A stretch of 40,326 bases of DNA from a virus, in IMG/VR virus record IMGVR_UViG_3300037076_000474, positions 1-40,326 of that record; one strand, 5' to 3'. Shown in pieces: positions 1 through 40,326 of the stretch; position 1 is the stretch's first letter; every line of letters starts with the position of its first letter. Position numbers and translations under genes: made by a program. The notes under the pieces are model-generated. The model was not told where the DNA came from. It worked only from the letters and a program-made list of their open reading frames with translations, and searched no databases.

Positions 1-270
1 ACGGCTGCGACGTCGGGCGACCAGTCCACGGCTGCGACGTCGGGCGACCAGTCCACGGCTGCGACGTCGGGCGACCAGTCCACGGCTGCGACGTCGGGCT
101 ACCAGTCCACGGCTGCGACGTCGGGCTACCAGTCCACGGCTGCGACGTCGGGCTACCGGTCCACGGCTGCGACGTCGGGCGACCAGTCCACGGCTGCGAC
201 GTCGGGCGACCGGTCCACGGCTGCGACGTCGGGCGACCAGTCCACGGCTGCGACGTCGGGCAAGGAGTCG
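1..270 (+). repeat. 27-bp tandem repeat array in a coding region
   Basis: Nine consecutive 27-bp units start at position 1 (unit ACGGCTGCGACGTCGGGC plus nine bases), followed by a tenth, degenerate unit at 244-270. The array is in frame and encodes the 9-residue unit TAATSGDQS. Across the nine clean copies only two bases vary: unit base 19 (G or T, giving Asp or Tyr) and unit base 23 (A or G, giving Gln or Arg). Order of the variable pair is DQ, DQ, DQ, YQ, YQ, YR, DQ, DR, DQ. The window begins inside the array, so the true copy number is unknown and an assembly break here is likely. Confidence 0.97.
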
Positions 271-462
271 ATCGCCGTCGCTGCTGGCTACGACTGCACC
301 GCGAAGGGTGCTGAGGGTTGCTGGCTCGTCCTCGTCGAGCGCGAGAACGGCTACTACGACGGGGGTCACATCCTGGGCGTGAAGTCGGTTCGGGTTGACG
401 GTAAGCGGATCAAGCCGGGTGTGGCGTACAAGCTTGTCGCCGGCAAGGTCGTGAAGGCATGA
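1..462 (+). CDS. Partial tandem-repeat surface-type protein (beta-roll-like), 3' end only
   Basis: The reading frame is open from the window edge to TGA at 460-462; the start lies outside the window. The visible 153 residues hold about ten 9-residue repeats (consensus TAATSGDQS, with Asp/Tyr and Gln/Arg variation), then a non-repeated C-terminal part of roughly 65 residues containing CWLVLVERENG and VRVDGKRIKPG. Short Ala/Ser/Gly repeats of this kind recall the left-handed beta-roll of trimeric adhesin heads, and similar repeats ending in a Trp-Leu-Val-Leu segment occur in phage-encoded proteins of unknown role. A surface or fibre-like role is inference. It lies directly upstream of, and overlaps by ATGA, a run of small early genes, not the tail genes, which is odd for a structural fibre. 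The near-identical repeats suggest recent expansion or homogenisation. Confidence 0.7.
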   Translation, partial: TAATSGDQSTAATSGDQSTAATSGDQSTAATSGYQSTAATSGYQSTAATSGYRSTAATSGDQSTAATSGDRSTAATSGDQSTAATSGKESIAVAAGYDCTAKGAEGCWLVLVERENGYYDGGHILGVKSVRVDGKRIKPGVAYKLVAGKVVKA

Positions 463-632
463 ACACGGGCGTGTTCCTTGCGCTCCTGGCCTGGTCCGGG
501 ATCGGGCTGGCGATCTTCGCAACCGTGCTGGGCATCGTGTTCTTGCTGGCGCGGCTTGGTGAGCGTCGGGATCGTCGGGCTGGTGCCCGTCGTCTGGCTG
601 CGTACCGCGCGCGTAACGGTCGTGCGTCATGA
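459..632 (+). CDS. Small single-pass membrane protein
   Basis: 57 residues starting at an ATG that overlaps the upstream stop (ATGA), so probably translationally coupled. A hydrophobic segment fills residues about 5-31 (VFLALLAWSGIGLAIF onward to FLLARL), followed by a very Arg-rich tail (GERRDRRAGARRLAAYRARN). By the positive-inside rule the tail would be cytoplasmic. No family is recognised. It is the first of several tiny membrane proteins in this arm and ends in an ATGA overlap with the next gene. Confidence 0.7.
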   Translation: MNTGVFLALLAWSGIGLAIFATVLGIVFLLARLGERRDRRAGARRLAAYRARNGRAS

Positions 633-1015
633 GCACCCAGCCGATCGACCTGGCCGAGCTGGCTGCCATGGCGAAGCCGCTGCGTGCTGAGCTCAGCACA
701 GCCCGCCACGAGGTCGTCCGGCTGATCCACGAGGCGAGCGACGCGCCGACCCGCGAGGAGCGTCTAGATGCCCGTCAGCGGCTCGTCCTGGCACGTGCGC
801 ACCGGGCGACGTGGAAGCGGCTGCTGGTGGCCATTCAGGCCGTCCTCGACGGTGCGGGTGAGCCTGAGACCTGCCGCACGGTGGACGTCGATGGCACGCC
901 CGTCCTGATCCACGGCTCCGGCGAGATGACGGAGCAAGACGTCGAGTACTTCACCCAGATCGTGCGTGCGGCGATCGCCAAGGCGAAGGCTGACGAGATC
1001 GGCGGTGTGAAGTGA
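629..1015 (+). CDS. Hypothetical helical protein
   Basis: 128 residues, ATG overlapping the previous stop. The N-terminal ~75 residues are rich in Ala, Arg, Glu and Leu with helical periodicity (LAELAAMAKPLRAELSTARH), and a second helical stretch follows TEQDVEYFTQIVRAAIAKAK near the end. No catalytic motif, signal peptide or membrane span. Cytoplasmic protein of unknown function, coupled by GTGA to the following zinc-motif gene. Confidence 0.75.
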   Translation: MSTQPIDLAELAAMAKPLRAELSTARHEVVRLIHEASDAPTREERLDARQRLVLARAHRATWKRLLVAIQAVLDGAGEPETCRTVDVDGTPVLIHGSGEMTEQDVEYFTQIVRAAIAKAKADEIGGVK

Positions 1016-1413
1016 CCGCCGTACGCACGATCACAACCGAGACGACCATCGTCCCGGTTACGTGCGGCGAATGCGGCACGGTCTTCGGACTGGGCGCCAA
1101 GTACCAGGAGGCACGCCTCGCAGACCACCGGACGTTCTACTGCCCGAACGGCCACGGTCGTGCCTACAACGGCAAGTCCGAAGCCGAGAAGTTGCGCGAG
1201 CAGCTCGGATGGGCGAACTCGCGAGCCCAGTCGTGGCGTGACCAGGCCGAGACTGCCGAAGCTCGTCGTCGCGGTGAGAAGGCCGCGAAGACGCGGCTCA
1301 AGAACCGGATCGCCAACGGGGTGTGTCCCGAGTGCAAACGCTCATTCCCGGACCTGCGTCAGCACATGGCCGGGCAACACCCACACTTCACGACCCCAGA
1401 GGTCGAGTCATGA
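1012..1413 (+). CDS. Zinc-finger-like protein with C-terminal C2H2 motif
   Basis: 133 residues from a GTG whose GTGA overlaps the upstream stop. Two putative metal sites are visible. The first is N-terminal, with CGECGTVF and, about 30 residues later, CPNGHG. The second is C-terminal, with CPECKRSF followed by LRQHMAGQHPH, spaced like a classical C2H2 finger. Between them is a charged helix (EAEKLREQLGWANSRAQSWR) that could form a coiled coil. Nucleic-acid or protein binding is inferred from the fingers; the target is unknown. Small proteins with this layout (treble-clef-like N terminus, coiled coil, C2H2 end) are common in actinobacterial phages. Confidence 0.75.
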   Translation: MTAVRTITTETTIVPVTCGECGTVFGLGAKYQEARLADHRTFYCPNGHGRAYNGKSEAEKLREQLGWANSRAQSWRDQAETAEARRRGEKAAKTRLKNRIANGVCPECKRSFPDLRQHMAGQHPHFTTPEVES

Positions 1414-1724
1414 GCAGCCCCGACTACCTCGCCGACGCGGAGGTGTTCCTGAACGCCCCACTGGACCCCGATCGGAGCCACCTCGCAGCGACTCTCGCCT
1501 TGCTCGGCATCGGCCAGCAGTTGCGCCGCATCGCCGACCAGGGTGAGAAGCAAGCCCGTCCGACGCTCGACGACCTCGACGACAACATGGCCACCTACAC
1601 GCCTACCGCGAAGTCCTACGCCTCTACTGTCCTCGCGGGCACCGGTTCGGACCGGTGGGACATCGAGGACGTCTGGGATGTCATCGCCGCCGCGTACGAC
1701 AAGGGTCAGGCGGCTCTGTCATGA
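1410..1724 (+). CDS. Hypothetical protein
   Basis: 104 residues. The ATG at 1410 overlaps the preceding TGA (ATGA), which decides the start over an in-frame upstream start at 1323. The sequence begins MSSPDYLADAEVFLNAPLDP and is acidic overall, with an aromatic/acidic C-terminal stretch (DRWDIEDVWDVIAAAYDKG). No known domain, membrane span or metal motif. It is followed by the next ATG four bases before its stop. Confidence 0.7.
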   Translation: MSSPDYLADAEVFLNAPLDPDRSHLAATLALLGIGQQLRRIADQGEKQARPTLDDLDDNMATYTPTAKSYASTVLAGTGSDRWDIEDVWDVIAAAYDKGQAALS

Positions 1725-1915
1725 CCGCCCAAACTCGCCGTGCGCCGATTCTGCCCTCTGACCACCCGGTGACGCGTGACTCTGACGAGACGTCGTGGTC
1801 GCCCGTCACGCTCGCCCTGGCTGTGCTGGCTGGGCTCGCCGTCATCGTGGCTGTCGTGTTCACTGGCTCGGCCGGTGTCGCGTTCCTCGACGCGCTCGGG
1901 CGGTTGTTCCGATGA
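1721..1915 (+). CDS. Small single-pass membrane protein
   Basis: 64 residues starting at the ATG coupled to the upstream stop. The polar N terminus (about 26 residues) precedes one hydrophobic helix at about 28-50 (PVTLALAVLAGLAVIVAVVF), leaving a short C-terminal tail. No family is recognised. Such one-helix proteins are plentiful in actinophage early regions; some act on the host membrane, but nothing here points to a specific role. Confidence 0.65.
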   Translation: MTAQTRRAPILPSDHPVTRDSDETSWSPVTLALAVLAGLAVIVAVVFTGSAGVAFLDALGRLFR

Positions 1916-2199
1916 GCGACCCGAGGTGGGAGCAGCCGTCCTGGGAAGACCGGGGTGAGGCCTTCATCCCGAGCATCGTCGGCGAGGACGGCCCCGAGGC
2001 GTACCTCCCGCTCGTCCACACCGACCATTCGCAGTCGGTCCGGATATGGCACGAGATGGCCGAGAGGGTTGGTGCCGTCGCACCGAAGCCGCTGCGCATC
2101 CTCGGGCTCAAGCCGCAGACGTTCGTCCTGGTCGTGTCCATCGCTGCCATGACGCTGCTCTGCGCGTGGCTCGGCTGGATCTTCGGAGGCCTGTCATGA
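1912..2199 (+). CDS. Small C-terminally membrane-anchored protein
   Basis: 95 residues; start chosen at the ATGA overlap at 1912. The first ~65 residues are soluble and include WEQPSWEDRGEAFIPSIVGE, where the GEAFIPSIVGEDGPEAYLPL part resembles a motif often seen near the C terminus of tape-measure proteins. The last ~25 residues form one transmembrane helix (FVLVVSIAAMTLLCAWLGWI). Function unknown. Confidence 0.65.
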   Translation: MSDPRWEQPSWEDRGEAFIPSIVGEDGPEAYLPLVHTDHSQSVRIWHEMAERVGAVAPKPLRILGLKPQTFVLVVSIAAMTLLCAWLGWIFGGLS

Positions 2200-2495
2200 G
2201 CCACCTCGTGGACGCCAGCGACATCGAGCGCCTCGTTGGTGCGAAGCGGCACCCGACCGACCACCTTGCACGCGCCATCACGAACGTGGAGATGGTCTAC
2301 ATCCTCCACTCGCAAGCGTGTAAGGACTCGGGGATCGACCTTCGAGACTGCGCCTACTCGATCGCTCTCGATAGGGGCATCGAACACCCCCTGCCGTGGT
2401 CCGAGTGGCGTCGCGCACCCGATCGCCCCGTCCGCGTGGAGATCTACGCCGGATGGCTCGTACCGGCCCGATCAGAACAGGATCCCGACTCATGA
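2196..2495 (+). CDS. Hypothetical protein
   Basis: 99 residues, ATG coupled to the previous stop. Starts MSHLVDASDIERLVGAKRHP and has two Cys residues (QACKDSG and LRDCAYS) without a metal-motif spacing. A central LARAITNVEMVYILHSQAC segment looks helical. No recognised family. It lies between two membrane-protein genes in the overlapping train. Confidence 0.65.
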   Translation: MSHLVDASDIERLVGAKRHPTDHLARAITNVEMVYILHSQACKDSGIDLRDCAYSIALDRGIEHPLPWSEWRRAPDRPVRVEIYAGWLVPARSEQDPDS

Positions 2496-2584
2496 AGCGC
2501 CTCATCCTCTTGGCCGCCGTCGCGGTCCTCATCATCCTCGCCACCCTCGCGTGGCTCACACACACGATTGGAGAACTCGAATGA
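2492..2584 (+). CDS. Very small membrane peptide
   Basis: 30 residues, almost entirely one transmembrane helix (LILLAAVAVLIILATLAWL) with a Lys-Arg N terminus and an acidic end (IGELE). ATG overlaps the upstream stop and its own stop overlaps the next ATG, so it sits in a continuous translational chain; this is the main support for its being real. Function unknown. Confidence 0.55.
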   Translation: MKRLILLAAVAVLIILATLAWLTHTIGELE

Positions 2585-2850
2585 TGGCAGTACAGAACAC
2601 CGACAGCACCGGACCGAACCTGAACCCTGACCAACTCCTCGCAGCAGCCGTGCTCGACCTCATCAGCCCTCAGGGCCGTGGGCTCGGACCGACGCCTCGA
2701 CGGATCGCGGAGGCTGCCCGTGGCGCCGGACGTCCCACGCTCACAGTCTCGGCGCGACTGTTCCTCAAGCTCCTCGACGCTCTCGAGGTCGCACACCCCG
2801 GCACGTACGCCGAGTACCTGCGGCTCGCCAACACCGCCAAGGAGCTGTGA
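2581..2850 (+). CDS. Hypothetical protein, possible DNA-binding fold
   Basis: 89 residues starting MMAVQNTDSTGPNLNPDQLL at the ATGA overlap (a second Met follows directly). The middle has alternating helices (DQLLAAAVLDLISPQGRG, PRRIAEAARGAGR) suggestive of a small helix-turn-helix, but no confident family match. The gene ends just before the next start (gap of three bases). Confidence 0.65.
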   Translation: MMAVQNTDSTGPNLNPDQLLAAAVLDLISPQGRGLGPTPRRIAEAARGAGRPTLTVSARLFLKLLDALEVAHPGTYAEYLRLANTAKEL

Positions 2851-2853
2851 ACC

Positions 2854-3177
2854 ATGTCCCCGAAGTACGACATCGGCACCGGAGTCGCCTGGCCCGAGAC
2901 GCTCGAGCTCGGCGACCGTGACCCGGTCGCGTACCCAAAGAACGGCCTCAAGGGTTCGTCGTTCCCGATGCACGTCAACATCGCCGTGGCTGAGGGTGGG
3001 ACGGTTTGCTCCGTCGACCTCGACCGCGCGTCGGCGTCGGTCCTGTGCGAGTGGCTGACCCGGTGCCTGGCGTTCAGTGACTCGCTCATGGACGCCGTCC
3101 CGGACCCCGGCTACGTCGAGCCGACCCCGGACGAGAACGCCCGCAGTGCAGGCCTCTTCAGCGTGGATGCTGACTGA
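2854..3177 (+). CDS. Hypothetical protein
   Basis: 107 residues, ATG at 2854 with no strong ribosome site but three bases after the upstream stop. A beta-rich core (FPMHVNIAVAEGGTVCSVDL) is followed by a helix with two Cys (LCEWLTRCLAFSD) and an acidic tail. No family is recognised. Its stop overlaps the next start as TGATG. Confidence 0.65.
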   Translation: MSPKYDIGTGVAWPETLELGDRDPVAYPKNGLKGSSFPMHVNIAVAEGGTVCSVDLDRASASVLCEWLTRCLAFSDSLMDAVPDPGYVEPTPDENARSAGLFSVDAD

Positions 3178-3362
3178 TGGCCGGCATCCTCGACGTCCTG
3201 GCCGACTCGCACGCACTGGACGACCTCCGGGAAGCCATGCGGATCACAGACGCGGCGCCAGTGGAGCGGGTCACCCCGGACACCTGCCAGAACTGCGGCG
3301 GCCACGAGTGCGACCTGTGCCGGCCGAACCTGGTCGACCACTCCCGGGCCCGGCTGCGATGA
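3177..3362 (+). CDS. Small Cys-rich (zinc-binding-like) protein
   Basis: 61 residues with a compact C-terminal CQNCGGHECDLC cluster (two CxxC pairs seven residues apart), consistent with a zinc knuckle. The N-terminal half is helical (LADSHALDDLREAMR). The small size and knuckle suggest a nucleic-acid or protein-binding accessory; the partner is unknown. Overlaps both neighbours. Confidence 0.65.
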   Translation: MAGILDVLADSHALDDLREAMRITDAAPVERVTPDTCQNCGGHECDLCRPNLVDHSRARLR

Positions 3363-3514
3363 ACCGCCCGAACCCGCTGCCGATGCGGTGCCGCGTCTGC
3401 CGCACCCGTGTCACCGACCCGGCCGAACACGAGGACTGCCTCCAGCGGGGCGACCCGTGGACCGGCCGCCTGTACCGCGACGAACCGCCCGAACCGCCCG
3501 AACCCCGTTACTGA
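3359..3514 (+). CDS. Small Cys-rich protein with Pro-Glu tail
   Basis: 51 residues; start at the ATGA overlap. MRCRVCRTRV supplies one CxxC pair and HEDCLQ a further His/Cys, a possible single zinc site. The C terminus is DEPPEPPEPRY, encoded by a short direct repeat of the 9-mer GAACCGCCC at about 3482-3502. It is the last gene of the overlapping small-gene train. Confidence 0.6.
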   Translation: MNRPNPLPMRCRVCRTRVTDPAEHEDCLQRGDPWTGRLYRDEPPEPPEPRY

Positions 3515-3529
3515 AGAAAGAACCGTGGC

Positions 3530-4729
3530 ATGAAAATCATCCGTTTGACCGCCTCGAACATCAAGAGGTTGCGTGCCGTCGAGATCACCCCCGACGGCAC
3601 GGTGCAGGTCATCACCGGCAGAAATGCACAAGGAAAATCCAGCGTCCTCGATGCGATCTGGCTCGCCCTCGGCGGCAGGGCCGCATCCCGTGGGACCGTC
3701 CGCCCGATCCGTGACGGCGAGGACCACGCCTCCGTGACCCTCGACCTCGGCGACCTGGTCGTCACCCGCACCTGGTCGGGCGATACCAGCACGCTCACCG
3801 TGAAGACAGCCGACGGCGCGAAGTACTCCAGCCCGCAGACCGTCCTCGACGCGCTCGTCGGCCGGCTCAGCTTCGATCCGTTGGAGTTCACCAGGCTCAG
3901 CGGCCGTGAGCAGGTCACTGCGCTCCTGGATCTCGTAGACCTCGACGTCGACCTCGACGCGCTCGCTCGGCAGCGCCTGGCGGCCTACGACCTACGAACC
4001 GACCTCGGCCGGCAGAGCAAGGCCATCGGTGACGTCGGCAAACTCGTGAAGGTGCCCGACGCGGAGGTGTCCGCGTCCGACCTCATCACCAAGATCCGCC
4101 GCGCCCAGAACCTCATCGCCAGCCAGGCCGCCGAGAGGGGGCGGGTGACCAGCACGGAGGAGGCGATCGCTGGCCTCCGCGACGAACTCGCCGAGATGGA
4201 AAGCATCCTGCTCGAAGCGAAGAACATGGTCGCGACCCACGTCATCGTGCCCAACGTGGACGCGATGGAGGCCCAGCTCGACGTCCTCGAGGAGACGAAC
4301 AGGAACGTTCGCCACAACGCCGCGATCGCGAAGCAAGCCGCACGCAAGGCCGACTTGCTTCGCCAGTACGCGGCCCTCACCAAGAAGATCGACAGCCTCG
4401 ACAAGACCAAGGCTGACGCGCTCGCCGCGGCCGCGTTCCCCGTCGATGGGCTCGGGTTCGACGACGAAGGCGACGGCGTCACCTATCAGGGCGTCCCGTT
4501 CTCGCAGGCGTCCAGCGCTGAGCAGATCCGGGTCAGTCTCGCCATGGCGATGGCCCTCAACCCGAAGCTCCGCGTCATCCGCATCCTCGATGGGTCGCTG
4601 CTGGACGCCGAGAACCTCGCGCTGATCACCGAGATGGCGGCCGCACAGGACTTCCAGGTGTGGTTGGAAACGGTTAGCGACGCTTCCGGCGTCGGGGTTG
4701 TCATCGAGGACGGAAGCGTCCTCGCATGA
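3530..4729 (+). CDS. SbcC/Rad50-like AAA ATPase of a phage recombination module
   Basis: 399 residues beginning MKIIRLTASNIKRLRAVEIT, the typical first strand of RecF/SbcC-type ATPases. Walker A is GRNAQGKSS at about 30-38. A long, charged helical middle (roughly 160-310) resembles a short coiled-coil arm. Near the C terminus an ABC-signature-like ASSAEQIRVSLAMAMALNP precedes the Walker B-type strand VIRILDGSLLD, where Gly follows Asp instead of the usual Glu. The role inferred from family and context is to manage DNA ends with the downstream exonuclease and annealase, similar to SMC-like nuclease partners in recombination. It overlaps the exonuclease gene by ATGA. The ribosome site is weak (GAAGAAAG). 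Confidence 0.88.
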   Translation: MKIIRLTASNIKRLRAVEITPDGTVQVITGRNAQGKSSVLDAIWLALGGRAASRGTVRPIRDGEDHASVTLDLGDLVVTRTWSGDTSTLTVKTADGAKYSSPQTVLDALVGRLSFDPLEFTRLSGREQVTALLDLVDLDVDLDALARQRLAAYDLRTDLGRQSKAIGDVGKLVKVPDAEVSASDLITKIRRAQNLIASQAAERGRVTSTEEAIAGLRDELAEMESILLEAKNMVATHVIVPNVDAMEAQLDVLEETNRNVRHNAAIAKQAARKADLLRQYAALTKKIDSLDKTKADALAAAAFPVDGLGFDDEGDGVTYQGVPFSQASSAEQIRVSLAMAMALNPKLRVIRILDGSLLDAENLALITEMAAAQDFQVWLETVSDASGVGVVIEDGSVLA

Positions 4730-5748
4730 GCTACGACGGTGAGTACGACGAAGGCCGAGAGCTGCGCGAAGCACGCCAAGAGATCGCCGTTCTGATGGCC
4801 GGCCGCGAGGTCGAGACCGGGGACGAAGACGACGACATCATCGACGCCGAGATCCTGCCGCTCGAGATCACCGAACCCGGCCTGTACTCGCTGTCCGATG
4901 AGGACTACTTCCGCGACCCGGTGCCCGGCGGCAGCTTCTCCCAGTCCGGATCCAAGACGCTGCTCCTCGAGGGCGGGCCGGCCAAGTACCAGCACAGCCT
5001 CACGGTCGGCGAGGTCACCAAGGACGTGTGGGACTTCGGCAAAGCGATGCACTACCGCGTGCTCGGCCGAGGCACCCCGTACGCCGTGCTCGACTTCGAC
5101 GACCGCCGGACGAAGGCCTACCGGGACAAGGCCGCCGAGTGGCGTGCGCTCGGCGTCACTCCGATCCTGCGCAAGCAGTCCAACCAGATCGAAGCCATGT
5201 ACGAGGCGTGCATGCGCCACCCGCTGGCCCGTGAACACCTGACCCGTGAAGGCCTGGCCGAGATCGCCGGGTTCATCCAGGACGAAGAGACCGGGGTCTG
5301 GCTGCGCGGCAAGTTCGATCTGCTCGCCGAGATCGGCGGCATCGACTACAAGACCAGCGACGATGCCTCCCCGCGGACCGTGTTCAACGCTCAGGCAATC
5401 CGCATGGGCTACCACGTCCAGGACGCCCTGTATCGGCGCCTGTCGCGTGAACTCGTCGGGCGCGAAGCCGACCGGATGATCTTCATCGTCCAGGACAAGG
5501 ACGCCCCGTACCTGACCGCGGTGGTCGAGCTCGACGAGTACTACCGCGAGCTCGGTGAGCAGCGCCTCGCCAAGGCCATCCGACTGTTCGCCGAGTGCCA
5601 GAAGACCGGCCAGTGGCCCGGTTACGGCGATGACCTGATCACGCTCCACCCGCCCGCATGGGCCTTGCGTGACCTCCAAGAGGAGACCGACGAAGAGCAC
5701 GCCGCTCGTGTCGCCGCCAACCTCGCCGACTTCGAATCTCAGCTCTGA
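4726..5748 (+). CDS. RecE/Cas4-like PD-(D/E)XK exonuclease
   Basis: 340 residues, ATG coupled to the ATPase stop. The first ~45 residues are strongly acidic (GDEDDDIIDAE). The rest fits the RecE C-terminal/DUF3799 nuclease family, with a conserved GKAMHYRVLG (His109), an acidic residue in LAEIAGF (Glu179), the core KFDLL (Asp198) followed by IDYKTS (Asp207, Lys209), and QAIRMGYHVQDALY (Gln223). It would resect double-stranded ends 5' to 3' to give single strands for the RecT-like annealase encoded next. The cluster ATPase-exonuclease-annealase supports this assignment. Confidence 0.88.
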   Translation: MSYDGEYDEGRELREARQEIAVLMAGREVETGDEDDDIIDAEILPLEITEPGLYSLSDEDYFRDPVPGGSFSQSGSKTLLLEGGPAKYQHSLTVGEVTKDVWDFGKAMHYRVLGRGTPYAVLDFDDRRTKAYRDKAAEWRALGVTPILRKQSNQIEAMYEACMRHPLAREHLTREGLAEIAGFIQDEETGVWLRGKFDLLAEIGGIDYKTSDDASPRTVFNAQAIRMGYHVQDALYRRLSRELVGREADRMIFIVQDKDAPYLTAVVELDEYYRELGEQRLAKAIRLFAECQKTGQWPGYGDDLITLHPPAWALRDLQEETDEEHAARVAANLADFESQL

Positions 5749-5776
5749 CCCAACAACGACCAACCCGGAGGAAACC

Positions 5777-7018
5777 ATGACCGTCACCACCAAGCCCGAG
5801 AAGCCGAGCGCCGGCGAACTCGTCGCCCGCTACGGCGCCAGTTTCGCCACCGTGCTCCCGTCGCACATCAAGCCCGAGCAGTGGCTGAGGCTCGCCCAAG
5901 GCGCGCTCCGTAAGGGCAAGCGGATCGAGTACCGCGGGGTCCAGATGTACGAACTCGAAGCCGCCGCCCTCAACAATCCCGGCGTTTTCCTGTCCGACCT
6001 GATGAACGCGGCCCGCCTCGGCCTGGAGCCCGGCACGGAGGAGTTCTACCTGACGCCACGCACAGTGAAGGGCCAGCTCGAGATCCTCGGCATCGTCGGC
6101 TACCAGGGGCTCATCGAACTCATCTATCGCGCCGGCGCCGTCTCCTCGGTCATCGCCGAACTCGTCTACACCAGCGACGTGTTCACTTACCAGCCCGGCC
6201 GCGACGAGCGCCCGATCCACGTCATCGACTGGGACGCCGAGGACCGCGGCGAGTTACGCCTGGTCTACGCCTATGCGGTGATGCGTGACGGGGCGACTAG
6301 CAAGGTCGTCGTGCTGAACAAGGGCGACATCAAGCGGATCAAACTCTCGTCGCGTGGCTCGGCGGGCGAGCACTCGCCGTGGGTCACGAACCCGGGCGCG
6401 ATGTGGCTCAAATCGGGCGTGCGACAGCTCGCGAAGTGGGTGCCGACGTCGGCCGAGTACCGCCGCGAGCAGCTGCGCGCCGTCGCCACCGTCCAGGCCG
6501 AGACGACACGCACGGCGATGGTCGTCGGCGAGCGCCCGCCCGAACTGGAGGCGATCGCCGAGCAGCGCCAGATAGAGGACGGCGAGTACGTCGACCCGGT
6601 CACCGGCGAGGTGTCCTACTCCGATCCTGACGCGATCGAGGGCGAGGTCGAGGAGCCTGCCGAAGCGGTCGACCCCGCCCCCCGCCAGCCGCGTGACCTG
6701 TCGGCCGAGCTGCGCAAGATCAGTGAGGACGCCGCACCGGCTCCGCGCGTCACCCCGAAGCGTCGCCCAGACAAGGCCTCGTACGAAGACCGCGCTCGCG
6801 TGAAGGGGCTGTTCGCGCGACTCAACGTCGCCAACCGTGAGCAGCAGCACGAGTACATGTCGAAGCTCGTCGGGCATCCGGTCAACGCGACCGACGACCT
6901 GTCGGCCCAGGATGCGGCGATCGTGATCGAGAACCTCGAGGGCATGGCTGATCCGGTGGACGCCGCGGCCCATCTCGACCCTGACGCGATCGATGTCTCT
7001 GAGGAAGAGGCCGACTAA
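5777..7018 (+). CDS. RecT-family single-strand annealing protein
   Basis: 413 residues. The start at 5777 follows a clear GGAGGAAACC ribosome site; the in-frame ATG at 5669 lies inside the exonuclease gene and lacks this. The fold-conserved region spans about 15-240 and contains LMNAARLGLEPGTEEFYLTP and LEILGIVGYQGLIELIYRAG, the classical RecT signature around the Gly-Tyr-Gln-Gly-Leu segment. The C-terminal ~170 residues are acidic and less conserved, with a helical end (YEDRARVKGLFARLNV) of the type that can bind host SSB, though that is inference. Function: anneals exposed single strands to drive recombination and perhaps genome circularisation. Confidence 0.92.
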   Translation: MTVTTKPEKPSAGELVARYGASFATVLPSHIKPEQWLRLAQGALRKGKRIEYRGVQMYELEAAALNNPGVFLSDLMNAARLGLEPGTEEFYLTPRTVKGQLEILGIVGYQGLIELIYRAGAVSSVIAELVYTSDVFTYQPGRDERPIHVIDWDAEDRGELRLVYAYAVMRDGATSKVVVLNKGDIKRIKLSSRGSAGEHSPWVTNPGAMWLKSGVRQLAKWVPTSAEYRREQLRAVATVQAETTRTAMVVGERPPELEAIAEQRQIEDGEYVDPVTGEVSYSDPDAIEGEVEEPAEAVDPAPRQPRDLSAELRKISEDAAPAPRVTPKRRPDKASYEDRARVKGLFARLNVANREQQHEYMSKLVGHPVNATDDLSAQDAAIVIENLEGMADPVDAAAHLDPDAIDVSEEEAD

Positions 7019-7022
7019 GACC

Positions 7023-7080
7023 GGCCGGGCCCGATGCGGGGAAGCACTGTTCTCGCCAGCGGTGGCATCCGGGCCCGGCC
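7023..7080 (+). other. Long intercistronic hairpin after recT
   Basis: Left arm GGCCGGGCCCGATGC (7023-7037) pairs with right arm GCATCCGGGCCCGGCC (7065-7080), with one bulged base and a 27-nt loop. It lies five bases after the recT stop with no following T-run, so it does not look like an ordinary intrinsic terminator. It may protect the 3' end of the upstream message, attenuate transcription, or be a protein-binding site. The rest of the 115-bp gap holds an AAAGGAG ribosome site for the next gene. Confidence 0.75.
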
Positions 7081-7133
7081 CCACCTTCTGCCCTTAATCC
7101 GGGGCTGATTTCACGCACAAAGGAGCAGCAGAG

Positions 7134-7631
7134 ATGAAGATGAGCATCGAGATCGACATGGCAAGCCTGGGGTTCGATCAGGACCCCGAGACCGGAGACC
7201 TCTTCCCGACGGCTGACCTGATCGGCAACGTCGCCCGGGTCATCGCCGACCGCGTCTCCAACTACGACATCCGCGCCGCGATCGAGTCTGAGATCCGCAA
7301 CGTCGCGTCCGAGAAGGCACGCGAGGTCATCGCTGATGTCCTCGCCGGACCGATCCAGAGGAGCGACTCCTACGGCAACGCGAAGGGCGAGCCCACGACC
7401 GTCCGCGAGATGGTGATGGTCGAGGTCGACAAGTGGATGAAGCTCCCGGGCCGGGACAGTTACTCATCGAACCCGACCATGGGCGACGCGCTGAAGAAGA
7501 TCGTCGACGAGATCCTTCGGGACGAGTTGAAGGGCACCATCGCCGCGGCCAAGAAGAAGGTCAGCGAAGAGGTTCTCCGGCTCGCCGTCGAAGGCGCTGC
7601 AGCCGCACTGGCCAGCGCCCGCGTCATGTGA
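7134..7631 (+). CDS. Hypothetical helical phage protein
   Basis: 165 residues starting MKMSIEIDMASLGFDQDPET after an AAAGGAG ribosome site. Predominantly helical and rich in Ala/Val/Glu/Lys, with long amphipathic stretches (VARVIADRVSNYDIRAAIES and a Lys-rich KGTIAAAKKKVSEEVLRLAV). No catalytic motif, Cys cluster or membrane helix. It sits between recT and further early genes; an accessory role in recombination or replication is possible but unsupported. Confidence 0.7.
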   Translation: MKMSIEIDMASLGFDQDPETGDLFPTADLIGNVARVIADRVSNYDIRAAIESEIRNVASEKAREVIADVLAGPIQRSDSYGNAKGEPTTVREMVMVEVDKWMKLPGRDSYSSNPTMGDALKKIVDEILRDELKGTIAAAKKKVSEEVLRLAVEGAAAALASARVM

Positions 7632-7671
7632 CCCCTGCACCACCCAACCCAACGAAAGGACCCGTGGCACC

Positions 7672-8097
7672 ATGCCCAACTCCATCGCACTCTCCGGCCA
7701 GTTGCCGAACGACGAACGGCACAACGGCTTGCTCGGCTGGAATGACCAGCTCGTAGACAAAGGCAAGGACGCACGCCTGTTCGCCCTCGTCGTCTTCGAC
7801 GTTCCGACGATCAAGATCAAGACCGAGGACGGCTCCGAGATGGCCATCGTCCGCCTGCGTCACATCGAGCCTGTCGGCTGGCTCGAGGACGCCAACCCTG
7901 ACCTGGTCAAGTTGATGACCAAGCTCGGCACCGACCGTGAGGGCGGCGAGGCGTTGCCCGGCGTCGACGGCGAAGAGGACGAGACCCTCGAGGTGTACGC
8001 GACCGGGCCCGATGATGACCCGGCACGCGAGGGCAAGCTCCAGCGGACCAAGCTCGCCGCCGTTCAGCCGATCTTCTCCGCGTCTGAGGCGGAGTGA
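7672..8097 (+). CDS. Hypothetical protein in the recombination/replication region
   Basis: 141 residues, start after GAAAGGACC. The N-terminal two-thirds is beta-rich (LFALVVFDVPTIKIKTEDGS, MAIVRLRHIEPVGWL) and the C-terminal third is acidic (GVDGEEDETLEVYATGPDDD) with a hydrophobic tip. Its size and acidic tail are reminiscent of single-strand-binding proteins, and its position fits, but no OB-fold signature can be confirmed by eye. Function is left open. Confidence 0.7.
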   Translation: MPNSIALSGQLPNDERHNGLLGWNDQLVDKGKDARLFALVVFDVPTIKIKTEDGSEMAIVRLRHIEPVGWLEDANPDLVKLMTKLGTDREGGEALPGVDGEEDETLEVYATGPDDDPAREGKLQRTKLAAVQPIFSASEAE

Positions 8098-8321
8098 TGG
8101 CCGACACTCGCGCCGAGCACCTCGCCTGGTGCAAGGAACGTGCCCTCGCGTACGTCGACCAGGGCGACGCCGTGAACGCGTGGGGATCGTTCGTCTCCGA
8201 CCTTCGGAAACACCCCGAGACCCACGATCACGCCGCGATCGAACTCGGGACCATGCTCGCGTTCAACGGGCACCTCAGCACAGCCAAGGACGTGCGCGAC
8301 TTCATCAACGGGTGCCACTGA
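8097..8321 (+). CDS. Small hypothetical protein
   Basis: 74 residues from the ATG overlapping the previous stop (TGATG); an in-frame GTG three bases earlier is the alternative. Sequence MADTRAEHLAWCKERALAYV is helical and continues with an all-helical body (DAVNAWGSFVSDLRKHPETH). Small all-helical proteins with this start are common in actinobacterial phage early regions. Function unknown. Confidence 0.7.
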   Translation: MADTRAEHLAWCKERALAYVDQGDAVNAWGSFVSDLRKHPETHDHAAIELGTMLAFNGHLSTAKDVRDFINGCH

Positions 8322-8593
8322 TGATCGCCAACGAGCCCCGCACGGTGCTCGCGGAGGCTGACCACCTCCGCGAGGCGGCCGAGAAGTGCCGCGCGGTCAA
8401 CGAGACCGTAGGCGATACGCACGACTGCCCGTGGGTCCTGAAGTGGCACGACCGCGTCGTGTCCATCCCGGAGGACCTGCTCGTCAAGTGGCTCTCACTC
8501 GCCCACGTGATGGCGACCGACCTCGAGGCGGAGGCCAACTACCTCGAAAGCTGCGTGCGGGTTGTCCAGCCGGTCGAGGATGTGCCGTTCTGA
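8321..8593 (+). CDS. Small hypothetical helical protein
   Basis: 90 residues, ATG overlapping the upstream stop by one base (TGATG). Helical throughout (EADHLREAAEKCRAVNETVG, LSLAHVMATDLEAEANYLES). Three Cys are present without metal spacing. No family recognised. It is coupled to both neighbours. Confidence 0.65.
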   Translation: MIANEPRTVLAEADHLREAAEKCRAVNETVGDTHDCPWVLKWHDRVVSIPEDLLVKWLSLAHVMATDLEAEANYLESCVRVVQPVEDVPF

Positions 8594-8949
8594 TGGCCGC
8601 GCCGAACACTCCCGAGACGCACGCCGTCTGGTGCGACACCTGCCGCATCTTCCATACCGGTGTCTCGTACGGGCCGAGCGAGCCCCCAGCTGTTACGAAG
8701 GCCGACGTCGACCGCGTCATCTTCGAGCTCGACCGGATCCCGGAGTACACCTACACCGGCCACACCCCGACATGCCAGGGGGAGCCGGGTTGCCCGCTCT
8801 GCCGGGCGTTGGCGATCCTTCGCGGCTACCCCAAGGACGACGGGGAAGTCCTGGACGACGACCTTCCGGGTATGTGGGAGAAAGCCGACTTCCTCGGTGG
8901 TGCTCCTGACGTCGTACGCGGACCCGACTACACGCCGCCGACCGACTGA
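8593..8949 (+). CDS. Cys-rich hypothetical protein
   Basis: 118 residues, TGATG-coupled. CDTCRIFH near residue 14 and CQGEPGCPLC near 63-72 form two Cys clusters that together could bind one zinc. The C terminus is acidic and Pro-rich (DDDLPGMWEKADFLGG). Likely a small nucleic-acid or protein-binding factor by analogy with other phage zinc proteins; this is inference. Confidence 0.65.
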   Translation: MAAPNTPETHAVWCDTCRIFHTGVSYGPSEPPAVTKADVDRVIFELDRIPEYTYTGHTPTCQGEPGCPLCRALAILRGYPKDDGEVLDDDLPGMWEKADFLGGAPDVVRGPDYTPPTD

Positions 8950-8950
8950 C

Positions 8951-9445
8951 ATGGCCATCGTCCTCAAGGTGCGCGGCACCCCCGTCCCGCAGGGCTCTAT
9001 GACCTGTGTGGGCGGGGGAGGCCGTCCGTCGAAGACCGGCAAAATCATCGCCGTCCACAACGTGCAACCGAGCAACAAGGCCGAACTGCACGCCTGGCGT
9101 AACAAGATCGCCGCGGCCGCGCGCCTTGCCGTCGAGAAGATCCCCGGCGCCGTGTTCATCAGCCACGACCCGGTACAGGTCGACCTCACCTTCACCTTCG
9201 AGCGGCCCAAGACCGTCACCCGTGACTGGCCATCTGTGCCGCCCGACATCGACAAACTCGCTCGAGCCGTCCTCGACGGCCTCACGTACGGCGAGATATG
9301 GGCCGACGACGGCCAGTGTGTGCTGCTCAACGTCGTCCAGACATACCCCGACATGGCCGCCAACTGCCCCTTCCCGGAGGACGTGCTCGACGTTCCCGGC
9401 GTGACGATCCGACTGTCGGACGTCACCGCAAACCGACTCATCTAG
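8951..9445 (+). CDS. rusA: RusA-like Holliday junction resolvase
   Basis: 164 residues, start ATG at 8951 directly after the upstream gene. The hallmark is PPDIDKLARAVLDGLTYG followed by IWADDGQ, with acidic residues Asp99, Asp101 and Asp119/Asp120 matching the metal-binding aspartates of the RusA family. The N-terminal RGTPVPQGSM is also typical (G-x-P-x-P-K/Q-x-R/S). Resolves four-way junctions arising during recombination or replication before packaging. Fits the upstream ATPase/exonuclease/annealase set. Confidence 0.93.
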   Translation: MAIVLKVRGTPVPQGSMTCVGGGGRPSKTGKIIAVHNVQPSNKAELHAWRNKIAAAARLAVEKIPGAVFISHDPVQVDLTFTFERPKTVTRDWPSVPPDIDKLARAVLDGLTYGEIWADDGQCVLLNVVQTYPDMAANCPFPEDVLDVPGVTIRLSDVTANRLI

Positions 9446-9456
9446 GAGTACTCGCC

Positions 9457-10794
9457 ATGTCCACCACGAACCGCATCGACCCGATTCAGATGATCAACGT
9501 CGACCGCATCGACCCGCACCCGCTGAACCCGCGCCACGACCTGGGCGACCTCGGCGACCTGGTCAAGTCCATCAAGGCGCAGGGGATCCGGCAGAACCTG
9601 CTCCTCGTGCCGAACGGCACCAGCGACACCGTCGAGGAGGACGGGAAGATCCGCCACGCCACCCGCTACACCGTCGTCATCGGTCACCGCAGGTTGGCGG
9701 CCGCGAAGATCGCCAAGCTCGACCAGGTCCCCGTCTCGATCGACCGCAACCTCGACGAAGCGCAGCAGCTCGAGCTCATGCTCGTCGAGAACCTCCAGCG
9801 GACCGACCTGACGCCCATCGAGGAGGCTGAGGGGTATCGCGGACTGTTCGACCTCGGCGTCACAGAAGCCGGGATCTCGAAGGCGATCGGGATCGGCGCG
9901 AAGACGATCAAGAGCCGCCTGCAACTGCTGACGCTGCCCGAGGTCGCACGGTTCCGGATCCACAACGGGCAAGGCTCGCTCGTCGACGCCGTCGCGCTCG
10001 AAGGGTTCGCCGACGATCCGGAGACCCAGGAGCGGCTCGCGGGCAAGCTCGGGACGGTCGACTTCGCACGGCTCGTCCAGGAGGCCAAGAACGCACGCAA
10101 GCTCCGCGCCGACCAGGCCCCGCTCGTCGAGGCCCTGCTCGCCGCCGGCGCAACCGAGAGCACAGCCGCATACCCGGTCGGTATGCGCTACGCGCGACAG
10201 GTGAACCTCGAGGAACTCACGAAGTACACAGTCCCGGAGGGCGCTGTCTTCGCCCGCAGCACGTGGAGTGCATCGGTCACGATCTACACGCCATCCGCCC
10301 AATCGGTGGAGGAGGACGTCGACGCGGCTGCCGCACGCGATGCCGAGTGGGCCGCCAAGCGTGCCGCCAACGAAGCCCTGTACGCCCAGGAGAAGGCCGC
10401 TCGCGACGTTCGTGACGCGTGGATCCGCGAGTACCTCACGGGCAAGATGACCCCGGCACACCGTGACGCCATCGTGGCCGCGGCCGCGCAGCGCGTCCTC
10501 TGGGGCTACGTCTCCTCCTACGGCCTCGGCCTGTGGCTCGGGCTCGAGAGCGCGAAGTGCAATAACGACAAGGCCGTCCGTACGGCGCTCGCCGACTGGA
10601 CCCAGGGCAAGCCGCCCGCAGCGTCGTTGCTGCTGTTCATGCACCTTGAAGCCGGCACGGCGCTGAGCGTTACCGCGATCCCGCTGTACGAGGCGCTCAA
10701 GGCGTGCGGCTTCGTCGCATCAGAGGCCGAGCTGCTCCGCGTCTACGGCGAGCCGATCGCGGAAGACGAGGACGACCCCGACGACGAGGCCTAG
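9457..10794 (+). CDS. ParB-like nuclease/partition-domain protein
   Basis: 445 residues; start at 9457 after TAGGAGTACTCGCC. The ParB/sulfiredoxin-type domain covers about residues 10-120: IDPHPLNPRHDLGDL, VVIGHRRLAAAKIAKL (the GERRxxA box, here GHRR) and ENLQRTDLTPIEEAEGY. A helix-turn-helix follows (GVTEAGISKAIGIGAKTIKS) to about 170. The ~270-residue C-terminal part is helical and not recognised, with an acidic end. No ParA partner is visible in the window. Known relatives in phages act as transcription or DNA-transaction factors or nucleases as well as partition proteins, so the role is uncertain. Confidence 0.85.
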   Translation: MSTTNRIDPIQMINVDRIDPHPLNPRHDLGDLGDLVKSIKAQGIRQNLLLVPNGTSDTVEEDGKIRHATRYTVVIGHRRLAAAKIAKLDQVPVSIDRNLDEAQQLELMLVENLQRTDLTPIEEAEGYRGLFDLGVTEAGISKAIGIGAKTIKSRLQLLTLPEVARFRIHNGQGSLVDAVALEGFADDPETQERLAGKLGTVDFARLVQEAKNARKLRADQAPLVEALLAAGATESTAAYPVGMRYARQVNLEELTKYTVPEGAVFARSTWSASVTIYTPSAQSVEEDVDAAAARDAEWAAKRAANEALYAQEKAARDVRDAWIREYLTGKMTPAHRDAIVAAAAQRVLWGYVSSYGLGLWLGLESAKCNNDKAVRTALADWTQGKPPAASLLLFMHLEAGTALSVTAIPLYEALKACGFVASEAELLRVYGEPIAEDEDDPDDEA

Positions 10795-10834
10795 CACCCA
10801 CTTCCCCTGTCGGCGCCCCGAGAAAGACCCTGCC

Positions 10835-11116
10835 ATGACCCAACCGCTCACCACTCAAGACCTGCCTCAGTGGGAGAAGGACCTACTCACCGCCCGCCGG
10901 CGCCCTGAGCAAGACCCAACCCACACCTGCCTCACGCCGCGAGGTCGCGCCCCGTACGTCTGCCTCCGGGTCCGCATCGTCCGCGTCCGCGGCCGCGACG
11001 AGGGATGGATCATCACCTGCCTTGACTGCGCATGGGCTGAACGCCACGACATCGCGCACCAGGCCGCTGAATCCGGCCGCGTGCATACCGCGAACCACGG
11101 GGGTCGTCGTGGCTGA
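10835..11116 (+). CDS. Small basic hypothetical protein
   Basis: 93 residues from ATG at 10835, preceded by GAGAAAGACC. Basic in the middle (VCLRVRIVRVRGRDEGWIIT) and with CLDCAWAERHDIAHQ, one CxxC pair near two His residues that could hold zinc. No family recognised. Its end overlaps the next gene by eight bases. Confidence 0.65.
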   Translation: MTQPLTTQDLPQWEKDLLTARRRPEQDPTHTCLTPRGRAPYVCLRVRIVRVRGRDEGWIITCLDCAWAERHDIAHQAAESGRVHTANHGGRRG

Positions 11117-11348
11117 CTTCGCGCTGGCCCCCGGCGAGGCGATTGCGCTCGCCGCATTCCTTGAGGAACACGGGGGGAAGCTCCCGCACCTGGTCGAGCT
11201 CGCCGACCGGCTCCGCACATGGGCACGCGCCGAGCTGACGCCGGCGGCCGAGCCTGAGCAGCCACCCACGGACCGCGCGTGGCTTGAGACCGAGTTCATC
11301 CGCGAGACACCCAAGGCACGCCGTGCAGCTGGCGAGGCGAAGCGATGA
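11109..11348 (+). CDS. Small hypothetical protein
   Basis: 79 residues from GTG at 11109, chosen because it lies at the end of the upstream gene; the longer in-frame ATG at 11022 would overlap the neighbour by about 95 bases. Helical (APGEAIALAAFLEEHGGKLP) with a Pro/Glu linker and a basic tail. Function unknown. Confidence 0.6.
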   Translation: MADFALAPGEAIALAAFLEEHGGKLPHLVELADRLRTWARAELTPAAEPEQPPTDRAWLETEFIRETPKARRAAGEAKR

Positions 11349-11545
11349 TCGACACCTGGAACGGGAAGACCGGCGCCGAGATCCTCGACTCGATACAGCG
11401 CGCCAAGGCTGAATGGGAGGCGGCCTACAAGCGGTACCTGGACCAGGTCGACATGCCCGCGCCGGGGCTGCCCGTCAACCCGGGCGTCTGCTACCGCGCC
11501 GCGATGCTCGTCACCGCTCGTCGGATGGCGGGGTGGGTGCGATGA
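11345..11545 (+). CDS. Small hypothetical protein
   Basis: 66 residues, ATG overlapping the upstream stop. One amphipathic helix (AEILDSIQRAKAEWEAAYKR) dominates, then a Pro-rich turn and a basic helix. No family recognised. ATGA overlap with the next small membrane peptide. Confidence 0.6.
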   Translation: MIDTWNGKTGAEILDSIQRAKAEWEAAYKRYLDQVDMPAPGLPVNPGVCYRAAMLVTARRMAGWVR

Positions 11546-11619
11546 CCCGCCGTACGCGTCTGCGTCTCCTGGCCCTCGCCATCGCCTTGCTGTGGCTGTT
11601 CCTGGTCGTGGCGTCGTGA
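11542..11619 (+). CDS. Tiny membrane peptide
   Basis: 25 residues: an Arg-rich start (MTRRTRLRL) and one hydrophobic helix (LLALAIALLWLFLVVAS). Its start and stop overlap both neighbours (ATGA and GTGA), the only strong support. Could be a membrane-acting peptide or simply a coupling ORF; function unknown. Confidence 0.5.
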   Translation: MTRRTRLRLLALAIALLWLFLVVAS

Positions 11620-12149
11620 GCACCGAACCCGTCGTGCTGGCTGCCATCGGACAGGCCGAGTGGGCCGCCGCCGGACACAAGCCGCTATCCCAGATCATCA
11701 CGTCCGAGGAGTACATGGGCCTCCTCGTCGAGCGCTATCAGGTCTACCGCGACGCGCACCCGACGCCCGGGGGCAGATGGTCCCCGCCACCACTGATCGA
11801 GTGGTTCATCTGGCCCGGTGACGGCGACCTCGTCATCCTTCCCGACCGCACGACCGAACAGCCCGAACCGACACGGACCAACGCTGACCGGCTCGCCGAC
11901 GCCGAGGCCGGCGTGGCCCGCTGGACCGAACGCCTCGCCAAGGCACAAGCCGCGTACGACACCGCGGTAGGGCGCTCACGGCCGGCCGACGACAACGCCG
12001 TCATCAACATCCCGCGGACACCCCGCATGTGGAAGCGCCTCGACTCGGACATCTCGCGCGTCATCCAGGCCGGGCGGATCCGCGACAACGCTGCGAACAA
12101 GCTCGCGATGGCACAGGGCCGCGTCCGTAAGTACGGCGGTGCGGCGTGA
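11616..12149 (+). CDS. Hypothetical protein with coiled-coil segment
   Basis: 177 residues from the GTG overlapping the previous stop. The N-terminal ~80 residues contain aromatic stretches (LIEWFIWPGDGDLVILPD). The remainder is mostly helical and likely coiled coil (ADRLADAEAGVARWTERLAK), ending in a basic helix (IRDNAANKLAMAQGRVRKYG). No recognised family. GTGA overlap with the following DNA-binding gene. Confidence 0.65.
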   Translation: MSTEPVVLAAIGQAEWAAAGHKPLSQIITSEEYMGLLVERYQVYRDAHPTPGGRWSPPPLIEWFIWPGDGDLVILPDRTTEQPEPTRTNADRLADAEAGVARWTERLAKAQAAYDTAVGRSRPADDNAVINIPRTPRMWKRLDSDISRVIQAGRIRDNAANKLAMAQGRVRKYGGAA

Positions 12150-12625
12150 CCGACTACGTCTCATCGATCGGCACGATCCGCCGCAGCCAGGCACTCAGTT
12201 GGCTCGGCTGGACCCGTATCGAGATCGAACAGGCCGCCGGCGTCCACGTCCCCCGACACAACAAGTACCGGCCCCGCGTCACCGTGGCGACCGCTGCTGG
12301 GATGGCAGCCGCATACGACCTGCTATGGGACAAGACCCCGCCGCCGAAGCCGCAACGTCACGAGATCCGCAACTGGGCGCTGAGGCTCGGCTGGGCGCCG
12401 CCGATGGCATGGGACGACGACACGATCGATGACCCCGACGCGACACCGCAAGGCGTGGACTTCATACGGCCGCTGAGCATCCACATGCAGGTCGTCGAGT
12501 TGCTGGAGATCGGGTGCAGCGTCACGGAACTCCCGTCACGCGTCGGGGCGTCCAGCCTCAACGCCGTCATCGGCGCAATCCGCGACCCGCAGATGAAGGC
12601 TGAGCTCCGGAGGCGTGCGTCGTGA
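12146..12625 (+). CDS. Predicted helix-turn-helix DNA-binding protein
   Basis: 159 residues from a GTG coupled to the upstream stop. The sequence TIRRSQALSWLGWTRIEIEQ and the later ELLEIGCSVTELPSRVGASS look like two DNA-binding helix pairs. The central RNWALRLGWAPPMAWDDDTI, followed by DDPDA, is a signature of a widespread family of actinobacterial phage regulators or DNA-binding proteins. Role probably in transcriptional control or replication of the phage; the target is unknown. Confidence 0.75.
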   Translation: MTDYVSSIGTIRRSQALSWLGWTRIEIEQAAGVHVPRHNKYRPRVTVATAAGMAAAYDLLWDKTPPPKPQRHEIRNWALRLGWAPPMAWDDDTIDDPDATPQGVDFIRPLSIHMQVVELLEIGCSVTELPSRVGASSLNAVIGAIRDPQMKAELRRRAS

Positions 12626-13191
12626 CGACTAACCCCATCACCGCCGAAGTCCGGGCCGCGGTCATCGCTCGCGACGGGATGATCTGCCAGCTCTGTGGCT
12701 GCGCCGTCATCTCGGGAAGCGAGCTCTACCGAAGCGGATGGAAGCGATCACCGGACGGTCGCTACCTCCTGAGCCCACCCGACGGTCACTTCAAGCGGAT
12801 GCTCACACTCGACCACGTCATCCCCAGGTCGAAGGGTGGCACGCACGACGCCGACAACCTCCGCGTGGCGTGCGCCAGCTGCAACAGCCGGCGAGGTCCG
12901 ACCTACCTGCGCCTGGAGCGCATCGGCCTCGACGAGGCTCGCCAATACGTCGAGGCAGATGAGCACGAGCTGCTCGTACCCCTCTCGGTCGAAAGGGATG
13001 GCATCCGGGTCGGCGTCGCGATCCTCGAGGTAGACGACAAGGTCGGCACCCTGAGGATCGAGGTCGGGCCCGACGCTGAGCGTGATCCCGACGCTGTTCC
13101 GCGCTTTCTCGCAGCATCTCGCCAGCTCTTGCCGATCCTCGGTTATCGCGGCGTCGTCATCACCATTCAAGTCCAAGGAGATGCCTACTAA
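12622..13191 (+). CDS. HNH endonuclease with extra C-terminal domain
   Basis: 189 residues from a GTG overlapping the upstream stop. Zinc and catalytic elements are complete: CQLCGC (Cys23, Cys26), LDHVIPRSKGG (Asp64, His65), DNL (Asn79) and CASCN (Cys84, Cys87, Asn88). About 75 further residues form an acidic alpha/beta domain of unknown role (VGVAILEVDDKVGTLRIEVG). May nick or cleave DNA during replication or recombination, or be a selfish homing-type nuclease. It sits immediately before the replisome-organiser-like gene, overlapping it by one base. Confidence 0.85.
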   Translation: MTTNPITAEVRAAVIARDGMICQLCGCAVISGSELYRSGWKRSPDGRYLLSPPDGHFKRMLTLDHVIPRSKGGTHDADNLRVACASCNSRRGPTYLRLERIGLDEARQYVEADEHELLVPLSVERDGIRVGVAILEVDDKVGTLRIEVGPDAERDPDAVPRFLAASRQLLPILGYRGVVITIQVQGDAY

Positions 13192-13571
13192 TGGCCCGGA
13201 TTCGCACTATCAAGCCGTCATTCTGGCCATCCTGCGGGCATATGTCGCGAGAGGCTCGACTGCTCGCCGTGGGCCTTATCTCAATGGCTGACGACTCGGG
13301 AAGATTCGTTGCCACACAGCAGGCGATCCTCGGTTATGTGTTCCCAATCGACCAGGACGTCAGCAAAGAGAAGCTGACCCGTTGGCTCAAGGAGGTCACG
13401 ACCAAGGCCCCCAGTGCTGACCGTCCGCTCGTCGAGCTGTACACCATCGACGGCGTCCCGTACGGCTGGTTCCCGAAGTACCGCAAGCACCAGAAGATCA
13501 ACCGCCCGCAGCCCTCTTACCTGCCCGCGCCGCCCGCCGAGACCCTGTTCGAGGAGGGCGAGATTCAGTGA
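13191..13571 (+). CDS. Replisome-organiser-like protein, apparently shortened by a frame change
   Basis: 126 residues starting MARIRTIKPSFWPSCGHMSR, the standard N terminus of a phage replication-initiation/DnaD-like winged-helix family (continuing LLAVGLISMADDSGRFVATQ and WFPKYRKHQKINRPQPSYLP). Family members usually extend well beyond this point. Here the frame stops at 13569-13571, but the +1 frame stays open to 13710 and reads FSEPFSESFSEPF and then GREWKGMEGRK, the low-complexity tail typical of such proteins. So a single-base change near 13550-13565 (for example in GGAGGG) or a programmed shift is suspected. Expected role: open the origin and recruit replication proteins. Confidence 0.8.
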   Translation: MARIRTIKPSFWPSCGHMSREARLLAVGLISMADDSGRFVATQQAILGYVFPIDQDVSKEKLTRWLKEVTTKAPSADRPLVELYTIDGVPYGWFPKYRKHQKINRPQPSYLPAPPAETLFEEGEIQ

Positions 13572-13611
13572 ACCGTTCAGTGAATCATTCAGTGAACCGT
13601 TCACGACTTCA
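13564..13611 (+). repeat. Iteron-like 12-bp palindromic repeats
   Basis: Units at 13564-13575 and 13588-13599 read TTCAGTGAACCG; the middle unit 13576-13587 reads TTCAGTGAATCA; a diverged fourth begins TTCACGAC. Each junction creates a near-palindrome (TGAACCGTTCA, TGAATCATTCA, GTGAACCGTTCAC), and a 6-bp stem with a TTCA loop follows at 13602-13617 (CACGAC/GTCGTG). Repeats inside a replisome-organiser gene recall the iterons in the lambda O gene, so this is a candidate replication origin; this is inference. Confidence 0.8.
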
Positions 13612-13630
13612 GTCGTGTCTCATTCACTGG

Positions 13631-13674
13631 GGGAAGGGAATGGAAGGGAATGGAAGGGAATGGAAGGGAGAAAG
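13631..13674 (+). repeat. Purine-only 10-bp tandem repeat
   Basis: The 10-mer TGGAAGGGAA repeats at 13641, 13651 and 13661 within a strand-asymmetric G/A tract that extends from about 13629 to 13674. It lies 20 bp downstream of the iteron-like repeats. In the +1 frame it encodes the GREWKGMEGRK-type tail. Could be an easily melted or triplex-prone element of an origin, or only low-complexity coding sequence. Confidence 0.8.
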
Positions 13675-13691
13675 ACAACATGGCTGGGTGT

Positions 13692-13740
13692 GCATGGCAT
13701 CGTGACCTAGCCATAGCGCGCGCTTCGCGCGATGCCATGC
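13692..13740 (+). other. Inverted repeat with nested GC hairpin
   Basis: GCATGGCATCG (13692-13702) is matched by CGATGCCATGC (13730-13740), an 11-bp perfect dyad separated by 27 nt. Inside it CGCGCG (13717-13722), CTT, CGCGCG (13726-13731) forms an alternative stem-loop. It lies just upstream of the next gene's start at 13751. It may be a transcription attenuator, an operator or part of the candidate origin; no T-run follows. Confidence 0.8.
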
Positions 13741-13750
13741 GGGGCGAGCG

Positions 13751-14212
13751 ATGAGCCGCGTCGAGGGACCCGTCGCCACCGAGGGCGACCGCCGCCATCT
13801 AGCCGAGATCGTCGCCCGCATCCGCCCCGACTGGGACCGCCACGGCATCGCCGCTGCACTCGCCAAGCACCCCTGCCAAGAACTCGACGTGCTCGCCATG
13901 CAAGCCCTCGTCATAGCCGTCACGCGATCCGACCAGCGAACGCCGGCCGTGCTCGCCCTCGACGGAGACCACACGAACCGAGCCCGAGCCGCACTCTCAC
14001 GGCCACAGGTTGCGCCGTCCATGCCGGGGACGTTCAAGCTCGGACCCGAGTGCGACGTGTGCGGCGTTCGCCAAGGCACACACGCCGGAGTCCTCGCGTC
14101 GCTCGAGCACGGCGAGCACGAGTTCCGGCCCGCCGTGCCCAAGCCGCTCGCCAGCACGGAGGCCATCGCCAACGCACGACGAATCGCATTCTCGACCGAG
14201 GAGACCCGATGA
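13751..14212 (+). CDS. Hypothetical protein with possible zinc site
   Basis: 153 residues; ATG at 13751, with GCGAGCG upstream. Helical N terminus (DRRHLAEIVARIRPDWDRHG) and a central ECDVCGVRQGTHAGVLASLE that, with nearby His residues (HGEHEF), could hold a zinc. It often directly follows the replisome-organiser-like gene in actinobacterial phages, which supports a replication-associated role without defining it. ATGA overlap with the next gene. Confidence 0.7.
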   Translation: MSRVEGPVATEGDRRHLAEIVARIRPDWDRHGIAAALAKHPCQELDVLAMQALVIAVTRSDQRTPAVLALDGDHTNRARAALSRPQVAPSMPGTFKLGPECDVCGVRQGTHAGVLASLEHGEHEFRPAVPKPLASTEAIANARRIAFSTEETR

Positions 14213-15027
14213 CCAGCTTCCTCGACAGCAAGGCCGCCGAACGACTCGCCGACGACCTCGAAGCAATACCCGCATTGTTCGCCGACCTGCCCGCCGTCAA
14301 AACCGGAATCAAAGACCCCAGCAACGGCACACACACCCCACCCGCATCAAAACCGCCGCTATCCATGGAGGTCTTGTCATTGCTCGACGTTGCACGCAAA
14401 GGCGTCGAGGAATGGGCAGAAACAGACCCGCGCGGCCACGACGTCCTCGACCGTTACGGCGTCATTCCACACATCGGACTCTGGGTGCGTATCACCATCG
14501 AACTGATGACCGGCGCCGGCGAACATCCACCCACCGTCGTCTACTGGTCAGACCTGACCGACCTACTCGGCGCCCTCAAGGCCGCCACACCCTGGCTCAT
14601 CACGCAGCAGTGGTCGACCGAACTCGCCAAGGACCTGCACGCCCTCAGGGCCGAGATCGAACAGGCCCTCGGGATCAAGCCGGTGTTCGAGCCCAGGTGT
14701 CGCAACCTGTGGTGTGGGACGAACCATGGCGGCGTGTGGCTCGGGACCCTGCTCGAGGCTATGGACAACGGGACTTGGTATCTGTGCCCGAACTGCAAGC
14801 GGGACTACAAGTTCGCGGAAGACCTCAAGGCACTCGGGGGAGCGCAGTACCTGCGAGGCGAAGAGGTCGCGCAACTACTCGACGTGCCATGGTCAACGCT
14901 GCGCTACTGGAAGCAGGAACACTGGATCCGGCCCATCGCCTCAACCAGCGAAGGCATCGCACTGTTCGACCTCGACCAGGTCAGGGCCATCCGCGACACG
15001 CCAGCAGACGAGAGGGTTCGACAGTGA
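14209..15027 (+). CDS. Zinc-ribbon plus MerR/excisionase-type HTH protein
   Basis: 272 residues; start at the ATGA overlap. The N-terminal ~160 residues are a helical unknown domain (LDVARKGVEEWAETDPRGHD). Then CRNLWCGTNHGG and CPNCKRDY give a four-Cys zinc ribbon. The C terminus (about 220-265) reads YLRGEEVAQLLDVPWSTLRY and continues with a Trp-rich helix and FDLDQVRAI, a clear MerR/Xis-like winged HTH. A DNA-binding regulator or DNA-transaction protein is likely; the target is unknown. Confidence 0.8.
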   Translation: MTSFLDSKAAERLADDLEAIPALFADLPAVKTGIKDPSNGTHTPPASKPPLSMEVLSLLDVARKGVEEWAETDPRGHDVLDRYGVIPHIGLWVRITIELMTGAGEHPPTVVYWSDLTDLLGALKAATPWLITQQWSTELAKDLHALRAEIEQALGIKPVFEPRCRNLWCGTNHGGVWLGTLLEAMDNGTWYLCPNCKRDYKFAEDLKALGGAQYLRGEEVAQLLDVPWSTLRYWKQEHWIRPIASTSEGIALFDLDQVRAIRDTPADERVRQ

Positions 15028-15101
15028 CCGGGGATCGGGTCTACCATCACAGCGACGTACTTAGCGCCCAAGATCAGGTCGCACGGCTCGAGTCCACATG
15101 A
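15024..15101 (+). CDS. Possible 25-residue coupling ORF
   Basis: GTG at 15024 overlaps the upstream stop (GTGA) and the TGA at 15099-15101 overlaps the next ATG. The peptide is MTGDRVYHHSDVLSAQDQVA plus five residues. No family is recognised. It may exist only to keep ribosomes on the message up to the HNH-like gene, or the stretch may be non-coding and hold a promoter. Confidence 0.4.
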   Translation: MTGDRVYHHSDVLSAQDQVARLEST

Positions 15102-15394
15102 CTCGCCACACCATCGCCAAACACGCCGGCCGATCCACCAGACGCTGGCGCAAACTCGCAGCCACCCAACGCGCCAAACGCGAAGCCTGCTGCTACTGCC
15201 AACAACCCATCGACTACACCCTGCCCGCCAACCATCGCTACGCGTTCACCGTCGCCCACTGGCTACCCGTCGCCCTCTACCCACACCTCGCCGAGACAGC
15301 CAGCAACATCAGAGGCGCGGCACACCGCGGGTGCAACAGCGAAGCAGGCACCAGCGTTGACGTCGTCGAACCTGGCGCGTCAGTCGACTGGTAG
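15098..15394 (+). CDS. Small HNH-like protein next to the packaging region
   Basis: 98 residues with a basic N terminus (STRRWRKLAATQRAKREACC). HNH elements are CCYCQQPIDY (CxxC pair), FTVAHWLPVALYP where the usual Asp-His is Ala-His, and SNIRGAAHRGCNSEAG holding the His and Cys-Asn. HNH proteins encoded beside terminase genes are known to be needed for packaging of cos phages, and this one lies right next to the gene-free block and the small terminase. Loss of the Asp may reduce nuclease activity; only an alignment can settle that. Confidence 0.75.
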   Translation: MTRHTIAKHAGRSTRRWRKLAATQRAKREACCYCQQPIDYTLPANHRYAFTVAHWLPVALYPHLAETASNIRGAAHRGCNSEAGTSVDVVEPGASVDW

Positions 15395-15511
15395 CGGCCC
15401 CACGGTCGTCCCTCCCGAGCGCTAGGCGGGAGGGGCAGGCTGGTCGGAGCGGGTGAACCCCAAGTCCCCGCCCCGACTGGCCAGTCATAATCGAACACCC
15501 AGAGGACACTA

Positions 15512-15844
15512 CCTAGGGGGGGTATCCCTCGGGCGTGAGACGTACCCTAGGGGGGGTACCCTTCAAAGCCCCTCCCAGCGCCTGAACTACACGGGTGCAA
15601 GTCGGGATGTCTGAGGACACTTAGGGTGTGTTCGATTATGTCGGCCTAGTAGCACAGCATAACCCCTAGTCAGAGGCCCATCGAGAAGAACAATCGAACA
15701 ACCTTAGAAAAATCCACACTCCTGTGGGACGGCCTAGTGAGCCTGTCCCGGTTTCTCTCCCCCCCGATCTACCGGGGGGGCCTATCTGAGGGGGGGTATA
15801 CGCCCCACAGGGGCGCTCCCGCCTCGCTGGTAGGGGGGTATCCC
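15512..15844. repeat. Four TAGGGGGGGTA-type motifs
   Basis: CCTAGGGGGGGTATCCC at 15512-15528, CCTAGGGGGGGTACCC at 15546-15561, GAGGGGGGGTATACGCCCC at 15788-15806 and TAGGGGGGTATCCC at 15831-15844. Each pairs a run of six or seven G with a short C run after TA, so each can fold as a small hairpin; multiple G runs also allow G-quadruplex structures. They interleave with the AATCGAACA motifs. Confidence 0.85.
15759..15780. terminator. C7/G7 stem-loop upstream of the terminase genes
   Basis: Seven C (15759-15765), loop GATCTACC, seven G (15774-15780). It could act as a transcription roadblock for early rightward messages before the late operon, or be part of the packaging signal. There is no T-run, so the terminator call is tentative. 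Confidence 0.4.
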
Positions 15845-15913
15845 TTACGGGGTTGCAAGCGAGGCTGGTTAATCGAACACCCCTTGACCTGTTGATTGTG
15901 CGAGGAGGTCGCT

Positions 15914-16246
15914 ATGCCAGTCACTCCGTCTGTGCTGCGTGCGACTCGTCTGGCGCTCAAGGAGGCCTCGTTGTCGGCCACGTCGGGCCCGGATGCGGGC
16001 ACGGTGGCTGCCCTGCTGAAGTTGGCGGCCGCGGTGGACGCGATCGACGCGAGTGGGCTGAATCCGGCGGGCAAGCTCGACAACGTGAGCCTCGCGACGT
16101 ACCTGAAGTACGCGGATGCGCTGGGTCTGACGCCGGCGGCTCGTGCTGCGGCGTCTGGGGCGCCGATCGAGTCTGAGATGGGTGGTGGGGTTCGTGGTGG
16201 CAGTCTTGGCGCCGTCCTCACCCTCGCCGCTCAAGCCACGGGGTAG
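15914..16246 (+). CDS. terS: Terminase small subunit (probable)
   Basis: 110 residues; ATG at 15914 preceded by a strong GAGGAGGTCGCT site, preferred over an in-frame GTG at 15896. Mostly helical: LRATRLALKEASLSATSGPD, KLAAAVDAID, and DNVSLATYLKYADALGLTPA. It lies directly upstream of and overlaps the large terminase gene, and directly downstream of the repeat-rich block it would be expected to bind. Divergent from textbook small terminases, so the call rests mainly on context and size. Confidence 0.75.
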   Translation: MPVTPSVLRATRLALKEASLSATSGPDAGTVAALLKLAAAVDAIDASGLNPAGKLDNVSLATYLKYADALGLTPAARAAASGAPIESEMGGGVRGGSLGAVLTLAAQATG

Positions 16247-17930
16247 GTTGCTCGGCTGCACTGAGCCTCGCATTTTTACCCCGCCGCTTCGTGAGCTCTC
16301 CCCGGAGACGTCGCTGGGGTTCGCAGCGATCAAGTTCGCGACGGATGTGCTGCTGCTGACGCTGTTCCCGTGGCAGGAATGGCTCCTGATTCACGCGTTG
16401 GAGCTGCTGCCGAACGGCCGGTTCCGGTTCCGGACGGTCTTGGTGCTAGTAGGCCGCCAGAACGGCAAGAGCACCGTGTCGATCGTGCTCGCGTTGTTCT
16501 TCCTGTTCGTGCTGAAGGTGGCGACGGTACTGGGTACCGCGCAGGACCTGGACTCGGCCGAGGCGGTGTGGGAGCAGGCAGTCTCGTTCGTCGAGGAGAT
16601 GGACGACGACACCGCACTTCCGGTCAGGCCGGACCTGAAGGCCGAGCATCACCACACGGTGCGGACGAACGGGAAGATGGCGCTGGTCCTGACCCGCGCG
16701 AACCGTCATCAGCGCCGCTACCGGGTCAAGGCGGCGAACGGGCGCGCCGGCCGTGGTTTCTCTGGCGATCTGACACTCCTGGACGAGCTGCGCGAGCATC
16801 AGACATGGGAAGCCTGGTCGGCGATCACGAAGACGATGATGGGCCGGCCGAACGGCCAGACGTGGGCGATGTCGAACGCCGGCGACATCACGTCGGCGCC
16901 GTTGCGGTTCCTGCGCAAGAAGGCTCACGAGCGTCTGGGTGACCCTGACGGGATCTGTGCACGTGACCCGGCGTCGAACGAGATGCCGTCGCGGGAGGAT
17001 TTCGCGCGAATTGTCGCCGAGCTCGAGCTCGAGGCCTTCGAGGCATGGGGCGACGAGCTGAAGGAGCTCGAGGAGTCGGCCGACGACCTCGGGATCTTCG
17101 AGTGGTCGGCGGCTCCGGAGTGCGAGGTCGTGGATCCGCGGGCGTGGGCCCAGGCGAACCCGTCGATGGGGTACATGATCTCGCCCCAGTCCATCCTCTC
17201 GGCGGCGCTGACGGATCTGGAGTGGGAGTTCCGGACCGAGGTGCTGTGCCAGTGGGCGGATGATGCGTTGACCGGTCCTTTTCCCGTGGGGGCGTTCGCG
17301 AAGTGCGCGGCTGTCCGGGATGCGCGCGGCAGGTTGTTGGAGTCGGAGAAGCTGAGCGCGGCGCGTCGTACGACGGCGTGCGTGACGGTGTCTGAGGACC
17401 GCGCCTGGACGTACGTGACGGTGTGCGGGACTCGTGAGGATGGCCTGCCGCAGCTGGAGGTCTCCGCGACACTCGAGGGCACGGCTGGTCTGGCGAAGTG
17501 GTTCACGGATCCGACGAAGCCGCACCGTAAGCGCTGGCAGGTCGCCGTGCAGATGGGCGGAGCGGCCCCAGAGACCGGCCTGGTGCCGGCGTTGAAACGG
17601 GCCGGGGTCCGGGTGGTGCCGTGGAAGCCGGCGGACGTGACGAGCTCGTGGGGCTTGCTCTTCGACGCGGTCAAGGACTGCCGGATTCGTCACACGTCAC
17701 AGAAGCAGCTCACCGATCCCGCGTCGAAAGCGAAACTCAAGCCGACCGAGTCGGGCGGCAAGCTCCTCGATCGTCGCCGGGCCCGCGGGACTGACCCGGT
17801 GCCGCTGGTCGGTGCGCAGGGCGCGTACTGGCTGTGGCAGAAGCAGAGCACGACGACAACGCAAGCAACGGCCCCGACTGTCTCGGCGGGCCAGACGACG
17901 GTCAACGAGGTTGACCAGATGAACTTCTGA
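16194..17930 (+). CDS. terL: Terminase large subunit
   Basis: About 578 residues if translation starts at GTG 16194 (GTG 16197 is equally possible; the ATG-like upstream extension to 16143 lies deep in the small-subunit gene). The N-terminal ATPase has an adenine-motif region (FPWQEWLLIHALEL), Walker A VGRQNGKST (about 87-94) and Walker B LTLLDELREH (Asp197-Glu198). The C-terminal half is the expected nuclease domain with acidic positions (for example LLFDAVKD). It pumps DNA into the prohead and cuts concatemers. Overlaps the small subunit by about 50 bases. Confidence 0.95.
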   Translation: MVAVLAPSSPSPLKPRGRLLGCTEPRIFTPPLRELSPETSLGFAAIKFATDVLLLTLFPWQEWLLIHALELLPNGRFRFRTVLVLVGRQNGKSTVSIVLALFFLFVLKVATVLGTAQDLDSAEAVWEQAVSFVEEMDDDTALPVRPDLKAEHHHTVRTNGKMALVLTRANRHQRRYRVKAANGRAGRGFSGDLTLLDELREHQTWEAWSAITKTMMGRPNGQTWAMSNAGDITSAPLRFLRKKAHERLGDPDGICARDPASNEMPSREDFARIVAELELEAFEAWGDELKELEESADDLGIFEWSAAPECEVVDPRAWAQANPSMGYMISPQSILSAALTDLEWEFRTEVLCQWADDALTGPFPVGAFAKCAAVRDARGRLLESEKLSAARRTTACVTVSEDRAWTYVTVCGTREDGLPQLEVSATLEGTAGLAKWFTDPTKPHRKRWQVAVQMGGAAPETGLVPALKRAGVRVVPWKPADVTSSWGLLFDAVKDCRIRHTSQKQLTDPASKAKLKPTESGGKLLDRRRARGTDPVPLVGAQGAYWLWQKQSTTTTQATAPTVSAGQTTVNEVDQMNF

Positions 17931-17950
17931 ATCTCTCGAAGGGGGCACTC

Positions 17951-19243
17951 ATGGCATCTGGCGCGCCCGTGACAGAGATCGGCCTGGTTGTTGCGAACGC
18001 GACGATGTGGTGGCCTCAGGACCACGAGGAGACCGTCGAGCTGCGGTGGCCTGACAGTGTCACGATGTACGACCGGATGCGCCGGCAGGACTCCACGGTC
18101 CGGTCCTCATTGCAGGCCGTCAAACTCCCGATTCAGCGCACCACGTGGCGAATCGACCCGAACGGGGCCAGGCCGCTCGTCGTGGAGGCGTGTGCCGACG
18201 AGTTGGGGCTGCCGATCGTCGGAGGTGCCCCGCGCCCCGTGCTTCGGACCCGGGACCGGTTCTCGTGGGCGGATCACCTGAGGCTCGCGCTGCTGAAGCT
18301 CGACTTCGGTCATTCGTTCTTCGAGCAGACGTACCGGATCGACGCGTCCGGCTTCGCGCACATCCGCAAACTCGGCTGGCGGCCTCCGCGGACCATCTCT
18401 CGGGTCGTAGTGGCGCGTGACGGTGGCCTCGAGGCGATCTGGCAGTACGGCGTCGGGGAGGCGATCCCCGTCAGCCAGCTGGTTGCGTACGTGAACGAGC
18501 GCGAAGGTGGCAACTGGCTCGGCCAGTCGCTGATTCGCCCGGCGTACAAGCCGTGGATGCTGAAGGACCGCGCCCTCCGCGTCCAGGCGCAGACCTTGGA
18601 CCGCAACGGTCTCGGCATCCCCGTGTACGAGGCCGGCGCGGAACCCGACTACGAGGGGTTGCAGCCGGAGGATCGTCAGAAGGCGGTCCAGGCCGAGATG
18701 GACGGCGGCGCGAAGCTGGCGCAGGCCTACCGGTCCGGCGACAACTCGGGTGCTGCGATCCGCAACGGGTCGAAGCTAACCCTGATGGGCGTCACCGGCA
18801 CCCTGCCGGACTCCGACAAGCCAATCCGCTACTACGACGAGCAGATCAGCGCCGCCGTGCTCGCGAACTTCCTGAGCCTCGGCGGCGATAACGCGACTGG
18901 TTCGTATGCCCTCGGGAAGACGTTCGCCGAGTTCTTCGTTCAGTCGCTGCAGACGCTCGCCCTCGACATCGCGGATGTCGCCACGATGCACATCGTCGAG
19001 GACTTCGTTGACCTGAATTTCGGCACTGACGAGCCGGCCCCTCGGATCGTGTTCGACGAGATCGGCGCTCAGCAGCTCGCCACGGCGCAGGCCATCAAGA
19101 TGCTCATCGACTGCGGGGCGCTGAGGGCTGACGATCCGCTGGAGACGTTCCTGCGCGAGCGGTACACCCTTCCAGCTGCGGATCCGGCGACAAGCCGTAT
19201 CGCACCCACGCCGACCCCCACACCGCCCGCCCAAGGAGCATGA
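17951..19243 (+). CDS. Portal protein
   Basis: 430 residues; ATG at 17951 after GAAGGGGGCACTC. Typical features are MYDRMRRQDSTVRSSLQAVK near the start, WADHLRLALLKLDFGHSFFE in the middle, a wing/stem region, and IRYYDEQISAAVLANFLSLG with FAEFFVQSLQTLALDIADV toward the end. This pattern fits the DUF935-like portal family of long-tailed phages. Forms the dodecameric DNA channel and docks terminase and connector proteins. Followed by the protease gene with an ATGA overlap. Confidence 0.93.
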   Translation: MASGAPVTEIGLVVANATMWWPQDHEETVELRWPDSVTMYDRMRRQDSTVRSSLQAVKLPIQRTTWRIDPNGARPLVVEACADELGLPIVGGAPRPVLRTRDRFSWADHLRLALLKLDFGHSFFEQTYRIDASGFAHIRKLGWRPPRTISRVVVARDGGLEAIWQYGVGEAIPVSQLVAYVNEREGGNWLGQSLIRPAYKPWMLKDRALRVQAQTLDRNGLGIPVYEAGAEPDYEGLQPEDRQKAVQAEMDGGAKLAQAYRSGDNSGAAIRNGSKLTLMGVTGTLPDSDKPIRYYDEQISAAVLANFLSLGGDNATGSYALGKTFAEFFVQSLQTLALDIADVATMHIVEDFVDLNFGTDEPAPRIVFDEIGAQQLATAQAIKMLIDCGALRADDPLETFLRERYTLPAADPATSRIAPTPTPTPPAQGA

Positions 19244-20466
19244 ACATGGCCACGACCTTCCGTTTCCGCGGCGAGCAGCCGCCCACTGAGACGTCGCGGG
19301 CGTCGCTGCTGGCTGACACCGGCTCCGACGTGGGGATCGCAACCCTGTACCTGTACGACCCGATCGACTCGTGGGGTGGCTTCTGGGGCGTGTCCGCGAA
19401 GGAGTTCGCTCTCGCGCTCGCTGTGCTGCCGGCGGACACGTCCGAGATCCGGCTCCACGTCAACTCGCCCGGCGGGGAGGTGTTCGACGCGATGGCGATC
19501 ATGAACCTGCTCGACCAGCATCCGGCGAAGGTCGTCGCGGTCGTCGACGGGATCGCCGCGTCGGCCGCGTCATTCATCGCCGCAGCCGCTGACGAGCTCG
19601 TGATGGGCATCGGGGCGCAGCTGATGATCCACGACGCTTGGAACATCGAGATTGGCAACGAGGCGGCGATGCTCGCCATGGCTGCCCGGCTGGCTCGGGA
19701 CTCGAACTCGTGCGCCGAGATCTACGCCGCGAAGGCGGGCGGCACCGTCGACGAGTGGCGGGCCCTGATGCGTGACGAGACGTGGTATTCGGCTGCTGAG
19801 GCGGTCGCCGCAGGCCTGGCCGACTCGACTGTCGAGGACCCGGCCAGCAACGACAAGGCGAAGGCTGCGCTCAGGGGCGCCCGTGCGATGTTCCGCTACG
19901 CGGGCCGCGACGAAGCTCCTGCCCCTGGACGGCTCGCCGCCGTCCCCCACAATCTCCCGGCCGCTCCCGAGCCGGGTCCCCAAGAAACCCACCAGGAGGA
20001 GGACTCCATGTCCGCACTTTCCGATGGGCTCCGTCAGCGGCTCGGGATCACCGACGCCGCCCTTGACGAGGCTGGCCTGTTGGCCGCCCTCGACGAGGCG
20101 CTCACTGAGCGTGCCGAGCCCGACACCCACACCCCGTCGGCGTTGCCCGCGGGGACCGTCGCGATCGACGAGGGCATCCTCGCCCAGCTCACGACCGACG
20201 CGACCGCCGGCCGTGAGGCTCGCGCCGAGCAGCTGACCGCGCAGCGCGTCGCCACCGTCGACGCCGCTGTCCAGGCCGGCCGGATCCCGTTCGCCCGCCG
20301 CGAAGCGTGGATCGACCAGCTCGCCAAGGATCCCGGCGCCGCCGAGACCCTCAACGCTCTCGCCCAGGTCATCCCGACCGAAGCGATCGGTCTCACCGGA
20401 GGCGTCGACGAGGCGTCCGACGATGACGCCAACTACGCCGCGCTCTACACCCACAAGGAGGGCTGA
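19240..20466 (+). CDS. Head maturation protease (ClpP-type) fused to scaffold domain
   Basis: 408 residues. The N-terminal ~215 residues are an S14/ClpP-like serine protease: LHVNSPGGEVFDAMAIMNLL, VVDGIAASAASFIAAAADE with catalytic Ser108, and IHDAW with His131; RDETWYSAAEAVAAGLAD closes the domain. A Pro-rich linker (about 225-255) leads to a helical acidic C-terminal domain resembling a scaffold. A strong internal ribosome site and ATG at 20008 should give that domain alone. The protease would remove scaffold during capsid maturation, as with lambda C and Nu3. Start at the ATGA overlap; a second in-frame ATG lies six bases downstream. Confidence 0.92.
   Translation: MNMATTFRFRGEQPPTETSRASLLADTGSDVGIATLYLYDPIDSWGGFWGVSAKEFALALAVLPADTSEIRLHVNSPGGEVFDAMAIMNLLDQHPAKVVAVVDGIAASAASFIAAAADELVMGIGAQLMIHDAWNIEIGNEAAMLAMAARLARDSNSCAEIYAAKAGGTVDEWRALMRDETWYSAAEAVAAGLADSTVEDPASNDKAKAALRGARAMFRYAGRDEAPAPGRLAAVPHNLPAAPEPGPQETHQEEDSMSALSDGLRQRLGITDAALDEAGLLAALDEALTERAEPDTHTPSALPAGTVAIDEGILAQLTTDATAGREARAEQLTAQRVATVDAAVQAGRIPFARREAWIDQLAKDPGAAETLNALAQVIPTEAIGLTGGVDEASDDDANYAALYTHKEG
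20008..20466 (+). CDS. Scaffolding protein from an internal in-frame start
   Basis: 152 residues, same frame as the protease. AGGAGGAGG lies five to seven bases before ATG 20008, an excellent ribosome site in the middle of a gene. The product MSALSDGLRQRLGITDAALD is helical and acidic, with coiled-coil potential (REARAEQLTAQRVATVDAAV). Nested protease/scaffold genes are well known in long-tailed phages, so this is expected on family grounds, with the start directly visible here. Confidence 0.82.
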   Translation: MSALSDGLRQRLGITDAALDEAGLLAALDEALTERAEPDTHTPSALPAGTVAIDEGILAQLTTDATAGREARAEQLTAQRVATVDAAVQAGRIPFARREAWIDQLAKDPGAAETLNALAQVIPTEAIGLTGGVDEASDDDANYAALYTHKEG

Positions 20467-20471
20467 TCAGC

Positions 20472-20834
20472 ATGGCTGACCACCTGCTCAAGTTCAAGCC
20501 GGGACAGCCCGTGACGTTCACGGCGTCCACGGCCATCGTCGGCGGCAACGCCGTCGAGGTCACCGGCGACCGCACGGTCGGTGTTGCGACCGCGGCCGCG
20601 TCTGCGAAGTCGATCGGCAGCGCCGCCCATGACGCTGCGATCAACGACCAGGTCATCGTCAATCTCGATGGCCCTGTCGACACGTTCATCTCTGCAGCGG
20701 CCATCGCGGCTGGCGTGAACATCGAGAACGCCACCCTCGGGAAGGTGCAGACGCTCACGACCGGGCGCTCGCTCGGCATCACTCTGACGCACGCAACCGC
20801 TGCCGATCAGACCGTCCAGGTCCTGCGGATCTGA
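20472..20834 (+). CDS. Head decoration protein (DUF2190-like)
   Basis: 120 residues, start six bases after the protease stop. Ala/Thr/Val-rich and beta-strand-like: LLKFKPGQPVTFTASTAIVG, VEVTGDRTVGVATAAA, and VIVNLDGPVDTFISAAAIAA. Size, composition and position between protease and major capsid protein match small capsid decoration proteins that trimerise on the expanded shell. No Cys or catalytic residues. Confidence 0.85.
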   Translation: MADHLLKFKPGQPVTFTASTAIVGGNAVEVTGDRTVGVATAAASAKSIGSAAHDAAINDQVIVNLDGPVDTFISAAAIAAGVNIENATLGKVQTLTTGRSLGITLTHATAADQTVQVLRI

Positions 20835-20852
20835 GAGAGGACCTGAACACTC

Positions 20853-21776
20853 ATGCTCACGTACCCCATCCCGGGTTCTACGCTCACCGGAGACGCCACC
20901 CTCGCGCAGGTGCTGGCGTTCCTCAAGTCGCCGACTCAGATCGCGCGTCGCTTCGCCGAGATCCTCGCGGACCACAACTTCCTGTCGCACTACCTGCTTC
21001 GTGGCAAGTGGACGATGCAGGGTGGCGCCATCCTCATCCCCGTCGAGGGCGTCGCCACGGGTGGTACCACAGAGACGGTCGCGCCCGGCGGCGAGTACCC
21101 GCTGCTCGCGCTCCCGGCCGACTCGGCGCTCCTCGTCGCAGCCCTCAAGAAGGGCCTCGGCACCGAGATCGCCGATGAGGAGGTCGGACGTCTACTGATG
21201 GACCCGGTGGAGAGGGGCATCCAGCTCCTCGCCCTCCAGACCATCATGGACTTCGACGCTGCCTCGATGTCGGTCATCAACGCCGCCGTCACGGCAACCC
21301 AGGCATGCTCCGCATTCTCGACGGCCACGGCCATCGTGACCGGCATCGAGCTGGCGAAGGCCAAGATCAAGGCACTCCACAAGGGCTACCGGGCTACCTC
21401 GGTCGTCCTCACCGGCACCCAGTGGGCAACCGTCGCGGCCCCGCTGCTGTCACTGCTGCCCCGCGAGACGGACAACCCGCTGATCAATGGCGGGGTGCCG
21501 AACATCCTCGACGTCGACTGGGTGAACAGCGACGACCTGCCCTCCGGGTGGGTTCCGATGGTCGTCGACGCCAACAACCTTGGCGGCATCGGCCACGAGA
21601 ACATCCCGTCCCTGGAGTACGTGGCGCTGTCGAGCGTCGCGGACAACCAGTCCCAGGTCGAGGTCGCTCGCTTCCGCGAGAAGAACGACTCGACCCGGAT
21701 CCAGATCCGCAAAGCTGACGTGCCCATCGTCCGCTGCGCGGATGCGGCGCTCACCCTCACCGGCACCGGGCTCTGA
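20853..21776 (+). CDS. Major capsid protein
   Basis: 307 residues. Position after scaffold and decoration genes and length are as expected for a HK97-fold shell protein. A helical N terminus (LAQVLAFLKSPTQIARRFAE) is followed by the long E-loop-like LRGKWTMQGGAILIPVEGVA and a P-domain helix (DPVERGIQLLALQTIMDFDA). The C-terminal beta-rich part contains ADNQSQVEVARFREKNDSTR. No separate N-terminal delta domain is apparent, in keeping with the separate scaffold protein. TGATG overlap with the next gene. Confidence 0.9.
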   Translation: MLTYPIPGSTLTGDATLAQVLAFLKSPTQIARRFAEILADHNFLSHYLLRGKWTMQGGAILIPVEGVATGGTTETVAPGGEYPLLALPADSALLVAALKKGLGTEIADEEVGRLLMDPVERGIQLLALQTIMDFDAASMSVINAAVTATQACSAFSTATAIVTGIELAKAKIKALHKGYRATSVVLTGTQWATVAAPLLSLLPRETDNPLINGGVPNILDVDWVNSDDLPSGWVPMVVDANNLGGIGHENIPSLEYVALSSVADNQSQVEVARFREKNDSTRIQIRKADVPIVRCADAALTLTGTGL

Positions 21777-22150
21777 TGGCTGACTACGTGGTGACGGCTC
21801 CGGCCGTGCAGCTGGTCGTCGGCTCTCGGATGTACTTCGTCGAGCGCGGCGCTGCCGTGCCCGACGGGGTCGCCGAGGATGTTCTCGCGCATCTCGTCGG
21901 GATCGGCTACATCACCGAGGCCGAGGTCGAGGCCCCGGCCGAGCCCGGGCCGGAGACGGTTGTCCAGACCGTCATCGATGACCTGGACAAGATGACCAAG
22001 GCGCAGTTGGCCGAGGTCGCCGCGGCCGAAGGCGTCGACCTGGCCGGCGCCAAGACCAACCCCGAACTGGTTGCGGCCATCGCCGCGGCCCGCGAGGAGA
22101 AGGTCCCCGAGGAGCCGGTACCCGCCGGTTCCGACAGCTCCAACCTGTAA
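21776..22150 (+). CDS. Head-associated protein with HeH/SAP-like motif
   Basis: 124 residues. The N-terminal ~45 residues are strand-rich (YVVTAPAVQLVVGSRMYFVE). After an acidic linker, DKMTKAQLAEVAAAEGVDLA and the following LVAAIAAAREE resemble the small helix-extended-helix (HeH/LEM/SAP) fold found in some head proteins and head fibres. The acidic C-terminal tail ends SDSSNL. Likely a head accessory; exact role unknown. Confidence 0.65.
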   Translation: MADYVVTAPAVQLVVGSRMYFVERGAAVPDGVAEDVLAHLVGIGYITEAEVEAPAEPGPETVVQTVIDDLDKMTKAQLAEVAAAEGVDLAGAKTNPELVAAIAAAREEKVPEEPVPAGSDSSNL

Positions 22151-22181
22151 CACCGAGACCGGGAAGGGGGGTGATCCCACC

Positions 22182-22643
22182 ATGCTCGACTACAACGACC
22201 TGCAACCGTTCGTGAAGGGTCTGACCGAAGACCAGTCACGAATCGTGATCGAGGACGTCGAAGGCGAGCTGGCGCGGATCGCCCCCTCCCTGCTCGACAG
22301 CGCCAACCCGACCGTGCTGCGCATTCTGCGGGCTGCGGGGCTCCGGTACTTCGACTATCTCCAGACCGGCGCCCGTCGCGTCACCCGCCACGAGGTCACC
22401 CGTGGCCCGTTCATGGACCTCACCCAGACCCTGCCCAACGCGTCGATCGCCAGCGCTGACATCTTCACCCCCTCCGAGATCCAGAAACTCAACGACCTCG
22501 CAGACATCACCACCGCGACTCCGCTCACCGCTGCCCCGGTCGGGCTCTTCCCGGAGTCGCCGATCCACGGTCTGCCCGGCTACGACTTCAGCTCCGACTA
22601 CACCTATCAGCCGACAGACGGCATCGGATGGCTCGGGCAATGA
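22182..22643 (+). CDS. Head-to-tail connector/adaptor (gp6-like)
   Basis: 153 residues; ATG at 22182 after GGAAGGGGGGTG. Helical N terminus (YNDLQPFVKGLTEDQSRIVI, then LRILRAAGLRYFDYLQTGAR), a charged loop, and a glycine/aromatic-rich tail (GYDFSSDYTYQPTDGIGWLG). Size and location right after the capsid genes fit the ring adaptor that binds the portal. Sequence identity to model adaptors is low by eye, so the call is contextual. ATGA-coupled to the next gene. Confidence 0.75.
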   Translation: MLDYNDLQPFVKGLTEDQSRIVIEDVEGELARIAPSLLDSANPTVLRILRAAGLRYFDYLQTGARRVTRHEVTRGPFMDLTQTLPNASIASADIFTPSEIQKLNDLADITTATPLTAAPVGLFPESPIHGLPGYDFSSDYTYQPTDGIGWLGQ

Positions 22644-23230
22644 GCAGTTCCGTCGTCGACATCGTCATCACCCGCGGCACCACGACGACGACGGTCTCCG
22701 GATGGGTCGCCCCCGCTTTCGCGAACGCCGCAGGCCAGCAGCCGGCCCGTGCATACCTCGAGGACGCCACCCAGGACCTTCTGGCGACCGGCGACGCCCT
22801 GACAGCTTCCGGCGCCACGTACGCCGTCGAGGCGGTCGGCTGGTGGCCTCCGGACAGCATCGAGGCCGTCCTCGCCGGCACGGACCTGCCCGACACGTGC
22901 ACCATCGAACGCCAGACGGCCACCGCGTTCGACGCGACCACGAACCTGGTCACCAAGACCTGGTCGGTCATCTGGTCCGGCGCGTGTCGCGTCGAGACCG
23001 GGACCGGCGTCTCAGCGCCTGGCCTGCTCGAGAACGCGGCCGAGCTGATGACCTCGCTGCGTGGCCTCGTGCAGGTCCCGGCGAGCGTTGTCGACGTCGG
23101 CCAGGGCGACCGGGTCACGATCACCACCTCCCGCGACGCCCGCCTTGTCGGCGCTCATCTGGCGATCACCGCCGTCCAGATGGACACGACGCCGGCGCTG
23201 CGGAACCTCAACGTCTCGGACGTCCGATGA
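22640..23230 (+). CDS. Head-closure/connector protein (DUF6093-like)
   Basis: 196 residues; the start at 22640 gives the ATGA overlap, though an upstream ATG at 22628 is possible. Beta-rich, with VDIVITRGTTTTTVSGWVAP at the N terminus, CTIERQTATAFDATTNLVTK in the middle, and VGAHLAITAVQMDTT near the end. The layout (head closure after adaptor) and the CxIxR-type strand match connector proteins of actinobacterial long-tailed phages. ATGA overlap with the next gene. Confidence 0.75.
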   Translation: MSSSVVDIVITRGTTTTTVSGWVAPAFANAAGQQPARAYLEDATQDLLATGDALTASGATYAVEAVGWWPPDSIEAVLAGTDLPDTCTIERQTATAFDATTNLVTKTWSVIWSGACRVETGTGVSAPGLLENAAELMTSLRGLVQVPASVVDVGQGDRVTITTSRDARLVGAHLAITAVQMDTTPALRNLNVSDVR

Positions 23231-23598
23231 CGGTCTCAGTCGACTCGTCCGACCTGTACAAGTTCGCCGACGAGATCGTCACCAAGGGCGGCAAGATCGG
23301 CGCCGACGCGTCCAAGGTCCTCCACGACGCGGCGAACGCGGCGGAGGAGTACCAGCGGACCCACATGGAGCCGTACCGCGCCACGGGCGCCACGATCGAC
23401 TCTGTCGGGACCGACTACACCGGCGATGGTCGCTTCGCCGAGATGACCGCCAGGGTCGGTGTCACCACCTGGTACTGGTTCTTCAAGGAGTACGGGACGG
23501 TCAAAGAGTCCGCCGATCCTGTCGTTGCCCGCTCCGGCGACGCGGCCGACTCGGTCCTCGTGCTCGGCCTCGACGACGTCCTGAAGGAGGCCGAGTGA
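23227..23598 (+). CDS. HK97 gp10-like tail completion/neck protein
   Basis: 123 residues; start at ATGA overlap. Sequence DLYKFADEIVTKGGKIGADA followed by AANAAEEYQRTHMEPYRATG and TTWYWFFKEYGTVKESADP matches the gp10-like family (long helix, then a tail ending with the F-E-Y-G-T motif and a final helix). Sits at the head-tail joint, between closure and terminator proteins, as expected. Overlaps next gene by GTGA. Confidence 0.8.
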   Translation: MTVSVDSSDLYKFADEIVTKGGKIGADASKVLHDAANAAEEYQRTHMEPYRATGATIDSVGTDYTGDGRFAEMTARVGVTTWYWFFKEYGTVKESADPVVARSGDAADSVLVLGLDDVLKEAE

Positions 23599-23960
23599 AC
23601 GTCGAGGACGCGATCGCCGCCGTCAACACTCACGGCGCCACCATCGCCAACGTCCAGTGGACGAACACCCCGACCACCGGGGCCGGCTACGCGATCGCCG
23701 ACTTTGGCGGTGCGCTCGCCACTCGCTCCGGGAACGACAACCGGTTCGACTTCTCGATTCGCTGCTGCGGCTCCACGACCGACCAGGCACTCCACACGCT
23801 TCGCCTGGTCCGGGACGCGTTCACCGACTGGCGTCCCTGGCCCTCGACACGGCCAGACGTGAAGGCCTCCGAGCTCGACTGCGGTCCGCTCATCCCCGCC
23901 ACCACCGTTCCGAACGACCTGCGTTGGTCGTCCACCCTTCTGATCCGCATCGAAACCTGA
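23595..23960 (+). CDS. Tail terminator protein
   Basis: 121 residues from GTG at 23595. Alternating helix and strand: NVEDAIAAVNTHGATIANVQ, NRFDFSIRCCGSTTDQALHT, LRLVRDAFTDWRPW, and NDLRWSSTLLIRIET. Size and order (after gp10-like, before the major tail protein) fit the ring that stops tail tube growth and joins the head. By-eye similarity only. Confidence 0.75.
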   Translation: MNVEDAIAAVNTHGATIANVQWTNTPTTGAGYAIADFGGALATRSGNDNRFDFSIRCCGSTTDQALHTLRLVRDAFTDWRPWPSTRPDVKASELDCGPLIPATTVPNDLRWSSTLLIRIET

Positions 23961-23969
23961 GGAGAAGCA

Positions 23970-24239
23970 ATGAATCCCGATGCCAACGGCTGGTACCGCG
24001 TCCACGCGAACGACGGTTCCGGTCTCGACTACTCGACCACGATCTTCGACCCGGAGCGCCACGACCTCGTGAGCGAGCCCGCGTCCGACGAGCACGGTCG
24101 CCCCTACCCTCCGACCGCCCCGGTGGTTGAGGAAACCCCCGAGGTCGTCGAGATCCCCGAGGTCGCTCCCAAGGTGGCGGGGAAGTCCAAGACCGAGGAC
24201 AAGACGTCCGACAACAAGGCTGAGGAGGCCACCAAGTGA
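23970..24239 (+). CDS. Small hypothetical tail-region protein
   Basis: 89 residues; ATG after GGAGAAGCA. N-terminal half has aromatic strands (NGWYRVHANDGSGLDYSTTI); the C-terminal half is a Glu/Lys/Pro/Val low-complexity tail (VVEIPEVAPKVAGKSKTEDK). Lies directly before, and overlaps by GTGA, the major tail protein. Could be a tail accessory or a small chaperone; unknown. Confidence 0.65.
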   Translation: MNPDANGWYRVHANDGSGLDYSTTIFDPERHDLVSEPASDEHGRPYPPTAPVVEETPEVVEIPEVAPKVAGKSKTEDKTSDNKAEEATK

Positions 24240-24748
24240 TCACCGACATTTTCCCCGTGGGCGTGATGAGCCCGGGCAACAACCTGGTCATCGCCGTTCC
24301 GACGCTGACGACCCCGCTCGCCCCGAAGATGGCCGACATCGCCGCCACCGCGCTCGACCTGACGGACTACATCCTCGAAAAGGACTGGGTCATGAAGTTC
24401 GACCAGGTCCTCGACGACGACACCCGCCTGTCGGACGCGGTGAAGCGTGAGTCGTTCGGCATCGCGACGATCGACATGGCCGAACTCAACTACGTCTACA
24501 CCCCGCAGGGGGCCGGCACCGAGACCGGCAACAAGGCACCGTCTGTCCTCGTCCCGAACACGAGCATCTACATCGTGGTCCGCATGGGCAAGGCGCGTGC
24601 CACGGCTCTCGCGATCGCCGACATCGTCGACGTGTACGCGGTTCAGCTCGGCGCGCAGGCGCAGTTCCCGCAGGCGTCTGGCAAGTTCGTGCGGACCGTG
24701 AAGACGGCCTTCACGCGGGTCGCATCCGCGGTCGCACTCGTCGCCTGA
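24236..24748 (+). CDS. Major tail protein
   Basis: 170 residues from GTG coupled to the upstream stop. Beta-rich tube-type sequence: SPGNNLVIAVPTLTTPLAPK, then IAATALDLTDYILEKDWVMK, IDMAELNYVYTPQGAGTETG and a helix near RMGKARATALAIAD. Size and position, just before the hairpin and the frameshifted chaperone genes, match the tail tube subunit. The strong hairpin after it would trim expression of downstream genes relative to this abundant protein. Confidence 0.87.
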   Translation: MITDIFPVGVMSPGNNLVIAVPTLTTPLAPKMADIAATALDLTDYILEKDWVMKFDQVLDDDTRLSDAVKRESFGIATIDMAELNYVYTPQGAGTETGNKAPSVLVPNTSIYIVVRMGKARATALAIADIVDVYAVQLGAQAQFPQASGKFVRTVKTAFTRVASAVALVA

Positions 24749-24761
24749 CCCAACCAAGACC

Positions 24762-24797
24762 CCCAGCGGGGCGGCAGCCACGGGCCGCCCCGCTGGG
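24762..24797 (+). terminator. Strong hairpin after the major tail protein
   Basis: Perfect 14-bp stem: CCCAGCGGGGCGGC (24762-24775), 8-nt loop, GCCGCCCCGCTGGG (24784-24797), followed by TTCTCC. The short pyrimidine run suggests partial termination, reducing transcription into the chaperone and tape-measure genes. Confidence 0.85.
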
Positions 24798-24845
24798 TTC
24801 TCCGTGGATCCCCGTGGCAACTCCGTGGAAGGAAACCAAACCATC

Positions 24846-25475
24846 ATGCCCATCGACATCAGGGCGGCCTTGGCCGACCGTCGCAAGTCCGCCCAGTCCG
24901 CACTTCGGATGCCCGTCTGTCTCGACCGCGACCTCGTCGACGAGTTCGAAGCGTTCGCCGCGCAGCGCACTCAGATCGTCGCCCCCTTCGAGATGCGCCG
25001 CCAGGAGGTTGCGCGTAGGTCCGCCAACGCTGACGTGCGCATGGGTGACGACCCGTCCGTGACGGCCGGGGTCATCGACGCCGAACAGGCTGCGGCTACC
25101 GCCGACATCGACGCCAAGATCGCCGAAGCCCAGAAGCGCGGCGCCGAGTACACCGTCGACCTGATCTTCGCGATCATCTCGCCCGGGGACTACCAGGCGA
25201 TCGTGAACAAGTACCTCACGGGCAACGAGCCCGACATGGCCGGCTTCCGGGCCGCGCTCACCAGGACATGCTTCCGCGGCGTTCAGCAGGACGGACAGCT
25301 GATCAACAAGTCCGTGGCATGGGAGGACTTCGAGCAGCCCCCCGCTGACGATCCGGAGGCTCCCGCGGCGCTGAGCTTCGGGGAGGTGGACGCGATCGGC
25401 ATGCAGGTCTTCTACGCCAACCGCGGCACTGTGGCCGCCCCTTTCTCGCGGAAATCCTCCGCGAACAACCCCTGA
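24846..25475 (+). CDS. Tail assembly chaperone, short form
   Basis: 209 residues; ATG at 24846 after GAAGGAAACC; an in-frame ATG-like start at 24804 has no such site. Helical: PIDIRAALADRRKSAQSALR, LDRDLVDEFEAFAAQRTQIV, and EQAAATADIDAKIAEAQKRG. The central helical part (DLIFAIISPGDYQAIVNKYL) fits tail assembly chaperones that bind tape measure during tail building. A -1 frameshift near the end gives the long form. Its position between major tail protein and tape measure is diagnostic. Confidence 0.87.
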   Translation: MPIDIRAALADRRKSAQSALRMPVCLDRDLVDEFEAFAAQRTQIVAPFEMRRQEVARRSANADVRMGDDPSVTAGVIDAEQAAATADIDAKIAEAQKRGAEYTVDLIFAIISPGDYQAIVNKYLTGNEPDMAGFRAALTRTCFRGVQQDGQLINKSVAWEDFEQPPADDPEAPAALSFGEVDAIGMQVFYANRGTVAAPFSRKSSANNP

Positions 25476-25876
25476 TCCTCGCCGACGTCGAAGAGGCTCA
25501 CAGCCTCGGCATCAGCCTCAAGCGGTACCACGGGTGGGAGCCACGGACCTGGGTCCGTGACGGTTACCTCGAGGTCGAACCCGAGTGGGACGCCGACGAA
25601 CGCGACATCATGAGGGCCCGCCGGGCGCTCGAGCAGGACAGGTGCCCTGGGTGCGGCGGCTGGATGTCGCAGACCCTCACCGATGAGGAACCCATCGACC
25701 ACCGCCCCGACCACTATTACGCGGTCGAAGCCCTGTGGTGCGAGAAGTGCGTCGCCCATGAGCAGTGGCGCGAGATGAACGACGCCGAGGACAAACGCTC
25801 AGCCGGCACGATCGCCGACCGTCGCGTCACAGCCCGGCGTCTCGTGTCCGAACGAAGGCCCCTCCCGACAACTTGA
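24846..25876 (+). CDS. Tail assembly chaperone, -1 frameshifted long form
   Basis: The frame shifts back by one base at the slippery heptamer C CCT TTC (25439-25445), continuing in the other frame as LAEILREQPLILADVEEAHS and then LGISLKRYHGWEPRTW. That gives about 343 residues: 200 from the first frame and 143 from the second. The extension carries CPGCGGWM and CEKC, a four-Cys zinc-type motif, and a basic C terminus. Conserved frameshifting in this gene pair is established in long-tailed phages; here the heptamer is of the standard X XXY YYZ form. Confidence 0.87.
25439..25445 (+). other. Slippery heptamer CCCTTTC
   Basis: In the zero frame the codons are GCC CCT TTC. A one-base back-slip re-pairs CCC and TTT, and the -1 frame is open to 25876. 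No strong stem-loop was identified by eye immediately downstream. Confidence 0.85.
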
Positions 25877-25894
25877 CGAAGCGAGGTGACGGCC

Positions 25895-28840
25895 ATGGCA
25901 CGTACCGTCGCCGTCAACCTCGCCATCACGGGCGTTCCGGCCGTCGTCACTGGCTTCGAGTCGGTATCGGCCGCGTCGAAGGCCACCGCCGCGCAGCTGG
26001 AGAAGGGTGCCGCCGGCGCCCAGAAGCTTGGCTCGGCGATGGTCGGCATGGGGGCCCTCGCCGCCGGCGGCATGGCGCTCGCCGTCAAGGCTGCGATGGA
26101 CTGGGATACCGAGTGGACTCAGGTCGCGAAGCACACGACCGGAACGACGGCACAACTCGACGCGCTCCAGTCGAGCCTGCGCAACATGGCGAAGGAGATC
26201 CCCTCCTCGGCGAAGGACATCGCCGCCGTCGCCCAGTCCGTCGCCGAACTCGGTGTGGCAGCCCCGAACGTCGCGGAGTTCACGCGCGTCATGATCGAAC
26301 TCGGCGACACGACGAACCTGACCGCGACCGACGCGGCGACGAGCCTGGCGAAGTTCATGAACGTCATGGGCACCTCGACGACAGACGTGGGCCGGCTCGG
26401 GTCGACGATCGTCGCCCTTGCCGACAGCAGCGCCTCGACCGGATCCGACATCGTCTCCATGGCGCTCAAGATCGCCGGGGTCGCGAAGTCCATCGGCATG
26501 ACCGAGGCCCAGACGCTTTCGCTCTCGTCAGCGCTGGCCTCTCTAGGCTCGGCGGGCGGCCTCCAGGTCGCGCAGGCCATGCAGAAGATGGACGCGGCTG
26601 TACGGGCCGGTGGTGACGGCCTGGACGCACTCGCCGCCACGTCAGGCATGACCTCAGCCGAGTTCACGCAGGCGTGGGGCACGGACGCCGCCGGCGCCAC
26701 CGCCGCGTTCGTTCAGGGGCTCGGCAAGATCGAAGCCGCGGGCGGATCCGTCGACGACGTCCTCTCCCGGCTCAAGATCAGCGCGGGCAGGCAGTCGGAT
26801 GGGCTGCGGCGTCTCGCTGCAGACAGCGACCTGTTGTCCACTTCGTTGACCACGGGCGAGAATGCCTGGTCGTCGAACACGGCCCTCGTGACCGAGGCCA
26901 CGAAGCAGTACGACACGGCCGAGTCCCGGATCACAATCGCCTGGAATCGGATCAACGACGCCGCGATCACAGCCGGCAGCAAGATCCTGCCCATGGTCGC
27001 CGAGCTCGCTGACGGCGCAGGTAAGGCTGGCGACGCGCTCGGGGCCCTGCCTGGCCCGGTCCTGTCGCTGATCACGTCTCTCGGCGCCGGCGTGGCTGTC
27101 ATCGGCCTCGCTGGGGGTGGTCTGCTGAAACTCGCGGTGAGCGGCGTTCAGGCGCGCCAGGCGTTCACGGACATGTCGGTCGCCTTCCCGCGGGCAACTT
27201 CGGCGATGACGGCGGTCGGCAAGGCTGCCGGAGTGGCGGCGCTCGCCATCGCCGCCTTCGCCGCCGCGAACGCTGCCGTTAAGGCCACTGGCATCCAGAA
27301 CACGTATGGCGGGCTCGACGATGCCGCTGGGGCTATGGCCAAACTCAGCGGGAACGCGGACCTCGCGGGCAGCGGAATCGATCAGTTCTTCAAGCAGGCA
27401 AATGCGGGGATGCGCGCATTTGGTATCACTGACCTCGTCGACGGGGTCAACAACATCCAGACCGCTTTCGACCGTCTCACCCATCCCAGCGCAATCAACC
27501 AGGTCAACGACTGGGTCGAGTCGGTGATGTCTGGTCTCACCGGCGCCAAGACAGCGGTCAGCGTGGTCACTGACCAGTTCGGAAAACTCGACCAGGGTCT
27601 GACCGCGATGGCGTCCGGGGGTGGCGCAGACCAGGCTGCCGCCGCGTTCACGAAGGTCGCGTCCGCGGCGAAGGACGCCAGCCCTCAGCAGCTCATCGAC
27701 CTGTTCCCCGAGTACTCCGCACAGGTGCGCGCCGCGGGTGTCGCCGCCGGGTACACCTTCGGCACGTCCGAGGAACTCGCAGGGGCGATGCAGGGCGAAC
27801 TCCCGGCGGGGATGACGGCAACACAGAAGGCCGCTTTTACGATGAAGGCCGCGACCGACGCGGCGGCGTTCTCGATGGACGACCTCGTCAAGTCCATGTT
27901 CGACGTCGGCTCGGCCGCCCTGAAGACGTCCGGGACGCAGATCGGGTACCAGACGGCGGTCCTCGACACGGCGAAGGCAATCAAGGAGAACGGCAAGACC
28001 CTCGATCTCAACACCGAAAAGGGCCTCGCGAACCGGACCGCGCTCGACCAGCAGGCCCAGGCGACGCTGGCGTACGTCCAGCAACTGACGAGCACCAACG
28101 CTGAGACGTCGGTCGTCGTCGGGGCGATGCAGCGCGGTCGGGACTCGTTCATCGCGAACCGGATCGCGATGGGCGACACCGCCGCGGGGGCGGCCGCGCT
28201 CGCCGACGCGTACGGCCTGGTCCCGGGCGACGTGAAGACGACTATCACCGCTCCGGGCGCGTCCGAGGCTCGTCAGTCGGTCGAGGACCTGAGGGCGTCG
28301 ATCGTGCATCTGCCGCCGGTTACGCAGGCCTTCATCCAGAGCGTCCTCAACACCCAGGGAATCGATGCGGCCTACGCCGCGATGAAGGCCCTGCAAGGCA
28401 CGCAGGCCACGGTGTTCATCAAGACGTCCTACATCGCGGCCAATAAGCCGATCCTCCAGGCAGACGGTGGCATCTTGAAGTCCTACGCCCAAGGCGGCAT
28501 GGAGAACCACGTCGCCCAGATCGCCCCCGCCGGCGCCTGGCGGGTCTGGGCCGAGCCCGAGACGGGCGGCGAGTCGTACATCCCGCTCGCCCAGGAGAAG
28601 TGGCCCCGCTCGCGTGAGATCTGGTGGGAGACCGGCAAGCACCTGGGCATGGTCGCGCACGCTGACGGCGCCCTGTACTCCGGCGCCACCACGACAAGCG
28701 TCCCGAACGTGACTGTCGGCTCCCCGATGGCGAACGTCCAGGTGCTCCTTGACGGCCGCGAGCTCCGTCACGAGATGCGCGTCACGTACAGCCAGGAGTC
28801 GGCCACGCTGGCGACCGCGCAGAGGAGGAACAGGAAGTGA
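25895..28840 (+). CDS. Tail tape measure protein
   Basis: About 981 residues, by far the longest gene, from ATG 25895 (a GTG at 25886 is the alternative). N-terminal part: AKATAAQLEKGAAGAQKLGS, then the TP901-type core with MDWDTEWTQVAKHTTGTTAQ and KDIAAVAQSVAELGVAAPNV. A hydrophobic stretch around 390-415 (LSLITSLGAGVAVIGLAGGG) may act in membrane passage during DNA injection. The C terminus has AGAWRVWAEPETGGESYIPL, a common tape-measure ending. Length sets tail length; roughly 1.5 angstrom per residue would give about 150 nm (estimate). Confidence 0.95.
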   Translation: MARTVAVNLAITGVPAVVTGFESVSAASKATAAQLEKGAAGAQKLGSAMVGMGALAAGGMALAVKAAMDWDTEWTQVAKHTTGTTAQLDALQSSLRNMAKEIPSSAKDIAAVAQSVAELGVAAPNVAEFTRVMIELGDTTNLTATDAATSLAKFMNVMGTSTTDVGRLGSTIVALADSSASTGSDIVSMALKIAGVAKSIGMTEAQTLSLSSALASLGSAGGLQVAQAMQKMDAAVRAGGDGLDALAATSGMTSAEFTQAWGTDAAGATAAFVQGLGKIEAAGGSVDDVLSRLKISAGRQSDGLRRLAADSDLLSTSLTTGENAWSSNTALVTEATKQYDTAESRITIAWNRINDAAITAGSKILPMVAELADGAGKAGDALGALPGPVLSLITSLGAGVAVIGLAGGGLLKLAVSGVQARQAFTDMSVAFPRATSAMTAVGKAAGVAALAIAAFAAANAAVKATGIQNTYGGLDDAAGAMAKLSGNADLAGSGIDQFFKQANAGMRAFGITDLVDGVNNIQTAFDRLTHPSAINQVNDWVESVMSGLTGAKTAVSVVTDQFGKLDQGLTAMASGGGADQAAAAFTKVASAAKDASPQQLIDLFPEYSAQVRAAGVAAGYTFGTSEELAGAMQGELPAGMTATQKAAFTMKAATDAAAFSMDDLVKSMFDVGSAALKTSGTQIGYQTAVLDTAKAIKENGKTLDLNTEKGLANRTALDQQAQATLAYVQQLTSTNAETSVVVGAMQRGRDSFIANRIAMGDTAAGAAALADAYGLVPGDVKTTITAPGASEARQSVEDLRASIVHLPPVTQAFIQSVLNTQGIDAAYAAMKALQGTQATVFIKTSYIAANKPILQADGGILKSYAQGGMENHVAQIAPAGAWRVWAEPETGGESYIPLAQEKWPRSREIWWETGKHLGMVAHADGALYSGATTTSVPNVTVGSPMANVQVLLDGRELRHEMRVTYSQESATLATAQRRNRK

Positions 28841-29628
28841 CGACCTCCACGCTGACGGCGAAACTGACGCCCGGACCGACGGTCACGCTCGTCGCTTCGG
28901 CACTTCCTTCGACGACCGTCTCCGTGTACGTGTGGCGGATGTGGGCCGCCCAGACGGTCCGCGTCCAGGGCGACTCGCTCGTCATCGTGGCCGGCCAGGC
29001 GTTCGCGCTCGACGACTTCCAGGTACCGCCCGGCCAGGCGCTCTCGTACAAGGTCGAGTCCTACAGCGCGACAGGCGCCCTGCTCGAGACGTACCTGTCC
29101 GGGACGGTCACGCCGGCGGCGATCGTGGACCCGACGACTGCCTGGGTGATGGACGTCGCGGACCCGGCGCACGCCATGCTTCTGCCGCTCATGGTGGGAA
29201 CCGACGCCGACGTCACCCGCGACGGTCCCGGTTCGCTGCTGGTCCCTGTCGACGGATCCGCCCCGTCATGGATCAGCGGCCCGCGCACCCCATCCTCGCG
29301 GCCGTTCGTGATCAAGACGAGCACCGCATCCGACGCGACCCTGATGGAGCAGATGCTCGCGCCCAACGGTGTCCTGCTGTTGCGGGCGTCGTCGATCATC
29401 CGTCACCAGACCGGCCTGATGTACCTCGCCGCGGCATCGGTGAAGGAAACCCCGCGGCACCCGCTCGAGGGCGTTGAGCGCTGGTCTTGGAACGGCCAGG
29501 AGGTCGCCCCCGACGACTGGGGCCTCGTCGTCCCGATTCGTACCTGGGCCGACGTCAAGGCGCAGTTCGCGCTCTGGTCCGATGTGAAGGCTGCGCGGGC
29601 CACGTGGCTCGACGTCCGGGCGGGCTGA
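28837..29628 (+). CDS. Minor tail protein (distal-tail-like)
   Basis: 263 residues from GTG overlapping the tape-measure stop. Beta-rich throughout: STLTAKLTPGPTVTLVASAL, VSVYVWRMWAAQTVRVQGDS, and a central WISGPRTPSSRPFVIKTSTA. Position directly after the tape measure fits the distal tail (Dit) hub. No enzymatic motif. Two bases separate it from the next gene. Confidence 0.75.
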   Translation: MTTSTLTAKLTPGPTVTLVASALPSTTVSVYVWRMWAAQTVRVQGDSLVIVAGQAFALDDFQVPPGQALSYKVESYSATGALLETYLSGTVTPAAIVDPTTAWVMDVADPAHAMLLPLMVGTDADVTRDGPGSLLVPVDGSAPSWISGPRTPSSRPFVIKTSTASDATLMEQMLAPNGVLLLRASSIIRHQTGLMYLAAASVKETPRHPLEGVERWSWNGQEVAPDDWGLVVPIRTWADVKAQFALWSDVKAARATWLDVRAG

Positions 29629-29629
29629 C

Positions 29630-30715
29630 GTGTTCCCCGTCTCGACCCTGTTCACGCAGGGTCGGCTGCAGCCGCGCGCGCAGGTGACGTCTTCGCTGGG
29701 TGCGAAGACGCTCGGCGAGGTGAAGATCACCGACGGGTCGATCTCGTGGGAGGTCGGCGACAAGGCCGTCACGTCACGCCTCGACCTGACCGTCGCCGAT
29801 CCACGGGCGATGCTCGCCACCTCAGCCGGACTCCTCGGATGGTTCGGGCAGCGGCTCACAGTCCGCGCCGGCGTTTCTCGCTCGAACTGGCGTGAACTGA
29901 TCCCGATGGGCTCCTGGCGGATCCATGACAACGTACCGTCCGGGTCGGTGCGTTGGGTGAAGTACCGCAACGGGATCTCCGTGAAGCGGGGAACCTCCGT
30001 CACGGTCAGCTGCGACGACCTGCTGACGATCCTCGAAGAGGACCCGATCGACGTCCTCGAGCAGCCCGCATCGGGTGCGACGGTCCGCTCGGAGATCGTC
30101 CGGCTGACCGGGTCACGTCTCCCGGTCGCCTCGTCGTGGGCAGGGTTCAGTGATACGACGGTCGGCGCCGCGGTCACCTACGACTCGGATCGGTTCTCGT
30201 CGGAATGCTCACTGGCGGCACTCACCGGGTCGGTCCTGTGGGCCGGGCGTAACGGAGAGGTGCAGGTCGTGACGCCCGGTACGGCGTCGGTCCTGACGCT
30301 GTCGAGCAGCAAGGTCGGCTCCCTGGTCCCGAAGATGACGCGTACCGGCCTGTACTCGTCGTTCCGGGTCGAGGGGACGAACCTGGCGGGGTCGACTGTC
30401 GTCGGCCGCGCCACGGTCACGACGGGCCGGTTGGCGGCAACCACGTTCGGGACAGTCACGCAGCGGCTGTCGGATCCGTTGATGCGGACCCAAGACATGG
30501 CGACGGCAGCAGCGAACACGCTCCTCAGCAAACTCCTCGCCCAGGGTGTCGATCTGGTCGAGATAGAGACTCCGGCCCCGTTCGAGGTGGATCCGCTCGA
30601 CATGATCACCATCCAGACCCCTGACGGGCCCCTCGTCGGGCATGTGGTGGCCGCGAAGATCCCGCTCACTCCGGCTCCGGCGACGTTGACGATCGCGATT
30701 CCGGCGGTGAACTGA
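29630..30715 (+). CDS. Minor tail/tail-tip protein (DUF5047-like)
   Basis: 361 residues from GTG 29630. Begins FPVSTLFTQGRLQPRAQVTS and contains DGSISWEVGDKAVTSRLDLT and IRYRN-like strand turns; a later region reads VEIETPAPFEVDPLDMITIQ and then GHVVAAKIPLTPAPATLTI. This fits the tail-associated-lysin/DUF5047 class of minor tail proteins that follow Dit. No lytic domain is evident. Overlaps the next ATG by one base. Confidence 0.75.
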   Translation: MFPVSTLFTQGRLQPRAQVTSSLGAKTLGEVKITDGSISWEVGDKAVTSRLDLTVADPRAMLATSAGLLGWFGQRLTVRAGVSRSNWRELIPMGSWRIHDNVPSGSVRWVKYRNGISVKRGTSVTVSCDDLLTILEEDPIDVLEQPASGATVRSEIVRLTGSRLPVASSWAGFSDTTVGAAVTYDSDRFSSECSLAALTGSVLWAGRNGEVQVVTPGTASVLTLSSSKVGSLVPKMTRTGLYSSFRVEGTNLAGSTVVGRATVTTGRLAATTFGTVTQRLSDPLMRTQDMATAAANTLLSKLLAQGVDLVEIETPAPFEVDPLDMITIQTPDGPLVGHVVAAKIPLTPAPATLTIAIPAVN

Positions 30716-31677
30716 TGAGCGAGTTGTACCTCGACCATCCGGCAGCTGCTGCCGACACGGACCTGTTCGACGGCCGATGGACGGCGACGATCGTCTCCGC
30801 CTCACCGCTGCTCGCCCGCCAGGATGGTGGCGCCACGAACCTCATCGTCCTAAACGGGATGCCGGATCGGCAGCACGTCGCCGGTGACCGGGTGAAGTTG
30901 CAGCGTTTCGGCTCCGACCTGCTCATCATGGCGGCACTCACTCCGCGGCCGCAGTTCGGGACTGTCGTCAGCGTCAACACGGGCACCCGTACGGCGGTCA
31001 TCTCAACGGCGTCCGCCCAGTGGTCCGTGCGATGGTCGGTGCAGTATGTCGGCGCAGCGCCGACCGTGGCCGACAGGATCTCCATCATGTGGGGCCCTGA
31101 GGGTGGCGTGATCCTCGGTTCCGTGTCGACGACCGTCACTCCTCCCGCCTCGACCGATCCGGGGTCCGCGGGCGCCGCGCCGTCATCGGGCGGCACGCTC
31201 ACCGTGAAGGCGTCGCAGGCCGGCACGTACCGGTCCGGGGCGCACCGCACCGATAACGGAGTCGGAACCAAGCTCTACCAGGGTCATTGGACGGCGGGGA
31301 GCAGCGCCGACAACGCGGGGATCCTCTGCTACGGCGACGTGTTCGGCGGCTTGTCGGGCAAGACGATCGCCAGCTCGAAGCTGACTATCACCCGCGGCCC
31401 TCGCGGGACCGGCGCCGATGGGGCGGTCACCTTCTATGTGGTCGCTCATGCCGCCATGACGCTCCCCGGCTCGACGCCGGGCTTCTCTAGCGCGGTCACC
31501 ATCAGCCTCGCACCGGGCCAGACCGGCACCGTCGACGTCACCAGCATCGCTTCAGGCCTGAACAACGGCACCGTCCGGGGCTTCGGCATCTCATACTCCG
31601 GCACCGCGCAGTATGGCGCACTCCTCGGCCCTGACGAGCTCGTCGGCGCCGGAACCCTCGTCACCGTCTACGCATAG
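30715..31677 (+). CDS. Minor tail protein
   Basis: 320 residues; TGATG start. The N-terminal ~150 residues have an OB-like beta composition (WTATIVSASPLLARQDGGAT, RQHVAGDRVKLQRFGSDLL). After a Pro/Gly/Ser linker, the C-terminal ~150 residues form a beta-rich domain (GTYRSGAHRTDNGVGTKLYQ, VTFYVVAHAAMTLPG), possibly a carbohydrate-contacting module. Position in the tail-tip series supports a baseplate or host-contact role; the exact function is unknown. Confidence 0.7.
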   Translation: MSELYLDHPAAAADTDLFDGRWTATIVSASPLLARQDGGATNLIVLNGMPDRQHVAGDRVKLQRFGSDLLIMAALTPRPQFGTVVSVNTGTRTAVISTASAQWSVRWSVQYVGAAPTVADRISIMWGPEGGVILGSVSTTVTPPASTDPGSAGAAPSSGGTLTVKASQAGTYRSGAHRTDNGVGTKLYQGHWTAGSSADNAGILCYGDVFGGLSGKTIASSKLTITRGPRGTGADGAVTFYVVAHAAMTLPGSTPGFSSAVTISLAPGQTGTVDVTSIASGLNNGTVRGFGISYSGTAQYGALLGPDELVGAGTLVTVYA

Positions 31678-31688
31678 AAGGGCTCTGA

Positions 31689-32468
31689 ATGTCTACCGCC
31701 ACGTACGGCTGGGCTTACCCGGCACTCACTGTCGCCGCGGACGTCACCGCGACCGTGAAGCCTGCGATGGACGCCATCGACACGACGTTGGCCGCGCTCG
31801 TCGCCGCGCTGGGCGGCCAGGTCTGTACCTCTACGACCCGGCCTACCGCGTCCACGTCGACCGGGAAGGTCATCTACGAGTCCGACACGGGCTTCACGCG
31901 GATCAGCAACGGCACGGCCTGGCTGATGGTGTCGAGCGGCATGGTGCCGATCATCCCGACATCCGTTGCCGGGACAGGCGTGACGGTCGACGCGAAGGGC
32001 CGGGTCACGTTCACTGCCGCGACCGCGCTGAGTCTCAACGGCGTGTTCGCGACGGCCTTCGACAACTACCGGGTCCTGATGCACGTCCAGTCGGCATCTG
32101 TCGCCCTGGGCGGCTCCATACGCCTCCGGGCTTCCGGGACCGATGACGCGAACAACTACTACTCGAACCAGCAGACCTACACGTCGGGTGCGGCGATCAC
32201 GACCGCAGCGACCGCATCCGTGTCCAGCTGGGCGTTCTCCGCGGTCGCCGGCACCGAGCACCAGACGATCGCGGACCTGTTCGCGCCGGCGCTCGCGCTA
32301 CCGACGCTGATGCGACTCAACAACTCCACCTTCACCGGCGTCACGTCGAACGGCACCACGGACTACGCGGGCCGTCAAAGCCAGGCGGCAGCGTACGACG
32401 GCCTCTCGATCATCGCCTCGTCGGGCAACATGACCGGCACGCTCCGCGTCTACGGCTACAACAACTAG
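31689..32468 (+). CDS. Minor tail protein, candidate host-recognition protein
   Basis: 259 residues; ATG 11 bases after the previous stop. The N terminus (TATYGWAYPALTVAADVTAT plus VKPAMDAIDTTLAALVAAL) matches a recurring phage tail-tip/fibre N-terminal anchor. The rest is Ser/Thr/Ala-rich beta sequence (ISNGTAWLMVSSGMVPIIPT and the jelly-roll-like SGNMTGTLRVYGYNN). Last tail gene before the lysis genes; receptor binding is plausible but not shown. Confidence 0.7.
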   Translation: MSTATYGWAYPALTVAADVTATVKPAMDAIDTTLAALVAALGGQVCTSTTRPTASTSTGKVIYESDTGFTRISNGTAWLMVSSGMVPIIPTSVAGTGVTVDAKGRVTFTAATALSLNGVFATAFDNYRVLMHVQSASVALGGSIRLRASGTDDANNYYSNQQTYTSGAAITTAATASVSSWAFSAVAGTEHQTIADLFAPALALPTLMRLNNSTFTGVTSNGTTDYAGRQSQAAAYDGLSIIASSGNMTGTLRVYGYNN

Positions 32469-32476
32469 GGAGCGCC

Positions 32477-33298
32477 ATGACCACAGCGCAGCAAGTCATC
32501 GACATCGCCAAGGGTCAGGTCGGCTTCCGTGAAGGGTTCAGCGGGGGCCACTGGAACAACATCGAGCCGTACGCCGCACAGGTGCCGGGCCTGGAATGGG
32601 CCAACGGGTTCGCCTACTGCGACGTCGGCGTCTGCTGGTGTTTCCACTCGGCAGGGCTCGCAGACTTCCCCGTGACCGCATCGTGCGCGGTGAGCGTCGC
32701 TGGCTGGAAGGCTCGCGGCCGTTGGGGCGACACTCCGCGGGTCGGCGCGCAGGTCATGTTCGGCCCGGGAGGCGGCGAGCACACAGGAATAGTCGGCTCG
32801 TTCGACGCGACCTATATCTACACCATCGAGTTCAACACCAACGTCAGCGGCTCGCCCGAGGGTGACGGGGTGTACCTGAAGACTCACCGGCGCACCGACC
32901 CGTACGTCTACGGCTACGGCTACCCCGCCTATGACGACGTCCAGGCCGGTGGCGGCGGCATCGTGTCGGGCGGGGTCACCATCCCCGGCACGCCTGTATT
33001 CCCCACCAGCCCCATGAGCATCACACCCGCACCGACCCAGGAGGACGACGACATGAGCCACGTCATGAGTGCCAAGACAGCTACCGGCGAGGGGTTCTAC
33101 CTCGTCACCCCGTTCGGCCGTGTCGCGCTCGGAACGATGGGCCAGGTCGACGCCTGCCTGTCCGCCCTGAACGCCCGTTCGACGCGCACATGGAACGGCA
33201 CGTCGTGGGTCATCAACCACACACCGTGCCTGCAGTCGGAGGCCGACATCCTCGAGTCGCTCGAGGCCAGCATTCGCAACCAGCAGAAGGCGGTCTGA
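32477..33298 (+). CDS. Endolysin, CHAP-type amidase/peptidase
   Basis: 273 residues. Catalytic domain about 1-145: AYCDVGVCW with Cys48, GGEHTGIVGSF with His102, and an acidic/amide residue in TIEFNTN, the standard Cys-His-(Asn/Glu) arrangement of CHAP enzymes. A Gly/Pro/Thr-rich linker (about 155-190) leads to a C-terminal domain starting near Met193 that should bind the cell wall. An internal start (33053) may make that domain separately. No signal peptide, so export relies on the holin encoded next. Confidence 0.9.
   Translation: MTTAQQVIDIAKGQVGFREGFSGGHWNNIEPYAAQVPGLEWANGFAYCDVGVCWCFHSAGLADFPVTASCAVSVAGWKARGRWGDTPRVGAQVMFGPGGGEHTGIVGSFDATYIYTIEFNTNVSGSPEGDGVYLKTHRRTDPYVYGYGYPAYDDVQAGGGGIVSGGVTIPGTPVFPTSPMSITPAPTQEDDDMSHVMSAKTATGEGFYLVTPFGRVALGTMGQVDACLSALNARSTRTWNGTSWVINHTPCLQSEADILESLEASIRNQQKAV
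33053..33298 (+). CDS. Free C-terminal endolysin domain from an internal in-frame start
   Basis: 81 residues beginning MSHVMSAKTATGEGFYLVTP, in frame with the endolysin. AGGAGG at 33039-33044 lies eight bases before ATG 33053, an ideal ribosome site. Separate wall-binding fragments made from inside endolysin genes are known for several phage lysins and can form complexes with the full enzyme. Strong sequence signal, but unproven here. Confidence 0.65.
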   Translation: MSHVMSAKTATGEGFYLVTPFGRVALGTMGQVDACLSALNARSTRTWNGTSWVINHTPCLQSEADILESLEASIRNQQKAV

Positions 33299-33299
33299 C

Positions 33300-33644
33300 A
33301 TGCTCACGAACATCATCCCCAACGCCTGGCGCAAGGGCGTCTACGCCGCCTATGCCCTCGCGATCGTGGCTCTCGGGGCGGTCGCCGCCGGGTTCGCCGC
33401 CGCGCAGCTGTCGCAGCCGTCATGGATCATCGTCGCAGGCTCCGTCCTGCTGTACGTAGGTGCAGCGATCGGCGCCACCGCCGCCAGCAACGTGCCGACG
33501 ACTACCCCCGCGACCGACGCGGCCCCGACGATGCCGACAGCCACAGTTGACCTTGGTGCCGATCCCTTCGTGGTCGCGCCTCCCACCGTGCCGGACGTGC
33601 CCGTGACGAGCGCGCCCGACGGTACGCCGCCCACCACCATCTGA
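33300..33644 (+). CDS. Holin
   Basis: 114 residues, ATG at 33300 immediately after the endolysin stop. Two transmembrane helices: about 15-36 (GVYAAYALAIVALGAVAAGF) and about 42-60 (WIIVAGSVLLYVGAAIGA), then a Pro/Thr/Val-rich acidic tail. The N-terminal NIIPNAWRK matches a holin family of actinobacterial phages. Forms membrane holes that release the endolysin at lysis time. Confidence 0.85.
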   Translation: MLTNIIPNAWRKGVYAAYALAIVALGAVAAGFAAAQLSQPSWIIVAGSVLLYVGAAIGATAASNVPTTTPATDAAPTMPTATVDLGADPFVVAPPTVPDVPVTSAPDGTPPTTI

Positions 33645-33674
33645 GTTTGATCGAGCTCGGGGGGGGTGGAGACT

Positions 33675-34064
33675 ATGCCGCAATGGCTCCAGGACGTGAA
33701 CCTGGCAGACCTCGTCGCCACCCTCTTGTGGGTGTTCGGCGGGGTCATCGTCGTCTGGAAGGTGTGGCCGATCCTCAGGGCGGTCCGTCACGTGACGGAC
33801 CGGGTCAAGTACATGCTGGACGACTGGTTCGGGGAACCATCTCGACCTGGTGTCCCTGAACGTCCGGGCGTCATGGTCCGACTGGACAGGCTCGAACGCG
33901 TGTCGACAGCAGCGGCGCATTCCTCCGCTTTGGCGGCGTACGACTCCGCACCGAACCATGGAGAGTCGGCGATGGATCACCTGAAGGCCGAGATGCACGC
34001 TGAGTTCGCCGAGCTCAACGCCCGGATCTCCAACCAGGAGAACCGACCACCCGACCAGATGTGA
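33675..34064 (+). CDS. Membrane protein (DUF2746-like)
   Basis: 129 residues from ATG 33675 (GTG 33666 is an alternative) after a G-rich GGTGGAG site. One transmembrane helix near 12-31 (DLVATLLWVFGGVIVVWKVW), a basic stretch (RAVRHVTDRVKYMLDDWFGE), and a helical C terminus (AEMHAEFAELNARISN). Found in lysis regions of actinobacterial phages and may assist or regulate lysis; evidence is contextual. Confidence 0.75.
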   Translation: MPQWLQDVNLADLVATLLWVFGGVIVVWKVWPILRAVRHVTDRVKYMLDDWFGEPSRPGVPERPGVMVRLDRLERVSTAAAHSSALAAYDSAPNHGESAMDHLKAEMHAEFAELNARISNQENRPPDQM

Positions 34065-34071
34065 GGACTCC

Positions 34072-34740
34072 ATGACCCTGCTCCGTACCCCGTTCCCGCT
34101 GGGCCGCCACGTCAACCACGACCCGCGTTCGCTGAACTTCCCGGCGGCCACCGCGGCCGTCGTCAAGTCCGTCCTGCACACGCACAAGGGCCCGGTCCTC
34201 GATCAGGGCCAGGTCGGGAGTTGCACCGGCAACGCCACCGTGGACGCGCTCATGACGCTCCCGCTGTGGGTGAAGGGCCGCGCGCTCACCGAGACTGATG
34301 CGCTGCGGATCTACTCCGAGGCGACGAAGCTCGACAACGCGCCCGGCTGGTACAACCTCGCTACCAAAAAGGTGGACACCGGCTCGGATGGCCTGTCCGC
34401 GATGAAGGCCGCGAAGAACGAAGGCCTGATCTCGGGCTACACGCACGCTTTCGGCTTCGACCACGCCGTGGCCGCGCTCCAGTTGACCCCGGTCATCTGC
34501 GGCATCAACTGGTACGAGGGCATGTTCACCCCCGACTCGAAGGGCTTCGTGTCCATCTCGGGCAAGATCGCCGGCGGGCACGAGATCTGCCTGCTCGGGG
34601 TCAATCTCGCGGGCCAGTACCTCACGTTCCTCAACTCGTGGGGCTCCGGATGGGGTCTCAAGGGCAAGTTCAAGATGACCTTCGCCACGTTCACCCAGCT
34701 GCTGGCCGAACAGGGTGACTGCACCGTCCCGATCCGGTGA
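34072..34740 (+). CDS. Papain-like cysteine protease-family protein
   Basis: 222 residues. The C1-family triad is complete: QGQVGSC (oxyanion Gln45, nucleophile Cys51, spaced as in papain), GGHEICLLG (His170) and NSWGSGWG (Asn188). An N-terminal FPLGRHVNHDPRSLNFPA precedes the domain; no signal peptide or propeptide is seen. A phage gene for this fold beside the lysis genes is unusual. It could process a phage structural protein, cut a host protein, or assist lysis; no evidence picks among these. GTGA overlap with the next small gene. Confidence 0.85.
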   Translation: MTLLRTPFPLGRHVNHDPRSLNFPAATAAVVKSVLHTHKGPVLDQGQVGSCTGNATVDALMTLPLWVKGRALTETDALRIYSEATKLDNAPGWYNLATKKVDTGSDGLSAMKAAKNEGLISGYTHAFGFDHAVAALQLTPVICGINWYEGMFTPDSKGFVSISGKIAGGHEICLLGVNLAGQYLTFLNSWGSGWGLKGKFKMTFATFTQLLAEQGDCTVPIR

Positions 34741-34892
34741 CCCGGGCGAAGGTCCGCCGCTGGACACGCCTCGCCCACCCGTGCCCGTGGGAGTACCGCG
34801 TCCCGGTGGCCGGCGGGATGGTCCGCGGACACACGACCACCTGGCAGCACGCGATGGACCGCACGTGGCAGATCATCGCCGACCAGACCTGA
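34737..34892 (+). CDS. Small basic hypothetical protein
   Basis: 51 residues from GTG coupled to the protease stop. The sequence is rich in Arg, His and Trp (KVRRWTRLAHPCPWEYRVPV and WQHAMDRTWQ). The stop is followed by an AAGGAGAG site for the next gene. No family recognised; short but in a clean operon position. Confidence 0.6.
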   Translation: MTRAKVRRWTRLAHPCPWEYRVPVAGGMVRGHTTTWQHAMDRTWQIIADQT

Positions 34893-34918
34893 CCGCACCA
34901 CCTACACCAAGGAGAGAC

Positions 34919-35065
34919 ATGACCGGCCAGTTGTACCAGATGCGGATCACCGCAACCGGAACCGTCCGTGACGACGGCAACGTCGTCAGTGAGCAGCCCA
35001 TCGAAGCCATCGCGATCCTCACCGAGGACGAAGTTCAAGCACTCACACAAGGAGAAAAGTCATGA
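34919..35065 (+). CDS. Small hypothetical protein
   Basis: 48 residues from ATG 34919 after AAGGAGAG. Beta-rich start (GQLYQMRITATGTVRDDGNV) and an acidic end (EDEVQALTQGEKS). Its stop overlaps the next ATG. Function unknown; might be an accessory to the adjacent fibre genes. Confidence 0.6.
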   Translation: MTGQLYQMRITATGTVRDDGNVVSEQPIEAIAILTEDEVQALTQGEKS

Positions 35066-35436
35066 CCGTTGGACTCGCCGCCGCCGCTGTCAACAGCTGG
35101 CTGGACACCCTCTTCGCAACCGCCTCGTGCTACGTCAAGTTGCACACCGCCGACCCGGGCGCGTCTGGGGCCACCGCGGCCGCCGCAGGCTCGACGACCC
35201 GCGTGAACGCGACGATGGGCGCCGCGGCCGCCGGGTCGAAGGCGATGACGTCGATGGCCAGCACGTGGACCAATGGCGGCACGTCGGAGACCCTGTCGCA
35301 CATCTCGCTGTGGACCGCATCGACCGCGGGCACCTTCAACGGGTCTGCTGCGCTCACCAGCCCGCAGCCGTGGGTGGCGACCAACACGTTCACGCTGACC
35401 TCGCTGAGTATCGCCATCACGCCCATCGCGGCGTGA
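35062..35436 (+). CDS. Tail fibre-type minor protein
   Basis: 124 residues, ATGA-coupled, with its own AAGGAGAAAAG site. The sequence VKLHTADPGASGATAAAAGS with a later SHISLWTASTAGTFNGSAAL is characteristic of a family of phage tail fibre/tip proteins that open with a short helix (AVNSWLDTLFATAS). Located directly before the long repetitive fibre; probably part of the same appendage. Confidence 0.7.
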   Translation: MTVGLAAAAVNSWLDTLFATASCYVKLHTADPGASGATAAAAGSTTRVNATMGAAAAGSKAMTSMASTWTNGGTSETLSHISLWTASTAGTFNGSAALTSPQPWVATNTFTLTSLSIAITPIAA

Positions 35437-35469
35437 CCCGCTCGATTTGAGGTACTGACGAGAGGGGGG

Positions 35470-37809
35470 ATGACAGCCACCAAGGCCGCCTGGGCTCAGA
35501 TGGCTGGGGTGGGAAGTCCGACCTGGACGAACACGACCGTCACCCTTGCGGGAAAGACAGTCGCCACGTCCACCTTGAACGGGACGGCGGTGCGGCTGTG
35601 CTACCTGCGGCTGGCTGACGGTGGGGCGGCCATCGCCGGGAACCCGCACTATCTGGAGCACCTGTATGACGGGTCCACTGGCAGCCTGACTTCCGTTGAC
35701 AGCGCCAACACCTACACCAAAGCCGAGTTGACGGCTGTCCTGACCGCCGCCATCGGCTTATATGGCGCGACGACGGTCCGTCACCACAACCATCTGACCC
35801 CGTTCGGTGACGCCAGTATCGACCACCAGGACCACATCGCCAGCGGCTTGTTCGCTGTGGACGCGGTCGCGGCCTGCACCACACCGCCGCGTCACATCGC
35901 GTACCTCGGATATGGAACTAACCGGTCGGAACTGCACGACAACATCTCCTCGGCAGACCAGACGCTCAAACGCGCCGCGTTCACTGCCTACAACGCGGTG
36001 GACACCGTTTCAGGTTGGGACAACGCCTGGATTCCGCGCCAGTACCAGGCCGTGGGTGCTGAGTCGTTGTCGGCAGCAGCCACGACGCGCCGCATCTTCA
36101 CCACGACGAACGACTCTGCGCTGGGTGCCAACACGGACGCCACGGCGACCGTCGTGGCAATGCCGTTCGAGGTCAGCGGTTCCGTCGACCGGCTTCTAAC
36201 CGCTGTGACCATGATGATCCCGACGGGGACCAATTCAACGGTGACCAGCCAGCAGGTGACCGCTCATATCTGGACCCAGTACGGCACCGCCAGCCCCTAC
36301 CCGGACGCCTACCTGGGGGGCAGCGCGGGCGTCACTCTCAGTATCGGGTCGCGTACCACACTGACCCTGGCGAGCCCCGTCCGACTCACCCCCGGACTGC
36401 GCTACTGGGTGAGCATGTACTTCCCGGTCGGCTACTACCCCCGGACGACCAACATGTTCGCGTCCTCCGGGGCTTCGTCTTCGGATGGGGTCGTTGTCAC
36501 GTACGCGGGCGGAACCGTCTCTAACAACCAGTACTCACAAGGGGCGTACGCGCCGCTGTTCGGGACGGGCGCAGCCCCGCCTCAGGCCAACTATGGCACC
36601 CCTTGGTACGGTCTCGACGTTGTAGTGGCAGACATAGCCACTTCAGCAGGCGCCAGCCTGGCCGCCACAGCATCCCCCATTTCAGCAGGCGTTGTCGGGA
36701 GGGTGACCGGCGCAGCATTGGCGGCGACCGTGGCGATCATCGCTGCCGGTGTGGTGGGCCTCAGTACAGGCGCCAGCCTTCCGGCATCCGCCGCGATCAC
36801 GGCCGTCGGCACGGTTGCCGCCACAGGTGTCAGCTCGGGCGCAACGAGTGCCTCCACGGGCAGCGTCACCGCCGCGGGTATCGTCGGCACGTCGACCGGG
36901 GCGACCCTCGCCGGCACTGCGACGACCGCAACAGCGGGCACCATCGGGCTCACCACCGGATCCGCGCTCGCAGGCACAGCCACCGTCACATCGGCAGGCA
37001 TCGTTGGGCGATCCACCGGCAGCACCTACGCCGGGACCGTCACCATCAGCGTGTCCGGCGTGGTGGGCCTCAGTATCGGCTCAACTCTGCCCGTCACGGC
37101 CACCACCACGGCCGCCGGTGTCGTCGGCGTCAACACCGGCGCATCCCTGCCCACCACGGCCACCGTCGCATCCACGGGCGTCACGGGCACGGCCACAGGC
37201 GCCAGCGTCCCGATCACGGCCACCGTCGTGGCAGCAGGCAGCGTCTCGGGTGCCGCGGGCAGTTCCGACGCGAGCATCCCCAGCACCGCCACCACGACCG
37301 CAGCAGGTGTCGTCGGCGCGTCAACGGGCTCGACACTAGCCAGCACAGCCACCATCACTGCGGCAGGCGTCACAGGACGCAACACCGGGACCTCCATCCC
37401 GGCCACGGTCACGCTCGCCGCCGCCGGCACCGTCACATCCGGTGTCAACTCGAGCGCCACAATGGCGACCACTGCTGCCGTCACGAGCTCGGGCATCGTC
37501 GGAACCACGACAGGGGCAAGCCTCCCAGCCACAGCCACAACGACAGCCGTCGGTACCGTCGACCGATCCACCGGAGCGGGCCTCACCTCAACCGCCACGA
37601 TCACCGCCGCTGGCAGCGTGACCACCGGCATCTCATCCGGCGCCACGATCGGCGCCACCGCCACTATCGCCGCATTCGGCGCCGTCAACTACGTAGTCGA
37701 CGCCGACCACGCTCGCACCGTCCCCGCCCGCGTGAGCGCGCGCACCGTCCCCACCCGAGACTCCGCCCGCACCGTCCCCACCCGCCCTTACGTCAGGAGC
37801 GTCACGTGA
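35470..37809 (+). CDS. Long repetitive tail fibre protein
   Basis: 779 residues; ATG at 35470 following AGAGGGGGG. Residues 1-385 are a non-repeated beta-rich head domain that includes HHNHLTPFGDASIDHQDHIA and CTTPPRHIAYLGYGTN. Residues about 390-740 hold 17 tandem units of about 20 residues (consensus TGASLPATATTTAAGVVGxS). The end is a basic stretch with three 9-residue units starting RTVP, then YVRSVT. The composition suggests a beta-solenoid or stacked-strand shaft. The head domain could bind the virion or host. The strand and position between tail genes and the adaptor gene support a fibre. Confidence 0.82.
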   Translation: MTATKAAWAQMAGVGSPTWTNTTVTLAGKTVATSTLNGTAVRLCYLRLADGGAAIAGNPHYLEHLYDGSTGSLTSVDSANTYTKAELTAVLTAAIGLYGATTVRHHNHLTPFGDASIDHQDHIASGLFAVDAVAACTTPPRHIAYLGYGTNRSELHDNISSADQTLKRAAFTAYNAVDTVSGWDNAWIPRQYQAVGAESLSAAATTRRIFTTTNDSALGANTDATATVVAMPFEVSGSVDRLLTAVTMMIPTGTNSTVTSQQVTAHIWTQYGTASPYPDAYLGGSAGVTLSIGSRTTLTLASPVRLTPGLRYWVSMYFPVGYYPRTTNMFASSGASSSDGVVVTYAGGTVSNNQYSQGAYAPLFGTGAAPPQANYGTPWYGLDVVVADIATSAGASLAATASPISAGVVGRVTGAALAATVAIIAAGVVGLSTGASLPASAAITAVGTVAATGVSSGATSASTGSVTAAGIVGTSTGATLAGTATTATAGTIGLTTGSALAGTATVTSAGIVGRSTGSTYAGTVTISVSGVVGLSIGSTLPVTATTTAAGVVGVNTGASLPTTATVASTGVTGTATGASVPITATVVAAGSVSGAAGSSDASIPSTATTTAAGVVGASTGSTLASTATITAAGVTGRNTGTSIPATVTLAAAGTVTSGVNSSATMATTAAVTSSGIVGTTTGASLPATATTTAVGTVDRSTGAGLTSTATITAAGSVTTGISSGATIGATATIAAFGAVNYVVDADHARTVPARVSARTVPTRDSARTVPTRPYVRSVT
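36643..37690 (+). repeat. ~60-bp repeat block encoding 17 fibre repeats
   Basis: Seventeen 20-23-residue repeats in the fibre gene. The codons diverge more than the protein does, so the array is old and under selection for its pattern, unlike the nearly identical 27-bp array at the left edge. Confidence 0.85.
37714..37794 (+). repeat. Three 27-bp units encoding RTVP repeats
   Basis: CGCACCGTCCCC occurs at 37714, 37741 and 37768, exactly 27 bp apart, encoding RTVPARVSA, RTVPTRDSA and RTVPTRPYV at the C terminus of the fibre. Very basic, perhaps a docking tail. Confidence 0.85.
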
Positions 37810-38096
37810 CCACCGACAACACGATCGACCCGAACGAAACCAGGGACCGCTCATTCGACTGGGCGCCGCAGCTCGCCGTCGGCGAAACCATCGCCTCGCA
37901 GGTGGTGACCATCGTCGACCGGGACGGCGTGACCGCGACCAACGCGACCGTGGGCGCAACGACCCGGGTCGGCGCCGTCGTGACCGTGCGCCTGTCCGCG
38001 GCGAGTGGGACTGAGGTCTTCGTCCTGTGCCGGGTGACGACGTCCACAGGGCAGATCCTCGACGACACCTGGTACCTGCGGGTCGTCTCGCACTGA
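37806..38096 (+). CDS. Phage fibre-tail adaptor-like protein
   Basis: 96 residues from GTG overlapping the fibre stop. Sequence DRSFDWAPQLAVGETIASQV and then VTVRLSAASGTEVFVLCRVT ending WYLRVV fits the small beta-sandwich adaptor family that joins fibres to the tail. The family normally includes the Asp-Trp-x-Pro-x-L start and the TxW end seen here. Last gene before the terminator. Confidence 0.75.
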   Translation: MTTDNTIDPNETRDRSFDWAPQLAVGETIASQVVTIVDRDGVTATNATVGATTRVGAVVTVRLSAASGTEVFVLCRVTTSTGQILDDTWYLRVVSH

Positions 38097-38129
38097 CAAT
38101 CCCCGCCGCTCGGACCCAAGCCGAGCCCA

Positions 38130-38168
38130 AGACGCCCTCTCCCGCCGCCACGGGAGAGGGCGTCTTTT
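38130..38168 (+). terminator. Intrinsic terminator of the late operon
   Basis: Perfect 15-bp stem AGACGCCCTCTCCCG (38130-38144) with CGGGAGAGGGCGTCT (38151-38165), 6-nt loop, ending in TTTT (38165-38168). The plus-strand operon ends here; it also separates it from the convergent minus-strand genes. A smaller hairpin (GCTCGG/CCGAGC) lies just before it. Confidence 0.95.
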
Positions 38169-38175
38169 GGTGTTC

Positions 38176-38403
38176 CTAGGACAAGCCCGCAACAGCGACG
38201 AAGACCCGCATGATCAGGATCGCGACGACGACCACAGCCACGACGATCAGGACCTTGGCCCACGTCGGTCGAGGCCGCTCCGTGGACTCGGCGAGGAGCT
38301 TCTGACGCCAGACGGCAGCCTCGCCGGCGGTCATCTCGCCGGCCGCGACCTTGCGGTCGACCTCGTCGAGAGCGTCCGCGTACTCCTGCTGCTGCTTGTC
38401 CAT
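38176..38403 (-). CDS. Small membrane protein with SHOCT-like N terminus
   Basis: 75 residues from ATG at 38403 (a GTG lies one codon upstream). The N-terminal part is a short helical hairpin (EYADALDEVDRKVAAGEMTA GEAA-type), as in SHOCT-like modules, followed by one transmembrane helix (VLIVVAVVVVAILIMRVFV). Last gene of the leftward operon, so possibly strongly coexpressed with the integrase. Function unknown. Confidence 0.65.
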   Translation of the reverse strand: MDKQQQEYADALDEVDRKVAAGEMTAGEAAVWRQKLLAESTERPRPTWAKVLIVVAVVVVAILIMRVFVAVAGLS

Positions 38404-38407
38404 CACT

Positions 38408-38710
38408 TCACCATTCCTTGGGGGGGCTGTCGGTGGTCAGGGCAGGGCTCGCCACCACGAGCACGTAGTTCGCAGCCATGGCGTTGTAGTTGTCGATCTC
38501 GGCTTGCCGCCACTCGTCACGGGCGCGTCGGATGTCGCCGAGGATGCGGTGCGGGTCAGACCATGGCAGTCGGTCCTCGGTCGGACCTGCATCCGCGATC
38601 GCCTGGTCGATGACGGTCTCCATCTTGGCGAGGGTGATCCGCTCGAAGGGTGCAATCGCCTCGTGGAGTCGCGCGATCTGTGCCGCGGTCTCGTCGGTCT
38701 CTTTGCTCAC
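38408..38710 (-). CDS. Hypothetical helical protein
   Basis: 100 residues from GTG 38710 (coupled by GTGA to the upstream gene); GTG 38719 is an alternative. All-helical: KETDETAAQIARLHEAIAPF, MAANYVLVVASPALTTDS near the end. No family recognised. Its stop is five bases before the next start on this strand. Confidence 0.6.
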   Translation of the reverse strand: MSKETDETAAQIARLHEAIAPFERITLAKMETVIDQAIADAGPTEDRLPWSDPHRILGDIRRARDEWRQAEIDNYNAMAANYVLVVASPALTTDSPPKEW

Positions 38711-38985
38711 GGCCGCCACGCCTCGTCAAAGTCGGGGTGCTCGGCGTACGGGAGGGCGAGTAGCCGAATCACGTCGTCATTCAGTGCGAAGTCGGCAGCC
38801 TCGTGGGCGGCGATGATCCGCCGCTTGGCTGCGCACTCGGCGAGGACGCGGGCAGGATCGTGGCGGGCGACGTACAGCGAGGAGCCAGGGCCGTACAGGG
38901 CCAGCGAGTCGCGCGCCACCGCCTCGTCCTCGGCGATGCGGGCCAGCAGGAAGTCGATCAGGGTCATCGTCGCCACGTCGGTCAT
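38707..38985 (-). CDS. DUF6221-like protein
   Basis: 92 residues from ATG 38985 after GAAGGAAGAGGAAG. Helical: MTLIDFLLARIAEDEAVARD and then ARVLAECAAKRRIIAAHEAA, with an acidic, Pro-containing end that reads LALPYAEHPDFDEAWRP. This pattern is the DUF6221 family, common in actinobacterial genomes and prophages, role unknown. Sits downstream of the integrase. Confidence 0.8.
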   Translation of the reverse strand: MTDVATMTLIDFLLARIAEDEAVARDSLALYGPGSSLYVARHDPARVLAECAAKRRIIAAHEAADFALNDDVIRLLALPYAEHPDFDEAWRP

Positions 38986-39016
38986 CTTCCTCTTCCTTCA
39001 CCTGTCGGAACAGTCA

Positions 39017-39802
39017 TCATGCCGCGAACCTCAGCGCGGTCCGCATCGACGCCGACCCCGTGTCGAGGTACACCTGCGTCGTCATCAGCGACGCGTGACC
39101 GAGCAGCAACTGGACGGCGCGCAGGTCATGCTCACCCTCGTAGGCGCGGGTCGCGAACCGCCGGCGCAGGCTATGAGGGCTCCAGCCGTCCGGGAGCGCG
39201 GCGGAGATGAGCACGCCGACCCGGCAAGGCGTCAGGTGCCCGTTACGGCCCGGGAACAGCCATCCACGGGGCGCGGCCGCGATCCGGGCGGCAATGCCCG
39301 GGTGGAGCGGGATCGTGCGCTCACGCGAGCCCTTGCCGTGAACCACGAGCAGCCAGCCTTCCTGGTCGCTGCGTAGGTCGCGTGTGTGGACAGCGGCGAT
39401 CTCGCAGCGCCGCAGACCCTGACGGGCGCCGAGGTCGATCATGAGCTGCGTTCGCGCGTCGCAGACGGCCGCCAGGATGGCCGCGTCTGGTGCAGCGGGC
39501 AGGTTCACATGGGCGAAGTGGATCGGGGGCAGGGCTTCGGCGGGGGAGTGGCGGATCACGCGCGTCGCGACCAGGTGCCGGTAGAAGTCACGAAACGTGG
39601 CCCTGATGGAGTAGCGCGTCGACGGTCCCCACTCGCCCGAGTTGAGGTACGTGACGAGGTCGGCGGTCGTCGCGGCGCGGATCTTGCCCGGGTGCTGCTC
39701 GGCGAAGCGCCGCAGCTGCCATGTGCGCAGGTAGATCGTCGAGCGAGGACGACCCATATTTCGGAGATGGTCGGCGTAGGTGCCGATGTCAGGGGAGGTC
39801 AT
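39017..39802 (-). CDS. int: Tyrosine integrase
   Basis: 261 residues from ATG 39802; another ATG at 39868 overlaps the lipoprotein stop (ATGA) and would add 22 residues. N-terminal SAM-like core-binding domain (GTYADHLRNMGRPRSTIYLR). Catalytic residues: Arg131 (GLRRCEIA), Lys157 (VHGKGSRER), His210 and Arg213 (SPHSLRRRFA), His236 (LGHASLMTT) and nucleophile Tyr245 (QVYLDTG). All six are present, so the enzyme should be active. Lacks a long arm-binding N terminus, so it may act as a simple integrase/XerD-type recombinase. The attachment site was not identified; it would be expected near this gene. Confidence 0.95.
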   Translation of the reverse strand: MTSPDIGTYADHLRNMGRPRSTIYLRTWQLRRFAEQHPGKIRAATTADLVTYLNSGEWGPSTRYSIRATFRDFYRHLVATRVIRHSPAEALPPIHFAHVNLPAAPDAAILAAVCDARTQLMIDLGARQGLRRCEIAAVHTRDLRSDQEGWLLVVHGKGSRERTIPLHPGIAARIAAAPRGWLFPGRNGHLTPCRVGVLISAALPDGWSPHSLRRRFATRAYEGEHDLRAVQLLLGHASLMTTQVYLDTGSASMRTALRFAA

Positions 39803-39864
39803 GGACTGCGATCCTCGTACGAGCGTGAGGGTCCGGGGCCCAGATAAGAGGACGCTCATGCCCG

Positions 39865-40326
39865 TCATTGAAGGATGATGCCGCCCATCGTCTCTTGTAC
39901 GATCTTGGCGTCGTCCTTGTGCATGCGGATGAACCAGTTGTCGCCGACGAGCAGTCCGACCGGCTGGCCAGACGCCCGAATCGCCGACAGTGACAAGGTG
40001 ATGGCCGACATCATCACTTTCCGGTCGGGGTCCGTGGCGGGCGAGAAGGACACGAGTACCAGGCTGTCGCACGTCCCGGCAATGTCGGCGATGATCGTCC
40101 AGTTGTCGCACGGCATCCCTGCGGCTATGAGCTCGACCCTCACCGCGTCCAGGCTGGCGAGCGTCGTGGACTTCGGTGTCGCCGATGCGGTCGCCGTGAC
40201 AGTCGTGGTGGCCGTAACCGTCACAGTGGGAGCTGGCTTCGGCTGGAGTGCCGCGCAGCCAGTGAGCGCGAGCAGTGAGGCAACTAGGGCCAGGGTCAAG
40301 GGGCGGGTCGTTTTCATGGCGCTCAT
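39865..40326 (-). CDS. Lipoprotein, candidate surface-changing gene of the lysogen
   Basis: Visible 153 residues; an ATG lies exactly at the window edge, so the true start may be there, at the downstream ATG 40317, or beyond the edge. Signal peptide (KTTRPLTLALVASLLA) and lipobox LTGC with Cys24 are clear. A Thr/Val/Ala linker (about 33-55) leads to a soluble domain of about 95 residues (LDAVRVELIAAGMPCDNW, VSFSPATDPDRKVMMSAIT, and IRASGQPVGLLVGDNWFIRM). Small surface lipoproteins next to integrases sometimes block superinfection by other phages; here that is inference. Confidence 0.85.
   Translation of the reverse strand: MSAMKTTRPLTLALVASLLALTGCAALQPKPAPTVTVTATTTVTATASATPKSTTLASLDAVRVELIAAGMPCDNWTIIADIAGTCDSLVLVSFSPATDPDRKVMMSAITLSLSAIRASGQPVGLLVGDNWFIRMHKDDAKIVQETMGGIILQ

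Follow-up and report, generated by a model that had tools for sequence, protein, structure and literature searches.

We asked what purpose is served by the block of 519 bases (15395-15913) lying between an HNH endonuclease gene and the small terminase gene terS in an IMG/VR virus record. This record, which is linear and 40,326 bases long, was analysed as a whole and is here called the window. The virus is one of high-GC bacteria, probably Actinobacteria. A preliminary description had presented the block as gene-free, rich in hairpins and in two interleaved families of repeats, and a likely packaging site of which the repeats would be the small terminase's target. The block does contain open frames, but none of at least 60 amino acids both starts and ends inside it, and a hidden RNA was rejected as an explanation, since searches of the window against Rfam and for tRNAs gave no match. 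The location between an HNH-like gene and terS/terL was borne out by matches to phrog_338, PF23931 (just below cut-off), and phrog_9, respectively. The flanking genes are as follows:

15098..15394, + strand: HNH endonuclease gene (98 aa), cos-adjacent; phrog_338, E 9e-18
15914..16246, + strand: small terminase gene terS (110 aa); PF23931 Terminase_6, E 9.6e-6
16248..17930, + strand: large terminase gene terL; phrog_9, E 6e-66; start uncertain, with the open frame running from 16143

The TerS score against PF23931 was 26.5 bits, 0.5 below the cut-off of 27, and the homologues in three contigs (L013, L014, and L015) scored above the cut-off; the TerS structure model (pLDDT 57) was too poor for a fold search. 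The GC skew is positive over terS and terL (16001-18000) and negative in most of the genome, a change that perhaps reflects a different origin of the terminase genes.

The gene order HNH-cos-terS-terL matches that of phages with deposited ends: terS/terL stand at the left genome end in the named phages, and in most of the best-matching phages no gene, or hardly any, separates the HNH homologue from the right genome end. Direct comparison of the block DNA with the named phages gave chance-level matches only. Searches for further relatives with the TerS, HNH, or hairpin sequence returned contigs L013 and L014 again and one distant HNH besides, while a scan of the genome collection yielded distant prophages only. 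Judged from the sequence as a whole, the block very probably serves as cos in a temperate tailed phage with a genome of about 40 kb, and terminase would cut at 15749|15750; the repeats may be accessory sites, and the hairpins are probably terminators. The cos region is ordinary in kind; its two-sided repeat array is the unusual part.

The position of the cut was predicted from related phages. A box rule was derived by aligning nine junctions from phages whose linear ends are deposited, and eight more, fetched later, formed a held-out set. A box of the form [ACG]A[AT]C was present 35-36 nt before the right end in all 17 related actinobacteriophages (9 training, 8 held out), which are mutually related and hence do not amount to 17 independent tests; by chance, the rule holds at about 5% of positions. 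Among the nine named phages, only four (Reyja, Olliecat, Cole, and Galaxy) carry the C-rich left-end word TCTCCCCCC in its exact form, each once per genome and at position 7-9 counted from the left end; the window (15756) and the near-complete relative G001 have one copy each. The window also has the C-rich left end (TCTCCCC at +7 to +9) accompanied by a C-run/G-run inverted repeat, which is arranged alike in Galaxy and in contigs L014, L016, L017, L025, and L034. The box and the left-end word combined single out one position in the window, 15749|15750, and one in G001. Contig L015, which belongs to the same clade and has a TerL 86% identical, starts with GGTTTCCCTCCCCCC at the base homologous to 15750; it is a single contig. 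Four other contigs (L025, L029, L031, and L033) start with ATGGTTTATCTCCCC, a beginning similar to the left ends seen in Brahms and Quenya. Since the box rule, the left-end word, and the contig end agree, a cos cut inside the block, predictable to the base, is supported at 15749|15750. The predicted elements are the following:

15711..15714, + strand: AATC box of cos, 35 nt before the cut, by the box rule
15740..15749, + strand: predicted 10-nt 3' single-stranded end AGCCTGTCCC, the cut falling after 15749
15750..15750, + strand: predicted first base of the left genome end, by the combined rule; L015 starts at the homologous base
15756..15764, + strand: left-end element TCTCCCCCC, unique in the genome
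15759..15780, + strand: C-run/G-run inverted repeat just inside the left end

We predicted AGCCTGTCCC as the end because the cluster EB phages, Brahms and Elva included, are reported to have 3' extensions of 10 bases (PMC7302621); the overhang in the window is thus probably 3' and 10 nt long. A headful pac site, with a cut position chosen only roughly, would also go with a small terminase and repeats beside terS, but it is very improbable given that the homologous phages have defined ends, as in cluster EB, and that the contig end and the box rule coincide to the base. The box rule does not hold in the cos phage ArV2, whose terminase is TM4-like and whose 3' overhang measures 9 nt; the rule is therefore limited to the window's terminase family. 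A profile HMM of the nine whole junctions was too weak to locate the site, so the position rule was used instead, and a pattern of interleaved G-word and box turned out to be too strict. A point against the prediction is the distance from the HNH stop codon to the cut, 355 bp in the window as opposed to a shorter 54-189 bp in eight of the nine named phages. At the left ends of L016, L017, L025, L034, and Galaxy, the inverted repeat is followed by an alternating GCGCGCGTGCGCG-like sequence; the window's clade is without this stretch and has G-tract motifs in its place.

The palindromes and hairpins pointed out earlier are real, at 15408-15481 and 15759-15780. Those of the first group follow the HNH gene:

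15408..15436, + strand: hairpin 1, CCCTCCCG-AGCGCTAGG-CGGGAGGG, invariant in three relatives
15439..15481, + strand: hairpin 2, nearly invariant

The RNA of 15408-15481 folds into two strong stems at -56.7 kcal/mol (z -4.0), and three relatives share 94% identity over 15407-15486 (80 bp). This segment, whose loops are invariant, is among the most conserved DNA of the aligned stretch and exceeds terS in this respect. As the hairpins hardly vary among the relatives, there is no covariation to read. On the simplest reading, the two are probably a tandem terminator of the rightward operon, although a sequence-specific role is also conceivable, given that the loops do not vary. The hairpin at 15408-15436, being among the best-conserved parts, was also considered as the cut site, and was dropped since the box rule, the left-end word, and L015 all point to 15749|15750.

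We then turned to the repeats. The first family, AATCGAACA, is present four times in both orientations, as had been described, with three copies on the + strand and one on the - strand:

15489..15497, + strand: AATCGAACA site 1, -261 from the cut
15629..15637, - strand: AATCGAACA site 2, -121 from the cut
15692..15700, + strand: AATCGAACA site 3, -58 from the cut; ATTCGAACA in L014
15871..15879, + strand: AATCGAACA site 4, +122 from the cut and about 35 nt before terS

A scan of the whole record for more copies, proposed in the preliminary description, found all four in the block and none elsewhere in the 40,326 bases. The expected number was 0.14, and four copies were reached in none of 100 shuffles. 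By comparison with G001, the two ends of the record fall at nearly one and the same place. The record thus covers almost the complete circle, which makes it meaningful that no further site occurs. In L013 and L014 together, 35 of the 36 AATCGAACA columns are identical, compared with 47% for the rest of the block, a conservation matched by 1 in 20,000 random placements. A 14-base AATCGAACA profile scored 24-26 bits at the four sites, the next best place in the window reaching 10.5.

The second family, likewise confirmed as fourfold, is a G-tract motif in two exact copies of TAGGGGGGGTA and two variants, all on the + strand:

15514..15524, + strand: G-tract motif 1, TAGGGGGGGTA, -236 from the cut
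15548..15558, + strand: G-tract motif 2, TAGGGGGGGTA, -202 from the cut; TACCCCCTGGGGGTA instead in L013 and L014
15788..15798, + strand: G-tract motif 3, variant GAGGGGGGGTA, +39 from the cut
15830..15840, + strand: G-tract motif 4, variant GTAGGGGGGTA, within a stem-loop, +81 from the cut

These four are the only + strand GGGGGTA copies in the record, and motifs 1, 3, and 4 are conserved in L013 and L014. With a looser pattern allowing two mismatches, the genome-wide count was not above chance, so that the clustering of the motif, not its number, is what is notable. In seven of the nine named phages, a GGGGGTA word precedes the right end by about 55-71 nt; it is absent in Cole and Popper. 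Its placement directly before the AATC box, a common though not defining feature, is not seen in the window, where it is displaced to four other places; the G-tract motif may thus be a displaced and multiplied form of a general cos word.

The two parts of the preliminary packaging proposal fared differently. That the block holds a packaging site is supported by the three lines of evidence for the cut at 15749|15750. The repeats may or may not be the target of TerS: the nine named relatives have homologous terminases and no comparable repeat near cos, and the conserved cos elements are other short sequences. A four-copy 9-mer upstream of terL was also not found at loci outside the L013/L014 clade. 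As the array is absent near the cos of the nine named relatives, AATCGAACA is, by this comparison, not a shared recognition signal of this terminase family. The reading that we favour, at somewhat under even odds, is that the AATCGAACA and G-tract sets are accessory sites of the packaging complex. More doubtful is the specific form in which a two-sided array straddles cos, the terminase or a partner binds both flanks, and the whole arose in one small clade on top of a minimal ancestral cos.

Two alternatives for the repeats involve other proteins encoded by the phage:

13732-15027: 431-aa protein with a MerR-type helix-turn-helix (MerR_1 domain)
9298-10791: ParB-family protein with ParB_N and HTH_ParB domains
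39017-40111, - strand: integrase

According to the first, the AATCGAACA sites are operators at which a phage regulator (e.g., the 13732-15027 protein) controls a late promoter beside cos, from which terS and the head genes would be transcribed, with cos also present in the block. In its favour, the gap between site 4 and terS is about 35 nt, an activator or a repressor could well use asymmetric sites in both orientations, and the MerR_1 domain protein is encoded just upstream. However, the nearly complete genome has no other sites, early and integrase regions included, which is unlike genome-wide repressor sites; the sites extend as far as 260 bp ahead of the cut; and a scan of the block for the sigma-70 consensus found no promoter-like sequence of that type. 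Operators are the main rival reading and are less likely than the favoured one. The second alternative, in which the repeats serve partition or replication as ParB-bound or iteron-like sites that happen to lie beside cos, draws on the ParB-family protein and on a replication-initiation-like protein also encoded by the phage. It is improbable: the presence of an integrase means that the prophage probably integrates, there is no ParA among the genes scanned, and the sites are nonpalindromic and flank the cut, not replication genes.

Returning to the favoured reading of accessory packaging sites, we propose the following course of events. TerS recognises cos and TerL cuts; in HK97, HNH stimulates the cutting (PMC11331095). 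Here, TerS and TerL would cut concatemeric DNA at the predicted 15749|15750, leaving a short 3' overhang, and the neighbouring HNH protein would probably help in the cutting. The core signal would be short, consisting of the A-rich AATC box 35 nt upstream, the cut, TCTCCCCCC, and the C-run/G-run inverted repeat. Around this core, the window has three AATCGAACA copies and two G-tracts before the predicted cut and one and two, respectively, after it; we infer that these sites would bring together the packaging proteins, be it TerS or a partner, on either side of the cut. The hairpins would most likely end the HNH transcript ahead of cos.

The proposed core resembles the cos of the actinobacteriophages compared, i.e., Microbacterium cluster EB (Brahms and Elva), Arthrobacter phages Cole and Galaxy, and Gordonia phages Tarzan and Reyja. 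They have the same gene order, the box 35-36 nt from the right end, a C-rich left end with an inverted repeat, and homologous TerL and HNH proteins, their TerS being of the Terminase_6 type. Their cos is compact, mostly with a single GGGGGTA-type word beside the AATC box and no repeat array, while in the window this word is displaced and fourfold, and AATCGAACA is added. The layout HNH, cos, terS, terL, with a 3' overhang (predicted in the window), is also that of HK97, whose TerS recognises a short site a little inward of the left end, at +15 to +29 (PMC11331095). That site requires an A:T-rich tract, whereas the window has the C-run/G-run inverted repeat at the same place. In lambda, the R sites of cosB lie on the terS side of the cut. 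The window does not show this confinement to the terS side of cosN: three of its four AATCGAACA sites lie between the HNH gene and the predicted cut, and the array straddles the cut, which that of lambda does not. The likeness to lambda cosB R3, R2, and R1 lies in several short asymmetric sites near the cut, one of them inverted (PMC4669245); the TerS sites of lambda form a 120-bp cosB, and its overhangs are 5'.

We found no description of the DNA target of this terminase family in the literature searched. With the box and left-end rule, nothing but the sequence of an uncultured relative is needed to predict its cos cut to the base; the rule also yields short candidate recognition sequences for the family. 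A clade-specific array, for its part, would show packaging or late-gene control elements being added around a minimal cos.

Two tandem repeats outside the block were also observed. One, at 13632-13669 beside the start of the 13732 gene, is a perfect repeat of GGAAGGGAAT in 3.8 copies. The other occupies the very start of the record (1-261) and comprises nearly ten 27-base repeats of the unit ACGGCTGCGACGTCGGGCGACCAGTCC, which are probably what broke the assembly of the circular genome.
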